Positions 1 to 64,000 of a DNA stretch of 64,000 bases are shown one piece after another. The stretch comes from a bacterium (lineage in GTDB: Bacteria > Patescibacteriota > Microgenomatia > UBA1406 > GWC2-37-13), in NCBI GenBank assembly GCA_021833625.1, contig JAKBEU010000002.1, positions 124,001-188,000 on the forward strand, given 5' to 3'. Within the stretch, counting starts at the first letter, position 1, and every line of letters starts with the position of its first letter. The position numbers were made by a program, and so were the translations under genes. The notes beneath the pieces are model-generated. The model did not search any database. It saw only the letters and a list, made by a program, of their open reading frames with translations, and was not told the DNA's origin.

Positions 1-555
1 AGGATTGGAAAAATGAGTACTGTTCATGTGAAGCTCGGCTGCTTTGTCATTCATTTTTACAATAAAATTGTCATATCCATAATTCTGAGCCAATATCATT
101 GCTGCATCATTTGCCGAGTGGACAAGGATTCCGTAGAGGAGATTTTCGACGGTAATCCTTTCTCCGGTGACAAGCCCCATAAGCTGCCAGTCGGGTTTTT
201 CCTCTTTTGTTATGGCCTTTTTTACCGTAATAATGTCAGTCGGTTGAAACACGTCGGCAACGACAAGTGCGGTAATGATTTTGGCGGTTGATGCAGGAAA
301 AAATTTTGCCCTACTGTTTTTTTCAAGAAGGGGAGTAAAGGAGGTAAGGTCGGTTATGAATACTCCCTCAGCCGAAACATAAGGAGGAGAGAGCGGGGAG
401 ACAACAGGGATAGGATCCGCGGATAATTTTTTTGCCTGAACCGTTCGTCCCAGTTGAGGATTTTGTGAAAACGTATGTATTATCCAGGAATTCCCAGGAT
501 AAAACAACAAAACAAATGTTATAACCAAAAATTGGACAATACGAAATCCAGACAT
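1..555 (-). CDS. D-alanyl-D-alanine carboxypeptidase (S11 family), N-terminal part
   Basis: The frame starts at 555 and runs off the left edge, so only the first 185 residues are visible. A hydrophobic stretch at residues 5-20 should act as signal or anchor. The catalytic SxxK motif is seen as STAK at residues 89-92 and the second motif SxN as SAN at 147-149. This is the order and spacing of penicillin-binding carboxypeptidases that trim peptidoglycan stem peptides outside the membrane. The third motif (KTG) would lie beyond the edge, so activity cannot be judged fully. It begins 24 bases after the aspS stop on the same strand and is probably co-transcribed with it. Confidence 0.85.
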   Translation of the reverse strand, partial: MSGFRIVQFLVITFVLLFYPGNSWIIHTFSQNPQLGRTVQAKKLSADPIPVVSPLSPPYVSAEGVFITDLTSFTPLLEKNSRAKFFPASTAKIITALVVADVFQPTDIITVKKAITKEEKPDWQLMGLVTGERITVENLLYGILVHSANDAAMILAQNYGYDNFIVKMNDKAAELHMNSTHFSNP

Positions 556-579
556 GCCTATTATTGTACTTGTTTTTTC

Positions 580-1902
580 TTACGTTTTGGGAAGAGCGAT
601 GTCAACTCGTTCCATATCCCGTGGGAAAAGGGACGCTTCCCTGATATTTGCAAGTCCTAGGACGTTCATGGTAATGCGTTCCAATCCGAGGCAGAATCCC
701 CCTTCAGGAGGCATGCCATATTTAAACGCCTGTAAATACGGTATCTCAAAATGAATAGGGTCCTGTCCCCATTTTTTTATATTTGTAACCAACTGCTCAT
801 AGTTGTTTATGCGTTGTCCGCCAGTTATCCATTCCTGTCCTTTTCCGATTAAGTCAAAGCTCAATGTCTCTTCTGGGTTTTCAGGGTCCGGATAAGTATA
901 CATCGGTCGTTTTTTTGTCGGATAATGCGTAACAAAAACAAGATCGCTTCCATGGGTTTCGCGTGCCCATTTTGACATTTCACGTTCTCCTTCCGGATCG
1001 AGGTCCGGTTCTGTGCGGATGTCTCGACCGGTTCTTTTGAAAATAAGTTCCTTAGCCTCTGTCAATTTGATGCGGGGAATGGATGACTCAATTTTCGGAA
1101 CCTCCACTCCATACTGGGTAAGGATGTCAGTGTGTTCCGTCTTTACGGCTTTAAAAATATTTTTAAGCAATGTTTCGGCCATATCCATTACTTCTGTCCA
1201 ACTGTCGATAAATCCCATTTCCGCATCAAGTCCGACGTATTCTGTCAGATGTCGTGTCGTTACCGACGGTTCGGCTCTATATGCATGTGCGACTGTAAAT
1301 ACTTTTTCGAAAATGGAGACAAGTATCTGTTTATAAAATTGGGGACTCTGTGCAAGGAAAGCTTTCTTGTCAAAGTAGGAGATAGGGAAGACCTCTGCTC
1401 CTCCTTCTGTTGCGGTTGCCACAATTGTGGGCGCTTGTACTTCCGTAAACCCCGCATCTTTCATTGTCTTTCTGAATGTTGTAACAATTGTTTCCTGAAC
1501 TTTGAATATAGAACGGATTTTACCGTGACGGAGAGTAAGGCTGCGATAATCCAGAAGAACTGGAAGTGTAAGTCCCAAATCTTCTTTTCCCATGTCAAAC
1601 GGAAGCTCCTGTGCCGCGGCAAGAAGAGTAAATGATTTTGCTTCCATTTCAATGGTACCCGTCAATAGTTTGGGATTTATGAGTTTTTCCGGCCGTTTTT
1701 TCACCAATCCTTTTATCGTGACTACGTCTTCCGGTGAAAGCTGTGCAAATGAGCTGTCGCCGACAACCTGTACGACCCCGCTTGCATCGCGGATATCAAG
1801 AAAGACTATTTTTTTATGGTTACGAATTACATTGACCCATCCGCGGATCTCAACCTCCTCACCGATATGCGATACAATTTGTGCGATATTTAGTTTTTTC
1901 AT
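580..1902 (-). CDS. aspS: aspartyl-tRNA synthetase, archaeal/non-discriminating type
   Basis: This is a class IIb aminoacyl-tRNA synthetase of 440 residues with an N-terminal OB-fold anticodon domain and a C-terminal catalytic domain. Visible signatures are AQSPQFYKQ, the motif 2 region RAEPSVTTRHLTEY and the motif 3 region GLERITMNVLG. The length and the lack of the bacterial insertion domain match the archaeal-type AspRS, which often charges both tRNA-Asp and tRNA-Asn. The non-discriminating role is an inference. The frame is open to 1932, but I place the start at 1902 because a TATAAT box ends 7 bases upstream of that ATG and would otherwise lie inside the gene. An AsnRS is less likely because motif 2 fits AspRS better. 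Confidence 0.85.
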   Translation of the reverse strand: MKKLNIAQIVSHIGEEVEIRGWVNVIRNHKKIVFLDIRDASGVVQVVGDSSFAQLSPEDVVTIKGLVKKRPEKLINPKLLTGTIEMEAKSFTLLAAAQELPFDMGKEDLGLTLPVLLDYRSLTLRHGKIRSIFKVQETIVTTFRKTMKDAGFTEVQAPTIVATATEGGAEVFPISYFDKKAFLAQSPQFYKQILVSIFEKVFTVAHAYRAEPSVTTRHLTEYVGLDAEMGFIDSWTEVMDMAETLLKNIFKAVKTEHTDILTQYGVEVPKIESSIPRIKLTEAKELIFKRTGRDIRTEPDLDPEGEREMSKWARETHGSDLVFVTHYPTKKRPMYTYPDPENPEETLSFDLIGKGQEWITGGQRINNYEQLVTNIKKWGQDPIHFEIPYLQAFKYGMPPEGGFCLGLERITMNVLGLANIREASLFPRDMERVDIALPKT

Positions 1903-1909
1903 ACGTTCT

Positions 1910-1915
1910 ATTATA
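1910..1915 (-). promoter_or_regulatory. -10 box of aspS
   Basis: TATAAT on the minus strand ends 7 bases before the chosen aspS ATG (1902), leaving room only for a leaderless or near-leaderless transcript. I see no clear -35 box at 17 bases. Confidence 0.55.
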
Positions 1916-1962
1916 CAATCTTTTTTTACCATCTCTCCGTTGTGATGGAAACTATCTTATAG

Positions 1963-1968
1963 TATAAT
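1963..1968 (+). promoter_or_regulatory. -10 box of the gene at 1984
   Basis: TATAAT lies 15 bases before the ATG at 1984, which predicts a leader of roughly 8-10 bases without a Shine-Dalgarno sequence. It is divergent from the aspS promoter. Confidence 0.5.
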
Positions 1969-1983
1969 ACATACTAAATATAT

Positions 1984-3162
1984 ATGAGTAAAGTTGAGCA
2001 GCAGCCAAGCGTAAATGGTATCGGAGGAAGCGGAATGACTTCTTTCTCCTCAGGAGAACTCAAGGAGCTTTCGTTCCGTGCTCAAAACAGAATCAAGGGG
2101 TATCGAGCCATTGTTGTTCCCCTTAGACAGGTAAACGCAGATCCTACCCTTGGAAGAACCCTTTCTGAGCTATGTGAGCAGAGAGGAATGACACAAACGA
2201 TTGAAAGACCTCGGGGGGGATTTCCCGACTCAGGGAATGTGGTGTTGCGAAGAGCAACGGATGACGGTTTGGGACAAAAAGTGGAGGGAGTAGATGAGGG
2301 AACACTTAAGTCAGTTCTTAACTTTTCCCAGGAGATGGCGGGAATGGTACACCAGGTTGATGTTCTCCCGAATGCGTCTCACGATTCAAAGAAGTTAAAC
2401 GGCGTAAGAGTGCAGTTTAATCCGAAAACCGATTGGTTAAAAAAAATAGACATAAAAAGAATTGGGGCACTGGGAAGAGGACTGATGATTACAGCACTTC
2501 CGAGAAATTTTGATGAAGAATGGCTTGTTATGAATGACAGGGCGATACTGGAACAAATGCTCAAGTTTGGCACGAGCTTTTCTCCGGAAGCACAACGCAT
2601 CAAATTTATACAGCTTCTGTATGGTTCAGAGGGAGAGTTGTATCTTGCGCTTGCAGCAGGTCCCTCACTTATGGAGAGAGAAATTCTCTCTGGAGAGGCA
2701 GCCTACATGCGGACTCAAAAGGGAGGTCTTGGTGCACTCGAAAAAACACTTCAAATAAATCAAGAGGTGCAAGTAGAGCAGCGGAGAAGACTTTCAAAAC
2801 AAATCTTAGCTTCGCTCGGTATTGGATCGTCTGTTGATGAACTCGTCAATGTTCCCTATATCTGGATGAATGGAGAGGAATCAACATTCTGTTCAGGCGG
2901 AGTTGATGCAAAGGGAGGCGAGGTTGTTCCCTATACCGTCGGGATGCAAAGCATCATTTTTCACACCCCAACTACGTTTGTCGCAATAGGAACCGGAGCC
3001 GGTTCAGTTGAAGGAGAAGACTCAATACTTCTTCCTGAGGGGATTTCAAAGGAAAATCTTTGTATTCCAAATAAAAAGGTAAGAGCAGAGATCCCTTCGG
3101 TGAAAGATGATGCGGTGAATGTAATAGCCGAAGGATTTCATAGCGATTGGAAAATCAGATAA
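1984..3162 (+). CDS. conserved-looking protein of unknown function (392 aa)
   Basis: I do not recognise this protein. It has 392 residues, no obvious signal peptide or membrane segment, and a Gly/Ser-rich first 25 residues. The body is a mix of charged and hydrophobic segments that reads as a globular cytoplasmic protein. There is a polar, helix-prone stretch near residues 245-275 and single cysteines near residues 63, 304 and 360. Its codon use resembles that of the neighbours. It stands alone on the plus strand between aspS and recJ, has its own promoter, and its last 8 bases overlap the end of recJ tail to tail. No function can be assigned from context. Confidence 0.7.
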   Translation: MSKVEQQPSVNGIGGSGMTSFSSGELKELSFRAQNRIKGYRAIVVPLRQVNADPTLGRTLSELCEQRGMTQTIERPRGGFPDSGNVVLRRATDDGLGQKVEGVDEGTLKSVLNFSQEMAGMVHQVDVLPNASHDSKKLNGVRVQFNPKTDWLKKIDIKRIGALGRGLMITALPRNFDEEWLVMNDRAILEQMLKFGTSFSPEAQRIKFIQLLYGSEGELYLALAAGPSLMEREILSGEAAYMRTQKGGLGALEKTLQINQEVQVEQRRRLSKQILASLGIGSSVDELVNVPYIWMNGEESTFCSGGVDAKGGEVVPYTVGMQSIIFHTPTTFVAIGTGAGSVEGEDSILLPEGISKENLCIPNKKVRAEIPSVKDDAVNVIAEGFHSDWKIR

Positions 3163-4807
3163 TCGTTTTTATTTTGCCCTGTAATTTTGTTCTTCCATTC
3201 CACACGTTTATTTCAAGAGAAAAAATGATAATCGCTTCTTTATCTTTTTTAATCAAGTCCCGTACTTCATCGGTCGGAGAAAAATAAACACATTCAAACG
3301 GAGTTGTTTTTGTATCATTTTTTTCCGTTACGAATAGCTTTAAATGTTTTCCGATTTTTCCCAGTGTTTTTATGTCTCTTATTATTACCTCACTTGCAAA
3401 AAGAGGGGTGGGATTTCCCATTCCAAACGGTTCCATCTGTCCAAGAAGGACGGCTGTTTTTTCGGTGAGAGAATGAAGGGGAAGTTTAAGGTCGACATAC
3501 ATTGTTTTTTCAAGGGAAGGAACATCTTTTGATTTTTCCTGAACAGTTGCAATAAAGGAGTCAAGTTCAGAATCAATAAACGAAAACCCCGCAGCTTGAG
3601 GATGTCCTCCGATATGTTTGAGAAGATTGAGAGAGCGAAGGAAAGAGGTGATATCAAATCCTTTTACGGAACGTGCAGACCCTTTCCAATTAGCGTTATT
3701 TTTTGTCAGTACGATAGAGGGGCGATTGAATTTTTCAGTGAGTTTTGATGAAATAAGTCCAATTATCCCCTCATTCCAGGAAGGATTTTTTACTACAATA
3801 ATCGGGGTAAGCCGTTCGCGATTTACCAGAGCAAGTGCTTCTTCAACCGCTTTTTCTACCATCTTCTGCCGCGTGAGATTGTACATGTTGGCCTGTGAAG
3901 CCAGATAGGTTGCCTTGAGTGGATCACGGGTGCAAAGCATGCGAAGCGCTTCTATCGCATGGGAGAGGCGTCCCACTGCATTTATTCTTGGAGCAAGTGC
4001 GAAACCTGCGTGGTAGGTCGAAAGCACTGACTGAGTAAGACCGGCAACCTTAAGAAGTTCCCGTATTCCCGGCTGCTTGGCTTTGGAGAATGCTACAAGT
4101 CCTGACTTTGCAATGCTGCGTGCATATCCAACAAGCGGGACAAGGTCCGCAATCGTCCCCAGTGCAGCGAGTGCAAGAAGGTCGCCGTGGAACAGTTCAT
4201 CAAGTTCTGTATTTTTCGGATCAAAGTGTCGCCCTATATCAAGGGCCGTAATATATGCTAGGCTTGCCCCCGAAACGAGAGGAGTATGAATGAGGGCTTT
4301 CGCACTCTCCGGAAGAAGTTCGGGTTTTGTATGATGATCCGTCACCACAACATCCACACCCCGTTGGGTTGCATAGGCGATTTGGTCGCGGGCACTAATC
4401 CCGTGATCGACGCTAATAATGAGAGTTGGATGGTATTTCTCAATGACGCTGTCAATTCCTTTTATCGAAAATCCATATCCCTCGCTGTGTCGATGGGGTA
4501 CATAAGGATAGACGATAAATCCAAGATGATGGAGGGTTTCCCACATAATGGCGCCACCCGTTATTCCATCCGTATCATAATCGGTATAAATAACGATTGT
4601 TTTCTTATTTTTTTTTGCTGCTTCAAGAAGTGAGAGGAGTATTTTCAACTCTTTGGAAAATCCAAGTTTTTTTAGTGAGAAAGAGGTGGGATCGTCCGGT
4701 TGTATGAACTTATCCAAATCAGAGATGTGTCTTTGTTTGAGAAGGAGAGAGAGTATTTCATCAGGGGAGAGAGGTGTCTTACTTATTGATCCATACGTAA
4801 TTTGCAT
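3155..4807 (-). CDS. recJ: single-stranded-DNA-specific exonuclease RecJ
   Basis: RecJ degrades single-stranded DNA 5' to 3' during recombination and mismatch/base excision repair. The DHH-family catalytic motifs are intact: DYDTDG at residues 76-81, VDHG at 133-136 and DHH at 157-159. The DHHA1 region with the GGHPQAAGF-like motif follows around residue 400, and an OB-like C-terminal part comes after that. At 550 residues it is close to the usual family length. It is the last gene of the DUF4012 - rplY - nusA - infB - DHH-like operon and starts 18 bases after the preceding stop. It ends in an 8-base convergent overlap with the gene at 1984-3162. Confidence 0.92.
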   Translation of the reverse strand: MQITYGSISKTPLSPDEILSLLLKQRHISDLDKFIQPDDPTSFSLKKLGFSKELKILLSLLEAAKKNKKTIVIYTDYDTDGITGGAIMWETLHHLGFIVYPYVPHRHSEGYGFSIKGIDSVIEKYHPTLIISVDHGISARDQIAYATQRGVDVVVTDHHTKPELLPESAKALIHTPLVSGASLAYITALDIGRHFDPKNTELDELFHGDLLALAALGTIADLVPLVGYARSIAKSGLVAFSKAKQPGIRELLKVAGLTQSVLSTYHAGFALAPRINAVGRLSHAIEALRMLCTRDPLKATYLASQANMYNLTRQKMVEKAVEEALALVNRERLTPIIVVKNPSWNEGIIGLISSKLTEKFNRPSIVLTKNNANWKGSARSVKGFDITSFLRSLNLLKHIGGHPQAAGFSFIDSELDSFIATVQEKSKDVPSLEKTMYVDLKLPLHSLTEKTAVLLGQMEPFGMGNPTPLFASEVIIRDIKTLGKIGKHLKLFVTEKNDTKTTPFECVYFSPTDEVRDLIKKDKEAIIIFSLEINVWNGRTKLQGKIKTII

Positions 4808-4825
4808 GGAACAATTGTATCATCT

Positions 4826-5764
4826 TTACACGAGCCCGCCGCCCTTAAAGATGTTAGGTTTAAGCCAGTCTTGAGGATTTTGTGCCCCTTCTTTTGATTG
4901 ACTTTCCTGAGATTCGACAGTTGATATGTTTTGCAGCGGTTGGCGTTCAACTCCCGGCTGTTTTATCGAGAAAACCGGTTGGGAAGATGGTTGTGAAAAC
5001 GGTCTTTGTGCGACAGGAGCTTGCGATTGAATTCGTTTTGATGCTCCCAACTTCAAGAGTTTTGCTATTGTTTCGAATGTTTCCGCATTGACTGAGTAGG
5101 AGGTAAAAGAATTGGTAGCAAAGGTAATCCCACTGTACAGATTTGTTGCCATATCTTTATCAATTTCGATTTGAGCATCCGTCAAAAGTTTGAGAACAAG
5201 TTCGGAAGTTGAGGAACTGGTTTTGTTTACGAAATTTGCCGTTCCAAAAAAAGCATTGGTAAGATGTCTGTCGATATTGATAATTTCTTTTCCCTGGAAT
5301 TGTGTCTGATTTTCAGAATAGATAGTGCCAAGAGCATTCAAATTAGGAGCGTCTATCGTGATGACGAAATCAAACGAACCGCCCGTGTACGAATAAGAAA
5401 CCTGATTGGGATTCAGTTTCGGAAACCCTTGGCGGGGAGCTATGACAAGATTAAACTTGTCTCCCTGAATATGATAATCGATTTTATCAATTGCGCCGTC
5501 GGAGTAAGGAAATGATACGACAAGATTATCTCCGCCAACGGAGAGGGAAGGCTGTATCTTGTCGGAACCGATATAATCACTTTTGATAGGTGTAGAACAA
5601 ACTATGGCTACGTTTTTTCCTTGTTTTAAGAGTCCTAAATAAAGGGAAGTTCCGGCAGCTACGGCGTCACTTGTCGCATTTGCGGGTAAAAGAATAACGC
5701 CATTTTGGCCTTTTGTGATTATCTCAACGATTTTTGGAAGAACATTGTTCGTATTAGGAAACAT
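4826..5764 (-). CDS. DHH-family phosphoesterase-like protein with degenerate active site
   Basis: The fold signature resembles NrnA/DHH phosphoesterases, which degrade nanoRNA or cyclic dinucleotides, but key residues are altered. The first motif, normally DGDAxGS, reads NATSDAVAAG (D33 kept). The DHH motif reads INIDRHLTN, so the first His is Arg166. The later FGTANFVN and SSTSELVLKLL segments fit the family well. A proline/glutamine-rich linker (about residues 245-295) leads to a C-terminal tail ending in IFKGGGLV. The position directly after infB (1-base gap) is where nrnA sits in many bacteria, but rbfA is absent between them. I infer a non-catalytic or altered role. The DHH assignment is fairly safe and the function is open. 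Confidence 0.7.
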   Translation of the reverse strand: MFPNTNNVLPKIVEIITKGQNGVILLPANATSDAVAAGTSLYLGLLKQGKNVAIVCSTPIKSDYIGSDKIQPSLSVGGDNLVVSFPYSDGAIDKIDYHIQGDKFNLVIAPRQGFPKLNPNQVSYSYTGGSFDFVITIDAPNLNALGTIYSENQTQFQGKEIINIDRHLTNAFFGTANFVNKTSSSTSELVLKLLTDAQIEIDKDMATNLYSGITFATNSFTSYSVNAETFETIAKLLKLGASKRIQSQAPVAQRPFSQPSSQPVFSIKQPGVERQPLQNISTVESQESQSKEGAQNPQDWLKPNIFKGGGLV

Positions 5765-5765
5765 A

Positions 5766-7229
5766 TTATAGGATACATTTTATCACATCACCTACCCGTA
5801 TGTCAAGTGCAGGAGAGAGTATTATACCGCACTCTTGTTCCTTCTTTACTTCTTCAACCCTCTTTGCCCGTATCTGAAGGGATACGATTTTTGACTTTCC
5901 TATAATATTTCCGCTACGATGTATTTCAAGCTCATCTCCAAGCTGGAATTTTCCCTTAGAAAGCTTTGAACCGAAGACTTTTTCGCCTTCAATTGAGAAG
6001 AGCGCGAGAATTTTGGCCTCACCTTTGAGGTTTTTCTCATGCTGTTCCTTTTCCTGAAGGAGGGACGCCACCTCTTCAAGCTCGTCAAGAAGCTCATAAA
6101 TGATGGAATAGGACTTTACTATGACCTTTTCCTGCTTTGCGATGTCTTTTACGTCCTGTTCGATTTGTGTGTTAAATCCGATGACAATAGCCTTGCTGAC
6201 CTTTGCAAGGAAAATATCAGACTTGTAGACGCTGCCGACGGCCTTCAGGACGATTTCAATATTCGGATCTTCTGCCAAAATGGCGTCAATTGCTTCGAGC
6301 GAGCCTTGCGAGTCTGCTTTCAGGATGAGGGCGAGCTTCTTTTGAGGCTCAACTTGTGAGTTATAGAACGTCTTCATATTAAAAGAAACCGGTTCTTCCT
6401 TTTTCTTTGTTTTTTCCTCAGGCACGACGAACGTTCCTTCGGTTGAGGTAATTAAAGAACCGACGGCAGGCTGGTCTTCGAACCCGAGAAGTTCAAAAGC
6501 AAGGGAGGGAACAACAACCTGGAGATGCTCTCCAAGATCATTCACCAGTGATTTTACCTTTCCTTTTACCTGTCCCGCAAATATCTGGTCTCCGACATGG
6601 AGTGTACCGTTTTTGATGATGGCACTTGCGACTATTCCCCGTTTATCTTTTTTTGTTTCGATAATATATGCCTCAAATGGAGCTTTGGGATCATATTGTA
6701 GTTTTTTATCTTCAGCAACGAGCAAAATGGTTTCGATAAGCTCTTTGACTCCTTTGCCCGTTTTTGCCGATATGAGGGCAACGGGAACGTTTCCACCCTT
6801 GTCTTCGACTTGTATGCCGTGTCTGAGAAGATCATTTTTTACTTTTTCTGGTTTAGCCTCGGGCAGGTCCGTCTTATTTATCGCAACGACGCAGGGAATA
6901 TTAGCCTGCTTTATATGAGAAATAGACTCAATTGTTTGAGGCATGATGGAGTCTTTGCCGTCAATAATCAATATCGCGATATCGGCAACATTAGCGCCGC
7001 GAAGTCTCAAACGGGAGAATGCTTCATGACCGGGAGTATCAATAAAGGTAATTTCATCCGTTGAGTATCCCTTTATGCCTGTTTTTGCGGTATATCCACC
7101 GATTCGCTGGGTGATCCCTCCGTGTTCTTTTGCCGCGATACGACTGCTGCGGATAAAATCAAGAAGCGTTGTTTTTCCGTGGTCAACGTGGCCAAGTATA
7201 GCTACTATTGGAGGTCGTGCTTTCTTCAT
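5766..7229 (-). CDS. infB: translation initiation factor IF-2, minimal form
   Basis: IF-2 is the GTPase that brings initiator tRNA to the 30S subunit and promotes subunit joining. The protein starts directly at the G domain, with G1 GHVDHGKT at residues 13-20, DTPGHE at 64-69, NKTD at 118-121 and SAK near 155. Domains II, III and the C-terminal fMet-tRNA-binding C2 barrel follow. At 487 residues it lacks the long N-terminal regions of E. coli IF-2 (890 residues). The start at 7229 puts the G domain at the usual distance from the N-terminus. It lies 31 bases after nusA and 1 base before the DHH-like gene. I see no Shine-Dalgarno sequence upstream. Confidence 0.95.
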   Translation of the reverse strand: MKKARPPIVAILGHVDHGKTTLLDFIRSSRIAAKEHGGITQRIGGYTAKTGIKGYSTDEITFIDTPGHEAFSRLRLRGANVADIAILIIDGKDSIMPQTIESISHIKQANIPCVVAINKTDLPEAKPEKVKNDLLRHGIQVEDKGGNVPVALISAKTGKGVKELIETILLVAEDKKLQYDPKAPFEAYIIETKKDKRGIVASAIIKNGTLHVGDQIFAGQVKGKVKSLVNDLGEHLQVVVPSLAFELLGFEDQPAVGSLITSTEGTFVVPEEKTKKKEEPVSFNMKTFYNSQVEPQKKLALILKADSQGSLEAIDAILAEDPNIEIVLKAVGSVYKSDIFLAKVSKAIVIGFNTQIEQDVKDIAKQEKVIVKSYSIIYELLDELEEVASLLQEKEQHEKNLKGEAKILALFSIEGEKVFGSKLSKGKFQLGDELEIHRSGNIIGKSKIVSLQIRAKRVEEVKKEQECGIILSPALDIRVGDVIKCIL

Positions 7230-7260
7230 TATTAAATCTAAATGATAATTGAAAAGCTAA

Positions 7261-8268
7261 TCAAGCGGTTTTTTGAGCTGGTTGATCAGTTGGTGATGCT
7301 TCGTTCGTCGTTGAATTTGGGATTTGGGAGATGTCAATTGCATACCCGGTAAGGCGAGAAGCAAGATTGACGTTTATACCGCCTTTTCCTATTGCAAGTG
7401 GTGCCTGCGCCTCTTCGACGGTAACCTTTGCATATTTTGTTGTTTCGTTGATATCAACACTTGTCACTTTGGCAGGTGAAAGAGCAGCCTCAATAAAGGC
7501 TTTGGGGTCACTGCTCCATTGAATAATGTCTATTTTTTCTTTTCCTCCGCATTCGTCAGTCACCGTCTGTACACGAACGCCCCGTTGTCCGACGCATGCG
7601 CCGACCGGATCAACCGTTCCGTGTCCATTTGCAACTGCGATTTTTGCTCTTTCTCCCGGTTCTCTTACGACTGCCTTTATAAGAACTGAGCCATTTGCGA
7701 TTTCCGGAACCTCACGTTTGAAAAGTTCTTCGATGAGACGTGGGTCTGTGCGAGAGACGACAATGCGGGGATTTCCGTATTTATCATTTGAAATTTCTTT
7801 GATATAGATAGTATGTGTCGTGTTTACGGAATACTCTTCGCTTCTTATTTGCTCTTCTTTCGGAAGAATTCCTTCTGCTTTGCCAAGATCAAAATGGGCA
7901 TTATAGCCATCAAACCGGATAACCCTACCCTTCATCGTGTTTCCGATATGGGTTTGGAAGTGTTGGGTAACGGTGCGTTTTTCTACCTCTCTGATTTTCT
8001 GTAGAATGACCTGCTTTGCTGTTTGTGCAGCAATACGTCCGAAGCCGGGAGGAGTAATGTCTTTTTCATCTTCAAACAGGTGAGCCTCACCTGACTGACG
8101 ATTTATTTTTGCAGTAATATTTTCAAGATTTTCCGTTTCAGGATATTCCTTTTTATACGCAGCAACAAGAGCTTCTTCAATAGAAGAAATAACGTCCTCG
8201 GCGGGGATTCCCCGTTCCGCGGCTACTTGGTTGAGTGCTAATAAAAATTCTGATTTGACTACTGTCAT
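7261..8268 (-). CDS. nusA: transcription termination/antitermination protein NusA
   Basis: NusA binds RNA polymerase and nascent RNA to control pausing, termination and antitermination. The 335-residue protein shows the N-terminal polymerase-binding domain (residues 1-125), an S1 domain (about 130-200, KGRVIRFDGYNAHFDLG) and the KH pair (VGACVGQRGVRVQTVTDE, then APLAIGKGGINVNLASRL). It has none of the C-terminal acidic repeats of E. coli NusA. It belongs to the nusA - infB core found in most bacteria, but rimP and the YlxR gene are missing. An AGGAG lies almost against the ATG at 8268, too close for normal spacing, so the mode of initiation is unclear. Confidence 0.95.
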   Translation of the reverse strand: MTVVKSEFLLALNQVAAERGIPAEDVISSIEEALVAAYKKEYPETENLENITAKINRQSGEAHLFEDEKDITPPGFGRIAAQTAKQVILQKIREVEKRTVTQHFQTHIGNTMKGRVIRFDGYNAHFDLGKAEGILPKEEQIRSEEYSVNTTHTIYIKEISNDKYGNPRIVVSRTDPRLIEELFKREVPEIANGSVLIKAVVREPGERAKIAVANGHGTVDPVGACVGQRGVRVQTVTDECGGKEKIDIIQWSSDPKAFIEAALSPAKVTSVDINETTKYAKVTVEEAQAPLAIGKGGINVNLASRLTGYAIDISQIPNSTTNEASPTDQPAQKTA

Positions 8269-8293
8269 ACTCCTGTACCTTAAACGTTTTTAA

Positions 8294-9019
8294 TTATTCC
8301 TTTTTTTCTTTCGCTGGCTTTGCGGTTCCTGCTTCAGGGGCTGCTGCTTTTTTCTCTCCGGTTTCGCCCTCCGTCGCTTCTTCATCTGGCTTTGCTGTCA
8401 AGACTTCCGGTGCTGCTGCTGCGGTTGTTTCGGCAACGATACTTTCTTCTTTATGAGCCGTGACGGATACGATTACGTTTTCCGGAGCAGTTTTAACGGT
8501 ATATGCATCACTTAATTTAAGATCACCAACCTTGATTTCCTTGCCGATTTCGGTAAGTCCGCTAATATCGATATCAATCTGGTGTGGAATGTTCTGCGGA
8601 AGAGCTTCAATAATAAGCTTGACTGTCTGATTAATAAGGACTCCTCCTTGATTGACGGCCGGTGCAATACCGACAAACACCAACGGTACTTCAGCCTCAA
8701 TTTTCTTATCGAGATCAACTTTTCTGAAGTCAACATGAAGCAGTTTGCTTTCAATAGGATCTCTTTGAATGGTTTTGACAAGGGTTGGAACCTCTGTCTT
8801 GTCTGTCGTGATGTAAATAATACCCGTTTCTCCACTTTTTCTGAAGATTTTTGAAAAATCCTTATAGTTTATGGAAATGGACTGTGATGCGAATCCGGAT
8901 CCAAAGATATTGGCAGGAAGAAGCCCCTGTCTGCGGAGCAGTCTGTTTTTTTTACCAAAAAGCACTCTCTTTTGTGCTGCAAGTGTTAATTTTTCGGCCT
9001 GGACATCTGTTTTTTTCAT
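8294..9019 (-). CDS. rplY: large ribosomal subunit protein bL25 (CTC/TL5 form)
   Basis: This is the long form of bL25, which binds 5S rRNA in the large subunit. The N-terminal 5S-binding domain (residues 1-95; FGKKNRLLRRQGLLPANIFG) is followed by the TL5/CTC domain (about 100-190). A low-complexity tail of Ala, Pro, Glu and Lys occupies about residues 193-241 and is probably disordered. The start lies 1 base after the DUF4012 stop, and nusA follows 25 bases later, so it is translated from the same mRNA. Pairing bL25 with nusA-infB places a ribosome component in a transcription/translation control operon. Confidence 0.92.
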   Translation of the reverse strand: MKKTDVQAEKLTLAAQKRVLFGKKNRLLRRQGLLPANIFGSGFASQSISINYKDFSKIFRKSGETGIIYITTDKTEVPTLVKTIQRDPIESKLLHVDFRKVDLDKKIEAEVPLVFVGIAPAVNQGGVLINQTVKLIIEALPQNIPHQIDIDISGLTEIGKEIKVGDLKLSDAYTVKTAPENVIVSVTAHKEESIVAETTAAAAPEVLTAKPDEEATEGETGEKKAAAPEAGTAKPAKEKKE

Positions 9020-9020
9020 A

Positions 9021-11285
9021 TCATTCTTTCAATAATTCTATATAAAGTACTCGATCTGTCGATAAGTCAGTATTATAGATGATTTGACCTTGTTTCACAA
9101 GTGGAGAAAAATTCTGATTGACCAGATTCATATTCTCCGGAAGCTGCAATGAAAAGGAGAGATCGCTTTGTTGGGCACCGATCTGTTTTTGGATGACGAG
9201 CTGATACACGGCACGTCCTTTTTTAAAGAGGGTAGAAGACTGGTAGGTTATCCGTATCGTTTTTTCGCTTTGTGGCGGGATAACAACCATAAATCCAATC
9301 TGTTTGTGTTTACCCGTTTGCGAGTCGTATTGGGTCATCTGTACATTATCGACTGAGACTTCCTGGATAAGTGAACTTGCGGGAAGCAGTATTTGGAAAT
9401 AATTATTATATGCTCCTCCGGGAAAAACCGCGGAGAGTGAATTGTTCTTATATTGAATCTCAATAGTCGTAAGAATAAGTCCTTGCGGAGAAACCGAAGT
9501 GTGGATGGCATATGAGCGGTCAATGAAAAAATTAGCCTTGTTTACTCCGAGATTTGCATCAAGCGCATATTGGTAGTCGGCATAACAATTATCGCTGATG
9601 TTTGTCGGGCAAAAAGGAGTTATAGTCCTGCCGTTCCAATAGAGGTCGTCTATCTTTTTTTGCAGCTCCGGGTTTTCGAAATAAGCGACAATATTTTTTT
9701 GATCAAGGGACTGAATGGTGGCGCTTCCCAGAAGAGTAGGATCAGCAGTTTGCAGCTCCGAAAAAATTTGCTTGACGAGTGAAGAAAGGAAGCTTTTCTT
9801 TTGGGTTGAACCGGGGAAAAAATCGTTTTCTGCATAAAACTGTGTCTTGATGTAAAAATTATCCTTCGTTATTTTTTCGTTGTAATCAGGAAGAATTATC
9901 GTTCCGAAAGATCCGACGATATCCTTCACTGCCGAGGTGGTAAAAAGAAAGCTTCCGTCCCAACCGGAAATATTCATCTCTTTCTGCAGGAAAAAAGCTG
10001 CTTGCTGATAGGTATCGTAAAAGTCTGGGAAAAAGGCGCTGTCTCGGAGAAACCAGTGGGGCTGACCTAAATATTGGCGGATGGGCGCGGGCGGATCAAC
10101 ATGAGCGGTAAGCTGACCATCCGCATCGTATACGTCATATACATCAAGACTCTGTATCCCGAATCGTCTGGTACGAAGTATCCCAAAAGAGCCGATAAAT
10201 CCTCCTCCGGGTCGAAGCTCCATGTTGTTGGCAAAGAGGATGAGTATTTTTTTCTCTGTTGGGTCGCCCAGAAGTTCAGGAAGTATTGTCATTGCTTTTT
10301 TTCCTTTTTGGATTTGGGCAATAAGGGATTGGAACATTATTGCATTGTTCTTGCTCAAAAGTCTGGCGGGTATTTTTTGATTGAGGAGAGTTGCCTCTTC
10401 TTCAATTGTGGAAAGGGTCTCAGTTGTTTTTGCAAAAAGAGAACGGGTTCTTTTGAGCTCCGTATCCGATTTGTTTGACTTAACGATGAGTTCCGTTAGG
10501 GCTTTTCCGTCGGAAAGTAGGGTTTCGGATTGGAATCCGACATCTTCTATTGTTTTGTTGATTAAAAATATATCATCAGGAAAACGGGCGAGGGAAAAGA
10601 AAAGGTAAAACGGCCTTACGGGTGCATAGAGTAATTCGGAAATTCTTCGTATTTGTCCCTGTTTTTTATTATATGCACTTGCATCTTTGAAAGCATGGAG
10701 CGACAGGCTTTTTGCTGTTTTATAGGAATAATATGTCGTAATACCAAGCGGAAGAAAAAAAGCGACGAGTCCGATAAAAATTAATAAAAGCGCCAAAAAA
10801 AATGCCCGTCTGACCGGAAACTGATATGATTTTTTGACATGACGAATAGAAGAGACGGATTTTTTTTCTGGAGTCGAATGGAATAATGATTCAAGAGTTA
10901 GTGCTTTTGTGTCTTTGTTTTTATTGACGGCAAACCAGAGAATTTTTTCTATCTGTGAAATTGCGTATTGGCGGTCTCCAATAATTGAGACGACTTTTTG
11001 TTTATTGTCCGCATGAAAACGGTGATATTCTTTTCGGTTTTTAAAAAAAATAATATAAATCGTTTTTGAAGAAGGGTCCTCCTTCAGTTCCGGGAGTTTC
11101 GAGGACACGACAAATCGTATATCAAATGAGATCTTGTTGGATGCGGAAGAGGAAATAAAAACATCCATGTCGTACCGCATAAGCTCTTTCTTCAGCGCGA
11201 GAACAAAGGAGTCCTTCGCCTCAGTTGTGATAAGGGCTTTTTGCTTTATCGTTTCCGTTTCCGAAATATAGCGGGTTTTTGACAT
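9021..11285 (-). CDS. DUF4012 membrane-anchored protein
   Basis: The 754-residue protein has a cytoplasmic-looking N-terminal domain (residues 1-145), a basic stretch, one strong membrane segment (about 163-186) and a large outer part. The DUF4012 signature is clear: ILILFANNMELRPGGGFIGS near residue 355 and the aromatic segment FLRDSAFFPDFYDTYQQA after it. Its molecular role is unknown; members occur in CPR and Actinobacteria, often near envelope genes. It is the first gene of the operon that continues to recJ. Its ATG is only 16 bases from the divergent gene at 11302, so its promoter and first codons are packed together. Confidence 0.85.
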   Translation of the reverse strand: MSKTRYISETETIKQKALITTEAKDSFVLALKKELMRYDMDVFISSSASNKISFDIRFVVSSKLPELKEDPSSKTIYIIFFKNRKEYHRFHADNKQKVVSIIGDRQYAISQIEKILWFAVNKNKDTKALTLESLFHSTPEKKSVSSIRHVKKSYQFPVRRAFFLALLLIFIGLVAFFLPLGITTYYSYKTAKSLSLHAFKDASAYNKKQGQIRRISELLYAPVRPFYLFFSLARFPDDIFLINKTIEDVGFQSETLLSDGKALTELIVKSNKSDTELKRTRSLFAKTTETLSTIEEEATLLNQKIPARLLSKNNAIMFQSLIAQIQKGKKAMTILPELLGDPTEKKILILFANNMELRPGGGFIGSFGILRTRRFGIQSLDVYDVYDADGQLTAHVDPPAPIRQYLGQPHWFLRDSAFFPDFYDTYQQAAFFLQKEMNISGWDGSFLFTTSAVKDIVGSFGTIILPDYNEKITKDNFYIKTQFYAENDFFPGSTQKKSFLSSLVKQIFSELQTADPTLLGSATIQSLDQKNIVAYFENPELQKKIDDLYWNGRTITPFCPTNISDNCYADYQYALDANLGVNKANFFIDRSYAIHTSVSPQGLILTTIEIQYKNNSLSAVFPGGAYNNYFQILLPASSLIQEVSVDNVQMTQYDSQTGKHKQIGFMVVIPPQSEKTIRITYQSSTLFKKGRAVYQLVIQKQIGAQQSDLSFSLQLPENMNLVNQNFSPLVKQGQIIYNTDLSTDRVLYIELLKE

Positions 11286-11301
11286 ACTGTATAATTCTAC
11301 T
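11286..11301. promoter_or_regulatory. 16-base divergent promoter region
   Basis: Only 16 bases separate the ATG codons at 11285 (minus) and 11302 (plus). On the plus strand TATAAT (11290-11295) ends 6 bases before the ATG. On the minus strand TAGAAT ends 8 bases before the other ATG. The two -10 boxes overlap, so both mRNAs should be leaderless and polymerase should not be able to open both at once. Any -35 elements would lie inside the opposite genes. Confidence 0.5.
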
Positions 11302-11790
11302 ATGAATCCGGAGAAGAATATATTGCCACTTAGAGAGTTAAATGAACTTAAAGTACAACTTGGTCAAAAAAGAATCGCACTAGTGGGAGGGTGTTTTGAC
11401 ATTTTTCACTACGGGCATCTACACTTCTTACGGGAAGCAAAACGGGGGGGAGACATATTGGTAGTTTTGCTCGAATCTGACGAATTTATACGCCTGCGAA
11501 AAAGAAAAGAACCGTTTCACACCCAAAGTCAACGGGCTGAAATTCTTGCGGAATTAAAAGTGGTCGACTACGTTGTTTTGCTTCCATTTTTGGAAAACCC
11601 CGACAAAGAATATGGAGAAATAGTGGAGGATCTTAAGCCAAGCGTTATCCCGATTACAAAAGGAGATGTCCATCGTGATAAAAAATTACTGCTTGCCAAA
11701 AGAGTAGGAGCGCAACTTATTGAAATTAACCAATTAGCATCATTTTCAAGTTCTCAAATAACCACATATGCGTCTATTCTTAGGGATTGA
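11302..11790 (+). CDS. cytidylyltransferase-superfamily nucleotidyltransferase (RfaE2-like)
   Basis: The 162-residue protein carries the nucleotidyltransferase signature GGCFDIFHYGHLHFLREAK near residues 29-47, with the HxGH motif seen as HYGH. A variant of the ISSTxI motif, SSSQI, lies near residue 152. These enzymes attach CMP or AMP to small phosphorylated substrates; RfaE2 (HldE C-terminal domain) and glycerol-3-phosphate cytidylyltransferase are the nearest relatives. The substrate cannot be told here. The start rests on a TATAAT ending 6 bases upstream. Its 3' end overlaps thpR by 23 bases, so the two are translationally coupled. Confidence 0.8.
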   Translation: MNPEKNILPLRELNELKVQLGQKRIALVGGCFDIFHYGHLHFLREAKRGGDILVVLLESDEFIRLRKRKEPFHTQSQRAEILAELKVVDYVVLLPFLENPDKEYGEIVEDLKPSVIPITKGDVHRDKKLLLAKRVGAQLIEINQLASFSSSQITTYASILRD

Positions 11791-12304
11791 TTTACCTGTT
11801 GAAGAAAAGAAGAAGCTGTACGAGCAGATTGAACCCCTCGAAAAAAAATATCCGTCATTCGATTGGACCGATCCTAATCTCTACCATGCAACACTTCAGT
11901 TTTTTGGGGAAGTGGAAGATGTCCCTAAACTGACAGATGCGATAGAACGGGCGACATATGATAAAAAAAGTTTTTATCTGTACGGCCTTGACCTTGGTAT
12001 GTTTCCTTCCTTGCATCAACTTACCCTCTATTTAAATTTCCAGCGCCAAAAGGCGGTTGATGAAATAGTGGATACTCTTGAGGCAATGTATCCGACGTTT
12101 GTCAAACAAAGATCGTTCATCTTTCATACGACTATAGCTCGGGCAAAGGCATCATCGAAGCAGCAATATTTTCACTTAAAAAAAAGACTCAAAGAGATAA
12201 AAGTGGATATTTCTTTTCCGGTGGAATCGGTAACATTGTTTGGGAGTACGAAAGATAATGAAGGAAGAAAATATATCGAACTGCAGAAGTTTCCCCTCTT
12301 ATAA
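11768..12304 (+). CDS. thpR: RNA 2',3'-cyclic phosphodiesterase (2H family)
   Basis: This is a 2H phosphoesterase of 178 residues with both HxTx motifs: HATL in YHATLQFFG near residue 40 and HTTI in FHTTIARAK near residue 119. Homologues open 2',3'-cyclic phosphates on RNA and can ligate tRNA halves in vitro. The N-terminus MRLFLGIDLP is typical of the family and supports the start at 11768, although this overlaps the preceding gene by 23 bases. A strong terminator hairpin follows immediately after the stop. Confidence 0.9.
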   Translation: MRLFLGIDLPVEEKKKLYEQIEPLEKKYPSFDWTDPNLYHATLQFFGEVEDVPKLTDAIERATYDKKSFYLYGLDLGMFPSLHQLTLYLNFQRQKAVDEIVDTLEAMYPTFVKQRSFIFHTTIARAKASSKQQYFHLKKRLKEIKVDISFPVESVTLFGSTKDNEGRKYIELQKFPLL

Positions 12305-12341
12305 AACAAAAACCATTCCGAAAAGGAATGGTTTTTGTTTT
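12303..12341. terminator. bidirectional intrinsic terminator
   Basis: A perfect 17-bp inverted repeat (12303-12319 with 12325-12341) surrounds a GAAAA loop. The GC core is CCATTCC/GGAATGG, and the outer A-rich and T-rich arms supply a U tract in either direction. It separates thpR from the convergent DUF5679 gene and can serve both. Confidence 0.9.
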
Positions 12342-12358
12342 GGATGATAACGTCCTAA

Positions 12359-12502
12359 TTACTTAGAACCGATTTTATACATTCCGGTTCCGCAAGTTGG
12401 ACATTTTGCTTTCATTGCTGGCTTACCATTTTTCATGGTAACGTGCTCAGGGTTTGAAACATCTTTCTTTGCTCTGCATTTAACACAATACATTGTTGTC
12501 AT
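12359..12502 (-). CDS. DUF5679 zinc-ribbon protein (47 aa)
   Basis: This small protein starts with MTTMYCVKCRAKK and ends with a second CPTCGTGMYK knuckle, so four cysteines in two CxxC pairs should bind one zinc. The sequence matches the DUF5679 pattern; its function is unknown. The frame is open further upstream, but the ATG at 12502 is preceded by AGGAGGTG, one of the few strong Shine-Dalgarno sequences in the window. That sequence lies inside the last codons of the upstream gene, so the pair is probably translated from one mRNA. Confidence 0.8.
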   Translation of the reverse strand: MTTMYCVKCRAKKDVSNPEHVTMKNGKPAMKAKCPTCGTGMYKIGSK

Positions 12503-12512
12503 AGATTTATGT

Positions 12513-12731
12513 TCACCTCCTTTCCCATACACGCTGATAATATACAAAATATAAAGCAATTTCAAATACAGTTATGAGGCACGAAAGAAGAATGCTTTTG
12601 AGCATGTCCGACTTAATCGTCTTTGTCGCGCTGGAATCGGATTCTTGAAGCTTTGGTGCGGGGGAAGGGGCGGCGGCCGAAACGGCATGTTGGGCAGCTC
12701 GAATTTTTTGTAGCCGTGTTTTTTTAGGCAT
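12513..12731 (-). CDS. small single-pass membrane protein, unknown (72 aa)
   Basis: The protein has a basic N-terminus (MPKKTRLQKIRAAQ), an Ala/Pro/Ser-rich linker and one hydrophobic segment at about residues 46-65, ending WERR. I do not recognise a family. The ATG at 12731 is chosen because TTGACA - 18 - TACAAT lies upstream and ends 6 bases before it. A frame running back to 12767 would overlap the promoter. Its last codons also form the Shine-Dalgarno sequence of the DUF5679 gene 10 bases downstream. A role with the zinc ribbon is possible but unproven. Confidence 0.6.
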   Translation of the reverse strand: MPKKTRLQKIRAAQHAVSAAAPSPAPKLQESDSSATKTIKSDMLKSILLSCLITVFEIALYFVYYQRVWERR

Positions 12732-12737
12732 GGTGTA

Positions 12738-12767
12738 ATTGTAATCACACCGGCAGGCGTTTGTCAA
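12738..12767 (-). promoter_or_regulatory. promoter of the 12731 gene
   Basis: TTGACA (12767-12762), an 18-base spacer and TACAAT (12743-12738) end 6 bases before the ATG at 12731. It is one of the clearest promoters in the window and implies a leaderless mRNA. Confidence 0.8.
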
Positions 12768-12802
12768 GGAGGCTGATTTTTAGTAAGCAATACACAATTC
12801 CA

Positions 12803-12831
12803 TTGACACGCATTTGTAAAGTGGATAAAAT
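12803..12831 (+). promoter_or_regulatory. promoter of the DUF4446 gene
   Basis: TTGACA (12803-12808), a 17-base spacer and TAAAAT (12826-12831) end 7 bases before the ATG at 12839. This matches the leaderless arrangement of the divergent gene at 12731. Confidence 0.8.
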
Positions 12832-12838
12832 TAGTATC

Positions 12839-13285
12839 ATGATTGTAAATATTGTGATGGCTCTCTTTTTTGGATGGCTTGTTCTTCTTACCTTTGTTGT
12901 TTTTCAAACAAAGAAACATTACATGAAGCTCTCTTCGCGTACGGGTGCGCGGTCTATTGATGCTGTTTTGGATGCTCTTCTCCGCGAGTCAGAAGATACG
13001 CATATGACAAAAGAGCGGGTGGAAAAAAAGATAACCGAGCTGCAGCTTGCCGCCCATAGGACATATCGTAAAATAGGACTGGTCCCTTTTTATGCATTCG
13101 GAAAAACCGATGGGGAAAAAAGTTTTGTTATTGCACTACTGAATGATTTAAACACGGGACTTCTTGTTAATTTTGTTTATATCCCGGACGGAATACGGGT
13201 CTATGCAAAGCGCGTAAAGGACGGAAAAGGAATAAACTACGAATTAACCCAGGAAGAAATAGAGGCCATTCGTAAGGCGGAATGA
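12839..13285 (+). CDS. DUF4446 family membrane-anchored protein
   Basis: The 148-residue protein has one N-terminal membrane segment (residues 3-23) and a soluble domain. The DUF4446 features are GLVPFYAFGKTDGEKSFVIALL and the end IRVYAKRVKDGKGINYELT followed by QEEIEAIRKA. The function of the family is unknown. The frame is open from 12761, but the perfect promoter ending 7 bases before 12839 argues for this start and gives a normal N-terminal anchor. It is followed 48 bases later by the DUF3048 gene. Confidence 0.8.
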   Translation: MIVNIVMALFFGWLVLLTFVVFQTKKHYMKLSSRTGARSIDAVLDALLRESEDTHMTKERVEKKITELQLAAHRTYRKIGLVPFYAFGKTDGEKSFVIALLNDLNTGLLVNFVYIPDGIRVYAKRVKDGKGINYELTQEEIEAIRKAE

Positions 13286-13333
13286 TGTATAGTACATAGT
13301 ATTACAACTAATTAAACAATTTATACAATTCTT

Positions 13334-14509
13334 ATGGAAATAAAGAGAGTGGTAGTTGTTGCTTTTGTCGTTGGACTTTTATCTTTCGGCGGGAGTTATT
13401 TTTTTGTTTCTTCACAACAAAATCAGAAAAAATTGGCTGACACAAAAAAAACGAGCGCTACTCAGGAAGAGGATACGAGCGAACCGCGAACACAGGAATG
13501 TCCCATTAATGGACAGATGATGACAGTTGCACAAAAAAATAAATGGGTAACACGAAGGCCCCTTGGAGTTGCGATAGAAAATCACGTTGAAGCGAGACCC
13601 CAGTCGGGACTATCATCGGCAGACGTCGTATATGAGGCTGTTGCAGAGGGTGGCATTACCCGTTTCCTTGGTATCTTCTACTGCCAGGATGCAACAACAA
13701 TCGGTCCTATCCGATCTGCTCGAGTACATTTCATCACTTTGCTAAGAGAATATGGAGAGTATCCATTATATGCACACGTAGGAGGAGCAAACTGTGATGC
13801 GACAACCGGATCCGGCTGTGCAAACGGTGCAAAAGCGGATGCACTTGGGCTGATACAAAAATTGGAATGGGGTTCTTACAACGACCTTAACCAATTCGGC
13901 GTTCCGTTTCCTTATTATTGGCGCGACTATGAAAGACTTCCCAACGTTGCAACGGAACACACAGTCTATTCATCAACCGCAAAACTGTGGGACTATGCAA
14001 AGACAAATAGAAAGTTAACAAATGTTGACTCTGATGGAGTTGCGTGGGATAAAACATTTGAATCATGGAAGTTTGCCGACGATGCAAAAGCCGCCGACAG
14101 AGGAACGACAAATAAAATCCAGTTCGGTTTTTGGAATTCGCTCGCAAACGATTTCAACGTGATTTGGAATTACAACAGCACAAAAAACACCTATTCACGC
14201 ATTGACGGGGGAAAGGCACAGTTGGATAAAAATACCGGCAAACAACTCGAGGCAAAGGATGTAGTGGTGGTCTTTGCTAAAGAAAGTCCGGCAAATGACG
14301 GGTATGACGGCGGGCATATCTTATATCAATTAACAGGGACAGGAGATGCACTTGTTTTCCAAAATGGGAAAGCGATAAAGGCTACATGGAACAAAGAGAC
14401 CCCGGAAACACGCATGAAATGGTATGATGAGAACGATAAAGAGATATCAGTAGTGCGGGGGAAAGTGTTCGTTGAAATATTGCCAATTGGAAATAAAGTT
14501 ACGTATTAA
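13334..14509 (+). CDS. DUF3048 (YerB-like) lipoprotein-like envelope protein
   Basis: The 391-residue protein has an N-terminal membrane segment (residues 5-26) and no lipobox cysteine at the right place, so it is probably membrane-anchored. The DUF3048 N-terminal domain is unmistakable: GVAIENHVEARPQSGL, ADVVYEAVAEGGITRFLGIF and IGPIRSARVHF. The C-terminal DUF3048 part ends with a conserved-looking segment near NKVTY. The role of the family is not established. TATACA ends 6 bases before the ATG, so it may have its own promoter. Genes for a wHTH regulator and SecDF follow on the same strand. Confidence 0.85.
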   Translation: MEIKRVVVVAFVVGLLSFGGSYFFVSSQQNQKKLADTKKTSATQEEDTSEPRTQECPINGQMMTVAQKNKWVTRRPLGVAIENHVEARPQSGLSSADVVYEAVAEGGITRFLGIFYCQDATTIGPIRSARVHFITLLREYGEYPLYAHVGGANCDATTGSGCANGAKADALGLIQKLEWGSYNDLNQFGVPFPYYWRDYERLPNVATEHTVYSSTAKLWDYAKTNRKLTNVDSDGVAWDKTFESWKFADDAKAADRGTTNKIQFGFWNSLANDFNVIWNYNSTKNTYSRIDGGKAQLDKNTGKQLEAKDVVVVFAKESPANDGYDGGHILYQLTGTGDALVFQNGKAIKATWNKETPETRMKWYDENDKEISVVRGKVFVEILPIGNKVTY

Positions 14510-14521
14510 TTTGTTGTTGAT

Positions 14522-15097
14522 ATGCTCGAATCAGTTATTCCCTCTAAAACAAGAAGGAAAATCTTGAGTCTGTTCTATACTCATACAACTGATTTGTACT
14601 ATCTGCGGAGTATCGTACGTGAAATCGATGAGGAAGTGAATGCGGTGAAACGCGAACTTGATATTTTGGAAAAGGCAAAAATACTTCATAGGGAAAAAAG
14701 GCTGAATAAAGTTTTTTATTCGCTCAATAGGTCTTACATGTTTTACGATGAGTTTTTACGGATTTTTGCAAAACTCAGCATTTTCCCTCAGGCGGTTCGC
14801 GAACAGTCGCCCCGTTTGGGCAAAATAAAATTTGCAGCCCTCTCCCTTAAATTTGCACATCAAAAAGAAATAAAAAAAGACGAAGTCTATTTTGTTTTGG
14901 TCGGCACAATCATTGTTCCGGAGATAGAACAGTTTATGAAGCAGATGGAGGGAACGCTGAAGCGGGAAATAAACTACACCGTTATGACCGAGGAGGAATT
15001 TTCCTTCCGAAAACGGAATAACGACCCTTTCATGTGGCGGTTCTTAAAGAGTCCTAAAATTATGATTTTTGGTTCTGAAGAAGAACTGATGAAATAA
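14522..15097 (+). CDS. winged-helix transcriptional regulator (ArsR/nucleotidyltransferase-linked type)
   Basis: The N-terminal 70 residues look like a winged-helix DNA-binding domain: TRRKILSLFYTH, a recognition-helix segment REIDEEVNAVKRELDILEKA, and a wing with basic residues. The C-terminal half (about 95-190) has alternating strand and helix patterns like a reduced nucleotidyltransferase or sensor domain, but no catalytic motif is visible. It starts 12 bases after the DUF3048 stop and 8 bases before secD. It is therefore embedded in the operon it may regulate; that link is inference. Confidence 0.6.
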   Translation: MLESVIPSKTRRKILSLFYTHTTDLYYLRSIVREIDEEVNAVKRELDILEKAKILHREKRLNKVFYSLNRSYMFYDEFLRIFAKLSIFPQAVREQSPRLGKIKFAALSLKFAHQKEIKKDEVYFVLVGTIIVPEIEQFMKQMEGTLKREINYTVMTEEEFSFRKRNNDPFMWRFLKSPKIMIFGSEEELMK

Positions 15098-15105
15098 CTC
15101 ACCCT

Positions 15106-16449
15106 ATGAACAGTCGCCGTGTTGTGTATGCAGTGCTTTTATTTTTTCTCATTTGGATGTGTCTTCCCGAAAATGTGCCGGTGAACTTTGCAGTAAACAA
15201 ATCGAAAATTCACTTTACGATAAACCCGCTTTCCATAGATATCCCTATTTTCGGCACTCATATAAAAAAAGATTTCAAAACAAAGTTAGGACTGGATTTG
15301 AAAGGGGGAAGTCATCTCGTCTTCAAGGCAGATGTGAGCAAGGTAAAACCAGAGGACGTATCGGACGCATTACTTTCTGCCCGTGATATCATTGAGAAAC
15401 GCGTCAACTATTTTGGAGTATCGGAACCTGTCGTCCAGACCTCAAAATCGAACGGTGAAAACCGCATATCGGTTGACTTACCGGGAATTGAAAACGTTTC
15501 CCAGGCGGTAGGGCTAATAGGGCAGACGGCGCAGCTTCATTTTCTCGAAGAAGATGCAGCTCAGAAGTACGCTTCAACCGCATCTCTTCTTGAAAGATTA
15601 AGCAAAGACACGGGGCTTAATGGAACCGACATAAAAAAATCGACGGTTGTATTTGATCCTGAAACGGGAAAGCCGCAAGTATCGCTGCAATTTACCCAGA
15701 ACGGTGCCAAACTGTTTGAGGAAATAACGGCCCGGAATATCGGAAAACCGGTAGGAATTTTCCTTGATTACTATCCCATTTCAGCTCCCGTCGTCCAACA
15801 GAAAATTTCGGAAGGAAATGCGGTCATTACCGGAAGCTTCACGGTTGAAGAAGCAAAACAACTGGCGATATCCATAAACTCCGGTGCGCTTCCGCTCCCC
15901 ATTCAACTCATTGAACAAAGAAATATTGGTCCCAGTCTCGGGGCTGAAGACGTGCAAAAAAGTGTTATAGCAGGAGGAGTAGGACTTGCGATGGTCTGTC
16001 TTTTTATGATCGTCTATTACGGACGATTGGGTCTTATTGCAACCGTTGCACTTTCCTTGTACGGTATGCTTTCGTTTGCCATGTTCCGTGCAATTCCTGT
16101 CGTTCTTACGCTTCCCGGAATCGCCGGATTCATTCTCTCAATCGGGATGGCGGTTGACTCAAACATTCTTATTTTTGAGCGTATAAAGGAAGAGCAAAGA
16201 AAAGGGAAGGACCTGAAGACTTCCATCAGGCTTGGCTTTACAAGAGCACTGGATGCGATTAAAGACGCAAACGTCACGACACTTCTCGTCTCATTTATTC
16301 TTTTCAATCCCCTTAACTGGAGTTTCCTGCCGCAGTTTGGTATGGTAAGAGGATTTGCGCTCACACTCGGAATAGGTGTTGCGACGAGTTTGTTTACCGG
16401 TGTTGTTATCACTCAAAGACTTATTCAAACATTCTATAAGCACATATGA
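15106..16449 (+). CDS. secD: protein translocase subunit SecD
   Basis: SecD works with SecF to pull translocating proteins across the membrane using the proton gradient. The 447-residue protein has a first membrane segment at 5-20, the LGLDLKGGSHLVFKAD motif near residue 63, a large outer P1 domain and a C-terminal five-helix bundle with GMAVDSNILIFERIKEE. Its length is in the range of compact bacterial SecD proteins. The stop overlaps the secF start by 4 bases (ATGA type), as expected for a pair made in equal amounts. Confidence 0.95.
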   Translation: MNSRRVVYAVLLFFLIWMCLPENVPVNFAVNKSKIHFTINPLSIDIPIFGTHIKKDFKTKLGLDLKGGSHLVFKADVSKVKPEDVSDALLSARDIIEKRVNYFGVSEPVVQTSKSNGENRISVDLPGIENVSQAVGLIGQTAQLHFLEEDAAQKYASTASLLERLSKDTGLNGTDIKKSTVVFDPETGKPQVSLQFTQNGAKLFEEITARNIGKPVGIFLDYYPISAPVVQQKISEGNAVITGSFTVEEAKQLAISINSGALPLPIQLIEQRNIGPSLGAEDVQKSVIAGGVGLAMVCLFMIVYYGRLGLIATVALSLYGMLSFAMFRAIPVVLTLPGIAGFILSIGMAVDSNILIFERIKEEQRKGKDLKTSIRLGFTRALDAIKDANVTTLLVSFILFNPLNWSFLPQFGMVRGFALTLGIGVATSLFTGVVITQRLIQTFYKHI

Positions 16450-17321
16450 TTCATTTTCACAAATATATTTGGTTATATGTCCTTATTTCTGCTCTCGTCA
16501 TCGGTTCGGGCCTGTTCTCTATTGTTAAGTGGGGATTCCGTTATTCGATAGACTTTACCGGGGGCACGACACTTGCCTATTCATTTACTAAAGTTCCACA
16601 AAAGACAGAACTTGATGCCTTGTTGAAAAAAAACAAAGTAACACTTGAAAAAATAAGCGTGAGCGGGAAAGTTGTTGAAATGCAGACAAACCCCCTTGAC
16701 GACAAGCAGGAAGAAGCGCTTCGAAAAACGATAGAGACGACATTTAAGACGCAAATAAAATCCCTCCGTTTTGAAACCGTTGGGCCGACACTCGGAAAAG
16801 AAACAGCGCAAAAAACCATGGTGGCCGCACTATTGGCGATATGCGGAATTTTACTTTATATGAGTTTTGCGTTTAAGGATGTTAAGTTTGCACTTTCGGC
16901 GGTTCTTGCAATGGTGCATGATTTTTTTGTTTTGGTGGGTTCCTATTCCTTACTCTCGCACTTCTTTGGCGCACCGTTTGACCTTATGTTTGTTACGGCA
17001 ATGCTGACAACAATGTCGTTTTCGGTGCACGACACTATCGTTATTTTTGACAAAATTCGCGAATATGTAAGGACGGGTGCACACAAAGGAATTCCTGTTG
17101 AAGATTTAAGCGACAAGGCAGTGAGCGAGACAATGGTACGGTCTTTGAATAATTCACTCACCATCGTGTTTATGCTAGTAGCCCTGTTATTGCTCGGAGG
17201 CGCAACAATCCGGTTCTTTGCGGCGGCACTTCTTATCGGAACGATAACGGGAAGTTATTCTTCACCTTTTGTTGCAACGCCGATACTGATGTGGTTAATG
17301 AATAGAAATAAGACAAAATGA
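16446..17321 (+). CDS. secF: protein translocase subunit SecF
   Basis: The partner of SecD has 291 residues, with the RYSIDFTGGTTLAYSF motif near residue 31 and six predicted membrane segments. The family signature SVHDTIVIFDKIRE lies near residue 197 and SLNNSLTIVFML near 237. It overlaps secD by 4 bases upstream and the acyltransferase gene by 4 bases downstream, so the cluster is a tightly coupled operon. Start and length fit the family. Confidence 0.95.
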   Translation: MIHFHKYIWLYVLISALVIGSGLFSIVKWGFRYSIDFTGGTTLAYSFTKVPQKTELDALLKKNKVTLEKISVSGKVVEMQTNPLDDKQEEALRKTIETTFKTQIKSLRFETVGPTLGKETAQKTMVAALLAICGILLYMSFAFKDVKFALSAVLAMVHDFFVLVGSYSLLSHFFGAPFDLMFVTAMLTTMSFSVHDTIVIFDKIREYVRTGAHKGIPVEDLSDKAVSETMVRSLNNSLTIVFMLVALLLLGGATIRFFAAALLIGTITGSYSSPFVATPILMWLMNRNKTK

Positions 17322-18301
17322 AGCATCTGCATTATTATAAAATTGCAGCAAGAACACATTTTGAACTTGGATATACGCTTGGAAAATTATTTAAGAGCCC
17401 CTCACTTTCTACCTACAATGTTATTCTGTCGAAAATGCTTTCGGTTCCCTCTTTGCTTGAGAAGTCGGGATTGTATTTGAAAATATCCAAGGAATATTTT
17501 CCCCGGTATATCGAAGAACTGGAAGGATACGCAAAGGGGATGGGGGTTGACTTTCATTTATTTTGGTTGACTTTTTTAAACGAAGAGTTTGACGTATATC
17601 CTGACAAATGCACTTCCTGTTATGCAGCTAACGGGCAACTTGTCGGACATAACGAAGATTTTGATGACCACTACAAGAAGCGCATTACGATACTCGAAAA
17701 AACGATAGGAGGAGTAACGATTTTCGAACTTTTTTATTACAATGGGTTGGGCGGTACTGCCGCAAGTGTAAATTCATTCGGGTTTACTCAGACGGTCAAT
17801 ACGCTCAATCATACAAATGAACAGATAGGAGTACCGCGCAACATGATTGCAAGGTGGCTTTCCGAAACGAAAGATCCGGAGGGCGACTTTCAAAAACTAA
17901 AAAAAATTCCTAGAAGCTTGGGCTACAACCACACGTTTTCCTTTACGAATGGAAAGGTGTGGAATATCGAATCGACCGCAAAGGATGTCCGCCTTACAAC
18001 TCCCGCTATTCCTTATGTTCATACGAACCACTATCTCACCGACCTAAAAAGAGAAGAAGCGGATACCCCCACGACTTCTTCCCATGAAAGGTACAACTAT
18101 GCAACCTCACAGATAGGCGCCGTGCTGAATAAGTCCGGCATGAAAAAAATGCTTGAAAAAACAAGCGGTCTGGAGCATGATAAGAAAAAAAATAATACCA
18201 TTGCACGATTTATTGTCGACAGGGCATTAAACAGTGTTGACATATGGCTTAAGCGGGAGGAGCAAAAGGGGTGGATTGCCTATTCCATTCCCCATATATG
18301 A
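17318..18301 (+). CDS. C45-family NTN hydrolase / acyltransferase-like protein
   Basis: The 327-residue protein resembles acyl-CoA:6-aminopenicillanic acid acyltransferases and related C45 peptidases. The segment CTSCYAANGQLVGHNEDF starts at Cys98, which would be the N-terminal nucleophile exposed by self-cleavage. Downstream NTN-fold strands (GGTAASVNSFGFTQTVNTL) and a closing YNHTFSF segment agree. The true substrate is unknown; relatives hydrolyse or form amide bonds on small molecules or peptides. There is no signal peptide, so it is cytoplasmic. It lies between secF and an MBL hydrolase with 4-base overlaps on both sides. Confidence 0.72.
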   Translation: MKHLHYYKIAARTHFELGYTLGKLFKSPSLSTYNVILSKMLSVPSLLEKSGLYLKISKEYFPRYIEELEGYAKGMGVDFHLFWLTFLNEEFDVYPDKCTSCYAANGQLVGHNEDFDDHYKKRITILEKTIGGVTIFELFYYNGLGGTAASVNSFGFTQTVNTLNHTNEQIGVPRNMIARWLSETKDPEGDFQKLKKIPRSLGYNHTFSFTNGKVWNIESTAKDVRLTTPAIPYVHTNHYLTDLKREEADTPTTSSHERYNYATSQIGAVLNKSGMKKMLEKTSGLEHDKKKNNTIARFIVDRALNSVDIWLKREEQKGWIAYSIPHI

Positions 18302-18909
18302 AAATACATGTCTTTAGTCTTGGAGAACTGCAGGCAAATTGTTATCTTCTGGAAAGTGAGGGAAAAGCTCTTATTATCGATCCGGGAGATGATGCTCCTT
18401 TTATCCTTGAAGAGCTGCAAAGAAAAAATCTTAAACTTGTGGGTATATGTTTGACACACGGGCATTTTGACCATGCAATGGCTGTTGGGGAAATACAGAT
18501 GAGCTTTCCCGTTCCTCTTTATATGAGTCAGGAGGATGCCTTTCTTGTCGACAGGCTTGAAAAAACCGCACAGCATTTTTTAGACCATTCTCCTGTGGTA
18601 ATTCAGCCATTGAAAGTAGAATATTTCACTCCCGGAGAATTTCGTATTTCAAGCTTTGTCTTTACCGTTATTCCAACACCTGGTCACACGCCAGGAAGTG
18701 TTTGTTTGTATTTTTCAGGAGAAAAAAATATTTTTACCGGAGACACGTTGTTTTCCGGAGCTGTCGGTCGGACAGATTTTGTATATGGGGATAAAAGGAA
18801 ATTAAACAAATCTTTGGATCTGCTTTTTGCATTGCCGGACGAAACTGAGATATATCCGGGCCATGGAGAAATGACGTACATCCTTACGGAAAAAGAGAAC
18901 AGGAAATAG
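18298..18909 (+). CDS. MBL-fold metallo-hydrolase (glyoxalase II-like)
   Basis: The 203-residue hydrolase shows THGHFDH at residues 53-59, the GHTPGS segment near 127, GDTLF near 143 and a final GHGE near 189. Together these supply the two-metal site. Relatives are hydroxyacylglutathione hydrolases and other small thioesterases; the substrate is not known. The ATG at 18298 overlaps the upstream stop (ATGA) and gives the typical N-terminus, so I prefer it to an earlier in-frame start at 18271. It ends 3 bases from the convergent cca gene. Confidence 0.88.
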   Translation: MKIHVFSLGELQANCYLLESEGKALIIDPGDDAPFILEELQRKNLKLVGICLTHGHFDHAMAVGEIQMSFPVPLYMSQEDAFLVDRLEKTAQHFLDHSPVVIQPLKVEYFTPGEFRISSFVFTVIPTPGHTPGSVCLYFSGEKNIFTGDTLFSGAVGRTDFVYGDKRKLNKSLDLLFALPDETEIYPGHGEMTYILTEKENRK

Positions 18910-18912
18910 GAC

Positions 18913-20238
18913 CTATTTTTTAATATTCTTCAAAAGTTCTTCGCGGTCGTTTTTTATCTCTCCGCTTATTACTTTTTCAAAAAGGTCATCAAGGATATCG
19001 CCGACCTGCTTACTTGGTTTTATGTCGAGCGTTTTCATTACGTCGAGTCCGTTTATTTTCAAATCCTTCACGGTGAAGGGTTCTTTTTGGACTTCAATAA
19101 TCCTTTTTTTGAACAGGTCAAGTCTCCATGAGGTGGGTGTTGAACCCGATCCTACCCTGTCTGCAGTTCGAAGGTCAAGAATATCAGGCAGATATTCTTT
19201 TCCCACTTCCCGAATAAATCTCCGTACCGCCTTGTCGGTCTGCAACTCGCTTACGGTAAATTGATGATATTGAATAAGCTTTACCAACTTTGTTTTTTGT
19301 TCGTTTGAAAGTCGGAGTCTTTTTGCAATCTCTTCCGCCTGATGCATTCCCACAACTTCATGATTATGAAATGTGATTATTTGTGTCTTTGCGTCTTTAT
19401 TAAATGTTTTAACCTTTCCGATATCATGCAGTAAAGCAGCAAAACGGGTGATGGGGTCTTTTGAAGGACACGCTTTAAGAGACATCACCATATGGGTTCC
19501 TACGTCGAATATGTGATGACGGCGCGGACTTTTTTGGGGAACGGCAAAAGAAATATCAAGTTCCGGAAGGACATATTTGAGAAGGCGCGTACTATGAAGA
19601 AAGAGGATTCCCTCTGAAGGGTAGTCGCTTGCAATAATTTTAAGCAGCTCATCCCGTATCCGCTCCCAGGAAATATTTTTTATCAACTCCGCATTATCCT
19701 GTATTGCCTGGCGGGTACTTTCCTCAATAAGGAAGCCAAGTTGGGAAGCAAAACGGACGGCGCGCATAAGGCGAAGACCATCTTCCTGAAACCGTTTATT
19801 GGGATCCCCGACCGTCATAATCTTTTTTTCGCTTAGATGTTTTTGACCGTCAAACAAGTCAATGATTTTTTTCCCGTCATAGGCGAGTGCATTAATAGTG
19901 AAGTCCCGTCTTCCTAAATCTTCCGCAAGAGTTTTGGCCCATACGATTTTTTCCGGGTGGCGATTGTCTTCGTATCCCGACTCTTTACGGTAAGGGGTTA
20001 TCTCAAACAAATCGTTTTCCGTCTTTACGGTAACGGTTCCATAAACGTTGTGATAAAAGTTGTCGGGAAAAAGTTTTTGGATTTTTTCCGGTGTGGCATT
20101 TGTCGTAAAATCCCAGTTAAGAACAGGTTTTTTTAGGAGCAAATTACGAACAGCTCCTCCTACCACATACACCTCAAATCCGTTTTTTCGGATAATATCC
20201 ATGAAGCTGATAACCGGTTTTGTCAGGTGTAAACCCAT
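18913..20238 (-). CDS. cca: CCA-adding tRNA nucleotidyltransferase with HD domain
   Basis: This class II nucleotidyltransferase builds or repairs the CCA end of tRNAs. It shows the head signature YVVGGAVRNLLL near residue 25, RRDFTINALAYD near 108, the flexible-loop and neck helices, and a C-terminal HD domain (LLHDIGKVKTF and the HNHEVVGMH segment). One oddity is the metal-binding DxD motif after the GG signature, which reads NWD because the first Asp is encoded as AAC (Asn). Whether this is tolerated is unknown. TACAAT ends 6 bases before the ATG. It is convergent with the MBL gene and divergent from mltG. Confidence 0.9.
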   Translation of the reverse strand: MGLHLTKPVISFMDIIRKNGFEVYVVGGAVRNLLLKKPVLNWDFTTNATPEKIQKLFPDNFYHNVYGTVTVKTENDLFEITPYRKESGYEDNRHPEKIVWAKTLAEDLGRRDFTINALAYDGKKIIDLFDGQKHLSEKKIMTVGDPNKRFQEDGLRLMRAVRFASQLGFLIEESTRQAIQDNAELIKNISWERIRDELLKIIASDYPSEGILFLHSTRLLKYVLPELDISFAVPQKSPRRHHIFDVGTHMVMSLKACPSKDPITRFAALLHDIGKVKTFNKDAKTQIITFHNHEVVGMHQAEEIAKRLRLSNEQKTKLVKLIQYHQFTVSELQTDKAVRRFIREVGKEYLPDILDLRTADRVGSGSTPTSWRLDLFKKRIIEVQKEPFTVKDLKINGLDVMKTLDIKPSKQVGDILDDLFEKVISGEIKNDREELLKNIKK

Positions 20239-20244
20239 GATGTA

Positions 20245-20250
20245 ATTGTA
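20245..20250 (-). promoter_or_regulatory. -10 box of cca
   Basis: TACAAT on the minus strand ends 6 bases before the cca ATG. The surrounding GTGATACAATTACATCATG closely resembles the promoter/start region of the 12731 gene. There is no clear -35 box. Confidence 0.55.
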
Positions 20251-20287
20251 TCACCGATTTATTCAGCAGGATATTAGAATAAAAAAG

Positions 20288-20293
20288 TATAAT
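20288..20293 (+). promoter_or_regulatory. -10 box of mltG
   Basis: TATAAT ends 9 bases before the ATG at 20303, which supports that ATG over an earlier in-frame one at 20246. Confidence 0.5.
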
Positions 20294-20302
20294 GAAGTTC
20301 AC

Positions 20303-21271
20303 ATGAAAAATGTAATAATGCTTTTGGCATTCGTTTTCCTCGCTTTTTTTATCCTCTCCTGGATGTACGGCGGACCAGTGGGGAGCTCAGGTGAGAAACG
20401 GGTCTTTGTTGTTCCGAAAAATCAGGAAAACTTCGACATCGTGCAGGCGCTTGAGTCGGGAAAATTCATAAAAAACAGACAGCTTTTTTATTTTTTAAAA
20501 GATATTTTTTTGCTTCATAGCAAAATACAACCCGGTGGATACCTCCTGTCAGACAGCATGTGGGCGTGGGACATCGTTACAAAACTAAACAGTGCTCCCG
20601 ATCTCGTATGGGTAAGTTTCGGAGGATGTTTGCGTAAGGAGCAGATAGGGGAAATCCTTGCAAATGCACTCGGATGGGATAACGAAGAATTGAAAAAATG
20701 GGACACCGTTTACACGAATACGAAACCCGAATATTTTGAAGGGGTATACTATCCGGATACGTATCTCATTCCAAAAGACGAGACGGGGGAAGAGGTTGCA
20801 AAACGACTAATTAGCAGATTTAATGAAAAATTTGCGCCGCTTGCAGATAAATATGTTGCTGCAAATATCAGGTGGGTAACCGGACTGAGGATTGCCTCGC
20901 TTATTGCGCGGGAAGCGGCCGGAAAGACCGACATGCATCTTATTTCAGGAATTATCTGGAACAGGCTCAATATCGGAATGCCCCTTCAAATCGATTCCAC
21001 CATGCAATATACTCTCGGTAAGAACAAGAACGGAAACTGGTGGGGGGATGTTGATATCAAAGAAAAACAAAGTGATTCTCCATACAACTCTTATCTTTAT
21101 AAAGGGCTGCCTCCAACACCTATTTGCAGTCCCAATATCGACTACATTGAAGCGGCTCTTCATCCGGAAGAAACTTCATGTCTTTTTTATCTGCACGACA
21201 AAAACGGACAAATACACTGTGCGGAAACGTACGAAGAGCATCTCAAAAATATCAAAACGTATTTAGAATGA
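20303..21271 (+). CDS. mltG: endolytic transglycosylase MltG (YceG-like)
   Basis: MltG cuts nascent glycan strands and is thought to end peptidoglycan polymerisation. The 322-residue protein has an N-terminal membrane anchor (residues 4-20), a LysM-like region, and the catalytic domain with FEGVYYPDTYLIPK, RIASLIAREAAG (the Glu is the expected catalytic residue), GMPLQIDSTMQYTLG and SPYNSYLYKGLPPTPI. The start at 20303 puts the anchor at the N-terminus and fits the promoter. It ends 5 bases from the convergent nfo gene. The presence of mltG and a carboxypeptidase shows a real cell wall. Confidence 0.92.
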   Translation: MKNVIMLLAFVFLAFFILSWMYGGPVGSSGEKRVFVVPKNQENFDIVQALESGKFIKNRQLFYFLKDIFLLHSKIQPGGYLLSDSMWAWDIVTKLNSAPDLVWVSFGGCLRKEQIGEILANALGWDNEELKKWDTVYTNTKPEYFEGVYYPDTYLIPKDETGEEVAKRLISRFNEKFAPLADKYVAANIRWVTGLRIASLIAREAAGKTDMHLISGIIWNRLNIGMPLQIDSTMQYTLGKNKNGNWWGDVDIKEKQSDSPYNSYLYKGLPPTPICSPNIDYIEAALHPEETSCLFYLHDKNGQIHCAETYEEHLKNIKTYLE

Positions 21272-21276
21272 TTTTC

Positions 21277-22131
21277 TCACTGTTGTTTTAAGGAGGAAAG
21301 AATATCGATATTCTTTTTATCCGGGCCGTTCCCGTCAAACCCCGGAGTCTCAATAATGAAAGGAATATCTTTTAGCAGAGGGTGATTGACAATGTGTCGG
21401 AACACTTCAAGCCCCAGTGTTCCCGCTCCGATATTCTCATGGCGGTCCCGTCCCGAGTTGAAAGGATCACGGCTGTCGTTCGCATGGAGTACTGCAAGTT
21501 TTTTTATTCCTATTTTTGAGTCAAACTCATCAAGAAATTTTTCCCATCCGCCTGGTTTGCGAATATCATATCCGGCCGAGAAAAGGTGACAACTGTCAAG
21601 ACATATCCTGACGCGCTCATCATTTACGTCAAGCAGAATTCCTTTTATTTCATCAAGCGACTGTCCTATTTTTTTGTTTCCCGCATTTTCAATAATAAAA
21701 AAAGTGTCCTTCGGAGTGTTTGTCAGAACCTCAAGTATGTTGTTTATGAGTATGCTATATTTTTTGTCTTTTGAAACGTCCCAGAGAGTAGGGGCGGAGT
21801 CTTTAAATGATCCGAGGTGAATGATACTGCCCACAATCCCCAGTTGAGATGCGACATTCAGTTCCGCAACAAGAGATTTTTTTGACTTTTCGCCTATTTC
21901 ACCCCCATCGCCTAAATTGACCAGATAGGAAGCATGAAAAAAAACGGGATCAATTTTTAACTTTTCCTTTGTCTCAATAAACATGCGTTTTGACTCTTCC
22001 GTAAGTTGTGCATAGTTCCATCCCCTTGGGGAAGAAGAAAAAATTTGAAGGCAATTTCCGCCGATTGCCGCTACCCGTTCAAGGGCTTTGTAATAACCGC
22101 CCGCAATGGAAAGATGTGCACCGATTTTCAT
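21277..22131 (-). CDS. nfo: deoxyribonuclease IV (AP endonuclease IV)
   Basis: This is a zinc-dependent AP endonuclease of base excision repair, 284 residues, TIM-barrel type. The metal-binding segments are visible: GAHLSIAGGY at the N-terminus, FFHASYLVNLG, IENAGNKK, CLDSCHLFSAGYD, VLHANDSRDPFNSGRDRHENIG and the final IIETPGFDG. The length is normal for Nfo. The start overlaps the NUDIX stop by 4 bases, so the pair forms one DNA/nucleotide damage operon. Confidence 0.95.
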   Translation of the reverse strand: MKIGAHLSIAGGYYKALERVAAIGGNCLQIFSSSPRGWNYAQLTEESKRMFIETKEKLKIDPVFFHASYLVNLGDGGEIGEKSKKSLVAELNVASQLGIVGSIIHLGSFKDSAPTLWDVSKDKKYSILINNILEVLTNTPKDTFFIIENAGNKKIGQSLDEIKGILLDVNDERVRICLDSCHLFSAGYDIRKPGGWEKFLDEFDSKIGIKKLAVLHANDSRDPFNSGRDRHENIGAGTLGLEVFRHIVNHPLLKDIPFIIETPGFDGNGPDKKNIDILSSLKQQ

Positions 22132-22547
22132 TTTTGTGAATAAAGTTCAATAATTCGTTTTTGTATATTTTCTGCAAAGGGAAGGGAAGCGATGTCTTCT
22201 AGACCCTTAATCCACCGATACTCCACCAGTTTATTTTCAAGCTTCACCGGAGAATTATTGTTTTTTATTTTGCACTTAAAATGCTGCGCATGGAATAGAT
22301 ATTCTTTTTCCTGGAACACATCTTCCCCAATCCATTCAATGGAATCTACTTGTACCCCCACCTCCTCAAGCAACTCTCTTTTTAAGCCAACAAGAATAGG
22401 CTCTTGGGGATAGATTTTTCCGCCCGGCACGGTCCAGAGTCCAGCATCCACCTGTTCATAGGAAGATTTTTTTATGACAAGCAATTCTCCTTTTTCGTTA
22501 AAAATGAATCCGGCAACGGCTAAAACCAGCAAATATTTTTCGTACAT
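22128..22547 (-). CDS. NUDIX hydrolase (MutT-like)
   Basis: The 139-residue protein contains a complete NUDIX box, GGKIYPQEPILVGLKREL followed by LEEVGV, fitting G-x5-E-x7-REUxEExGU. Such enzymes remove NDP-linked or oxidised nucleotides; the exact substrate is not visible. The ATG at 22547 is chosen because TATACT ends 7 bases upstream and the protein then starts at the domain. The longer open frame adds 64 residues with no family likeness and would cross the hrcA operator. It is coupled to nfo by a 4-base overlap. Confidence 0.88.
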   Translation of the reverse strand: MYEKYLLVLAVAGFIFNEKGELLVIKKSSYEQVDAGLWTVPGGKIYPQEPILVGLKRELLEEVGVQVDSIEWIGEDVFQEKEYLFHAQHFKCKIKNNNSPVKLENKLVEYRWIKGLEDIASLPFAENIQKRIIELYSQK

Positions 22548-22554
22548 AAAAGAC

Positions 22555-22560
22555 AGTATA
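22555..22560 (-). promoter_or_regulatory. -10 box of the NUDIX-nfo operon
   Basis: TATACT on the minus strand ends 7 bases before the ATG at 22547. The hrcA promoter and its operator lie directly upstream on the opposite strand. Confidence 0.45.
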
Positions 22561-22572
22561 ACAAAATACCTA

Positions 22573-22601
22573 TTGACATAAGTTAGCAGAGTTGATATAT
22601 T
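22573..22601 (+). promoter_or_regulatory. hrcA operon promoter
   Basis: TTGACA (22573-22578), a 17-base spacer and TATATT (22596-22601) end exactly 7 bases before the ATG at 22609. This is the main promoter of the heat-shock operon and predicts a leaderless mRNA. Confidence 0.8.
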
Positions 22602-22609
22602 ATTGCTAA
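22583..22609. promoter_or_regulatory. CIRCE-like HrcA operator
   Basis: The outer arms TTAGCA (22583-22588) and TGCTAA (22604-22609) form a perfect 6-bp inverted repeat separated by 15 bases. In the classical CIRCE element (two 9-base arms around 9 bases) the same outer hexamers are also 15 bases apart. The inner three bases of each arm differ from the consensus (gag and tat). The site covers the spacer, the -10 box and the first base of the hrcA start codon, so a bound repressor would block its own transcription. Confidence 0.7.
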
Positions 22610-23352
22610 TGGAAGAATTAACAGCAAGACAACTCGAAATTTTGAAGGCAATTATCCAGGAACATACGGAAACCGGTGAGCCTGTAGGGTCTGAAATATT
22701 AGAGAAAAAATATAAGCTGGGCGTCTCGCCGGCAACCATCAGAAATGAAATGGTTGTGTTGGCTAAGAAAGGTTATATCGTAAAATCCCATTTTTCCTCC
22801 GGGCGAGTTCCGTCCGCAAAAGGATTCAGGCTTTATATCAACAAGATAATGAAGCGGAAAGAAATAACGACAGCTGATGAGGTTGCATATAAAAACAGCG
22901 TATGGGACGAACGAAGCGAAATGCACAAGCTATTGACTCAGGCAACAAGAGTGCTTGCCCAAAGAACAGGGCTTGTTTCCCTTGCAGCCACAAATAATGG
23001 AGGCATTTATTTTTCGGGTCTTGCAAATCTTTTGAGCATAGAAGAGTTTGTGAATCGGGAAATTGAAAGACAAATTTTTAAAAGACTGGAAGAAATGGAA
23101 TATTGGGAAAAACTGCTCAATAAGTTTTTTTCGGAAGAGAATCAGGACATTTATTTTGTATTGGGAGACGAGGTGTATGCGGACCCGATTTTTGATGCAT
23201 GCGCAAGTGTTTTTGGAGAGTTTGAGGCACATGACATAAAAGGGATAATCGGAGTTGTCGGACCAAAGAACATGCATTATGACCTTATTGCCCCTCAGAT
23301 AAAGTATTTTTCAACACTGCTCGGAGAGATCATGAAAGAACAAAATTTATAA
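22609..23352 (+). CDS. hrcA: heat-inducible transcription repressor HrcA, compact form
   Basis: HrcA represses chaperone operons by binding CIRCE. The N-terminal winged helix is well kept (ARQLEILKAIIQEHTETGEP, VGSEILEKKYKLGVSPATIR, then SSGRVPSAKGFRLYI). The C-terminal sensor is shortened: the protein has 247 residues against about 340 in Bacillus, but it still ends with a recognisable GIIGVVGPKNMHYDLI segment. The start at 22609 is fixed by the promoter 7 bases upstream. It is the first gene of hrcA - grpE - dnaK - dnaJ, with a CIRCE-like operator over its own start, so it is very likely autoregulated. Confidence 0.93.
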   Translation: MEELTARQLEILKAIIQEHTETGEPVGSEILEKKYKLGVSPATIRNEMVVLAKKGYIVKSHFSSGRVPSAKGFRLYINKIMKRKEITTADEVAYKNSVWDERSEMHKLLTQATRVLAQRTGLVSLAATNNGGIYFSGLANLLSIEEFVNREIERQIFKRLEEMEYWEKLLNKFFSEENQDIYFVLGDEVYADPIFDACASVFGEFEAHDIKGIIGVVGPKNMHYDLIAPQIKYFSTLLGEIMKEQNL

Positions 23353-23374
23353 GTTTAGAGTATCAGTAAAGCGT

Positions 23375-23917
23375 ATGACACATACACAACAAAAAAAACC
23401 TATTGATGCCACCCAAAAACAACAGCCGGAACCGGAAAAGACAGAGGAAAAGTGCAATGAAGAATGTTGTTGTTGTGAGGATAATGGCACATGTCAGGAA
23501 TGTGAAGAAATGAAAAAACAGGTCGAAGAGTATAAGGCAAAATATTTGAGGGCACTTGCCGACTACCAAAATCACGAACGCCATGTCCAAAATCAGAGAG
23601 TAGAGCTGATCGCTATGGCAAACAAGGAGCTAATCTCAAAACTTCTTCCCTTTCTCGACGACTTAAATAGGGCAGAAGCTTTTGTGCAGGACAAAAGTCT
23701 TGTCCATATAAAAAGCAGCTTTATGAAAATGCTCGAAAACGAAGGATTAAAAGAAATCGACGTTCTTGATAAGGAATATGATCCGTATACTGCAGAAGTC
23801 ATTGATATGGTTCCGGGAGAAAAGGATGGAATTGTGGTTGAAGTACTGAGAAAAGGGTATGTATTTAATGAAAAATTGATTCGTGTGGCGCAGGTAAAAG
23901 TTTCTAAAAAAGTTTAA
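23375..23917 (+). CDS. grpE: nucleotide exchange factor GrpE with N-terminal cysteine cluster
   Basis: GrpE releases ADP from DnaK. The 180-residue protein has the long coiled-coil helix (about residues 45-100, YLRALADYQNHERHVQNQR) and the C-terminal beta domain (EYDPYTAEVIDMVPGEKDG, KGYVFNEKLIRVAQVKVSK). Unusually, the usually acidic disordered N-terminus contains seven cysteines in 17 residues: C27, C31-C34, C40 and C43. This could bind a metal or act as a redox switch; that is inference. It follows hrcA by 22 bases and precedes dnaK by 26 bases. Confidence 0.93.
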   Translation: MTHTQQKKPIDATQKQQPEPEKTEEKCNEECCCCEDNGTCQECEEMKKQVEEYKAKYLRALADYQNHERHVQNQRVELIAMANKELISKLLPFLDDLNRAEAFVQDKSLVHIKSSFMKMLENEGLKEIDVLDKEYDPYTAEVIDMVPGEKDGIVVEVLRKGYVFNEKLIRVAQVKVSKKV

Positions 23918-23943
23918 AACATTATTAATTATTTTAAATAAAT

Positions 23944-25845
23944 ATGGCTAAAATAATCGGGATAGATCTTGGAACAACAAATTCATGTGTTGCAGTTATG
24001 GAAGGAGGAAAACCGAAAGTTATCAACTCGCAGGAAGGACGAAACGTAGTCCCCTCAGTTGTTGATCCCGTCAAACGGGTAGTGGGTGACGTCGCAAAAC
24101 GACAAATGGTTATTAATCCAAAAAATACCGTTTTCTCGGTAAAGCGTCTTATGGGACGCAGATTTTCCGACCCTTCCGTTCAGCAGGACATGAAGTGGCT
24201 TCCCTACACAATAAAAGAAGGACGTGAGGGAATGGCAACGATTGAGATTGAAGGAAAAATGTATACGCCTCAGGAAATTTCAGCACAAATCTTACAGAAA
24301 ATGAAGGTAGACGCGGAAGCTTATTTGGGAGAAAAAGTGGAAAAAGCAGTTATCACAGTACCGGCATATTTTGACGATGCACAAAGACAGGCGACAAAAC
24401 AGGCGGGTGAAATAGCAGGACTTGAGGTTGTTAGAATCATTAATGAACCAACAGCTGCCGCACTTGCCTATGGACTTGATAAACAGCATTCGCACACAAT
24501 AGTCGTTTACGATTTGGGTGGAGGAACGTTTGACGTCACGACGCTTGAACTGGGTGAAGGAGTGTTTCAGGTAAAAGCGACAAACGGTGATACCCATCTT
24601 GGAGGAGACGATTTTGATAAAGTAATATTGGATTTTTTCGCGGATGAATTTAAGAAGGAAAACGGAATTGATCTAAGAAAAGATAAACAGGCACTGCAGC
24701 GCATGAGAGATGCAGCAGAAAAAGCAAAAATAGAACTTTCCTCTTCACTCGAAGCGGAAGTGAATTTGCCATTCATTACTGTCAAGGACGGACAACCTCT
24801 CCACCTTGTTATGAAGATAACGCGTGCAAAACTTGAACAGTTGGTAGGCGGACTTATCGAAAAAACATTTGCCCCAGTAAAAGCCTGTTTGAAAGATGCA
24901 GGTGTTGATATCGCAAAAATTGATGAAGTTGTTATGGTGGGAGGAATGACCCGTATGCCAAAAGTATATGAGGAAGTAAAAAAATTCTTCGGCAAAGAAC
25001 CCAACAGAAGCGTTAATCCGGATGAAGTGGTGGCAGTTGGTGCAGCAATCCAGGCAGGAGTTTTAACCGGAGAGACAAGAGACGTCGTCCTTTTGGATGT
25101 CACTCCCCTTACCCTTGGAGTTGAAACATTCGGAGGCGTTCTTACTCCTCTTATCCAACGAAACACGACCATTCCGTCGTCCAAGTCGGAGATATTTTCA
25201 ACAGCAGGAGATAATCAGACACAGGTTGAAATTCACATTTTGCAGGGAGAAAGGCCGCTTGCTCGGGATAATAAGTCACTTGGCCGGTTTATTTTGGACG
25301 GTATCCCCCCGGCTCCGAGAGGAGTTCCTCAGGTTGAGGTGATGTTTGATATTGATGCAAGCGGAATCTTAACCGTCACTGCAAAAGATAAGGCAACAGG
25401 AAAAACACAGGCGATTAAAATCACCGGATCAACGGGACTCACAAAAGACGAGATTGAACGAATGAAAACCGAAGCAGAAAAAAATGCGGAGTCCGATAAG
25501 GAAGAAAAAGAAAAAATTGAGGCGAGAAACAAAGCGGACAGCCTTATCTATACCTCAGAGAAATCCTTGAAGGATGCAGGAGACAAGGTTCCGGCAGATC
25601 TCAAGAAAAGTATCGAGGACAAGATAAAAACTCTTAAAGATACGCTTGAAAAAGGAACGAAACAGGACATTGAAACGAAGACAAACGAGCTGTCGGATGA
25701 CCTGCAGAAGATAGGTCAGTATATGTACAGCAAAAACGATAAAGCAACGGGTGCACAAGCGGGAGGAGAGCAGAAAAGCGAAGAACCGACGCCGAAAGAC
25801 ACAGCCGAAAAAAAGAACGTCGAAGAGGGACAGGTAGTTAACTAA
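23944..25845 (+). CDS. dnaK: molecular chaperone DnaK (Hsp70)
   Basis: This full-length Hsp70 has 633 residues. The ATPase domain shows [34 protein letters not shown] and the MVGGMTRMP motif. The interdomain linker [15 protein letters not shown] is intact, followed by the substrate-binding domain, the helical lid and a Gly/Glu/Lys-rich tail. It is the central gene of the hrcA operon. Nothing is missing; its partner GrpE is unusual and its co-chaperone DnaJ lacks zinc fingers. Confidence 0.98.
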
Positions 25846-25855
25846 GGTAATTTAG

Positions 25856-25896
25856 TTGCATATCCGTGTAGAGACGCTTTATAATAGCGTCTCTAC
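25856..25896 (+). promoter_or_regulatory. hairpin with embedded -10 box between dnaK and dnaJ
   Basis: A perfect 11-bp stem (25868-25878 with 25886-25896; GTAGAGACGCT and its complement) closes a 7-base loop that itself contains TATAAT (25880-25885). TTGCAT lies 18 bases upstream of this box. The run after the stem, ATTTTGTT, is a weak U tract. The element may be a partial terminator reducing dnaJ readthrough, an internal promoter, or both. Confidence 0.5.
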
Positions 25897-25937
25897 ATTT
25901 TGTTACAAGATTTGGAGAATATTGTCATAGTTTGCCT

Positions 25938-26795
25938 ATGGATTATTACGAACTTTTAGGAATAAAAAAAGGTGCAAGCGATGCAGAGATAAAGGCTGCC
26001 TATCGTAAGCAGGCGCTGCAGTGGCACCCGGATCGCAATAAGAATGCGGGAGCGGCAGAAAGGTTTAAGGAAATAAACAAGGCTTACGAAGTGTTGGCTG
26101 ACCCTCAAAAACGAGAGATGTACAACCAGTACGGAAAAGATGCTTTTGAAAGAGGGGGGTTTAACCGGGCAAGCGGCGCACAACAACAACAGCAAGGTCC
26201 ATTTTCCTATACCTATTCCACCTCAGGCGGACAAAATCCATTTGAAGGAATGGACTTCGGAGGGTTTTCTGACCCTTTTGATATTTTCGAACAGTTTTTC
26301 GGATTTAACAACAGAGGGGGGAGAACCAGAAAACAAAGAGACGTGTATCAAATGGAGCTTTCCTTTGAAGAGGCTGTTCACGGAGTATCAAAGGACACCG
26401 TCATAAAAGGGAGAAGCCATACGATAAAAATTCCGGCAGGAGTAGACGACGGGATGCGTATCCGATTTGAAGACTTTGATGTGGTGGTCCGTGTACGTCC
26501 AGACAAAAGATATCGACGAGAAGGACAGGATTTGTATGTCGAAGAAGTCCTCTCATTTCCCCAGGCTGTATTGGGAGGGGAGATAGCAATTGAAACGCTT
26601 GACGGTCCCGTCAAACTGCGAGTACGACCGGGAACGGAGTCTGGAGCTGCAGTGAGACTAAGAGGACATGGAGTTGTTCATCCTCAGGGTTCACAAAAAG
26701 GAGACTTGTACGTCATCTATAAGATAAAGGTTCCGGAAAGACTTTCACATAAGGCGCGTCAGTTGCTTGAAGATTTAAAAAAAGAATTAAAATAA
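25938..26795 (+). CDS. DnaJ-type co-chaperone without zinc fingers (type B, CbpA-like)
   Basis: The 285-residue protein has an N-terminal J domain with the essential HPD at residues 30-32. A Gln/Gly/Phe-rich linker (about 75-125) and the C-terminal substrate-binding barrel (DVYQMELSFEEAVHG) follow. No CxxCxGxG repeats are present, so it is a type B J protein, although it occupies the usual dnaJ position after dnaK. The start at ATG 25938 gives the family N-terminus MDYYELLG; a TTG two codons earlier is the alternative. It ends 3 bases before the epmA-like gene. Confidence 0.9.
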   Translation: MDYYELLGIKKGASDAEIKAAYRKQALQWHPDRNKNAGAAERFKEINKAYEVLADPQKREMYNQYGKDAFERGGFNRASGAQQQQQGPFSYTYSTSGGQNPFEGMDFGGFSDPFDIFEQFFGFNNRGGRTRKQRDVYQMELSFEEAVHGVSKDTVIKGRSHTIKIPAGVDDGMRIRFEDFDVVVRVRPDKRYRREGQDLYVEEVLSFPQAVLGGEIAIETLDGPVKLRVRPGTESGAAVRLRGHGVVHPQGSQKGDLYVIYKIKVPERLSHKARQLLEDLKKELK

Positions 26796-26798
26796 CGA

Positions 26799-27806
26799 AT
26801 GCAGATAAAGACACTCCCCAATAATCTCTCTGCGTACAAGAAGTCTCTTTTATTTAAAGAAGCAGTGCATGCTTTTTTGCACGAAAAGGGATTCCTTGAA
26901 ATAGAACTTCCCGTATTGTCTCCGGAGTTGATACCGGAATCTTACTTGGAGGTTTTTAAAACGGAATTTATCTACAATGACAAAAAGCAGTCTCTCTACC
27001 TGACGCCCTCACCGGAATTATTTTTAAAAAGGCTTCTGACACGCGGCATAGGGGATTGCTATTCGATAGGGAAATCGTTCCGAAACAGTGATCCACCCTC
27101 TCCCCTTCACTCTTTTGAGTTTACGATGTTTGAACTTTATAAGATGCATGCATCTTATATGGATATTGCGAACTTGGTTTTAGAAATGCTGCAATTTGTC
27201 AACAAGAAGCTCAATGGAAAAGAAAGTGACAAAATTAACTACAATGGCGTTTCGGTGTCATTAAAAAAATGGGAAAAGATACGTGTTGCGGAAGCATTTT
27301 TGCGCTATGCACAAATAAAGGAAGCACAGTTGTTTGATCATAAAAAGTTTCTTAAAGCGGCTCGTGAAAAGGGCTATAAAGTCGAAGGGAGCACATATGA
27401 AGATGTTTTTTCACAGTTGTATGTGCAGGAGGTGGAACCGCACCTTGGAATGAACGGCTTTCCGACCCTTATTTATGATTACCCGACGGAGTTTGCAGCC
27501 CTTGCAAAACTGAATGAAGACAGGAAAACCGCACAGCGGTTTGAGTTTTATATTGCCGGAGTTGAACTGGGGGACTGTTACTCGGAACTTACCGATTGGA
27601 AAGAACAGGAAAAACGTTTTGAAGAAGAAGATAATAAGAGAAAACAGGGCGGTAGAATAGCGCATCCAATTGACAAAGGCTTCATACAGGCATTACAATA
27701 TGGTCTGGAACCTTGTGCGGGAATAGCTATTGGATTTGACAGATTGGCAGCTATTTTTGCAAATGTCAAAACCATTGAGGAAACTAAATTAATTACTATT
27801 TCATAA
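26799..27806 (+). CDS. epmA: EF-P lysine ligase EpmA/GenX-like (truncated LysRS paralogue)
   Basis: This 335-residue class II synthetase core lacks the N-terminal anticodon-binding domain of LysRS. Motif 2 is seen as SIGKSFRNSDPPSPLHSFEF and the C-terminal half contains GVELGDCYSELTDWKEQEKR, HPIDKGFIQALQ and AIGFDRLAAI, all close to EpmA/GenX/PoxA. EpmA attaches (beta-)lysine to a conserved lysine of elongation factor P. The next gene, 10 bases downstream, is efp itself, which strongly supports this role over a LysRS. No lysine 2,3-aminomutase (epmB) is seen nearby, so which lysine isomer is used is open. Confidence 0.88.
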   Translation: MQIKTLPNNLSAYKKSLLFKEAVHAFLHEKGFLEIELPVLSPELIPESYLEVFKTEFIYNDKKQSLYLTPSPELFLKRLLTRGIGDCYSIGKSFRNSDPPSPLHSFEFTMFELYKMHASYMDIANLVLEMLQFVNKKLNGKESDKINYNGVSVSLKKWEKIRVAEAFLRYAQIKEAQLFDHKKFLKAAREKGYKVEGSTYEDVFSQLYVQEVEPHLGMNGFPTLIYDYPTEFAALAKLNEDRKTAQRFEFYIAGVELGDCYSELTDWKEQEKRFEEEDNKRKQGGRIAHPIDKGFIQALQYGLEPCAGIAIGFDRLAAIFANVKTIEETKLITIS

Positions 27807-27816
27807 GAAAACACGT

Positions 27817-28383
27817 ATGCGGACAAAAGCGAGTGGGTTAAAAAAAGGAGAATTCATTAAACACCTTGATGCTATTTGGCAAGTACAAAGAGCCGATTTT
27901 TATTCTCCTGGAAAAGGGTCCGCCCTTATGAAGGCCCGCATAAAAAATCTCATAACAAGTAAAAACATTGACTACGCTTTCAAATCCAACGAAGATGTCG
28001 ATGTGCTTGAAGTTTCCTGTTTGGAAATGGAATATTTATATAAGGATACGGAGAGTCTTTATTTCATGGATCAAAGATCATATAACCAATATACACTGCC
28101 CTTAAGTGTTGTTGGGGATGTCGCCAACTATATGAAAGAGGGAAATTCATATTATGTATACGTATATGATGAAAAACCGTTAACCATGAGACCTCCCTCT
28201 TCGGTAAAATTGAAAATTATTGAAACAGAAGACGCAATAAAGGGAGACACTGTGTCGGGTGCTAAAAAGATTGCAAAAGTCGAAACGGGTGTTACCGTAA
28301 TGGTTCCTTTATTTGTAAAAGTGGGTGATCTGGTGACGGTCAATCCGGAAACGGGTGAATACGGAGAACGTGTAAAAGAATGA
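27817..28383 (+). CDS. efp: elongation factor P
   Basis: EF-P rescues ribosomes stalled at polyproline stretches. The 188-residue protein has the three beta-barrel domains: a KOW-like N-terminal domain, the OB domain II (YNQYTLPLSVVGDVANYMKE) and the C-terminal OB domain ending VNPETGEYGERVKE. The tip loop reads YSPGKGSAL, and Lys33 corresponds to the lysine modified by EpmA in E. coli. It directly follows the epmA-like gene, so enzyme and substrate are co-expressed, downstream of the chaperone genes. Confidence 0.95.
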   Translation: MRTKASGLKKGEFIKHLDAIWQVQRADFYSPGKGSALMKARIKNLITSKNIDYAFKSNEDVDVLEVSCLEMEYLYKDTESLYFMDQRSYNQYTLPLSVVGDVANYMKEGNSYYVYVYDEKPLTMRPPSSVKLKIIETEDAIKGDTVSGAKKIAKVETGVTVMVPLFVKVGDLVTVNPETGEYGERVKE

Positions 28384-28418
28384 GGAAAGTTATTTGATTT
28401 TGTAAGCAATACGATTGT

Positions 28419-29042
28419 ATGGTCTCAGTTGGCTCTCTACTTAAAAATAAAAGAGAACAAAAAAAGCTCTCTCTTTCCGATGTTGAAAAACATATAAAAG
28501 TTCGGGCAAAATTTATACAGGCGCTTGAGGAAGACAGATGGGACGCTTTCACGTCAAAAATATATATTTCAGGGATATTAAAAAACTATTCGCAATTTTT
28601 GGGACTTGATTACCGAAAAGTTCTCGCATTTTTCAGACGGGAATACGAACAGCAGGAGGATGTCCGATTCAAGAAACGTGTCTCAAAAAAATATTTATCA
28701 GCAGATTCAAAAAAAGCGGTGTGGGCGGGCTTTTTGACAGTACTTGTTCTTTTTGTTATATATTTTCTGTTTCAGTTGTTCCAATATTTAAGACCTCCTC
28801 AGGTAGAGCTGCTTTCTCCAAGTCAAACGACATTCCGGCATGACGTGGTAGTAAAAGTTATCGGGAAAACGGAAAAGGAAGCGACAATAACCATTTTCGG
28901 AGAAAGGGTATACCAGAATAAGGAAGGAATCTTTGAATTCATGTTCCCGTTAAGTAACGGGGACAATAAACTACGTGTAGAGGTTGTCGGTGCAAACGGA
29001 AAAAAAACGGTACTCGAAAAAATATTCAGGAAGATACAATAA
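28419..29042 (+). CDS. RodZ-like helix-turn-helix membrane protein
   Basis: The 207-residue protein has an N-terminal HTH_25-type domain (residues 3-70, LKNKREQKKLSLSDVEKHIK and YISGILKNYSQFLGLD). A basic juxtamembrane stretch, one membrane segment (about 106-125) and an outer beta-rich domain of about 75 residues follow. This layout matches RodZ, which links MreB to the cell wall machinery, but the outer domain is short, so I call it only RodZ-like. It follows efp by 35 bases and its last 17 bases overlap the end of radA on the other strand. Confidence 0.75.
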   Translation: MVSVGSLLKNKREQKKLSLSDVEKHIKVRAKFIQALEEDRWDAFTSKIYISGILKNYSQFLGLDYRKVLAFFRREYEQQEDVRFKKRVSKKYLSADSKKAVWAGFLTVLVLFVIYFLFQLFQYLRPPQVELLSPSQTTFRHDVVVKVIGKTEKEATITIFGERVYQNKEGIFEFMFPLSNGDNKLRVEVVGANGKKTVLEKIFRKIQ

Positions 29043-30303
29043 ATTTTTTGATGTCTTTTATCGACGAGAAACCAAGCGGTTCGAGCGGTTTAAGTCCGAG
29101 TCGTTTTGCTTCTGTATATGCTTTCTTTCCAAGGAATCCGGAACGGATCTCTCCAAGTAAGCCCACCTCTCCAATAAATACCTGATTTGTCGAAATTGTT
29201 TTCGAAAGTACCGATGAATAAAGCGCCGCAATGATACCGGCATCGGCAAGAGGAGAAGTTACCCGAACGCCGCCAATGACATTGAAATAAATATCATAAG
29301 AGTCGAGTTTCAGATTTAAATATTTTTTCGCAATCGCGATCAAAAGTTGAACCCGATTGAAATCGATTCCTTTCGCCACGCGGCGGGGCATGGAAAAGGT
29401 TGTGGGGACTGCCAAAGCCTGAACCTCAAGGAACATGGGACGATTCCCTTCACACACTCCCACAATCGCTTTCCCTACCTCTCTCTTTTGCGTTATATCA
29501 AGGAGTGCCGTTGCGGAGTTTACTTCGTGGAGCCCATCCTCTTTCATCTCAAATACTCCAATCTCATCAACCGATCCAAATCTGTTTTTTGTGCTGCGTA
29601 GAATTCTAAAAGGAGACGATGTGTCTCCTTCAAGAGATAGGACACAGTCGACCATATGCTCGAGGGTTTTAGGTCCCGCAAGATCACCGTCTTTAGTAAC
29701 GTGTCCTATCACTAAAAAAGGAATACCGCTTTTCTTTGCAAAGGGAATAACCCTATTCATCACTTCTTTTATCTGATTTATGCTTCCGGGAGGAGTCTCA
29801 ACATCGTTGGTGTACAGTGTCTGAATGGAGTCAAGAATGACAAGGTGCGGCTTTTTTTGTTCTTCAATGCCGGAAAGAATCTGATCAACATTCGCGCCGT
29901 CGGAAAACAGAATATGTCCTATGTCGGCATGCAGGCGCTCTGCCCGGTGTTGCACCTGTTCAAGCGATTCTTCTCCCGAAACATAGATGGCCACATTGTT
30001 CTTTATTATTTGCAGGAGCAGTGTCGATTTTCCAATTCCCGGTTCTCCGGAAAGAAGGACGACCTCTCCCGCAATTATTCCTCCTCCAAGAACCCTATCA
30101 AACTCAAACATGCCCATTGACTGCCGGACAGACGATTTCCCTATTTTTTTCAGAGTTGAAAATTGTGTCGGGGAGGCCTTTTTTTTCGTTATTTGTTTTT
30201 CATCCTGTTTTTGGACAAACGTATTCCACTCCCCGCAGCCGGGGCATTTTCCTATCCATGAGGCACTTCCGTAATTGCAAGACGAGCAGATAAAATAAGC
30301 CAT
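29026..30303 (-). CDS. radA: DNA repair protein RadA
   Basis: RadA is a RecA-like branch-migration ATPase. The 425-residue protein has a four-cysteine zinc finger (C6, C9, C20, C23), Walker A GEPGIGKST at 86-94, the RadA-specific KNRFG motif near residue 240, and a C-terminal Lon-protease-like domain without obvious catalytic residues. Length and order are normal. A TATAAT box ends 7 bases before its ATG, although the upstream PP-loop gene ends only 8 bases away, so it may have an internal promoter. Its 3' end overlaps the RodZ-like gene by 17 bases. Confidence 0.95.
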   Translation of the reverse strand: MAYFICSSCNYGSASWIGKCPGCGEWNTFVQKQDEKQITKKKASPTQFSTLKKIGKSSVRQSMGMFEFDRVLGGGIIAGEVVLLSGEPGIGKSTLLLQIIKNNVAIYVSGEESLEQVQHRAERLHADIGHILFSDGANVDQILSGIEEQKKPHLVILDSIQTLYTNDVETPPGSINQIKEVMNRVIPFAKKSGIPFLVIGHVTKDGDLAGPKTLEHMVDCVLSLEGDTSSPFRILRSTKNRFGSVDEIGVFEMKEDGLHEVNSATALLDITQKREVGKAIVGVCEGNRPMFLEVQALAVPTTFSMPRRVAKGIDFNRVQLLIAIAKKYLNLKLDSYDIYFNVIGGVRVTSPLADAGIIAALYSSVLSKTISTNQVFIGEVGLLGEIRSGFLGKKAYTEAKRLGLKPLEPLGFSSIKDIKKFIVSS

Positions 30304-30310
30304 GTTCCTA

Positions 30311-30316
30311 ATTATA
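30311..30316 (-). promoter_or_regulatory. -10 box of radA
   Basis: TATAAT on the minus strand ends 7 bases before the radA ATG and includes the TAA stop of the upstream PP-loop gene. The -35 region is not clear. Confidence 0.4.
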
Positions 30317-31340
30317 CAAACTTATTAATTTTTATCCGACGATTCCTTTTTTTGTTCCTCATAATATTGTTTTTCATTTCCCACACTTTATTACTCCTGT
30401 AGAACTCATTTATTTCATATCCATATTGAGCATAATGGTATTGACTTGCAAACCGTAAGAAAGGACAACCTGTCGCCTCATTTTTTATCAGTCTTTTTTT
30501 TATCAGATCTTTCGTTATTGATACCCTGTCATATTCCAGAAGCCATGTCGGATAGATGGTTTTCGGTGCATTTTTTTGTGGCCTGTACATGTAGCCATTA
30601 AAAGAAGATATTTCCTGTTTTGAAAAAAGACGGGTAAAAATATCTTTTGGCCAACTTTTTGTAAGCGCATTAAAATGTTCCTTTGAATTAAGACCAAGGT
30701 AAAAGTCTTTTCCAGTCAACAAAAAATTAAGTTCGGGAGGAGTCTGAAATCTATCGAGTCCGCTTGCAACAAAGTCTACGTCATATTTGTATGCCTCGTT
30801 ATAAATTAATAAGTCGATGACGTGATGACACACCATGCAGCACAGGGGATTTCCCTCCTTCACCGCAAGCTTTTTTTGTCTTTGTAAAAAATAGGCATAT
30901 ATTTTCGAAAATAATCTTTTTTTATTGTTAATTAAAACATGGTTGGTAATGTGCAATTTTTTTAAGGAAAGCTTTATGTTCTCCAATGCCTTTTTGTTGA
31001 GGTGTCCCATATTGACCGTGACGGGGATAATATTAAGCTTGTATGTGTTTATGAGTAAATCAAGGATATAAGTGCTGTCGACTCCGCCGCTATATGCTAC
31101 GATACCATGGTATTTATCCGCTTTTCTTATGGTTTTAAAGTACAATTCCATATTGTTTTTCAGTCGTGTTTGAAGTTCTTTTCCAAGCGGAGGAGTGTAG
31201 CAGAATTTTTTCGAAGGAAGAGCGGCTTTTGTAAGTTTTTCCCTCTCTTTACAAAAGTTGCATTCTTTATTTATTATTTTCACTCCAGGAAAACGGCTGC
31301 TTAATCCGCAAATTTGACATAAAACTTCTGGAGTTTTCAT
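30312..31340 (-). CDS. PP-loop ATP pyrophosphatase with zinc-finger cysteines (N-acetyl sugar amidotransferase/TtuA-like)
   Basis: The 342-residue protein has an N-terminal CQIC...CNFC pair likely to bind zinc, then an N-type ATP pyrophosphatase loop AYSGGVDSTYIL that activates a substrate by adenylation. A second cysteine group, NPLCCMVCHHV, lies in the middle. This layout recalls both N-acetyl sugar amidotransferases (WbpG type) and tRNA thiolases (TtuA/TtcA type), and I cannot choose between them. The ATG at 31340 avoids overlap with argS and starts just before the first CxxC. It is the last gene of the argH operon, 13 bases after argS, and looks richer in A and T than its neighbours. Confidence 0.65.
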   Translation of the reverse strand: MKTPEVLCQICGLSSRFPGVKIINKECNFCKEREKLTKAALPSKKFCYTPPLGKELQTRLKNNMELYFKTIRKADKYHGIVAYSGGVDSTYILDLLINTYKLNIIPVTVNMGHLNKKALENIKLSLKKLHITNHVLINNKKRLFSKIYAYFLQRQKKLAVKEGNPLCCMVCHHVIDLLIYNEAYKYDVDFVASGLDRFQTPPELNFLLTGKDFYLGLNSKEHFNALTKSWPKDIFTRLFSKQEISSFNGYMYRPQKNAPKTIYPTWLLEYDRVSITKDLIKKRLIKNEATGCPFLRFASQYHYAQYGYEINEFYRSNKVWEMKNNIMRNKKRNRRIKINKFV

Positions 31341-31353
31341 ATGAGAGCTAACC

Positions 31354-33048
31354 TTACATGTGATCCAATGTCGCAATTCCGAGCAATCCAAGACCATGTC
31401 TGATGATAGCGCCCACTGCTTTGGTTATTTGGAGGCGGATATGCTTCTTATCGTCTTCCGCTTTCAAAATAGGGTTTTTTTGGTAAAACAGATTATATTC
31501 TCTACACAATTCATAGAGATATCCGGCAATGATATTGGGGGAAAGCGTTGATGCAGCTTTATATACTTTATCTGCGTATTGGTAGATAAGTCTTAACATC
31601 TGCATTTCACTTGCCGACATTTCGCCAGGGTACGTTCCGGTATTCACGCTTTCTTTTGAAAGAATGCTTTGTGTTCTCACATAAGTGTAGAGAATGTAGG
31701 GGGCTGAGTTTCCGTCAAGCGAAACCGACTCATCAATATCAAATGCAATTTGGGAGTTCGTTGAGTTCTTGAGAAACGAATATTTGACAGCAGCGACAGC
31801 AAGAGTTTCGGCAATATCTGCGGAATTCTCAAATTTTTCAACAATCTTCTTTTTTATTTCATCCAATAACCACGAAGCTTCGATAACGTTGCCAATTCGT
31901 GACGACATTTTTCCGTCCTTCAACTTCACCCATTCGTAGGCAAGATGATATTGTTTGTTTCCGTATTTTTCCTTGTCTAATAATTCTTCAACTTTGAATG
32001 TTATTTTGAAAAAACTCGTCTGTTCCGGAGTAACGACATGAATGCATTTGTCGAGCACTCCGAAATCGCTAAACTCTTTGGCGGCAAGCCCAAGTTCTTT
32101 TCCTTCATAAGTCGGGAAGCCCAGACTGTTGATGAATACTCGGGTGTCCAGTCCGTATTTTTCTCCGTTAAAAACAACGGCTCCTTCACTTCTTTCGAGG
32201 ATTCCATTTGAGAGGAGTTTCTTTGCAGTCTCAAGGCCCTTTTCATGTACTTCGCTTTCAAAATAACATCTGTCAAAGTGAGAATAAAGGCGCGCATACA
32301 TTTCTTCAAAATAAGCAATGCTCCATTCCCGGGTTGTATCCCAGAGTTTTTTTATCTTCGGATCCTGAACATAAATCTGACCGTTTATCTCAATGATTTC
32401 CGCTTTTGCCTTTTCATCCGCTTCATATGCCGTCTGGCCCTCGGAGTAAGCTTTTCCGATAAGCTTATTTTTATCGTTAAGAGATAGTGTCTCAAACATT
32501 TTGTCTCCGTCGCGTTTCATCATCTGTTTTATTCCCCAGAGACATTTTGCGATATGAAGTCCGACATCCCCCTGATAGTTTGTCCGGACGACTTTGTTTC
32601 CAACCGCAGAAAGCATTCGAGCAACAGATTCTCCCGTTGCGATGTTTCGTAAATGTCCGATGTGGAACAATTTATGGGTATTCGGATGCGCAAACTCCAC
32701 CATTACCTGTCTTTCTTTTCCATAAGAAAAAGAGGGGATAGTAAATGTGTTTTTCGTTGCCTGCTCCAAAGGGGCAATAAGGACCTTTTCCGACAGCCAT
32801 ACATTAATGAATCCGGGCTTTAAAGCTTGAACACTTTTCACCGTCTCATCTTGCTTAATATATGAAACTATCTCCTGTGCAAGCTCCATAGGGTTCCTCT
32901 TATTCTTTTTTGCCAGAATAAGCGCAATATTCGTCGAATAATCGCCGAACTGAAGCTGTGGCGTAGACAACAGAATGGTGTCATCAAAATCCGGTTGAGC
33001 ACTTTTGACTGCGCGTTTTAATAAATTCTTTATTTTGTCTTCTATCAT
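31354..33048 (-). CDS. argS: arginyl-tRNA synthetase
   Basis: This class I synthetase has 564 residues. It shows the ArgRS-specific N-terminal additive domain, the signature FAHPNTHKLFHIGHLRN (HIGH) near residue 117, a KMSSRIGNV loop near 388 (KMSKS equivalent) and a DALR anticodon-binding domain at the C-terminus ending TLDHM. It lies 25 bases after argG in the argH operon. Charging tRNA with arginine from the same operon that makes arginine means that the proposed leader attenuator would control both supply and use. Confidence 0.97.
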   Translation of the reverse strand: MIEDKIKNLLKRAVKSAQPDFDDTILLSTPQLQFGDYSTNIALILAKKNKRNPMELAQEIVSYIKQDETVKSVQALKPGFINVWLSEKVLIAPLEQATKNTFTIPSFSYGKERQVMVEFAHPNTHKLFHIGHLRNIATGESVARMLSAVGNKVVRTNYQGDVGLHIAKCLWGIKQMMKRDGDKMFETLSLNDKNKLIGKAYSEGQTAYEADEKAKAEIIEINGQIYVQDPKIKKLWDTTREWSIAYFEEMYARLYSHFDRCYFESEVHEKGLETAKKLLSNGILERSEGAVVFNGEKYGLDTRVFINSLGFPTYEGKELGLAAKEFSDFGVLDKCIHVVTPEQTSFFKITFKVEELLDKEKYGNKQYHLAYEWVKLKDGKMSSRIGNVIEASWLLDEIKKKIVEKFENSADIAETLAVAAVKYSFLKNSTNSQIAFDIDESVSLDGNSAPYILYTYVRTQSILSKESVNTGTYPGEMSASEMQMLRLIYQYADKVYKAASTLSPNIIAGYLYELCREYNLFYQKNPILKAEDDKKHIRLQITKAVGAIIRHGLGLLGIATLDHM

Positions 33049-33073
33049 GTGTTTTATATTAATTCATAAGAGC

Positions 33074-34330
33074 TTAAATAGCAATTTTTTTTATCTGATT
33101 CACCATCTTCATCTGTAGGGAATATACTTCCGTAAATCCCGCGCTCGCATTTACGTTAAAGTTGTATCCGCCAACGTTGGTGAATGATGCATGGTTAAGG
33201 CCAAACGACGAGTCCATTGCAACAGTGGAGGCCATTCCCTTATATAGCTTAACCGTTACCGTTCCCTCCACTCTTTCGTTGACGCTATCATTGAATGCAT
33301 TAATTGCCGACATGACAGGCTCATACCAGAGTGCGCCGTAACAGAGGTATGCCCATTTTATATCCAGCATCTCTTTGAGTTCATTTGTCTGTCTCGTGTT
33401 TACGAATTTTTCCAAAGCTTTGTGAGCTGAAATAATGACATGAGCTGCCGGAAGTTCGTACACTCCTCTGTTTTTTACTCCGACCAATCTGTCTTCCACC
33501 AAATGGACAACGCCCACTCCGTGTTTTCCGGCAAGTACATTGAGTTTTACGATAAGTTTTGCAAGGCTCATGTTTTCTCCATTTAAAGCGACGGGAACCC
33601 CTTTTTTAAATGACAAAGTAACAAGTTCTTCCTTGTCAGGTGCATTTTTTGCCAATGTGTATGTCGTCAAAAATTTTTCAATCGGCGGGATAAGCTCAGG
33701 CTCTTCTATTTCCCCTCCCTCCCAGGTCATTCCCCACATATTGTCATCAACGCTATAGGGAAAATTAACAGAGGCAGGAACGGGAATTTTGTGTTCCTCG
33801 GCATAGGCGATTTCTTCGTTTCGGTCCATTCCCCATTCTCTGACAGGTGCAACAATTTTAATTGTCGGGTCAAAAGAGAGAATATATCCCTCAAGTCGTA
33901 CCTGATCGTTCCCTTTCCCCGTGCATCCGTGTGCTATACAATCGGCTCCTTCCTGTTTTGCCACTTCAACCGCTATCTTTGCAAGAAGCGCTCTCCCCAT
34001 GGGGGTTGAGAGATGATAATCTCCCTGATAAGAGGCATTCGCCTTTATTCCTTTGGAAAGAAACTCATCCGCAAACTCTTCCTTTGCGTCATAGGTAATG
34101 GCCTTAACGGCTCCAAACTTCAAGGCCTTCTTCTTTACTGCTTGAAGATCGTCCTTCTGTTGACCGATATCGAGGGTGAGGGCTATCACCTCCGCCTTGT
34201 ACTGTTCCTGAATCCATTTCAACATGACCGACGTATCAAGACCTCCGGAGTACAGAAGAAGAATTTTTTTAACTTCTCCTACCTTTGCCTCATAGGAGGC
34301 TGCTTTAATGTACGATGTTTTTGTGTTCAT
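33074..34330 (-). CDS. argG: argininosuccinate synthase
   Basis: The enzyme condenses citrulline and aspartate with ATP. The 418-residue protein shows the PP-loop LLYSGGLDTSVMLKWIQE, the GCTGKGNDQVR segment and the C-terminal tetramerisation region with SFGLNHASFTNVGGYNF. The start at 34330 (MNTKTSYIK) lies 1 base after the argH stop; an upstream in-frame ATG at 34375 would overlap argH by 44 bases and adds unrelated residues. It is the second gene of the operon. Confidence 0.96.
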   Translation of the reverse strand: MNTKTSYIKAASYEAKVGEVKKILLLYSGGLDTSVMLKWIQEQYKAEVIALTLDIGQQKDDLQAVKKKALKFGAVKAITYDAKEEFADEFLSKGIKANASYQGDYHLSTPMGRALLAKIAVEVAKQEGADCIAHGCTGKGNDQVRLEGYILSFDPTIKIVAPVREWGMDRNEEIAYAEEHKIPVPASVNFPYSVDDNMWGMTWEGGEIEEPELIPPIEKFLTTYTLAKNAPDKEELVTLSFKKGVPVALNGENMSLAKLIVKLNVLAGKHGVGVVHLVEDRLVGVKNRGVYELPAAHVIISAHKALEKFVNTRQTNELKEMLDIKWAYLCYGALWYEPVMSAINAFNDSVNERVEGTVTVKLYKGMASTVAMDSSFGLNHASFTNVGGYNFNVNASAGFTEVYSLQMKMVNQIKKIAI

Positions 34331-34331
34331 A

Positions 34332-35690
34332 TTATTTAAGTAATAAATTATTAATTGAACTGGTAAATAACACATTCTGTTTTTCCCACCAATTAAAAAA
34401 CGTGTCCGCCTCTTTCATTTTTTTTTCAAGTCCCAGATTTCCCGTACTGCCACTGTGGGAGGCTTGCTTTAACACCAATACCGGATCCTTATCCTGAACG
34501 GTTTCCATATGAGACCCGATCTGTTTATACGCATCTCGAAAAGACATGCCTTTTGCGGTAACTAAGTCATATGCGGCGTGCGTTGCATATAATTCTTTGG
34601 TGCACGCTTTTTTTAATACTTCACTATTTGGGACTATCTGGGAAATAGTGATATCAAGTATGTTAAGCGTCTGTTTTGCGATTTCCACACTGTCCATGAA
34701 ATACTTTTTTGTCTGCGCAAAGTCACCGTTATAACCGCTTGGCAATCCTGTACAAAGGGTCGCAACCATCTGTTGATGTCCGATAACCACGTGGGCTTTT
34801 GCTCTCATATTCTCCATGGCATCAAGGTTCTGTTTTTGAGGCATGATGCTTGATCCGGTATAGAATGATTTGTCTATGGAAAAATAGTTAAATTCACTCG
34901 TTGTAAAAAGCAACAGATCACTTGCAAACTTTGATGCGGTAATCATTATCTGCACAAGGGACTGTAAAATGGCAAGCTCCGTCTTCGGGCGGGATGCCTG
35001 ACTGTAGGGTGAGTTGTTCACAATACTTGGAAATCCCAGAAGGGATGCCGTGAATTCTCGGTCAAGGGCTAGCGGAACTCCATATGCGGCTCCTGACCCA
35101 AGCGGCGACTGGTCGTTTAGCATATATGCCGATTTGAGCAACAACACATCATCCATGAGACTTTCCATAAAACTACCCATCCACATGCCAACCGATGACG
35201 GCATCGCCTTTTGCAAATGGGTATATCCCGGCATGGGGACGTACTCATATTTTTTTGCGACGGTATATATCGTGTGGACAGTTTTTTGCACGCTTTCGGC
35301 AAGCGATAACAATTCCTGTTTTGCATACAGTCTCATATCAAGCGCCACCTGGTCGTTTCGGGATCGTCCCGTATGTAACTTTTTTCCCGGTTCTCCCACC
35401 TTGTCTATAAGGTATGCCTCAACTTTTGTATGAACATCCTCGTCCTTAGTCTGTACGATAAATTTACCTTTTTCATACACTTTTATAACCTGTAGAAGTG
35501 CACCGTGCAGTGTTTGCGCTTCTTTGGCAGAAATGATTTTCATTTTTTCAAGCTGCGCCAAATGAGCCAGTGACCCCAAGACATCAAAAAGCACCAGCTT
35601 ATTGTCATACTCGACTCCTTCCGCAAAACAATACGACTCAATGGCTGTGTTGGTTTTCGCTGTACTTTGTTTTTCCCAAATTTTTTTCAT
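34332..35690 (-). CDS. argH: argininosuccinate lyase
   Basis: This is the last step of arginine synthesis, splitting argininosuccinate into arginine and fumarate. The 452-residue protein belongs to the fumarase/aspartase superfamily with the signature GSSIMPQKQN near residue 278, HTGRSRNDQ near 101 and GYTHLQKAMPSS near 149. It is the first structural gene of the operon argH - argG - argS - PP-loop enzyme. An intrinsic terminator hairpin ends 27 bases before its ATG, so transcription must pass an attenuator to reach it. I see no Shine-Dalgarno sequence. Confidence 0.96.
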   Translation of the reverse strand: MKKIWEKQSTAKTNTAIESYCFAEGVEYDNKLVLFDVLGSLAHLAQLEKMKIISAKEAQTLHGALLQVIKVYEKGKFIVQTKDEDVHTKVEAYLIDKVGEPGKKLHTGRSRNDQVALDMRLYAKQELLSLAESVQKTVHTIYTVAKKYEYVPMPGYTHLQKAMPSSVGMWMGSFMESLMDDVLLLKSAYMLNDQSPLGSGAAYGVPLALDREFTASLLGFPSIVNNSPYSQASRPKTELAILQSLVQIMITASKFASDLLLFTTSEFNYFSIDKSFYTGSSIMPQKQNLDAMENMRAKAHVVIGHQQMVATLCTGLPSGYNGDFAQTKKYFMDSVEIAKQTLNILDITISQIVPNSEVLKKACTKELYATHAAYDLVTAKGMSFRDAYKQIGSHMETVQDKDPVLVLKQASHSGSTGNLGLEKKMKEADTFFNWWEKQNVLFTSSINNLLLK

Positions 35691-35716
35691 AAGTTAAATA
35701 AAATTAGTAATGAGCC

Positions 35717-35747
35717 AAAAAAAATCCCCCGTTTCTTACTTCGGGGG
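35717..35747 (-). terminator. attenuator terminator of the argH operon
   Basis: Read on the minus strand, CCCCCG (35747-35742), a 10-base loop, CGGGGG (35731-35726), one A and eight U form an intrinsic terminator. It lies between the leader peptide and argH, where it would stop transcription before the operon unless the competing helix forms. Confidence 0.85.
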
Positions 35748-35839
35748 TAGGGTAATTCGCTTAAAGAAAGTTTTTATGCCACACGGCACCTATTACCCCA
35801 CCTGGAGGTTCGCCTTGAAGCGCTGGACTGGAATAATAG
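35746..35839 (-). promoter_or_regulatory. competing leader helices (anti-antiterminator and antiterminator)
   Basis: Two helices share one strand. Helix A pairs 35839-35830 with 35799-35790 (10 bp, two G-U pairs). Helix B pairs 35802-35792 with 35756-35746 (11 bp, one G-U pair). Helix B uses the arm 35799-35792 of helix A and two bases (35747 and 35746) of the terminator stem. Helix A therefore favours termination and helix B disfavours it. The overlap of B with the terminator is short, which is the weakest part of the model; a shifted pairing of 35799-35795 with 35748-35744 would overlap it by four. Confidence 0.65.
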
Positions 35840-35848
35840 ATGTAACAT
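35774..35848 (-). CDS. arginine-rich leader peptide of the argH operon (24 aa)
   Basis: An ATG 11 bases after the -10 box opens a 24-codon frame ending in TAA at 35774. Arginine occupies residues 12, 13, 16, 20 and 22 (codons AGG, CGA, AGG, AGG, CGU), so five of eleven residues in that stretch are Arg, and the pair at 12-13 comes first. A ribosome paused at residue 12 would cover the region just before helix B and leave helix B free to form. A ribosome reaching the stop would cover part of it. This is the layout of known amino-acid attenuators. No Shine-Dalgarno sequence is seen, in line with the leaderless style of this genome. Confidence 0.68.
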   Translation of the reverse strand: MLHLLFQSSASRRTSRWGNRCRVA

Positions 35849-35859
35849 ACTTAAGTACC

Positions 35860-35868
35860 ATTATATCA
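35860..35868 (-). promoter_or_regulatory. extended -10 promoter of the argH leader
   Basis: TGATATAAT on the minus strand (35868-35860) is a perfect extended -10 element, with a weak -35 (TTTTCT) 17 bases upstream. The transcript should start near 35853, about 5 bases before the leader peptide ATG. Confidence 0.75.
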
Positions 35869-35917
35869 CCCTTTTTCCCGTTAGAAAAGGAATTTTGAGA
35901 ATTGGAGGGGGAAGCAC

Positions 35918-35946
35918 TTGTGATAAAAGAGGTAAGGAACTACAAT
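35918..35946 (+). promoter_or_regulatory. promoter of the PEGA gene
   Basis: TTGTGA (35918-35923), a 17-base spacer and TACAAT (35941-35946) end 9 bases before the ATG at 35956. It is divergent from the argH leader promoter. Confidence 0.7.
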
Positions 35947-35955
35947 AGTATCAAT

Positions 35956-36816
35956 ATGAAAGGGAAGCTTAAATTCATAGGCATTCTGTGCATCGCCTTT
36001 GGCGTGTTTGTCGTCATCCGCCTTGTTGTTGATTTAAATTCAAAAAAAGAAGGACAGCTTCGGGTTTTTTCTCATCCGGGAGCCGCGGTTTTTATCGATA
36101 ATACAATGAAGGGAAATACGCCATATGACAATTCTCTGAAAGAGGGAGAGTATCTTTTAAAAGTTATCCCCGACAGTGTGGCAACCCAGGCGGCATCATG
36201 GCAGCGAAAAATAACGATTCTTACCAATACTCTGACGGTTGTCGATACTCAGCTTGAAAGTACGGATGTCGCATCGTCTGCCGAAGTATATTGGCTTTCA
36301 CAAAACAAGGGTTTTGGAACAGGAAAGGAAAGTAATCTGTCGATAGAGACGGAACCTTCGGGTGCACTTGTTTATTTGGATAATGATGAAAAGGGTATCT
36401 CCCCACTTGTTCTTTCGAAGCTTACTCCCGGAAACCATGAGCTTTCCATCTTTATGCCGGGATTTGCACGGCGGACAAAAAAAATAAATCTTAATCCGGG
36501 ATACCAGCTGAACGGTTTTGTTAAACTTCCGATAGATCCAAGCCAGGCTCCCAAGTATCAGCAGATAGAAAACCCGAATCTCGCAACACCCGCAGCAGTG
36601 CTGTCCACTCAAAGCAGTGCCTCAGTTACCATTCTGGATACTCCGACAGGATGGCTGCGCGTAAGGGAGGAGCCGACCCTTAACGCCTCAGAATCAGGCA
36701 GAGTTAACCCCGGACAGATTTTCCCATTGACCGGGGAAGAAGACGGGTGGTACAAAATAAAATTCGAGACAACAAAAGAAGGGTGGATATCTTCAGAATA
36801 CGCAACGAAAAAATAA
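35956..36816 (+). CDS. membrane-anchored protein with two PEGA domains and an SH3-like domain
   Basis: The 286-residue protein has an N-terminal anchor (residues 6-25), a first PEGA-type beta domain (about 33-97, VFSHPGAAVFIDNTMKGNTP) and a second one (about 124-190, IETEPSGALVYLDNDEKGIS). A Ser/Ala/Pro linker and a C-terminal bacterial SH3-like domain (about 222-286, GWLRVREEPTLNASESGRVN) follow. This is a surface protein that probably binds glycan or wall; no enzyme motif is seen. The start at 35956 is set by the promoter, against an in-frame GTG/ATG region from 35902. It ends immediately next to the convergent glycosyltransferase. Confidence 0.82.
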   Translation: MKGKLKFIGILCIAFGVFVVIRLVVDLNSKKEGQLRVFSHPGAAVFIDNTMKGNTPYDNSLKEGEYLLKVIPDSVATQAASWQRKITILTNTLTVVDTQLESTDVASSAEVYWLSQNKGFGTGKESNLSIETEPSGALVYLDNDEKGISPLVLSKLTPGNHELSIFMPGFARRTKKINLNPGYQLNGFVKLPIDPSQAPKYQQIENPNLATPAAVLSTQSSASVTILDTPTGWLRVREEPTLNASESGRVNPGQIFPLTGEEDGWYKIKFETTKEGWISSEYATKK

Positions 36817-37950
36817 TTACTTCTTCCAGATTACTTTGTTATATAAGACGTAAGAGTAAGGAATAATGACAAAGGCAATAATAAGCACTTTATAAATAAT
36901 CCAGGATGAAAGTGTTATTACTCCGAGGGAAATAAGTTTATCTCCAAATAAATTCAACAGTAAAGCAAGTCCTCCAACTTGAATGAGGATTGACCCGGAG
37001 GATACAAGATTAAACATTACAAACTTTTTGAGATATCCAAACACTCCTCCGACGATTTTTTTCTCCTTGAAACTCCAGAAATTATTTATGAAAAAATTGA
37101 ACACTATGGCAATCTCCGCGCTCAACATGTTTGCGGTTGTTTTTATGATATGAAAAAGATTGATAAACAGAAAGGCAAATCCGAAATCAACGACAAATCC
37201 CAAAAGTCCGGTAATGACAAACTTTATAAATGACGAATGGGTAAATACATAAAGAAGCATTTGGGAGATATACTGAACAGAATCTATTTTTGATTCTCCT
37301 TCGGTCCTGTCAATAAAATTAATGGGGATTTCTCGTATAATTGCCTTTTTGTTGTATGCAAAATCGAGGAAAGCAATCTGAAAAACATACCCCGAATAGT
37401 TTTTAATATGATCAAGAGATTCTTTCACCACCCAACTTTTTATCGCCCGAAATCCGTTTGTCCAATCGGTAACATTAAGGCGCATGAATCCAAGCCGCAC
37501 GATTAAGTTGCCGCAGACTGAGAATATCTTGCGGTGAAGGCCCCAGTTAGAAGGAATTGATCCACCCTTTATATAGCGTGAGCCGATAACAAAGTCCGCA
37601 CCCTTTTCGATTTTTTCCAAAAAAAGAGGAATGTCTTTAGGATTGTGTGATAAGTCTGCGTCCATCTCAAAAAAGACATACGGATTTAAGCTATTCATCA
37701 CTTCCGTAAATCCGTGTACATATGCTTTCCCCAGTCCCTCTTTTTTTGAATGAATGAGGTGAAGATTCTGATGTATTTTAAGAAGTTCCGTTACTTCATC
37801 CGCCGTTTTGTCCGGGGAATCGCTGTCCACGATAACCACATGTATCTCCCATTTCGAAACAGATTTTGAAATGGAAAAAATAGTTTCAACAAGTTTTTTT
37901 ATATTTCCTGCTTCGTTGTATGTGGGAATGATTATTGCGGCTTTTTTCAT
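36817..37950 (-). CDS. dolichol-phosphate mannosyltransferase-like GT2 with GtrA domain
   Basis: The N-terminal 235 residues form a GT-A glycosyltransferase (AAIIIPTYNEAGNIKKLVE, DSDSPDKTADE, FFEMDADLSHNPKDI) close to polyprenyl-phosphate mannosyltransferases. The C-terminal part (about 240-377) has four membrane segments of the GtrA type, thought to flip polyprenyl-linked sugars. The fusion supplies lipid-linked hexose to membrane GT-C enzymes such as the gene at 45132-46460. It is the last gene of the sugar operon that starts at 42052 and overlaps the previous gene by 4 bases. Confidence 0.9.
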   Translation of the reverse strand: MKKAAIIIPTYNEAGNIKKLVETIFSISKSVSKWEIHVVIVDSDSPDKTADEVTELLKIHQNLHLIHSKKEGLGKAYVHGFTEVMNSLNPYVFFEMDADLSHNPKDIPLFLEKIEKGADFVIGSRYIKGGSIPSNWGLHRKIFSVCGNLIVRLGFMRLNVTDWTNGFRAIKSWVVKESLDHIKNYSGYVFQIAFLDFAYNKKAIIREIPINFIDRTEGESKIDSVQYISQMLLYVFTHSSFIKFVITGLLGFVVDFGFAFLFINLFHIIKTTANMLSAEIAIVFNFFINNFWSFKEKKIVGGVFGYLKKFVMFNLVSSGSILIQVGGLALLLNLFGDKLISLGVITLSSWIIYKVLIIAFVIIPYSYVLYNKVIWKK

Positions 37951-38900
37951 ATTTTTGTTTTTAAATAATCTATGGTTTTTGTTAACCCTTCAGTCAATGA
38001 TATTTTCGGTTCCCAATTGAGCAATGACTTTGCTTTCGTGATATCCGCCTTCCGCTTCAGCGGATCATCCTGCGGGATTTTTTCGGAAAAGACGATTTCG
38101 CTTTTGGAATGTGCAAGTTCAGCAACTGTTTGGGCAAATTCATATACCGAATGTTCTTCGGTGTTTCCGATATTGACAACCTCTCCGGATGTTTTCGGAT
38201 AAAACATTAGTCTACATAATCCTTCAACGGTATCGTCAACAAAGCAAAGTGAGCGCGTTTGTTTTCCGTCGCCAAACACGGGTATGGGCTCGTTTTTTAA
38301 CGCGTGTTCGATAAACGAAATAATCATCCGTTTATCGATAAGCTGCATGAAAGGGCCGTATGTGTTGAAGATACGGGCAATTCGGGCATCCAGTTTTTTT
38401 ACGCGGATAAAATAAGAGACGAGTGTTTCCCCAAACCGTTTTGCTTCGTCGTAGACGGAACGGGGACCAATGGTCGATACGTTGCCTAAATATGTTTCGC
38501 TCTGAGGATGTTGAAGCGGGTTTCCATATATTTCCGACGTTGATGCGAACAGGAATTTCGCATTATTTTTTTCGGAAAATTTGAGCAACTCCAAAGTCCC
38601 GACGGTGTTAACGAGCATTGTCTCCATAGGGAGCGCATGGTAGCTAAGCGGACTATGATGGTTGGGAGAGGCAGGTGAGGCAAGGTGAAACACTGCTTCA
38701 GCGGAAACGCTGATAGGGAGCGGATCAACTACATTGTGATTGAGAAACGTAAAGTGGGAATTGTCCTCAATATCTTTGAGGTTGTCTTTGTTCCCGGTCA
38801 GTAAGTTGTCAACACAAATGACATCATTCCCTTCATTCAAAAGTTTTTTGCACAAATGTGATCCGATGAAACCGGCTCCTCCTGCTATAAGTATTCGCAT
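37947..38900 (-). CDS. UDP-glucuronate decarboxylase (UDP-xylose synthase)
   Basis: This extended SDR enzyme of 317 residues has the NAD site GGAGFIGSHL, the Uxs-specific HLASPASPNHHSPL, STSEIYGNPLQHPQSE, the catalytic YDEAK and RIFNTYGPFMQLID. It turns UDP-glucuronate into UDP-xylose. The start at 38900 begins right at the Rossmann fold, 4 bases after the ugd stop. The upstream enzyme makes its substrate, which supports the call. Confidence 0.88.
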   Translation of the reverse strand: MRILIAGGAGFIGSHLCKKLLNEGNDVICVDNLLTGNKDNLKDIEDNSHFTFLNHNVVDPLPISVSAEAVFHLASPASPNHHSPLSYHALPMETMLVNTVGTLELLKFSEKNNAKFLFASTSEIYGNPLQHPQSETYLGNVSTIGPRSVYDEAKRFGETLVSYFIRVKKLDARIARIFNTYGPFMQLIDKRMIISFIEHALKNEPIPVFGDGKQTRSLCFVDDTVEGLCRLMFYPKTSGEVVNIGNTEEHSVYEFAQTVAELAHSKSEIVFSEKIPQDDPLKRKADITKAKSLLNWEPKISLTEGLTKTIDYLKTKI

Positions 38901-38904
38901 ACCG

Positions 38905-40209
38905 TTATTTTTCTGAAACAGTTGCCCGTCCTGTTGAAATGTATATAAATCCAAAATCCTTCATTGTCTGTGGGTCATAAATATTTCTTCCGTCAAAAAT
39001 CATCGGATGTTTCATGAGCTTTTTTACTTTTTGTAAATCAACGTTTTTGAACTCATTCCAATCGGTGATAATGACAAGAGCGTCGGCATTCTTTATTGCT
39101 TCATAAGAATTTTTCGCATAGACGATTTTATCCCCAAAAATCCGCTTGATATTTTTTGCTCCTTCCTGATCGTAAACGGAAAGGGAATATCCTTTTTCAA
39201 CAAGAGCCCTTATTATGTCAACCGATGGAGCAAATCGAATGTCATCAGTGTTGGGTTTAAAGCTTAGTCCCCAAACCGCAATGTTTTTTCCCTTGGCCTG
39301 AGATAAAATCTTTTGCAGCATGTTTGTCCTTGCCTGCTCATTAATATTGTCAACTGCCTCAAGAAGCGTGGTATCAATACCGATATGTTTCCCGGTTGAG
39401 ATGAGCGCCTTTACGTCTTTCGGAAAACAGGAGCCGCCGTATCCGACGCCCGGATCCATGAAGATGCGCCCAATGCGTTTATCAAAACCGACTGCATCCA
39501 TTACCATTTCCACATTTGCACCCGTTTTTTCACAGTAAAAAGAAATAAGGTTTGCAAATGATATTTTCATTGCAAGGACGGAATTTGACGTATATTTAAT
39601 AAGCTCTGCGGATGCAAGATCGGTAACGACTTTTTTCCCCGTAATGGGAGCATGAATTTTAAGAAGCAGATCAATGGCTTTTTGTGATGAGGAACCGATT
39701 ACCACGCGGTCTGCTTCAAACGTATCGTGCAGTGCGCTCCCTTCCCGCAAAAATTCAGGACAGGAGGCAACGGCAAATTCGGCCTTTTTATTTTTGCACT
39801 TTTCGATTATTCCTTTAATCATTAAATTTGTCCCGACGGGAACGGTACTTTTGCAGGAAACAACGGTAAATTTATTTGATAGGTGTTTCCCTATTTTCTC
39901 CGCAACCGCAAGGACGGTTGACAAGTCCGCTTCTCCGTCTGCTTTGGGAGGAGTTCCGACGGTGATGAATACGATTTCCGATGAAGAGATTGCTTGCCCG
40001 TATTCCGTTGTGAATTTCAACCTTCCTGCCTTATTGTTTTTTTGAAGAACTTCGGCAAGACCCGGTTCATAGATAATAGGGTCACCATTTTTTAATCTTT
40101 CCAGTTTCTCAGGAGTATGTCCGACAACATATACGGTATTGCCAAAATCGGCAAACGCACAGGCAGATACAAGTCCTACATATCCGTGTCCAACTATTGT
40201 TATTGTCAT
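38905..40209 (-). CDS. ugd: UDP-glucose 6-dehydrogenase
   Basis: The enzyme oxidises UDP-glucose to UDP-glucuronate. The 434-residue protein shows the NAD-binding IVGHGYVGLVSACAFADFG, SCPEFLREGSA, the catalytic Cys in GYGGSCFPKDVKAL near residue 262 and the C-terminal WGLSFKPNTDDIR. It sits between the RmlD-like gene (4-base overlap) and the UDP-xylose synthase gene, so the two-step UDP-sugar route is encoded together. Confidence 0.95.
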   Translation of the reverse strand: MTITIVGHGYVGLVSACAFADFGNTVYVVGHTPEKLERLKNGDPIIYEPGLAEVLQKNNKAGRLKFTTEYGQAISSSEIVFITVGTPPKADGEADLSTVLAVAEKIGKHLSNKFTVVSCKSTVPVGTNLMIKGIIEKCKNKKAEFAVASCPEFLREGSALHDTFEADRVVIGSSSQKAIDLLLKIHAPITGKKVVTDLASAELIKYTSNSVLAMKISFANLISFYCEKTGANVEMVMDAVGFDKRIGRIFMDPGVGYGGSCFPKDVKALISTGKHIGIDTTLLEAVDNINEQARTNMLQKILSQAKGKNIAVWGLSFKPNTDDIRFAPSVDIIRALVEKGYSLSVYDQEGAKNIKRIFGDKIVYAKNSYEAIKNADALVIITDWNEFKNVDLQKVKKLMKHPMIFDGRNIYDPQTMKDFGFIYISTGRATVSEK

Positions 40210-41045
40210 AAGAGATTCAATTGATTTTTAATAATATGTAATCCTTCTTCAAACGAATGCATGGCATAAAACGTATTTTTTTCACTTCTGATATCCGAAT
40301 AACGCGGACCTTTTGGTTTGTTTGCAAAATACTCATCGTATGTCGTTTTTCCGACAAGAGAACCGTTTAGGTTAAACGTTTTCGCAATCGTCTGAGCGAG
40401 TGCAAAAGGGGACATCGCATCTTTTCCGACAAGATGGAATATCTCACGCGAATAATTATTCATCAGGTACTCAAGCCCGTAGGCAATATCGTCGATAAAT
40501 GTGGGAACCATAAGAGAGTCATTCACCATGGTGAGTGCTTTTCCCGCTTCAAGAAGTGTCTTTAGGGTTCTAATAATATCTTTTTTTGGTCCAAATGCGC
40601 TGCGGTACGGATAGGAAATTCGCACTATCATTCCGTCCGTTCCAATTTTTTTTTCACCAGCATATTTTGATGCACCATACGTTGAGATAGGATGAGGAAT
40701 GCTTGTTTCAACATACGGCGGTTTTTCCCCATCAAAAACAAAATCAGTCGAAATATAAATGAATTCTTTTTTTGCGGAATTAACGACATCAAGAATATTT
40801 TGCGTTCCGGTTTCATTTATCTGATATGCCTTCTCTTCTTCGTTCTCTGCTTTCGTATTCGTATATGCTGCCATGTGGAGGACAAGATCATAGGAAAGAC
40901 CATTCAGAACAGAATGAACAGAGTCTTTGTTCGTAATATCCATGTCTTTTGATGCAAGGGGAATGAACTCAAATTTATCGGAAAGAAGTTCGACAACACG
41001 CGAACCAACCAACCCGGTTGCTCCGGTTATAACTATTTTTTTCAT
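40206..41045 (-). CDS. dTDP-4-dehydrorhamnose reductase-like SDR (RmlD-like)
   Basis: The 279-residue SDR has the NADPH site TGATGLVGSRVVELL, the RmlD-like segment VLHMAAYTNTKAENEEEKAY, STDFVFDGEKPPYVE and the catalytic YGASK. Such enzymes reduce a dTDP-4-keto-6-deoxy sugar. Since neither rmlA nor rmlC is in this cluster, the product need not be dTDP-rhamnose. It overlaps ugd by 4 bases and shares one base with the rmlB stop. Confidence 0.82.
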   Translation of the reverse strand: MKKIVITGATGLVGSRVVELLSDKFEFIPLASKDMDITNKDSVHSVLNGLSYDLVLHMAAYTNTKAENEEEKAYQINETGTQNILDVVNSAKKEFIYISTDFVFDGEKPPYVETSIPHPISTYGASKYAGEKKIGTDGMIVRISYPYRSAFGPKKDIIRTLKTLLEAGKALTMVNDSLMVPTFIDDIAYGLEYLMNNYSREIFHLVGKDAMSPFALAQTIAKTFNLNGSLVGKTTYDEYFANKPKGPRYSDIRSEKNTFYAMHSFEEGLHIIKNQLNLL

Positions 41046-42052
41046 TATTTATACTGCGTTTTATAATAATCCTGGTATGCTCCACTTTTGATATTCTTCC
41101 ACCATGTTGTGTTGTCCTTAAACCAATTGATGGTTGCGAGTATTCCTTCCTCAAACGAATGGGAGGGGCTCCACCCTAGTTCATTGTGAATTGTTGTCCA
41201 GTCAATGGCATAGCGTCTGTCGTGTCCTGGGCGATCCTTCACATATTCAATGACTGACTCATCCGCATCCATTCGTGTGATGATATTTTTTATTACTTCG
41301 ATATTGGGAATTGTTCTATCCTGTCCTCCCACCAGATATGTTTTGCCAAGCGTTCCCTTATGGATGATGGCGTCAATGGCCTCGCAGTGATCAACCACAT
41401 ACAACCAATCGCGGACATACAGTCCGTCGCCGTAAACGGGGACTTTCTTGCCTTCAATGATGTTTGTTATAGCAAGCGGAATGAGTTTCTCGGGAAATTG
41501 ATAAGGACCGTAATTATTGGAACAGTTGGAAAGAGTGAATGGGAGACCGTATGTGTCTCCATATGCTCGTACGAGGTGATCTGATGATGCTTTTGAGGCA
41601 GAATAGGGACTGTGGGGATCGTAGGGAGTGTCGTCGGTAAATTTTTTATCCGAATTAAGGGAAAGGGCACCGAATACTTCATCCGTTGAAACATGATGGA
41701 AGCGGGGGATCTTGTTTTTTAAAGCCGCTTCAAGAAGGACATGTGTTCCGACAATATTCGTCTGAATAAAAGGGGAAGCATCAAGTATTGAACGGTCCAC
41801 ATGACTTTCTGCCGCAAAATGGACAATTATGTCAGCACCGTTTGTTTGTGCGTTCACTAATTCTTGATTACAAATATCTCCTTGGACAAATGTGTAGTTT
41901 TGATTTTTTTCGACTTCTTTAAGGTTCTCCAAATTTCCGGCATAGGTCAGTTTGTCGAAGTTGATTATTTTGTCTTCCGGATATTTTTTCATCCAGTACA
42001 AAATAAAGTTTGAACCGATAAACCCAGCGCCTCCCGTGACAAATAGTCTCAT
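41045..42052 (-). CDS. rmlB: dTDP-glucose 4,6-dehydratase
   Basis: The 335-residue enzyme has FVTGGAGFIGSNFILYW, HFAAESHVDRSI, STDEVFGAL, the catalytic YSASKASSDHLVRA and SNNYGPYQFPEKLIPL, all typical of RmlB/RfbB. It makes the dTDP-4-keto-6-deoxyglucose used by the next enzyme. The frame is open to 42085, but the ATG at 42052 has TATAAT ending 7 bases upstream and starts at the Rossmann fold. It is the first gene of the five-gene sugar operon down to 36817. Confidence 0.94.
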   Translation of the reverse strand: MRLFVTGGAGFIGSNFILYWMKKYPEDKIINFDKLTYAGNLENLKEVEKNQNYTFVQGDICNQELVNAQTNGADIIVHFAAESHVDRSILDASPFIQTNIVGTHVLLEAALKNKIPRFHHVSTDEVFGALSLNSDKKFTDDTPYDPHSPYSASKASSDHLVRAYGDTYGLPFTLSNCSNNYGPYQFPEKLIPLAITNIIEGKKVPVYGDGLYVRDWLYVVDHCEAIDAIIHKGTLGKTYLVGGQDRTIPNIEVIKNIITRMDADESVIEYVKDRPGHDRRYAIDWTTIHNELGWSPSHSFEEGILATINWFKDNTTWWKNIKSGAYQDYYKTQYK

Positions 42053-42059
42053 GTAAGTC

Positions 42060-42065
42060 ATTATA
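42060..42065 (-). promoter_or_regulatory. -10 box of the rmlB operon
   Basis: TATAAT on the minus strand ends 7 bases before the rmlB ATG at 42052. The -35 is weak. Confidence 0.6.
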
Positions 42066-42112
42066 ACAAAAAACATCCGCTTCAACCACGGCCAAAATGA
42101 CTCAAGGGGTCT

Positions 42113-42544
42113 TTATGGAAGTCGAAAAAGGAGACGAGGTTGACCGTCTCCATAATAATTTTCTTTCCACTCATTTATGATAAACCCGGCTTTTAGATAG
42201 GTGATTATTGCAGGAGTATTTTTGGGATGGGTAACAAGCCATACTCTTTTACCCTTCACGAGATTCAATGACTCTTTTACTAATTCTCTTCCGTATCCTT
42301 TTCCTTGATACTGGGGCAACACCAACAATTGTTTTATCTCTACTTCGCCATTTTTTTCTATGAATGAAAAACTCCCAATCATTTCGTCTCCTTCGTATGC
42401 AAGATATATTTCAGAACCCGTAAGGTAGGAAATCGTATCTTCCACATTCCGTGCAGGACAATCAAAATCCTTCGTAAATGATTTCACGTCCATTTCAAAC
42501 AGCAACTGTGCTTTTTCTTTAAGAGACGCTTTTTCTATGCGCAT
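42113..42544 (-). CDS. GNAT-family N-acetyltransferase
   Basis: The 143-residue protein has the acetyl-CoA loop of the GNAT fold: IKQLLVLPQYQGKGYGRELV, with the Q/RxxGxG/A pattern as QGKGYG. The acceptor is unknown; the C-terminal YYGDGQPRLLF segment resembles stand-alone GNATs acting on small amines or proteins. It starts 3 bases after miaB and is the last gene of the operon beginning at 45071. Confidence 0.82.
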   Translation of the reverse strand: MRIEKASLKEKAQLLFEMDVKSFTKDFDCPARNVEDTISYLTGSEIYLAYEGDEMIGSFSFIEKNGEVEIKQLLVLPQYQGKGYGRELVKESLNLVKGKRVWLVTHPKNTPAIITYLKAGFIINEWKENYYGDGQPRLLFRLP

Positions 42545-42547
42545 GAA

Positions 42548-43705
42548 TTATTTTATCAAAATGTCTTCTTCTTTGTAAAACTGACTATTTACCATTTTAT
42601 CCAATATTTTCCATCTTTTATCTTTCACTGTATGGGGGACATCGTCCGGGATGTTTTTATACGCGTGAGTGCCGCGACGGTTGGAGTAAATAGAGATAAA
42701 TGCGCGATCGAAGTGGATTGCTTTACACAACTTTACTGTGTTTTGAAATTCCTCATCGGTCTCTCCGCAAAATCCGACAATAATATCAGTTGTAATATGT
42801 GCCTCTGGCATTTTTTTCTTGATGCGATTACATAAACCAACATATTCCGCGGCGGTATACCAGCGGTTCATTCTTTTTAATACATTATCATCTCCAGACT
42901 GTACTGCAAGGTGAAAGGTTCGTGTAATATTTTTATATTTTGAGATAGTATCAATGAGCTCATCCGAAAAATCCCAAGGGTTGCTGGAGATAAAATTTAC
43001 TTCATCAAATCCAATTTTTGCAACCGCTTCAAGTAGATGGGGGAATAAGGTCGGAATACGCTGTTTCCCTAAATGGTTCACATACACGGGTTTCAAATCC
43101 TGTTGCTTTTTTCCTGCAAGAACAATATCCGATCCGTATGAATTGACGTTTTGTCCGAGAAGTAATACTTTTTTGAATCCTTTATTGTGCGCATCTTTTG
43201 CTTCTTTTACAATGTCTTCAAAGCCTCTGCTTATCTCTCTCCCTCTCGTATAGGGGACGACACAATACGTGCAAAAATTATTACACCCGTTTGATATTGG
43301 GATAAGTGCGGTCCCGTTTGTATCCCGAAGAGGAGACCGCTCAAATCCTATTTCCTCAAGCGGAAGGAATGTGTCGGCAAGTGGCATTCGTCGGTGGAGT
43401 TCTTTCATCATTTTTCCTGTTGTGTCCCGATGTGCCATTCCTGTCATGCATCCTGTGACTACAATCTTAAATTCTTCTCCTGCTTTTTTCTTTTTTTCTT
43501 TTAAAGGGATTAAATTATTTACCATTCCATATACTCTGTTTTCCGCTGATTCGCGAATCATGCAAGTAGTGATTACGACATAGTTTGCCTGCTCAATTTT
43601 TTCGGCTTTTTCCATTCCCGCATCTTCGCAATATGCCGCAATTCTCTCGGAGTCCGCAACATTTTGTTGACAGCCAAATGTGTGGATAAAATATTTTTTT
43701 TTCAT
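42548..43705 (-). CDS. miaB: tRNA-2-methylthio-N6-dimethylallyladenosine synthase-like radical SAM enzyme
   Basis: MiaB adds a methylthio group to modified A37 of tRNA. The N-terminal MTTase domain has three cluster cysteines (C11, C48, C86) and the radical SAM motif CNNFCTYC has C141, C145 and C148. SNPWDFSDELID and AVQSGDDNVLKRMNR fit the family. At 385 residues it ends soon after the radical SAM barrel, so the C-terminal TRAM RNA-binding domain (about 60 residues) is missing. It overlaps the upstream glycosyl-1-phosphate transferase by 4 bases. Confidence 0.88.
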   Translation of the reverse strand: MKKKYFIHTFGCQQNVADSERIAAYCEDAGMEKAEKIEQANYVVITTCMIRESAENRVYGMVNNLIPLKEKKKKAGEEFKIVVTGCMTGMAHRDTTGKMMKELHRRMPLADTFLPLEEIGFERSPLRDTNGTALIPISNGCNNFCTYCVVPYTRGREISRGFEDIVKEAKDAHNKGFKKVLLLGQNVNSYGSDIVLAGKKQQDLKPVYVNHLGKQRIPTLFPHLLEAVAKIGFDEVNFISSNPWDFSDELIDTISKYKNITRTFHLAVQSGDDNVLKRMNRWYTAAEYVGLCNRIKKKMPEAHITTDIIVGFCGETDEEFQNTVKLCKAIHFDRAFISIYSNRRGTHAYKNIPDDVPHTVKDKRWKILDKMVNSQFYKEEDILIK

Positions 43706-44760
43706 GAAATAGCCTTTTTTTTATCAACAATAACAATAAAGAGAGCAAGAAATACGGCAACCATACCGAAAGCAATCAATTTTTCTATGCCATTTAAGAA
43801 TAAGCTTGCGCATCCGAGGAGTGCTGTGACAAGCCAGTAGAACACAGCGATACGTCGTTTTCCCCATCCTAACTCCATAAGTCGATGATGCAAGTGTCCG
43901 CGGTCAGCTCGAAAGGGAGATGCGCCGTTTTTTATCCTACGGATAATGGTGTAGGAGGCATCAAGCAGTGGAACCGCAAGGACCAGAATAAATGTGCCGA
44001 TTTTTCCAAAAGAAAGAATGGATAATATTCCCAACCAAAATCCGGCAAGAGATCCTCCTCCGTAACCGGGCATTATTTGTTGAGGAAAAAAATTAAACGG
44101 CAGAAATCCCGCAAATGCACCGGCAACAATCATGCCGAAAAAAAGAACATTCACAGCAGATACGTCGTGGGCGATAAATCGTTGTGATAAAAGGGCAAGA
44201 AAAACGGCAGCAATCGACACAAATCCGGGCATCTGACCGTCAATTCCCTTGCTCCAATTTACCATATTAGTTATCCACGTAAGCCAAATGAGGGCAAGGA
44301 AGTCGGCAAGCGGCAAGATTGAATGGGTTGAGCCGAATATATGGAATGTTATCCGCCACATATCAAGCCGGATGACGCCGCCAAACGGATTGGATACGAA
44401 TGGGATGCCAAGCCCGAACCCTATGGCTATTGTGCAGATGAGGAGATTCAGTCCAAAACGAAGATAGGGGGAAAGGTCAAAGTAATCATCCAGGACTCCG
44501 ACACCGAGTGTAAGAGCACTTGCAATAAGAATGCCAAAATAGAGTTTATTGAATTCAATAAATAAAAAAGAGGCAATGAGGAATGCGATAAAAATAGGAA
44601 TTCCTCCTCCGCGGGGGACAACCCCAACATGGGTGTGGGCCGGATGTTTTCTTATTTTCTTGTCCGTTACGAGACCAAACTTTTTTGCGTAATAAATGGT
44701 AGGAATAGTCGCAAGATACGACAGGCAGCTTGTGATGCCAAATGCAAGAATATATTCCAT
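43702..44760 (-). CDS. polyprenyl-phosphate N-acetylhexosamine-1-phosphate transferase (WecA/TagO-like)
   Basis: This membrane protein has 352 residues and about ten helices and belongs to the MraY/WecA family. It shows the conserved cytoplasmic loops GVVPRGGGIPIF, GVLDDYFDLSPYLRF, NWSKGIDGQMPG (N-x-x-DG type) and ADRGHLHHRLMELG. The HLHHRL motif is typical of WecA/TagO rather than MraY. It would start a lipid-linked glycan for the envelope. It follows the small membrane protein gene by 5 bases. Confidence 0.9.
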   Translation of the reverse strand: MEYILAFGITSCLSYLATIPTIYYAKKFGLVTDKKIRKHPAHTHVGVVPRGGGIPIFIAFLIASFLFIEFNKLYFGILIASALTLGVGVLDDYFDLSPYLRFGLNLLICTIAIGFGLGIPFVSNPFGGVIRLDMWRITFHIFGSTHSILPLADFLALIWLTWITNMVNWSKGIDGQMPGFVSIAAVFLALLSQRFIAHDVSAVNVLFFGMIVAGAFAGFLPFNFFPQQIMPGYGGGSLAGFWLGILSILSFGKIGTFILVLAVPLLDASYTIIRRIKNGASPFRADRGHLHHRLMELGWGKRRIAVFYWLVTALLGCASLFLNGIEKLIAFGMVAVFLALFIVIVDKKKAIS

Positions 44761-44765
44761 TTGTG

Positions 44766-45071
44766 TCAGGTAATTAATAGAATAATGCGGATAAAGAGAA
44801 AAGTACCCACTCCGATGAATGCAATATTAAGATAGCGTATGAAGGATTTTACGAAGGTGTTGTTGGGGAACAGGGAATTTCTCACAAAAATATTGAGGAA
44901 ATAAAGCAGATTCACCAAGACAGGGATGAGAAAAATCATCCACCATTCGGAAAGCTGATCTTCTCCCGTAGGGAGTGAAAAAAACAGCGGTATCTGGGGA
45001 GGAAGTTTCTGGAACTTCAATGCCACAACAAGTGCCATGGCTATATCAGATATGAAAAGAAATCCTATCAT
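44766..45071 (-). CDS. small three-helix membrane protein, DUF1648-like
   Basis: The 101-residue protein has three hydrophobic segments (about 4-21, 44-64 and 78-99) and a LPPQIPLFFSLPTG segment that recalls DUF1648 proteins (LPDqIPxHfnxxG). The function is unknown. I set the start at 45071 because TATAAT ends 6 bases before it. The longer frame from 45116 would run through the promoter. It is the first gene of the operon containing the WecA-like gene, miaB and the GNAT gene. Confidence 0.62.
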   Translation of the reverse strand: MIGFLFISDIAMALVVALKFQKLPPQIPLFFSLPTGEDQLSEWWMIFLIPVLVNLLYFLNIFVRNSLFPNNTFVKSFIRYLNIAFIGVGTFLFIRIILLIT

Positions 45072-45077
45072 GTCCGT

Positions 45078-45083
45078 ATTATA
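45078..45083 (-). promoter_or_regulatory. -10 box of the 45071 gene
   Basis: TATAAT on the minus strand ends 6 bases before the ATG at 45071. TTGAGA lies upstream but at only 14 bases. Confidence 0.55.
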
Positions 45084-45131
45084 CCTCATTTTGCCTTTCT
45101 CAATCCTATCCTTCACGCAAATAGGAGGGGG

Positions 45132-46460
45132 TTAGTAGAGCGATTGAATGGAGTAGGATGATCCGTCAGGCTGCAGTACAAATGCGCGCCTTGGGTACTG
45201 AGGAAGGGTCGAAGCAATTTTCTCCTGTGGAATGAGGACTTTTCCGACAAACCAAGGCAACTCAGCATATGACTTTTTGTAAATATACACCTGGGAGTCG
45301 TTTATGTAATATTCCGCCGGATGGAAGTCATATTCATGAAGAACGTATACGACATCATTTGGTCTGATGAGCTGCTTGATTTCTGCAAATGTCTTGCCAA
45401 CCGGTGCCTTAGTCCGCAATGCCACTTGAACCTCTCCATAATGCACGCTTATGATAAGAAGCACGACAAACAATATATATTTTAAACGGATATGCATTTT
45501 ATCGATGATAAGAAGGAGAAGTAGCAAAAGTCCGACGGTTGCAAAAATAAGATAACGGGGGAGAAAAATAGGTTTAAAGAAAGAAAAAATAAAGACAGAC
45601 AAGGGTATAGCAATACTCCAACCGATGACGAGCAACAGTCGGTACAATTTTTCTTTGCTCAGCGCATGTCTTCTCTCTTTTTGCCATAGTGCCCAAACGC
45701 CAAAGACAATAATCAAAAACACTATTATCGAAATAAAGATAAGAGGTTTGTAGATAAATCCGGCGGAAGTTTCATATCCCGTGAACAGGATACCGGGAAA
45801 CAGAAGCATATCCTTGAAAGATAACGTCCCTATCCAAAAAGACTTGTTTACCGGAGGACGCGCAAACAGAAGAAGTATTATCCAGGGAAGAGTCCAGACA
45901 ATATATTTTTTAAACTGTGATATAAAATCAGCCTTTTCTTTTTTTGTGAGGAAAAGAAGTGATAGTCCCACCTGCAGTGCAATGACGCTGATTAAAAAAT
46001 AATGGGTATAGAAAGAAAGCAACGCGACTATTCCGTACGCCTTGTATTGTTTTTTTAATAAATAATAGAAGGAGAGCGTCGCCAGGAATGCCATCAAGCT
46101 ATACATGCGTGCTTCAAACGCATAGTAGTGCAGAAGCGGATTTACGAGAAATAAAAGCAGGAAAACCATTGATTTTTTTGTCGAGAATTTAAAAATATCT
46201 TTCATGAGGTAAAAAGCCGTATAAAGCGTTCCCCAGAAAAAAAGCAAGGAAAGCGTACGAAGAGCTATTTCGGAATGCCCGAAAAAAAACATCCATATTT
46301 TAAGCAGCAGGTAATACAGCGGGGGATTTGCGTCTTTGGCAGTTGTCCAAAGCAGTTGGAAGGGCGCCTGCTTTGCCATAAGATAGGAAAATGCTTCATC
46401 CCGCCAAAAACTGGCGGCAATATAAGCAAGAGGAGTTTTGGTAAAAAGAAATTGCATCAT
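45132..46460 (-). CDS. GT-C glycosyltransferase (GT39/ArnT-like)
   Basis: This integral membrane protein has 442 residues and about ten to eleven helices. The first outer loop contains the family motif FWRDEAFSYLMAK, whose Asp-Glu pair is the likely catalytic/metal site. A later NPPLYYLLLKIW and the EARMY segment also fit GT-C enzymes that use polyprenyl-phosphate sugars. A soluble outer domain closes the protein. The acceptor is unknown. The start overlaps the stop of the preceding glycosyltransferase (ATGA), so the two are coupled. Confidence 0.85.
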   Translation of the reverse strand: MMQFLFTKTPLAYIAASFWRDEAFSYLMAKQAPFQLLWTTAKDANPPLYYLLLKIWMFFFGHSEIALRTLSLLFFWGTLYTAFYLMKDIFKFSTKKSMVFLLLFLVNPLLHYYAFEARMYSLMAFLATLSFYYLLKKQYKAYGIVALLSFYTHYFLISVIALQVGLSLLFLTKKEKADFISQFKKYIVWTLPWIILLLFARPPVNKSFWIGTLSFKDMLLFPGILFTGYETSAGFIYKPLIFISIIVFLIIVFGVWALWQKERRHALSKEKLYRLLLVIGWSIAIPLSVFIFSFFKPIFLPRYLIFATVGLLLLLLLIIDKMHIRLKYILFVVLLIISVHYGEVQVALRTKAPVGKTFAEIKQLIRPNDVVYVLHEYDFHPAEYYINDSQVYIYKKSYAELPWFVGKVLIPQEKIASTLPQYPRRAFVLQPDGSSYSIQSLY

Positions 46461-47938
46461 ACTTTCTCCGTTACCTTATATGTTATATTTTTTTTCAGAA
46501 TAATGCGCGTATGTGATTCGAGTGCCGGAAGCGAAGAGAGAAAAAAAGAAATGACCGGAAGGAAATACCATTGGACGACCATTAAGGGAAGCGCCAATAC
46601 GGGAGTTCCTACATTCATCCGTTTTCTAAGCTTAATATCAATGTACACGTATACAATAATCATTGATGAAGAAATGGTGAGTATCAATCCTGATATCTGA
46701 GGGAGCAAAAATCCGAGTACCGTCTGCTTAAAAACGGGATTGATAAGCGGAGGAATGGACGCACTTATCGTAAGAATAAAAAATGAAACCGGCCACAGAA
46801 GGTGATTTTTGGAAAGATATAAGATCTTCCTGAATTTTGTCCAAAAGGAAATTTCAGGGGTAACTGACGCCTGGCGGAGTGCGTATCCTATGTCGCTCAC
46901 TCCCCACGCCCAACGTTTTTCCTGCTCATACCGGCTGAAGAATGTTTTTTTTATGTTCCCGGTGTGTACCGCATCACTGCCGATAAGCGTATAAAGGGGA
47001 ATAGTTTTTACCTTGTCGCCGAACATGAAAAAGGCCTGCAAAAAAATATGCCAGTCCTCCGGAATAATGTCGACATCCCAATAATGAACCGACTCAATAA
47101 GCCAGAGACTTGTGGAGTAGGTTGATATCTGAATAAGATCTTCCCGTTGCGAAAGAAAGGCAAGGCGAAGAATTGAAGACAGCGTTGCCTGAATGCGGAT
47201 AAAGATAGGCGACTGCCAGAAGTTGTTGTACAGCAGAACCGGAGCCCAATAAAAATGATAGGTGTTTTGCGTGTCGTGAATAAATGAGTGAGTGAGATAG
47301 GAAAAATAATTGGGAGCAAGGGTGCTGTCCGCATCGCAAATGGTGATAATAGCTCTTTTACTGTCAAGATGCTTTTCTTTTGCATATGCCGATACGATTA
47401 TTGCTGCGGCAGTTTGATTGCTTGCCTTCCCCGCTTCTTCGTTTGGTTCCAGGACGTGGTAGGACTCGATAATATCTTCAAAAAAAGTACCGAACTCTGC
47501 CCGTATCGCCTGAGCTTTGTTGGCGGCTTCCGTTTCGCGTTTTTCAAAGGCGAGCACCAATATTATTTTGTGAAACGGATAATCGTTTTTAACGATATGA
47601 TCAAGCGTTTTTCTTAATTTGTAAAGCGGCTCCTTGTAATTCGGGATAATGACGAAATGGGTAATATCCTTTACACTGTGCGGCTCTTTTTTGAGGAAAT
47701 CAGAAAATGGCACGTGTTCATATTTTTGGATAAGCGTATAGGAAAGGGTGGAGTAATACACCGTTTCAAGACAGCTATAAAAAAAATACAGATCAAATGA
47801 AATGATGAAATAAGCAACTAGCGCCGGGTGAAAAGGAGAAAGCCACAGGGGGAGCGTAATAAAGAACCAGGACAAAACGGGAACCGATATATCAAATAAG
47901 CGCCCCAGTAGGGGATGGCATATTTTTTCTTTTGACAT
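46457..47938 (-). CDS. membrane GT2 glycosyltransferase, cellulose-synthase-like
   Basis: The 493-residue protein has two N-terminal membrane helices (about 15-70), a cytoplasmic GT-A domain with VIIPNYKEPLYKLRKTLDHI, ICDADSTLAPNYF, DIIPEDWHIFLQAF and QEKRWAWG (QxxRW-type), and C-terminal membrane helices (about 375-480). The QxxRW motif points to a processive enzyme that may build and export a polysaccharide; the sugar is unknown. TATAAT ends 7 bases before the ATG. It is divergent from the helicase-nuclease gene at 47990. Confidence 0.85.
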   Translation of the reverse strand: MSKEKICHPLLGRLFDISVPVLSWFFITLPLWLSPFHPALVAYFIISFDLYFFYSCLETVYYSTLSYTLIQKYEHVPFSDFLKKEPHSVKDITHFVIIPNYKEPLYKLRKTLDHIVKNDYPFHKIILVLAFEKRETEAANKAQAIRAEFGTFFEDIIESYHVLEPNEEAGKASNQTAAAIIVSAYAKEKHLDSKRAIITICDADSTLAPNYFSYLTHSFIHDTQNTYHFYWAPVLLYNNFWQSPIFIRIQATLSSILRLAFLSQREDLIQISTYSTSLWLIESVHYWDVDIIPEDWHIFLQAFFMFGDKVKTIPLYTLIGSDAVHTGNIKKTFFSRYEQEKRWAWGVSDIGYALRQASVTPEISFWTKFRKILYLSKNHLLWPVSFFILTISASIPPLINPVFKQTVLGFLLPQISGLILTISSSMIIVYVYIDIKLRKRMNVGTPVLALPLMVVQWYFLPVISFFLSSLPALESHTRIILKKNITYKVTEKV

Positions 47939-47945
47939 GTGAGTA

Positions 47946-47951
47946 ATTATA
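47946..47951 (-). promoter_or_regulatory. -10 box of the GT2 gene
   Basis: TATAAT on the minus strand ends 7 bases before the ATG at 47938. Confidence 0.6.
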
Positions 47952-47965
47952 CCCCACGGAGGAAG

Positions 47966-47971
47966 TATAAT
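47966..47971 (+). promoter_or_regulatory. -10 box of the helicase-nuclease gene
   Basis: TATAAT on the plus strand lies 18 bases before the ATG at 47990, predicting a leader of about 12 bases. It is divergent from the GT2 promoter. Confidence 0.5.
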
Positions 47972-47989
47972 ATACCTTAAATCATAATT

Positions 47990-50900
47990 ATGGAGCGTTC
48001 AAAACCATTTTCCAAGTTGTATCAGAAACTGAATCCCGAACAAAAAAAAGCAGTCGATACCATTGAAGGTCCCGTTATGGTTATCGCAGGTCCCGGGACG
48101 GGAAAAACACAAATCCTTACTCTCCGGATTGCTCAGATATTGTCAAAGACCCAGGTAAATCCTGAGAATATACTTGCCCTTACCTTTACGGAAAATGCTG
48201 CGGCGGAAATGAAACAACGCTTATCGGAAATTATCGGAGCAGAGGCACTAAAAGTCTCGATAAACACGTTCCACGGATTTTGCAACGAACTAATCCAAAA
48301 AAATTATGATATGTTTCATCACCTTGCTTCTTTTCTGCCGATTAGCGATCTGGAAGAAATTCAGACGATTCAGGAAATTATCGAAACGGAATCATTTGTC
48401 TATCTTCGACCCCAAGGGGATCCGAGCTATTATTTCAATCCCATACGCTCCGCAATATCCTCCCTGAAAAAAGAGGGAATAACCCCAAAGCAGTTTGCAG
48501 ATGCAGTCACAAAATGGCAACACGATTTTGAAAGTCAGGATGACCTTGTTCATACGAAAGGAAAATATAAGGGCAAAATGAAAGGTGCTGCAATAGAAGA
48601 GATGAAGCAGATTGAAAAAAACAAGGAATTTGCCCGCGTCTTTGACGCATACCAAAAAAGGATTAAGGAGAATAAATTGTACGACTTTAATGACATGATT
48701 ATGGAAGTTGTCCTGGCCTTCAAAAAGAACGAACAGTTTTTGTCCCAGATGAGGGAAATGTACCAATACATCCTTATTGACGAGCATCAGGATACGAATA
48801 ATGCGCAAAATACCGTTATCGAATACTTGTGCAGTCTTGATGATTATCCCAATCTTTTTGTCGTGGGGGACGAGAAACAATCCATTTTCCGTTTTCAGGG
48901 AGCGTCCCTTGAAAACTTCCTATATTTCAAAAAAACATTTCCCCGCGCCGTTCTTATTCAACTCGAAAAGAACTACCGTTCAACTCAGAAAATATTGGAT
49001 GCAACGGGTGCTTTGATACAACACAATGCACACAGTATTCTTGAACGGAATCGCCTTATTGCCCAGTCTCAGCATCCTGAGGTGTCGATAGGACTTACGC
49101 GGTATGCCAACCCCTATCAGGAATTATTCCAGACGGCAAAAAGAATAGAGCAGTTGCACGCCCGGGGAGTTGCATATGATGCGATTTCGGTACTGGTCCG
49201 AAAGAATGCAGATTTACTTTCTTTGGCTTCAATACTGGAAAGAAATGCAATCCCCTATATGCTCTCAACAGAGGAATCTCTCTTTTCGGAGAAATCTATT
49301 CAGACAATGATTGTCCTTCTCAAAGCCATTTATTATGTCGGAGATGATACATATTTGTCGAGAGTGCTTCTTATTGAGATGTTTGATCTTGACCCTCTTG
49401 ACGTGTTCCACTTAATTAAGGCTGCTCAAAAAAATAAGGTTTCCCTATGGGAATTTTTTCGGGATGATGCGCTTCTTTCTTCCCTCTCTTTTTACAAAAA
49501 AGAATCGATTCTGCACTTTGTCGAAAGTCTTATCGGTTGGAAAAAAATATCGGAGAATACGAGTATTGACGAATTTTTTATCACCCTTCTTAACGAATCC
49601 GGTCTGCTGAAACATATTCTGCAACAGCAAAATGCCCTGCTGATATTGGAAAAGTTTCATCTGTTTTATGAAGACTTGAAACAACTGCAAAGGAAAGATC
49701 ACGCGCTCGCACTTGGAGGATACTTAAACTATCTTGATTTGCTTGAAAAACACGAGATTCCGCTCCAAATAAAAGTATCGAAAAAGAAGGCGGGAAGTGT
49801 CTTTGTTTCAACTGCCCACAAATCAAAGGGGCTGGAGTTTGAATATGTATTTATTCCAAAGGCTACCGATTCTTATTGGGGAAATATGCGGGGACAAAGT
49901 TCACTTATCCGCATCCCATGGAAATATCTGTCCCGGACGGATTTCACCATCGGAAAAGAAGACTCTATTGAAGAAGAGCGCCGGTTATTCTATGTTGCAC
50001 TTACGAGAGCAAAAAAGCAGATACTGCTTTCCTACAGCACTCAAAACGATGAAGGAAAAGAACAGGTGGCCTCGCAGTTTATTTTCGAAATTCCTCCCGA
50101 ATATCTGCAGCCGGAAATAATCCCTGAAGAACCGGATGCGACGTTGCAAAGAATTACTTCGGAGTTTTCTCCAAAAAAAGAAGTGATGCTTTCTTTCAAG
50201 AAAGATGAGATGCAGGAATATTTCCGTTCCCTTTTTCTTGCAAATGGCGTTTCGGTAAGCGCACTGAACAACTTCATTACCTGTCCTTGGCGGTATGTCT
50301 TCCGTAATCTTGTCCGACTTCCTGACGTGAGGGGATATTACCTTCTCCTGGGTACTGCCATTCACTCGACGATTTCCGAATACATCGTCAACTTGAGGAA
50401 ACATAAACAACTCAGTGAAGAAGAACTTCTTGATAGCTACAAGGCAGCAATCAAGAATCTTTCAGCAAGCGAAAATGACCTTGCCCAACTTGAAGAAAAG
50501 GGAGTTGCAATTCTTCAGTCCTATTATCAGAAACGAATGAAAGGGTGGGACGAAAAACGCGAATCAGAAATTATCATTCCCAACATGTATTTGGATACAG
50601 ACATCCTGATAAATGGAAAGATAGATATGATGGAGTACGGGAAGAACAATGAAGTTGTCGTATATGATTTTAAGACAGGGAAAGTAAGAAGTCGCAACGA
50701 ACTTCTGGGAAAAACCCGCAAAGCGAATAAGGATTATTACCGACAGCTTGTGTTTTACAAATTGCTTCTTTCTCTTTATAAAAAGGGCCAGTATAAAATG
50801 ACGGAGGGAGTTATTGAATTTGTTGAGTCCGCACAAAAGGATGAAATAAGAAACGAGTCTTTTGTGATAGAGAACAATGATGTTAAAGAACTTATTGAGT

Positions 50901-51016
50901 CGATAAAAACAATGAGGGACTCAGTATTGAATTTGTCTTTTTGGGACTCTCGCTGTGATGATCCTGATTGTGAATACTGCACGATAAGGTCTTCCTTTTA
51001 TCGACCTCTTATATGA
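47990..51016 (+). CDS. UvrD-family helicase with C-terminal PD-(D/E)XK Fe-S nuclease domain
   Basis: The 1008-residue protein begins with a superfamily 1A helicase: Walker A GPGTGKT at 34-40, NTFHGFCNELI, DEHQD at about 264-268, QLEKNYRSTQKIL, AHKSKGLEFEYVF and VALTRAKKQILLS. A RecB-like nuclease domain follows from about residue 750, with GKIDMMEYG and VVYDFKTGK as the catalytic core. Cysteines C765, C989, C994 and C997 are placed as in AddB/Cas4-type nucleases that hold a 4Fe-4S cluster. It probably resects DNA ends as one chain, in place of two-subunit AddAB. Its last 19 bases overlap the convergent membrane protein gene. Confidence 0.9.
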   Translation: MERSKPFSKLYQKLNPEQKKAVDTIEGPVMVIAGPGTGKTQILTLRIAQILSKTQVNPENILALTFTENAAAEMKQRLSEIIGAEALKVSINTFHGFCNELIQKNYDMFHHLASFLPISDLEEIQTIQEIIETESFVYLRPQGDPSYYFNPIRSAISSLKKEGITPKQFADAVTKWQHDFESQDDLVHTKGKYKGKMKGAAIEEMKQIEKNKEFARVFDAYQKRIKENKLYDFNDMIMEVVLAFKKNEQFLSQMREMYQYILIDEHQDTNNAQNTVIEYLCSLDDYPNLFVVGDEKQSIFRFQGASLENFLYFKKTFPRAVLIQLEKNYRSTQKILDATGALIQHNAHSILERNRLIAQSQHPEVSIGLTRYANPYQELFQTAKRIEQLHARGVAYDAISVLVRKNADLLSLASILERNAIPYMLSTEESLFSEKSIQTMIVLLKAIYYVGDDTYLSRVLLIEMFDLDPLDVFHLIKAAQKNKVSLWEFFRDDALLSSLSFYKKESILHFVESLIGWKKISENTSIDEFFITLLNESGLLKHILQQQNALLILEKFHLFYEDLKQLQRKDHALALGGYLNYLDLLEKHEIPLQIKVSKKKAGSVFVSTAHKSKGLEFEYVFIPKATDSYWGNMRGQSSLIRIPWKYLSRTDFTIGKEDSIEEERRLFYVALTRAKKQILLSYSTQNDEGKEQVASQFIFEIPPEYLQPEIIPEEPDATLQRITSEFSPKKEVMLSFKKDEMQEYFRSLFLANGVSVSALNNFITCPWRYVFRNLVRLPDVRGYYLLLGTAIHSTISEYIVNLRKHKQLSEEELLDSYKAAIKNLSASENDLAQLEEKGVAILQSYYQKRMKGWDEKRESEIIIPNMYLDTDILINGKIDMMEYGKNNEVVVYDFKTGKVRSRNELLGKTRKANKDYYRQLVFYKLLLSLYKKGQYKMTEGVIEFVESAQKDEIRNESFVIENNDVKELIESIKTMRDSVLNLSFWDSRCDDPDCEYCTIRSSFYRPLI

Positions 51017-51879
51017 TGGTGAGAAGATGTATGGTGGTGTGGAGCGAGCTTCTTTGACAGCTCAGAAAAATACGTCTCGTAGAGTGCAATGAGTTGGAAA
51101 ATAAAAAGAATTGCCGCGGTGATGGTAAGCGTTCCATGGACGGAAGGAAAAGCATAGAGAAGTATTGAACCGATGATAAAGGGGATAATGCTCGCGTGCA
51201 GTCCCACCTGGATTGATTTGCGGATGTGGACACGTTTTGTAAACAGATGAAAGAGGAAATAGAGGAATATGCTTGTGGCAAGAGCCGCCTCAAATGAAGA
51301 GAGAATATATAGGAAGGGAAGTAAAATAAAAAAGATGAGGTAAAAAAAACCCTGAGCACTGTTCAGATATTGGTCCATGACCCCCATAAACGAATCGACG
51401 GTTTGCTTGTTCACGACATATTCCGTTTTGGGATAGCGCAGGACCGTTTTCATATCTTTGTAGGAGAGGCTTACGTGGTTGGCACCGAGGAAAACAAGAG
51501 AATCAACGGAGTCGTTCTTTTGCATCAGACTGCGCTGATTTGCGGCAAACAAAAGCATCCGTGTCCCGTTTGGCCTGTCCATCCATAAAAAAATAGGCTG
51601 ATCATAGGTCGATTGTAGTCTCCCGTTTTTTAAGGTAAGCTCAGCACCGCTTGGATACGTGCCAAGCGCCCGAATGAAAGCGCGATGATAAAAGGAAAGC
51701 TTGGACGGCATTGTTCTTGTATATATACTTATTGTAAAGAGGAAAGAAAGACCGATAACGCAGACGATAAAATACTTGAGAGAAAAAAGAGTCCTGGTGT
51801 GTAGTAATTTCGGATAAAATAAATGATTTGGCACGGCACTTACCCGAAAAGTGTTCAAAATGGCCTTGACTTTTTTCAT
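50998..51879 (-). CDS. DUF1189-like membrane protein with His-rich tail
   Basis: The 293-residue protein has an N-terminal membrane segment (about 36-55), an outer domain of about 100 residues and four or so C-terminal membrane segments (about 170-275). The N-terminal FRVSAVPNHLFYPKLLHTRT and the general layout resemble DUF1189 proteins; this is a moderate call. The tail after about residue 280 holds six histidines in two HHH clusters (HHHTSSHHH), which could bind metal. The ATG at 51879 is preceded by GATAAT ending 7 bases upstream, so I use it rather than 51894. Its 3' end overlaps the helicase-nuclease gene by 19 bases. Confidence 0.68.
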   Translation of the reverse strand: MKKVKAILNTFRVSAVPNHLFYPKLLHTRTLFSLKYFIVCVIGLSFLFTISIYTRTMPSKLSFYHRAFIRALGTYPSGAELTLKNGRLQSTYDQPIFLWMDRPNGTRMLLFAANQRSLMQKNDSVDSLVFLGANHVSLSYKDMKTVLRYPKTEYVVNKQTVDSFMGVMDQYLNSAQGFFYLIFFILLPFLYILSSFEAALATSIFLYFLFHLFTKRVHIRKSIQVGLHASIIPFIIGSILLYAFPSVHGTLTITAAILFIFQLIALYETYFSELSKKLAPHHHTSSHHHIRGR

Positions 51880-51886
51880 GCTACCA

Positions 51887-51892
51887 ATTATC
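51887..51892 (-). promoter_or_regulatory. -10 box of the 51879 gene
   Basis: GATAAT on the minus strand ends 7 bases before the ATG at 51879. It is divergent from tuf. Confidence 0.4.
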
Positions 51893-51959
51893 ATAGATGA
51901 GTTGGGAAAAAATTACAACTTCTATTAAAATGAGGTTGGCTTTTTTTCTTTATTAATTT

Positions 51960-51970
51960 TAATATACAAT
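51960..51970 (+). promoter_or_regulatory. tuf promoter -10 region
   Basis: Two overlapping candidates are present: TAATAT (51960-51965), with TTGGCT 18 bases upstream, and TACAAT (51965-51970), ending 6 bases before the ATG at 51977. Either way the tuf leader would be at most a few bases long and without a Shine-Dalgarno sequence. Confidence 0.6.
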
Positions 51971-51976
51971 ATTCCT

Positions 51977-53161
51977 ATGGCAGAAGGCGTTTTTCAGAGA
52001 AATAAACCACATTTGAATGTCGGTACAATTGGTCACGTAGATCATGGTAAAACAACAACAACTTCAGCTATTCATTACGTACTTTCAAAGAAAGGTCTTG
52101 CAAAATTTCTTAAATACGAAGATATTGATAAGGCTCCGGAAGAAAGAGCACGTGGAGTCACCATCAATCTTCATCACTCAGAGTATGAAACAGAAACACG
52201 ACACTATGCACATATTGATGCCCCAGGACATGCAGACTTTATTAAGAACATGATCACAGGAGCAGCCCAGATGGATGGCGCTATCCTCGTTGTCTCAGCT
52301 CCGGATGGCCCAATGCCTCAGACTCGAGAACACATTCTTCTTGCAAAACAGGTGAACGTTCCTTCAATGATTGTTTTCCTCAACAAAGTAGATATGGTTC
52401 CTGATAAAGAAATTCTTGACCTCGTTGAAATGGAAGTCCGTGAACTTCTCACAAAGTACGGATTCCCAGGAGACAAAGTTCCAGTCATCAGAGGATCTGC
52501 CTTAAAAGCCCTCCAAGATGATCCAGAAGCAACAAAACAAATTGAAGAACTGCTTCACCAGGTTGACACATACTTCCCAGAGCCAGTAAGACCGACAGAT
52601 AAGCCATTCCTTATGCCTATTGAGGACGTCTTTACCATTCCTGGACGAGGAACAGTTGTCACAGGACGTGTTGAAAGAGGAACCCTTAAGCTTAATGAAG
52701 AGGTTGAAATTGTCGGACTTAAAGATACAAGAAAAACAGTCGTTACCGGAATTGAAATGTTCAGAAAGACACTTGACGAAGCGCGAGCCGGAGACAACAC
52801 AGGTATTTTGATTCGAGGTATTGAAAAGGCTGATGTTCAAAGAGGACAAGTACTTGCAAAACCGGGATCAATCAAACCACATACAGAATTCGAAGCTCAG
52901 ATTTACGTTTTGAAGAAAGAAGAAGGTGGTCGTCACACAGCTTTCTTTAACGGATATCGTCCACAGTTCTATGTAAGAACAACAGATGTTACCGGAGAAG
53001 TCATTCTTCCCGCGGGAGTAGAGATGGTTATGCCTGGAGACACAGTTAAAGTAACCGGCAAACTTATTTACCCAGTTGCTATCGAAGAAGGATTAAAGTT
53101 CACCATTCGAGAGGGTGGTCACACAGTGGGAGCTGGAGCAGTCACAAAAATTATCAAATAA
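51977..53161 (+). CDS. tuf: elongation factor Tu
   Basis: EF-Tu carries aminoacyl-tRNA to the ribosome. The 394-residue protein shows [49 protein letters not shown] and the two beta-barrel domains ending VTKIIK. Small differences from the common sequence (DAPGH for DCPGH, NLHHSEY for NTAHVEY) keep all GTP contacts. It opens the ribosomal cluster with its own promoter. Neither rpsL, rpsG nor fusA precedes it. rpsJ follows after 39 bases. Confidence 0.98.
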
Positions 53162-53200
53162 ACGACCTGAAAAAAAGGTTTTTAGAAGCACTTTTAAACT

Positions 53201-53509
53201 ATGCCGAAAGGAAGAATCAGAATTAAACTAAGATCATACGATTATCGAATTATCGATGAAACGTGTCAGAAGTTGATTGATACGGCGATTCGAACAGGTG
53301 CTTCGGTGGTTGGACCCATTCCATTACCGACAAAAGTAGAGGTGTTCGTTGTTAATAAGGCAGCGTTTATAGATAAGAATTCCAGAGAACATTTCGGGCT
53401 CAAAACACACAAACGAGTAGTTGACATTACAAACCCAACAAATCAGACCATTGACTCATTAATGCATTTGGAACTTCCTGCAGGTGTAGAGGTGGAAGTA
53501 AAAATGTAA
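53201..53509 (+). CDS. rpsJ: small ribosomal subunit protein uS10
   Basis: The 102-residue protein has the typical core IRIKLRSYDYRIIDETCQKL, TGASVVGPIPLPTKVEVF and FGLKTHKRVVDI. uS10 sits in the 30S head and also serves as NusE in antitermination. It lies 39 bases after tuf and is cut off from rplC by a 140-base spacer that contains a promoter and hairpins, so its expression can differ from that of the rest of the operon. Confidence 0.97.
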   Translation: MPKGRIRIKLRSYDYRIIDETCQKLIDTAIRTGASVVGPIPLPTKVEVFVVNKAAFIDKNSREHFGLKTHKRVVDITNPTNQTIDSLMHLELPAGVEVEVKM

Positions 53510-53519
53510 TGAAATTAGC

Positions 53520-53548
53520 TTGATATTGTTGCAAAAGTATTATATAAT
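53520..53548 (+). promoter_or_regulatory. promoter of the rplC operon
   Basis: TTGATA (53520-53525), a 17-base spacer and TATAAT (53543-53548) form a near-consensus promoter between rpsJ and rplC. The transcript should start near 53555, giving a structured leader of about 95 bases before rplC. Confidence 0.8.
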
Positions 53549-53554
53549 CATGCG

Positions 53555-53620
53555 TGCTGAAATATTCAGCAGGTATGTATAGTTCAGGATAAAGGAAATG
53601 TGCTCACCAGCATTTTTTTT
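53555..53620 (+). promoter_or_regulatory. structured rplC leader with hairpin and terminator-like element
   Basis: The transcript would begin with a 7-bp hairpin (TGCTGAA 53555-53561 with TTCAGCA 53565-53571). A second short stem (TGCT 53601-53604 with AGCA 53609-53612) is followed by eight T. The first strand TGCTG can also pair with the CAGCA at 53608-53612 in the second stem, so the two may be alternatives. This looks like an attenuator for autogenous control of the L3/L4 operon; the ligand is not known. No leader peptide with biased codons is seen. Confidence 0.5.
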
Positions 53621-53649
53621 CTTAATGTCCGATAAGTTACACAAACGCT

Positions 53650-54315
53650 ATGGACAGGTTTATTATTGGTATCAAAAAAGAACAATCACAACGGTTTGAC
53701 GAAAAAGGGAACAGAATTCCCGTTACTTTTGTACAAACTTCTCCAAACTATCTCGTAAACATAAAAACAGCAGCGAAAGATGGATATGATGCGGTGGTTC
53801 TTGGTTTTGAAGAAAACAAGAATATCCCCAATCCGGTGAAAGGACTTCTTAAAAAAGCAGGTATTACAGTAAGTCTTCATCATATTGCGGAATTCCGGTT
53901 TGACGCAAACACACTTAAAGTTGAGGAAGTCGAAGGAAAGAAAGCAATGATGCTTGGTGAAGCTAAAGTAGTTGTCGGACAGGAAATCAAACCTGCACAA
54001 CTATTTGCAGTTAACGATGTTGTTAAAGCAACGGCGACAAGCAAAGGAAAAGGATTCCAGGGAGTCGTCAAAAGACATCATTTTAAGGGAGGATCAAAGA
54101 CACACGGACAATCAGACAGACAAAGAGCTCCGGGATCAATCGGGATGACAACGACACCGGGACGTGTTTTTAGAGGAAAAAGAATGGCCGGAAGAATGGG
54201 AAATGACACAATTACCCTTCCTAACTGTTCGGTGGTTGAAATAAAAGACAACGGAATCGTTATCAAAGGTTTAGTAGCCGGACCGATAGGTGGTTTGGTA
54301 CGCATACGCAAATGA
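53650..54315 (+). CDS. rplC: large ribosomal subunit protein uL3
   Basis: The 221-residue protein has the uL3 core: TSKGKGFQGVVKRHHFKGG, THGQSDRQRAPGSIGMTTTP, GRVFRGKRMAGRMG. It is an early assembly protein whose extension reaches the peptidyl transferase centre. The start has no Shine-Dalgarno sequence; it lies 30 bases after the terminator-like T run. It overlaps rplD by 4 bases. Confidence 0.97.
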   Translation: MDRFIIGIKKEQSQRFDEKGNRIPVTFVQTSPNYLVNIKTAAKDGYDAVVLGFEENKNIPNPVKGLLKKAGITVSLHHIAEFRFDANTLKVEEVEGKKAMMLGEAKVVVGQEIKPAQLFAVNDVVKATATSKGKGFQGVVKRHHFKGGSKTHGQSDRQRAPGSIGMTTTPGRVFRGKRMAGRMGNDTITLPNCSVVEIKDNGIVIKGLVAGPIGGLVRIRK

Positions 54316-54968
54316 CAACAAAAAAAACAGTAGCTTCAGATATTCTTTCCTATTCAGTTGATGGAAAAGAAAGCGAAGTAGTAAAAAATACAACAAAATT
54401 GTTTGATTTAAAACCAAACAGGGTACTTCTTGCTCAGTACAACAGAGTATATCTCGCAAATCAACGACAGGGAAACGCGTCAGCAAAAACACGTGCTGAG
54501 GTTGCCGGAACGACAAAAAAAATATATAAACAAAAAGGAACGGGAAAAGCCCGACACGGATCAATGAAAGCCCCCATCTTTAAAGGTGGAGGAGTTGTCG
54601 GAGGTCCGAAGCCACATGAATTCAGACTCTCCATTTCCAAAGAGCAAAGGAAAAAGGCAATGCAGAGTGCTCTTGCATATCAAGCTCAGGAAAATGCACT
54701 TTCTTTAGTAAATGATGGAATTTTGAAAATTGAAACAAAGACAAAAACCGTTCAAGCCTTCCTCGTTTCTGCAAAACTGGAAAATAAAAAAGTACTTTTC
54801 GTTCTTCCGGATGCAAAGGCAACAGGACTTATCAGATCAACCCAGAATTTGAAGAACATAACATGCACTCATCTGGGAGAAATAAACGTTTTTGACGTCC
54901 TGAACGCACAACATATAGTAATTGTCGCAGAGGCATTTAAATCCTTGCAACACACCTATTTCGCATGA
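54312..54968 (+). CDS. rplD: large ribosomal subunit protein uL4
   Basis: The 218-residue protein has the uL4 signature RQGNASAKTRAEVAGTTKKI, KQKGTGKARHGSMKAPIFKG and GGGVVGGPKPHEF. In many bacteria uL4 controls its own operon through the leader RNA; here the structured rplC leader is a candidate site, by inference. It overlaps both neighbours by 4 bases. Confidence 0.97.
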   Translation: MTTKKTVASDILSYSVDGKESEVVKNTTKLFDLKPNRVLLAQYNRVYLANQRQGNASAKTRAEVAGTTKKIYKQKGTGKARHGSMKAPIFKGGGVVGGPKPHEFRLSISKEQRKKAMQSALAYQAQENALSLVNDGILKIETKTKTVQAFLVSAKLENKKVLFVLPDAKATGLIRSTQNLKNITCTHLGEINVFDVLNAQHIVIVAEAFKSLQHTYFA

Positions 54969-55249
54969 AAAACACTATTTTAATTTCACCGATAGTAACA
55001 GAAAAAGCAACCGCTAATGCGCAAAAGAATGTATACGGATTCGTTGTTGCAAAGGATGCGACAAAAAATTCAGTGCGTCAGGCAGTCACTTCCTATTACA
55101 ACGTTGAGGTAGGAAAGGTCCGCATTGTTGTCAGAAAAGGAAAAGTACAACGGGTCGGCAGACGCATGACACCAAAAAAACATGCTGATAAAAAAATTGC
55201 ACTTGTTGAAGTAACAAAAGGATCTATTAGTCTATTCCCGAAGGCATAA
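54965..55249 (+). CDS. rplW: large ribosomal subunit protein uL23
   Basis: The 94-residue protein matches uL23: ILISPIVTEKATANAQKNVY, FVVAKDATKNSVRQAVTSYY, and GRRMTPKKHADKKIALV. uL23 lies at the exit tunnel and docks trigger factor and SRP. It overlaps rplD by 4 bases and precedes rplB by 15 bases. Confidence 0.96.
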   Translation: MKNTILISPIVTEKATANAQKNVYGFVVAKDATKNSVRQAVTSYYNVEVGKVRIVVRKGKVQRVGRRMTPKKHADKKIALVEVTKGSISLFPKA

Positions 55250-55264
55250 AAATATAACGAAACT

Positions 55265-56026
55265 ATGGAACAATTAAATAACAAACAACCGGAAAAAAAT
55301 CTTATAACAATCCTGAAGAAAAATTCAGGACGCAATAATGCGGGAAGAATTACGGTCCGCCATCAGGGAGGAAGACAAAAGAGATATTATCGTGAAATAG
55401 ACTTCAAGAGAGACAAAAAAGATATAAAAGGGACCGTCATGACAATGGAATACGATCCAAACAGAAATGCACGCGTATGTCTTATTGAATATACGGATGG
55501 TGAAAAAAGATACATTCTCCAGCCAAAAGACATAAAAATCGGAGACGTAATTTCATCCGGAGAAAAAGCAGAGCTTAAACCAGGAAACGCACTCCCCTTA
55601 AGACTTATTCCTATCGGGATTGAAGTTCATAATATCGAGTTGTTTGCAGGCCAGGGAGGAAAGCTCGTCCGTGGAGCAGGAACTGCAGCAATTGTCATCG
55701 CAAAAGAAGATCCGTTTATCCACGTAAAGTTGCCATCAGGCATTGTCCGAAAATGTTTCGGCGATTGCTTTGCAACTGTCGGAATGATCGGGAACATTGA
55801 ACACAAAGACAGAATATTAGGAAAAGCAGGAACGAGCCGACACATGGGTATTCGTCCGACAGTTCGAGGAACTGCACAAGATCCTCGCTCACATCCACAT
55901 GGTGGAGGTGAAGGAAGAAGCGGAGAGGGTATGCATCCAAAGACACCATGGGGTAAGAGTGCACGCGGAACGAAAACAAGAACGCCTAATAAATGGAGTA
56001 ATAAATTTATTGTCAAAGTAAAATAA
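55265..56026 (+). CDS. rplB: large ribosomal subunit protein uL2
   Basis: The 253-residue protein has RNNAGRITVRHQGGRQKRYY, GTAAIVIAKEDPFIHVKLPS and SHPHGGGEGRSGEGMHPKTP. It is about 20 residues shorter at the N-terminus than usual. uL2 is needed for subunit joining and peptidyl transfer. The next gene is rplV after 1 base; rpsS, which normally lies here, is absent and found at 59472 instead. Confidence 0.97.
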   Translation: MEQLNNKQPEKNLITILKKNSGRNNAGRITVRHQGGRQKRYYREIDFKRDKKDIKGTVMTMEYDPNRNARVCLIEYTDGEKRYILQPKDIKIGDVISSGEKAELKPGNALPLRLIPIGIEVHNIELFAGQGGKLVRGAGTAAIVIAKEDPFIHVKLPSGIVRKCFGDCFATVGMIGNIEHKDRILGKAGTSRHMGIRPTVRGTAQDPRSHPHGGGEGRSGEGMHPKTPWGKSARGTKTRTPNKWSNKFIVKVK

Positions 56027-56027
56027 T

Positions 56028-56483
56028 ATGGAAGCAAAAGCATCAGTCATAGACGTACACTCAACACCGAAGAAACTTCGCTTTCTCGTTGCTGAGATAA
56101 AAAAACTAACCCCGGTACAAGCAATGGAGAAATTAATGTACTCACCAAGGAAATCAGCTAACATATTGTATAAAGTCATAAAATCAGCGGTAGACAATGC
56201 TAAAGCTACTTTACAGATTGATGAACATCTGTTAAAATTTAAGCTCCTAAAGATTGATCAAGGACATACATTAAAGCGATACAATCCCGGAAGCAGAGGG
56301 TCAGCAAAGCCATATCGCAAGCAGTTTGCCCACATCTTTGTTGTGGTGGGAGCCGATGTTCAACCTTTAAAAAAGAAAGTAGAAGTGAAAAGTGTCGAGA
56401 AAAAAGAAGAAACAAAGCCAAAAGTATTAAAAGTTGCTAAAAAAACAACCTCAAAAAAAAAGGTAGCGATTAAAGAAACATAA
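56028..56483 (+). CDS. rplV: large ribosomal subunit protein uL22 with basic tail
   Basis: The 151-residue protein has the uL22 core (SPRKSANILYKVIKSAVDNA, RYNPGSRGSAKPYRKQFAHI). A Lys/Glu-rich C-terminal tail of about 35 residues is not part of the usual 110-residue protein and is probably disordered. It directly follows rplB and is 1 base from rpsC. Confidence 0.95.
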   Translation: MEAKASVIDVHSTPKKLRFLVAEIKKLTPVQAMEKLMYSPRKSANILYKVIKSAVDNAKATLQIDEHLLKFKLLKIDQGHTLKRYNPGSRGSAKPYRKQFAHIFVVVGADVQPLKKKVEVKSVEKKEETKPKVLKVAKKTTSKKKVAIKET

Positions 56484-56484
56484 G

Positions 56485-57120
56485 ATGGGACAAAAAGTAG
56501 ATCCAGTAGGACTAAGAGTGGGAATTACCCGTAATTGGAGTTCCAGATGGTTTTTTAGCAATAAAAAAACATTTAGAGAAGCTCTTTTGTCCGATATTCT
56601 CATTCGTGAGAAATTGCTTGAGAAATTCAAGTTTGCGTCAGTCACAAAAATTGATATCGAAAGAGCAATCAAAAAGGTTTCTGCAATTATTTATGCAGTG
56701 AAACCGGGAATGATAATCGGTCGCGGTGGAAAAGGACTTGAAGAAGTAAAAAAATATATCATTGCGGGAGGAGATAAAAAAACAAATAAAGAATTAAAAG
56801 TAGAAATAAAAATAGAGCCCGTAAAAAAGCCTTATTTAAGCGCTTATTACGTAGCTCAGAACGTTGCAGAAAAGCTCGTCAAGGGTTTTTCACACCGATC
56901 AACAATCCATCACACAATGGATAGAGTAATGGAGTCCGGAGCAAAGGGAGTTAAAATTCAAATCGGAGGAAGAATTAACGGAGCGGAAATCTCAAGAAGA
57001 GAGAAATATTTTCAAGGAACCATTCCAGCTTCCACTATTCGTGAAGATGTTGACTTTGCCCGTTTTCCAGCCTTGACAAAGTCAGGTTATGTGGGAGTAA
57101 AAGTTTGGATTTGTAGATAA
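56485..57120 (+). CDS. rpsC: small ribosomal subunit protein uS3
   Basis: The 211-residue protein has the N-terminal GQKVDPVGLRVGITRNWSSR, a KH domain (KPGMIIGRGGKGLEEVKKYI) and the C-terminal domain (GAKGVKIQIGGRINGAEISR). uS3 helps form the mRNA entry channel and its helicase activity. It is in the standard place between rplV and rplP. Confidence 0.97.
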   Translation: MGQKVDPVGLRVGITRNWSSRWFFSNKKTFREALLSDILIREKLLEKFKFASVTKIDIERAIKKVSAIIYAVKPGMIIGRGGKGLEEVKKYIIAGGDKKTNKELKVEIKIEPVKKPYLSAYYVAQNVAEKLVKGFSHRSTIHHTMDRVMESGAKGVKIQIGGRINGAEISRREKYFQGTIPASTIREDVDFARFPALTKSGYVGVKVWICR

Positions 57121-57127
57121 CAATACT

Positions 57128-57538
57128 ATGTTGGCACCAAAAAGACAAAAATACAGAAAACAGTTTCGGGGAATCTGGAGAAAATCAGCCATGAAAGGCG
57201 AGAAAGTATCCTTTGGATCTGTCGGTCTGAAAGCAATGGGAAAAGCATGGGTAAAAGATAGAGAAATTGAAGCTGTCCGTGTCATTTTAGCTCGTGCGAC
57301 ACGCAAGATGGGCAAGTTCTGGATCCGCATTTTTCCTGATAAACCATTTTCCAAAAAACCGCCGGAAGTAACCATGGGTGCAGGAAAAGGAGATGTTGCA
57401 TTTTTCGTTGCATCAGTCGTTCCCGGAAAAGTGATGTTTGAAATCGACGGATTAACGGTTGCTGAATCAAGAGAAGTCTTTAGAGTTGTTTCATCGAAAT
57501 TATCTGTTAAGACAAAAGTAGTAACAAAAGAAATATGA
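57128..57538 (+). CDS. rplP: large ribosomal subunit protein uL16
   Basis: The 136-residue protein starts MLAPKRQKYRKQFRG and contains ARATRKMGKFWIRIFPDKPF and KPPEVTMGAGKGDVAFFVA. uL16 helps place A-site tRNA. It overlaps rpmC by 4 bases. Confidence 0.97.
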   Translation: MLAPKRQKYRKQFRGIWRKSAMKGEKVSFGSVGLKAMGKAWVKDREIEAVRVILARATRKMGKFWIRIFPDKPFSKKPPEVTMGAGKGDVAFFVASVVPGKVMFEIDGLTVAESREVFRVVSSKLSVKTKVVTKEI

Positions 57539-57732
57539 ACAAATTAATGAAAGAGACAACCGGAAAGACAGAACAAGAATTGGTATCATCAATCCAAGCT
57601 TTGCGTCTTGAAATCGCAAAATTGAATGTTGAACGATCGACGACACAACCGAAAAATACAAATATTATTAGCAACAAAAAAAGGCAATTAGCAGTTCTTT
57701 TGACAGTATTGGGTCAAAAGAGAAATAAGTAA
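57535..57732 (+). CDS. rpmC: large ribosomal subunit protein uL29
   Basis: The 65-residue protein is helical with the uL29 pattern LVSSIQALRLEIAKLNVERS and a final basic helix NIISNKKRQLAVLLTVLGQK. It binds near the exit tunnel. It overlaps rplP by 4 bases and precedes rpsQ by 4 bases. Confidence 0.9.
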   Translation: MNKLMKETTGKTEQELVSSIQALRLEIAKLNVERSTTQPKNTNIISNKKRQLAVLLTVLGQKRNK

Positions 57733-57736
57733 TGTT

Positions 57737-57973
57737 ATGGCACGAACTCTTGTAGGAAAAGTAATATCAGACAAAATGCAGAAAACGGTAGTAGTGTCTG
57801 TCGAGAGAAAATTTCGACATGCAAAGTACGACAAAGTCATCATAAGACACAAGAAATACAAGGCACACAATGAGCAGAAAAATATTGGCGTTGGAGACAT
57901 GGTAGAAATGGCAGAAACAAGACCGATGTCTTGTGAGAAAAGATTTATAGTTACAAAGAAAATTGCGGAATAA
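57737..57973 (+). CDS. rpsQ: small ribosomal subunit protein uS17
   Basis: The 78-residue OB-fold protein has LVGKVISDKMQKTVVVSVER, KYKAHNEQKNIGVGDMVEMA and the closing RPMSCEKRFIVTKKI. It is a primary 16S rRNA binder, in the usual position before rplN. Confidence 0.96.
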   Translation: MARTLVGKVISDKMQKTVVVSVERKFRHAKYDKVIIRHKKYKAHNEQKNIGVGDMVEMAETRPMSCEKRFIVTKKIAE

Positions 57974-57994
57974 TTACTATTTGAGAAGAACGAT

Positions 57995-58369
57995 ATGATA
58001 CAACTGAGAACACTATTGACGGTAGCAGATAATAGCGGCGCTAAAAAAGCCATTATGATCGGGATGCCGGGAAAAGGAAACAGAAGATATGCATATGTGG
58101 GTGAAATCATTAATATCGCCATAAAAGATGCAATTCCTTACGGTCAAGTGAAACAAGGTGAAGTCATGTCAGCTGTTGTTGTTCGAACACACAAAGAATA
58201 CGGACGAAAAGACGGAAGTTATATTCGATTTGACGACAATGCATGTGCGATTTTGCAGGCAAAGGATAATAAAGATCCAAAGGGCACACGTATTTTCGGA
58301 CCCATAGCGAAAGAAGTAAAGGAAAATGGGTTTCACAAAATTGCAAGCCTTGCGGAGGAAATGTATTAA
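57995..58369 (+). CDS. rplN: large ribosomal subunit protein uL14
   Basis: The 124-residue protein has MIQLRTLLTVADNSGAKKAI, GQVKQGEVMSAVVVRTHKEY and RIFGPIAKEVKENGFHKIAS. It lies at the subunit interface near the factor-binding site. Standard position; rplX follows after 40 bases. Confidence 0.97.
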   Translation: MIQLRTLLTVADNSGAKKAIMIGMPGKGNRRYAYVGEIINIAIKDAIPYGQVKQGEVMSAVVVRTHKEYGRKDGSYIRFDDNACAILQAKDNKDPKGTRIFGPIAKEVKENGFHKIASLAEEMY

Positions 58370-58409
58370 TTTGCCGCACGACAAGGATTACTATTTAACT
58401 ATAAGAAAA

Positions 58410-58715
58410 ATGAAAATAAGAAAAAACGACAAAGTTCTCATCACGACAGGTAAAGACAAAGGAAGAGATGGTGTTGTCGAAAAAGTATACGTGAAGCAGG
58501 AAACGGTTCTGATTCCCGGATTGAATCTTTTCAAAAAACACATGAGAAAAAGTGAACAGATGCCAAAAGGGGGAATCGTTGAGGTTCCAAGACCGATAGG
58601 GGTTGCAAAATTAAGCCTTATCTGTCCGAAGTGTAAGAAGCCGACAAGAGTAGGATTCCAGATTGAAGACGGAAAAAAACACAGAGTTTGTAAAAAATGT
58701 AAAAGCATTATCTAA
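58410..58715 (+). CDS. rplX: large ribosomal subunit protein uL24
   Basis: The 101-residue protein has the KOW start MKIRKNDKVLITTGKDKGRD and a C-terminal pair of CxxC knuckles (CPKC and CKKC) that may bind zinc. The open frame reaches back to 58326 inside rplN, but only the ATG at 58410 gives the family N-terminus. Confidence 0.95.
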   Translation: MKIRKNDKVLITTGKDKGRDGVVEKVYVKQETVLIPGLNLFKKHMRKSEQMPKGGIVEVPRPIGVAKLSLICPKCKKPTRVGFQIEDGKKHRVCKKCKSII

Positions 58716-58716
58716 T

Positions 58717-59262
58717 ATGTCACCTATGTCATTTAAAGAACATTTCACAAAAGAAATAAAACCAGCACTTATGAAAGAATTGAAGTGTGCAAATGTGCAC
58801 GCAGTTCCTTCATTCGTTAAAATAGTTATTAACGTCGGTGCCGGTGAAGCAGTCACGAATAAAGGTGTTATCGCTAAGATTCAAGAACAAATCGGTCTTA
58901 TCGCAGGACAAAAAGCAGTCATTACAAAAGCTCGTAAATCAGTTTCAGCGTTCAAAATCAGACAAGGACTCCCCATTGGAGTGAAAGTCACGTTGCGCGG
59001 AGACAAGATGTATGAATTTTTGCAAAAACTGGTTACCATCGTTATTCCAGGATTTAGAGATTTTAGAGGCATTGAGCCAAGTGTCGTTGATCAACATGGA
59101 AACCTAAACTTAGGATTGACGGAACAGACATTATTCCCAGAAATCGAGTACGATAAAGTCGACAAAGTAAGAGGATTACAGGTAACTGTCGTAACGACAG
59201 CAAAGGACAAGAACGAAGGTATGGCACTGTTTCAAAAATTGGGAATACCATTTAAAAAATAA
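58717..59262 (+). CDS. rplE: large ribosomal subunit protein uL5
   Basis: The 181-residue protein has VPSFVKIVINVGAGEAVTNK, the KARKSVSAFKIRQGLPIGVK motif and IPGFRDFRGIEPSVVDQHGN. uL5 binds 5S rRNA and contacts P-site tRNA. I start at 58717, 1 base after rplX; an upstream in-frame ATG at 58663 lies inside rplX. Confidence 0.96.
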   Translation: MSPMSFKEHFTKEIKPALMKELKCANVHAVPSFVKIVINVGAGEAVTNKGVIAKIQEQIGLIAGQKAVITKARKSVSAFKIRQGLPIGVKVTLRGDKMYEFLQKLVTIVIPGFRDFRGIEPSVVDQHGNLNLGLTEQTLFPEIEYDKVDKVRGLQVTVVTTAKDKNEGMALFQKLGIPFKK

Positions 59263-59271
59263 TCAGAATCT

Positions 59272-59457
59272 ATGGCAAAAACATCGGATGAAGTAAAATT
59301 TAAGAAGAAACAAAAATACGCAGTTCGCAACAAGAACAGATGTCAGGTGTGCGGACGGTCACGCGGATATATGCGCAGATTTGGTATTTGCAGAATTTGC
59401 TTTAGAAGGAGAGCGTTAGATGGAGAGATTCCTGGAGTTAGAAAAATTTCTTGGTAA
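59272..59457 (+). CDS. rpsN: small ribosomal subunit protein uS14, zinc-binding form
   Basis: The 61-residue protein is the short zinc form of uS14, with [20 protein letters not shown] giving four zinc cysteines and the end [17 protein letters not shown]. It is in the normal place after rplE, but the next gene is rpsS rather than rpsH. Confidence 0.96.
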
Positions 59458-59471
59458 TTCGACTATAGAAT

Positions 59472-59756
59472 ATGAGTAGATCACTAAAAAAAGGTCCGTA
59501 CATTGATGAAAATCTCATGAAAAAGGTCATGAGTCAGAAGAAAGGTGCTGATAGAAGTGCTTTAAAAACATGGGCACGCGATTCTCAAATAGCTCCGGAA
59601 TTTGTCGGACACAGAATTGCTATTCATAACGGTCGAAAATTTCCAGAAATTTTGATCACGGAAGCAATGGTGGGACTCCGCTTAGGAGAATTCTCACCAA
59701 CGAGAACATTTAGAGGACACGGAAAAATTACAAAACGTACAGCAGATAAAACTTAA
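59472..59756 (+). CDS. rpsS: small ribosomal subunit protein uS19, displaced in the operon
   Basis: The 94-residue protein is a clear uS19: RSLKKGPYIDENLMKKV, SQIAPEFVGHRIAIHNGRKF and GLRLGEFSPTRTFRGHGK. In most bacteria rpsS lies between rplB and rplV; here it lies between rpsN and rpsH, and rplB and rplV are only 1 base apart. uS19 and uS14 are neighbours in the 30S head, which may favour the new place. The move keeps gene and strand intact, 14 bases after rpsN and 19 before rpsH. Confidence 0.97.
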   Translation: MSRSLKKGPYIDENLMKKVMSQKKGADRSALKTWARDSQIAPEFVGHRIAIHNGRKFPEILITEAMVGLRLGEFSPTRTFRGHGKITKRTADKT

Positions 59757-59775
59757 TAATTGATGCCATGAACAT

Positions 59776-60165
59776 ATGATGAACGATCCAATAATTGACA
59801 TGATAATCAGAATAAAGAACGGATACATGACAAAAAACGAGTCTGTTGAGGTTCCTCACTCTAAATATAGAGAGTCCGTATTGAAGAAATTGCAGGAAGC
59901 GAAATATATCAAAGGATTTGAGGTTGAAGGAGAAGCAATAAAGAAAATAATCGTTGAACTTGCATATGTCAACAACGAACCGGCACTCACCGATTTGAAG
60001 ATCATGTCAAAACCCGGAAAACGCACCTATGTCGCATATAAAGATTTAAAGTCAGTTATGAGCGGAATGGGATGTTCATTCCTTTCGACTCCAAAAGGGA
60101 TAATGACAAACAGAGATGCACGGAAGAATAAACTTGGAGGAGAATTATTATTTTTGGTCTGGTAA
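59776..60165 (+). CDS. rpsH: small ribosomal subunit protein uS8
   Basis: The 129-residue protein has DPIIDMIIRIKNGYMTKNES and the end LSTPKGIMTNRDARKNKLGG. Two ATG codons stand in tandem at 59776 and 59779 and I cannot tell which is used. uS8 binds helix 21 of 16S rRNA and in E. coli represses the spc operon. Confidence 0.95.
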   Translation: MMNDPIIDMIIRIKNGYMTKNESVEVPHSKYRESVLKKLQEAKYIKGFEVEGEAIKKIIVELAYVNNEPALTDLKIMSKPGKRTYVAYKDLKSVMSGMGCSFLSTPKGIMTNRDARKNKLGGELLFLVW

Positions 60166-60169
60166 TCAT

Positions 60170-60721
60170 ATGTCAAAAATTGGACAACAGTCAATAACAG
60201 TTTCCCCGACAGTCACGGTGACGATAGAAGACGTGAATGTAACGGTCAAGGGAAAAGAAGGAGTAGTTTCATTTACCCTTCCGTCTGGAATACGATGTGA
60301 AAAGGACGCAACAACAAACGAATATCATGTGGTCAGACGAAATGACACGAAAGAGATGAAATCATTGCACGGATTATGGAGAAGTCTTATTGCAAACGCT
60401 GTCAAAGGTGTTGAAAAACCATGGGAAAAGAAATTAGAGGTTGTTGGAACCGGATTTAACGTAAAGATGCAGGGTGAAGACCTCGTCTTTAAAGTAGGAT
60501 ATTCACATCCCGTCGTCTTTAAAAAGGTCGATGCAATAAAATTTGCCGTTGACGGAAATACGAAAATAACTATCAGTGGGGTTGACAAGCAGTTGGTTGG
60601 AGAGATCGCCCACAAGATAAAAATGATAAAAAAACCGGACGCATATAAGGGAAAAGGTATTAAATATGAAGGAGAAAAATTAAGAATTAAGCCAGGAAAG
60701 AAAGCAAAGGCAGCGGCATAA
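60170..60721 (+). CDS. rplF: large ribosomal subunit protein uL6
   Basis: The 183-residue protein has two repeated domains, with LHGLWRSLIANAVKGVEKPW, VVGTGFNVKMQGEDLVFKVG and PDAYKGKGIKYEGEKLRIKP. The ATG at 60170 lies 4 bases after rpsH and gives the family N-terminus; an earlier in-frame ATG at 60116 is inside rpsH. uL6 is near the factor-binding centre. Confidence 0.96.
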   Translation: MSKIGQQSITVSPTVTVTIEDVNVTVKGKEGVVSFTLPSGIRCEKDATTNEYHVVRRNDTKEMKSLHGLWRSLIANAVKGVEKPWEKKLEVVGTGFNVKMQGEDLVFKVGYSHPVVFKKVDAIKFAVDGNTKITISGVDKQLVGEIAHKIKMIKKPDAYKGKGIKYEGEKLRIKPGKKAKAAA

Positions 60722-60731
60722 CGCACATACT

Positions 60732-61079
60732 ATGAAACAACATATCACCTCAAGTCGGGTAGAACGAAGAAAAAGACGCGTAAGCGCAAACATACACGGA
60801 AGTGCAACATGTCCTCGCATTTCGGTATTCCGCTCAAGCAAATATATTTATGCACAGGCAATTGATGATGTAAACAGAGTTACTCTTTGCGCGGCAGGAA
60901 GCAAAAAGGTCGAAAAGGCAAAGAAAGCCGATCAGTCTTTCGCAACCGGTAAAGAATTGGGATTGAAATTAAAAGAAAAAAACATTACAAAAGCGGTGTT
61001 TGACAGAGGTCCTTATACATACCTTGGGCGAGTACAAAAACTTGCAGAGGGATTGCGAGAAGCAGGGATACAGGTTTAA
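60732..61079 (+). CDS. rplR: large ribosomal subunit protein uL18
   Basis: The 115-residue protein has RRKRRVSANIHGSATCPRIS, VFRSSKYIYAQAIDD and the end FDRGPYTYLGRVQKLAEGLR. It binds 5S rRNA. It lies between rplF and rpsE as usual. Confidence 0.96.
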   Translation: MKQHITSSRVERRKRRVSANIHGSATCPRISVFRSSKYIYAQAIDDVNRVTLCAAGSKKVEKAKKADQSFATGKELGLKLKEKNITKAVFDRGPYTYLGRVQKLAEGLREAGIQV

Positions 61080-61105
61080 TAATTTATTAGTAGATACTAG
61101 TTGAT

Positions 61106-61588
61106 ATGGCAGAATACAAAGAAGAACAAAAATTGGAGGAACGGATTCTTCAGATAAAGCGTGTTACGAAGAAAATTACCGGAGGAAGCAGAGTAACATT
61201 CACGGCACTTGTTGCGGTCGGCGATCGCAAGGGGAACGTGGGTGTCGGTATGGGAAAAGGACAGGAAGTTCCTCAAGCCATCCGAAAAGGATTTACGAAA
61301 GCAAAGAAAAAAATGATTTCTATTCCTGTCTACAACGGAACCATCCCTCACGAAGTTCTTCTGAAGTATAAAGCGGGTCTTATCTATCTAAAACCTGCTC
61401 CGCAAGGAACCGGATTGAAAGTAGGAAGCGTTATTCGCACTCTTTTCGATCTTGCAGGCGTGTATAATGTATCTGGAAAGATCATTAAATCAAGAAATCA
61501 GGTGGTAAATACGTATTTGGTCTTAAAAGCACTCGAATCATTAAAGCACAGATCTTTACCAGTTACTAAAGAAACAAAAAAAGCATGA
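61106..61588 (+). CDS. rpsE: small ribosomal subunit protein uS5
   Basis: The 160-residue protein has KITGGSRVTFTALVAVGDRK, GNVGVGMGKGQEVPQAIRKG and the GTGLKVGSVIRTLFDLAGV end. uS5 helps decoding accuracy. It overlaps rplO by 4 bases; rpmD (uL30), which normally lies between the two, is absent. Confidence 0.97.
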   Translation: MAEYKEEQKLEERILQIKRVTKKITGGSRVTFTALVAVGDRKGNVGVGMGKGQEVPQAIRKGFTKAKKKMISIPVYNGTIPHEVLLKYKAGLIYLKPAPQGTGLKVGSVIRTLFDLAGVYNVSGKIIKSRNQVVNTYLVLKALESLKHRSLPVTKETKKA

Positions 61589-62031
61589 CATCCTTACTTT
61601 CACAATTGCCAACATTGGTATTACATACAAAAAAACGTGTAGGACGCGGAATCGGAAGTGGTAAAGGATCAAAGTCAGGACGCGGAACCACACGTCATCA
61701 GAAAGCACGATCAACCATCCCACTCAGTTTTGAAGGTGGACAAAACAGATTGGTAAAACGATTTCCTCTGCTTCGTGGGAAAGGACGAAATAGAGCGATA
61801 AAATCCAATAAGTATGTTATATATTCAAGCCAGTTAAATTCATTTGATGATGGAGCGATTGTTACAATCGAATCTTTACAAAAAATTGGTTTGATTGAAC
61901 CGGGAGTCAAAAAACCAATTGTTAAATTGATCCAAAAGGGAGAGATTACGAAGAAACTGACAGTCGCTTTACTCGTTTCTCAGTCTGTAAAGAAAATGAT
62001 AGAGAAAGCTGGCGGAACTGTTTCAGTATGA
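61585..62031 (+). CDS. rplO: large ribosomal subunit protein uL15
   Basis: The 148-residue protein has KKRVGRGIGSGKGSKSGRGT, FEGGQNRLVKRFPLLRGKG and a C-terminal domain with KGEITKKLTVALLVSQSVKK. It overlaps rpsE and secY by 4 bases each. Confidence 0.96.
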   Translation: MTSLLSQLPTLVLHTKKRVGRGIGSGKGSKSGRGTTRHQKARSTIPLSFEGGQNRLVKRFPLLRGKGRNRAIKSNKYVIYSSQLNSFDDGAIVTIESLQKIGLIEPGVKKPIVKLIQKGEITKKLTVALLVSQSVKKMIEKAGGTVSV

Positions 62032-63314
62032 AAGAAATTGCCGACAAGATAAAATTATTTCTTCGTGATGAACAACTAAAAAAGAAGCTTTTTTTTACCT
62101 TAGCTATTTTTCTTTTCTTCCGTATCTTTGCCTTCTTACCTGTTTCAGTTATTAATCTCGCCAAACTGAAAGTGCTATTTGCCCAGAGTCAGTTCCTTTC
62201 ACTGCTTGACATCTTCTCCGGAGGCACGCTCATGAATTTTTCCATCATGGCACTCGGTCTTAATCCGTACATCAACGCCTCAATTATTCTTCAGCTTCTT
62301 TCTGTTATATTCCCTCAGTTGGAACAGCTTTCAAAAGAGGGAGAGTATGGAAGATTTAAGATGAATCAATATACTCGCTTTCTGACGGTTCCATTAACCG
62401 TTGTCCAATCGGTGGGTATATTTGTTCTTTTGAAAAATCAAAAAATTATCGGAACCTTGTCGCCTTTGGAATTTTTCTCATTCATTTTTACGCTTGTTGC
62501 CGGCTCGTTTATCCTTATTTGGTTTGGTGAACTTATCTCTGAATTCGGACTAGGGAACGGTATTTCACTTATCATCTTTGCCGGAATTGTCGGTAGAATT
62601 CCCGTTATTTTGGGAAGAACGGCCTCCACAGTGACACAGGAAACGGTCATCAACTTTATCGTCTTTCTCGTTGTTGCGGTTGTCGTTATTGCGGCAGTCG
62701 TATTCATTAATGAAGCGGTCAGACGAATTCCGGTCTACTATGCAAAACGGATAAAAGGAAATAAAGTGTATCAGGGTGCAACAAACTATTTGCCCCTTAA
62801 ACTTAACCAGGCAGGAGTCATCCCTATTATCTTTGCAGTATCGTTTGTTCTTTTTCCACAGCTGGCGGGAAACTTCCTTCAGTATTCAAAGCAGCCCGTT
62901 ATAGCGGCAATTGCCCGTTTTCTTGTTTCGACATTTAAGCCGTCAGGCCTTGTATATAATCTGCTCTACTTTATCCTGGTTATCGGTTTTACGTTCTTCT
63001 ACACCATCATCGTATTCAGTCCGCAGAAAATTTCCGAGGAAATCCAAAAACAAGGCGGATTTATTCCCGGCATTCGTCCCGGTACCGCAACAAAACAGTA
63101 TCTGGAACAGGTGCTTTACAAAATAACGAGTGTTGGCGCTTTATTCCTTGGGCTCGTCGCCGTCATGCCTACTCTCATATCTACTCTCACCGGTATTTCC
63201 AGCTTGGTCATAGGAGGAACAAGTATTCTTATCGTCGTCTCGGTTATCTTGGAGTCTTTTAAGACGGTTGAAGCACAGCTCGTCATGAAGAGCTACGATA
63301 AGTTTTCAAACTGA
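62028..63314 (+). CDS. secY: protein translocase subunit SecY
   Basis: SecY is the channel of the Sec translocon. The 428-residue protein has ten membrane helices and the family segments FLSLLDIFSGGTLMNFSIMA, LGLNPYINASIILQLL, GNGISLIIFAGIVGRIP, YLPLKLNQAGVIPIIFA and KQGGFIPGIRPGTATKQYL. Together with secD and secF at 15106-17321 it shows a complete core export route. It overlaps rplO by 4 bases. A small AT-rich hairpin (AACGAT/ATCGTT near 63335) lies in the 59 bases before rpmG. Confidence 0.98.
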   Translation: MKEIADKIKLFLRDEQLKKKLFFTLAIFLFFRIFAFLPVSVINLAKLKVLFAQSQFLSLLDIFSGGTLMNFSIMALGLNPYINASIILQLLSVIFPQLEQLSKEGEYGRFKMNQYTRFLTVPLTVVQSVGIFVLLKNQKIIGTLSPLEFFSFIFTLVAGSFILIWFGELISEFGLGNGISLIIFAGIVGRIPVILGRTASTVTQETVINFIVFLVVAVVVIAAVVFINEAVRRIPVYYAKRIKGNKVYQGATNYLPLKLNQAGVIPIIFAVSFVLFPQLAGNFLQYSKQPVIAAIARFLVSTFKPSGLVYNLLYFILVIGFTFFYTIIVFSPQKISEEIQKQGGFIPGIRPGTATKQYLEQVLYKITSVGALFLGLVAVMPTLISTLTGISSLVIGGTSILIVVSVILESFKTVEAQLVMKSYDKFSN

Positions 63315-63373
63315 TAACAGAAAAACGGAACGATTTTTATCGTTGCATGACGTTATAAATATTATCAAAAAAT

Positions 63374-63547
63374 ATGGCAAAAAAAGGATCACGTGTTCTT
63401 CTCGGGCTCGTTTGTGAAGTATGTAACAAGCAAAACTACGTCACAGAAAAAAGCAAGATCAACACAACAGAACCGATAAAGCTGAAGAAGTATTGCAATC
63501 AGTGCAAGAAACAAACGCTCCACAAAGAGCGAAAAAAGTTAAGTTAA
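63374..63547 (+). CDS. rpmG: large ribosomal subunit protein bL33
   Basis: This 57-residue protein runs MAKKGSRVLLGLVCEVCNK at the N-terminus and YCNQCKKQTLHKERKK at the C-terminus. The two CxxC pairs (CEVC and CNQC) mark the zinc-binding form of bL33. It sits between secY and adk, a place not usual for rpmG in well-studied bacteria. The start is the only ATG and lies 59 bases after secY. Confidence 0.9.
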   Translation: MAKKGSRVLLGLVCEVCNKQNYVTEKSKINTTEPIKLKKYCNQCKKQTLHKERKKLS

Positions 63548-63568
63548 TTTTTTTACTTTTAACCTTTT

Positions 63569-64000
63569 ATGAAGTTTGTACTCATTGGTATACAAGGATC
63601 TGGAAAATCAACACAAGGGAATCTCCTTTCCAAAATGTTTAAAATTCCTTACCTTTCGACCGGTCACATATTTCGTGAAATCGCAAAAGAGAAAACGACC
63701 CTCGGGCGTTATATCAAAGAAACGATAAATTCGGGTGTTCTTGTCCCGGATGATAAGGCGATTGAAATTGCAAACGATTACCTTTCCCGTCCTGAGTATA
63801 AGAGAGGGTATATCCTTGATGGATTTCCCCGCACGATAAAACAGGTGGAAAAGTTCAAAAATAATGTCGATAAGGTTATTTATCTTAATATCTCCGACAA
63901 GGAGGCACTGTGGCGCCTTATCAATCGCGATCAAAAACGCGATGATGAAACTCTTCCTGCCATAAAAAAAAGAATCGAGATGTATCATACCTACACGGAC
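63569..64000 (+). CDS. adk: adenylate kinase, short-LID form, N-terminal part
   Basis: The frame is cut by the right edge after 144 residues. The P-loop GIQGSGKST is at 7-15, the AMP-binding TGHIFREI and the LDGFPRT motif at 83-89. After LINRDQKRDDET the sequence passes straight into KKRIEMYHTY, so the long zinc-type LID of many bacterial enzymes is replaced by a short loop, as in vertebrate AK1. It keeps AMP, ADP and ATP in balance. The secY - adk linkage is common in bacteria; rpmG is inserted here. Confidence 0.93.
   Translation, partial: MKFVLIGIQGSGKSTQGNLLSKMFKIPYLSTGHIFREIAKEKTTLGRYIKETINSGVLVPDDKAIEIANDYLSRPEYKRGYILDGFPRTIKQVEKFKNNVDKVIYLNISDKEALWRLINRDQKRDDETLPAIKKRIEMYHTYTD

Follow-up and report, generated by a model that had tools for sequence, protein, structure and literature searches.

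A conserved arginine-codon leader peptide and a predicted transcription attenuator in front of argH-argG-argS in a CPR bacterium

To our knowledge, how genes are regulated is almost entirely unknown in the Patescibacteria, or CPR, a large and mostly uncultured group of bacteria. Here, we investigated a 64,000-nucleotide stretch of DNA (the window) from one such ultra-small bacterium, in which three genes on the minus strand encode argininosuccinate lyase (argH, 35690-34332), argininosuccinate synthase (argG, 34330-33074, with its start placed at MNTKTSYI) and arginyl-tRNA synthetase (argS, 33048-31354). Their identities come from the NCBIfam models TIGR00838, NF001770 and TIGR00456, respectively, each above its cut-off. 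An intrinsic terminator sits between a short leader frame and argH, the first structural gene. What, then, decides whether transcription continues into the operon? The decision almost certainly lies with translation of the leader, although we have no expression data.

The locus has the parts of an attenuator, all on the minus strand. An extended -10 promoter (TGATATAAT, 35868-35860), also found before the leader ATG in relatives, precedes a leader peptide gene of 24 codons and a stop (MLHLLFQSSASRRTSRWGNRCRVA, 35848-35774), whose homologues occur in 24 other intact leaders. Arg occupies codons 12 (AGG), 13 (CGA), 16, 20 and 22, and we take the pair at codons 12-13 (35815-35810) as the putative sensor. 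Strand 1, the protector (35842-35829), immediately follows the start codon and pairs with 35800-35787 to form the 14 bp helix A. Helix B, the antiterminator, joins 35802-35792 to strand 3 (35756-35746) through 11 bp, including one G-U. The two helices share strand 2 (35802-35787) and are therefore mutually exclusive. Strand 3 overlaps the terminator stem at 35747-35746. The terminator (35747-35717) reads CCCCCG, AAGTAAGAAA, CGGGGG, A and T8, with its stem at 35747-35742 and 35731-35726 and the T-run at 35724-35717. An initial annotation of this DNA had already proposed the promoter, the 24-codon frame with its five Arg codons and the terminator with eight U, and we found each of them at the place given. 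Its helix B, excluding helix A, was confirmed as well; its helix A (35830-35839 with 35790-35799) exists but had been drawn too short. An alternative frame at 35861-35793 was dropped, as its ATG overlaps the -10 box.

The window sequence alone is no proof of a switch. By single-sequence folding, the leader folds no better than shuffled sequence (z scores of -0.46 and -0.72). Furthermore, ATG frames of 18-27 codons with at least five Arg are not very rare in the window (12 of 314). The proof must therefore come from comparative data.

We found argH genes of about 50% identity in 12 other genomes of the family, at 13 loci plus a fourteenth lacking the 5' end of the gene. A protein-pattern search of contigs with a single argH had recovered no relatives; with an alignment, the search succeeded. 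Nine of the 12 genomes share the upstream architecture (L031-L037, L002 and L003): a -10 box, 6-8 nt, ATG, a short frame that contains Arg-Arg, strand 2 (GGGGARGGTARTATTTTT or one of its variants), a stop codon, 21-23 nt and a GC-rich terminator. Strand 2, the stop, the spacing after it and the terminator hold in eight of these, L002 being degenerate. The remaining two genomes with an intact argH 5' end, G030 (L004) and G081 (L038, L050), carry a T-box instead (RF00230, E-values of 4e-13 to 2e-5, under the gathering score). Thus, at this level of identity, every argH relative without a T-box whose 5' end is on the contig has the leader, if only a degenerate one in L002. In that genome (G034), the leader reads MFILSATTNLRKIAW, and interruptions break the frames of both argH and argG; operon and switch seem to decay together, unless these are assembly errors. 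In L036 (G075), the Arg leader is separated from argH by two successive terminator-like hairpins with T-runs.

In addition to collecting leaders by argH homology, we searched 373 genomes of the class with R1, a covariance model built on the leader. R1 matched 23 of them at E<=0.5, including 18 at E<=2e-4. Beyond the window, the comparative set has 24 intact leaders and a degenerate one, most of them from Candidatus Roizmanbacteria (Microgenomates), the source of the closest leaders; one leader was also found in another family (G406, L069). L073 and L074, both matched only weakly by the model, lacked a suitable frame and were discarded. On a quality-weighted sample of the phylum, R1 matched only the window, so the Arg leader is mainly a trait of the window's family, with isolated or uncertain cases in families f2 and f19.

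The Arg-Arg pair is present in all 24 tabulated leaders with intact frames. The first site is encoded by AGG in 18, CGA in four and AGA in two, and the second by CGA in nine, AGA in nine, AGG in four and CGT in two, so that every codon change at both sites is synonymous. AGG is the rarest Arg codon in the long frames of the window (9.4%), yet it is the commonest at the first leader site. The pair nearly always stands 10 codons before the stop; the distance is 11 in the window and in L003 and L037, where the run is longer. These patterns meet the expectation for a short frame whose Arg codons are under selection; translation itself is inferred.

Support for helix A is strong. In the alignment, 91.9% of its cells are paired, compared with 38-66% in slid controls; eight of 10 pairs changed on both sides, and none of 500 shuffles reached any of five measures. 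This alignment had been fitted to the model. Helix B is paired in 86.9% of cells (39-62% in slid versions), and its column covariation is modest (on the better measures, 13-19 of 500 shuffles did as well) because its strands are nearly invariant. A crossed-partner comparison, which needs no alignment, was made for both helices. Strands bind their own partners better than those of other leaders, at -17.3 versus -13.6 kcal/mol for helix A and -20.2 versus -16.6 kcal/mol for helix B, with none of 20000 permutations as good in either case; relatedness was not corrected for. The initial annotation had named a weak point, the overlap of helix B with the terminator stem by only two bases. This is true of the window and is a peculiarity of that copy, since in most relatives the best duplex of helix B takes in 3-6 bases of the stem. 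The L035 and L069 leaders have a stronger helix B. Homologous leaders lacking both an Arg-rich frame and covarying helices would have spoken against the proposal; the comparison with relatives gave the opposite outcome, as the Arg frame and the covarying helix A were kept.

We then modeled the ribosome by blocking the bases beneath it and truncating each leader before the 3' arm of the terminator exists, as during transcription. With the first Arg codon in the A site, folding predicted a mean of 17.1 helix-B pairs, compared with 11.0 without a ribosome and 4.5 with a ribosome at the stop. The corresponding values for helix A were 0.0, 9.7 and 2.0. This pattern is what a trp-type attenuator needs, and in these models the mutually exclusive helices are placed as switching by a stalled ribosome would require. 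The result depends on the assumed ribosome footprint, and helix B falls to 8.0 pairs with the second Arg codon in the A site. At full-length equilibrium, the terminator was favored even with a stalled ribosome (mean of 0.88), and masking caused little loss of it. Therefore, the switch must be kinetic and be decided during transcription.

The trp operon of Escherichia coli and the his operon of Salmonella are controlled by ribosome-mediated transcription attenuation. We hold with high confidence, though without transcript or expression data, that the leader is an attenuator of this type that senses charged tRNA-Arg and controls argH-argG-argS. This is the reading that the initial annotation had offered, and the relatives support it through their Arg-Arg codons, covarying helix A, matched helix B and terminator. 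Transcription would begin at the leader ATG or a few bases before it, and a ribosome would load on a leaderless or nearly leaderless mRNA. When Arg-tRNA is short, the ribosome is inferred to stall with the first of the two Arg codons in its A site, where it would cover strand 1 and leave strand 2 free to form helix B. Helix B would then occupy the 5' arm of the terminator, and the operon would be transcribed. When Arg-tRNA is plentiful, the ribosome would reach the leader stop within the helix-B hairpin loop, blocking helix B and letting the terminator form. Without translation, helix A would form first and termination would again be favored. The frame, the conservation of its Arg codons, the covariation of helix A, the matched helix B, the terminator and the target genes could be established from sequence; the transcription start, the leaderless initiation, the stall and the direction of regulation are inferred.

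The start of the leader frame is part of this prediction. Transcription of the sigma-70 type starts about 6-8 nt past the -10 box. The ATG follows the box by 6-8 nt in most relatives, by 9-14 nt in a few and by 11 nt in the window. The 5' UTR of the relatives would thus be 0-2 nt, judged by promoter geometry only. In the window, with no mapped 5' ends, transcription is expected to start near 35853, which would give a 5' UTR of about 4-5 nt. Neither this inferred near-leaderless start nor the regulon was predicted by the initial annotation, and the same is true of the Thr and Tyr leaders described below.

The genes downstream of the leaders, argH, argG and argS, make or charge arginine, and argH is not always the first of them. 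Arg leaders precede argG (L054, L057 and L075), a divergent argH (L059 and L068), argS directly (L066) and operons of other genes leading to argS (L056, L058, L060, L064, L070 and L076), in which argS is the last or a late gene. In G071, a single leader serves argG, argH, an M20 peptidase gene, two carbamoyltransferase genes, the second confirmed by Pfam, and argS. A generic scan yielded one additional Arg leader, L046, again with Arg-Arg. The leader is therefore a movable arginine control element and not merely a part of argH.

A scan of aminoacyl-tRNA synthetase loci revealed similar leaders for other amino acids. The window's own genome has a Thr-run leader, MITFFSITTTTFS, with a terminator before thrS (L171/L257). 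Further examples before thrS are MNIQYIITTTTFS, MFIMKFVSIITTTTAF, MFNLRLVNTTTTTFL, MRFFLVMKTTTTISC, MSLLNFVIVTTTTCPR and MKIVRCIITTTQFTA, with MKLNFVTTTTNLS and MNTRNCFTTTTTSCP in sister families. We looked at 30 thrS loci of the window's family for terminator-linked short frames with at least three identical residues in a row; the residue was Thr in seven, and the only other run was an overlapping frame at the same site. At L168, L169, L176, L261, L269, L272, L275 and L282, the Thr-run leader before thrS has an antiterminator-like strand and then a terminator downstream. In the window's own genome (G000, contig C2 near 122,000, outside the window; L171:490-620), the leader ATG lies 5 nt past the end of a tRNA-Val(GAC) gene, and tRNA 3' processing might create its leaderless 5' end. 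For Tyr, G009 (L242/L287) has tandem leaders, MKTHFSSTYYYFQL then MKNKSKLARQVSYYYYQLLYRRVIM, ahead of an operon with tyrS. Similar Tyr-run leaders occur in G090 (L300) and G091 (L301), in tandem again in the latter. These operons carry an archaeal-type tyrS; each leader has its own terminator, and several ATGs lie 6-9 nt past a -10-like box. The count of Tyr leaders rests on run length, and others may have been missed. Two tandem leaders with YY and YYYY (L071/L161, G037) stand before a gene for an 852-aa protein with a PPDK_N domain, whose link to tyrosine is unclear.

Among other Microgenomates argH genes that have a regulator upstream, most carry a T-box and no leader; matches to RF00230 had E-values of 4e-13 to 4e-4. 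We found T-boxes before argH in Levybacteria, Daviesbacteria, Gottesmanbacteria and others, by Rfam at L084, L102 and L104 and by motif at L081, L101, L111, L123, L140 and L142. Those at L038, L050, L004, L084, L102 and L104 fall under the Rfam gathering threshold, and standard annotation would miss them. At that threshold, neither the window nor the leader loci had a match to RF00230, and the leaders matched no other Rfam family; the threshold also misses true T-boxes in Microgenomates, and inspection by eye found no T-box motif in the leaders either. Furthermore, ArgR (PF01316) was detected in none of 30 relatives by a search that was positive in nine of 14 control genomes.

We weighed three other explanations. 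The first is a constitutive 5' region whose frame arose by chance and whose terminator leaks, which would fit the insignificant single-sequence fold and the ease with which Arg-containing frames arise by chance. However, the whole set of features is conserved in 24 other leaders, before several different Arg genes, which already contradicts this idea, and we give it practically no weight. A riboswitch that binds a metabolite or tRNA, such as a T-box, with alternative helices and an incidental frame, deserves slightly more attention, as riboswitches, too, have exclusive helices and a terminator, and T-boxes occupy the same place in other Microgenomates. We still regard it as very improbable, because the leaders have no Rfam match at the gathering threshold and no T-box motif, sequence beyond the helices and coding positions is unconserved, the Arg codons persist through synonymous changes, and Thr and Tyr runs mark the leaders of thrS and tyrS operons.

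Equally hard to sustain is nascent-peptide arrest, in which the peptide, and not tRNA supply, would stall the ribosome when arginine or a related molecule is present. SpeFL, an ornithine-sensing arrest switch, is an example of this. The leader peptide is indeed partly conserved (LL/LS..., SRR..GEGSIFMA), with Arg-Arg in mid-frame. However, GEGSIFMA is dictated by the pairing of strand 2 and is lost in L003, L037, L070, L072, L076 and the window, all of which retain Arg-Arg, and the length and residues ahead of Arg-Arg vary.

Attenuation through charged tRNA-Arg, our preferred reading, resembles trp and his leader-peptide attenuation (PMC3896937) in its short leader with codons for the product, three competing strands and an intrinsic terminator before the first gene. 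Unlike those systems, it serves an arginine and argS operon in a CPR host, its frame is predicted to be leaderless or nearly so, without a Shine-Dalgarno sequence, strand 1 directly follows the leader ATG, and the antiterminator loop contains the leader stop. Leader peptides made from an mRNA that starts at its own ATG are known from Sinorhizobium meliloti trpL (PMC7298713) and from mycobacterial polycysteine ORFs (Canestrari 2020, via PMC13236596). These leaderless attenuators concern other amino acids and phyla and are not known to serve aminoacyl-tRNA synthetase operons for Arg, Thr or Tyr. A pause at two consecutive or nearby Arg codons also sets expression in Salmonella orf34/speF (PMC6386406) and Staphylococcus aureus rbfL (PMC13009471). 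However, the former acts through Rho, RNase G and speF translation and the latter by blocking the rbf ribosome-binding site, neither being a terminator/antiterminator switch for arginine biosynthesis. T-box leaders likewise sense tRNA charging, but they bind uncharged tRNA directly and have no peptide. A literature search that did not cover preprints, and subscription papers only sparsely, found no relevant report of a leader peptide or attenuator in CPR or Patescibacteria. Thus, as far as we searched, the mechanism is known, and the Arg and argS targets, the inferred near-leaderless design and the host group are new.

We think it likely, with less assurance than for the locus itself, that leaderless leader-peptide attenuation is general in Roizmanbacteria and related Microgenomates for aminoacyl-tRNA synthetase and amino-acid genes (so far those of Arg, Thr and Tyr), without ArgR, and with the Arg version at the site that T-boxes occupy in sister lineages. 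T-box and leader peptide would be two unrelated devices for the same operon in sister lineages. The Arg leader suggests that CPR cells sense amino-acid supply through tRNA charging, and it provides an arginine transcription attenuator that targets argS, along with a set of short leader peptides overlooked by gene callers. As such an attenuator needs close coupling of translation and transcription, its conservation is evidence that reduced CPR cells couple the two. Finally, Arg leaders at L072 (G025), L064 (G067) and L159 (G009) precede a conserved pair of genes for a GNAT acetyltransferase and a metallo-beta-lactamase-like protein, followed by argS in G067 and G009; the two are possibly an unrecognized arginine-related enzyme pair.
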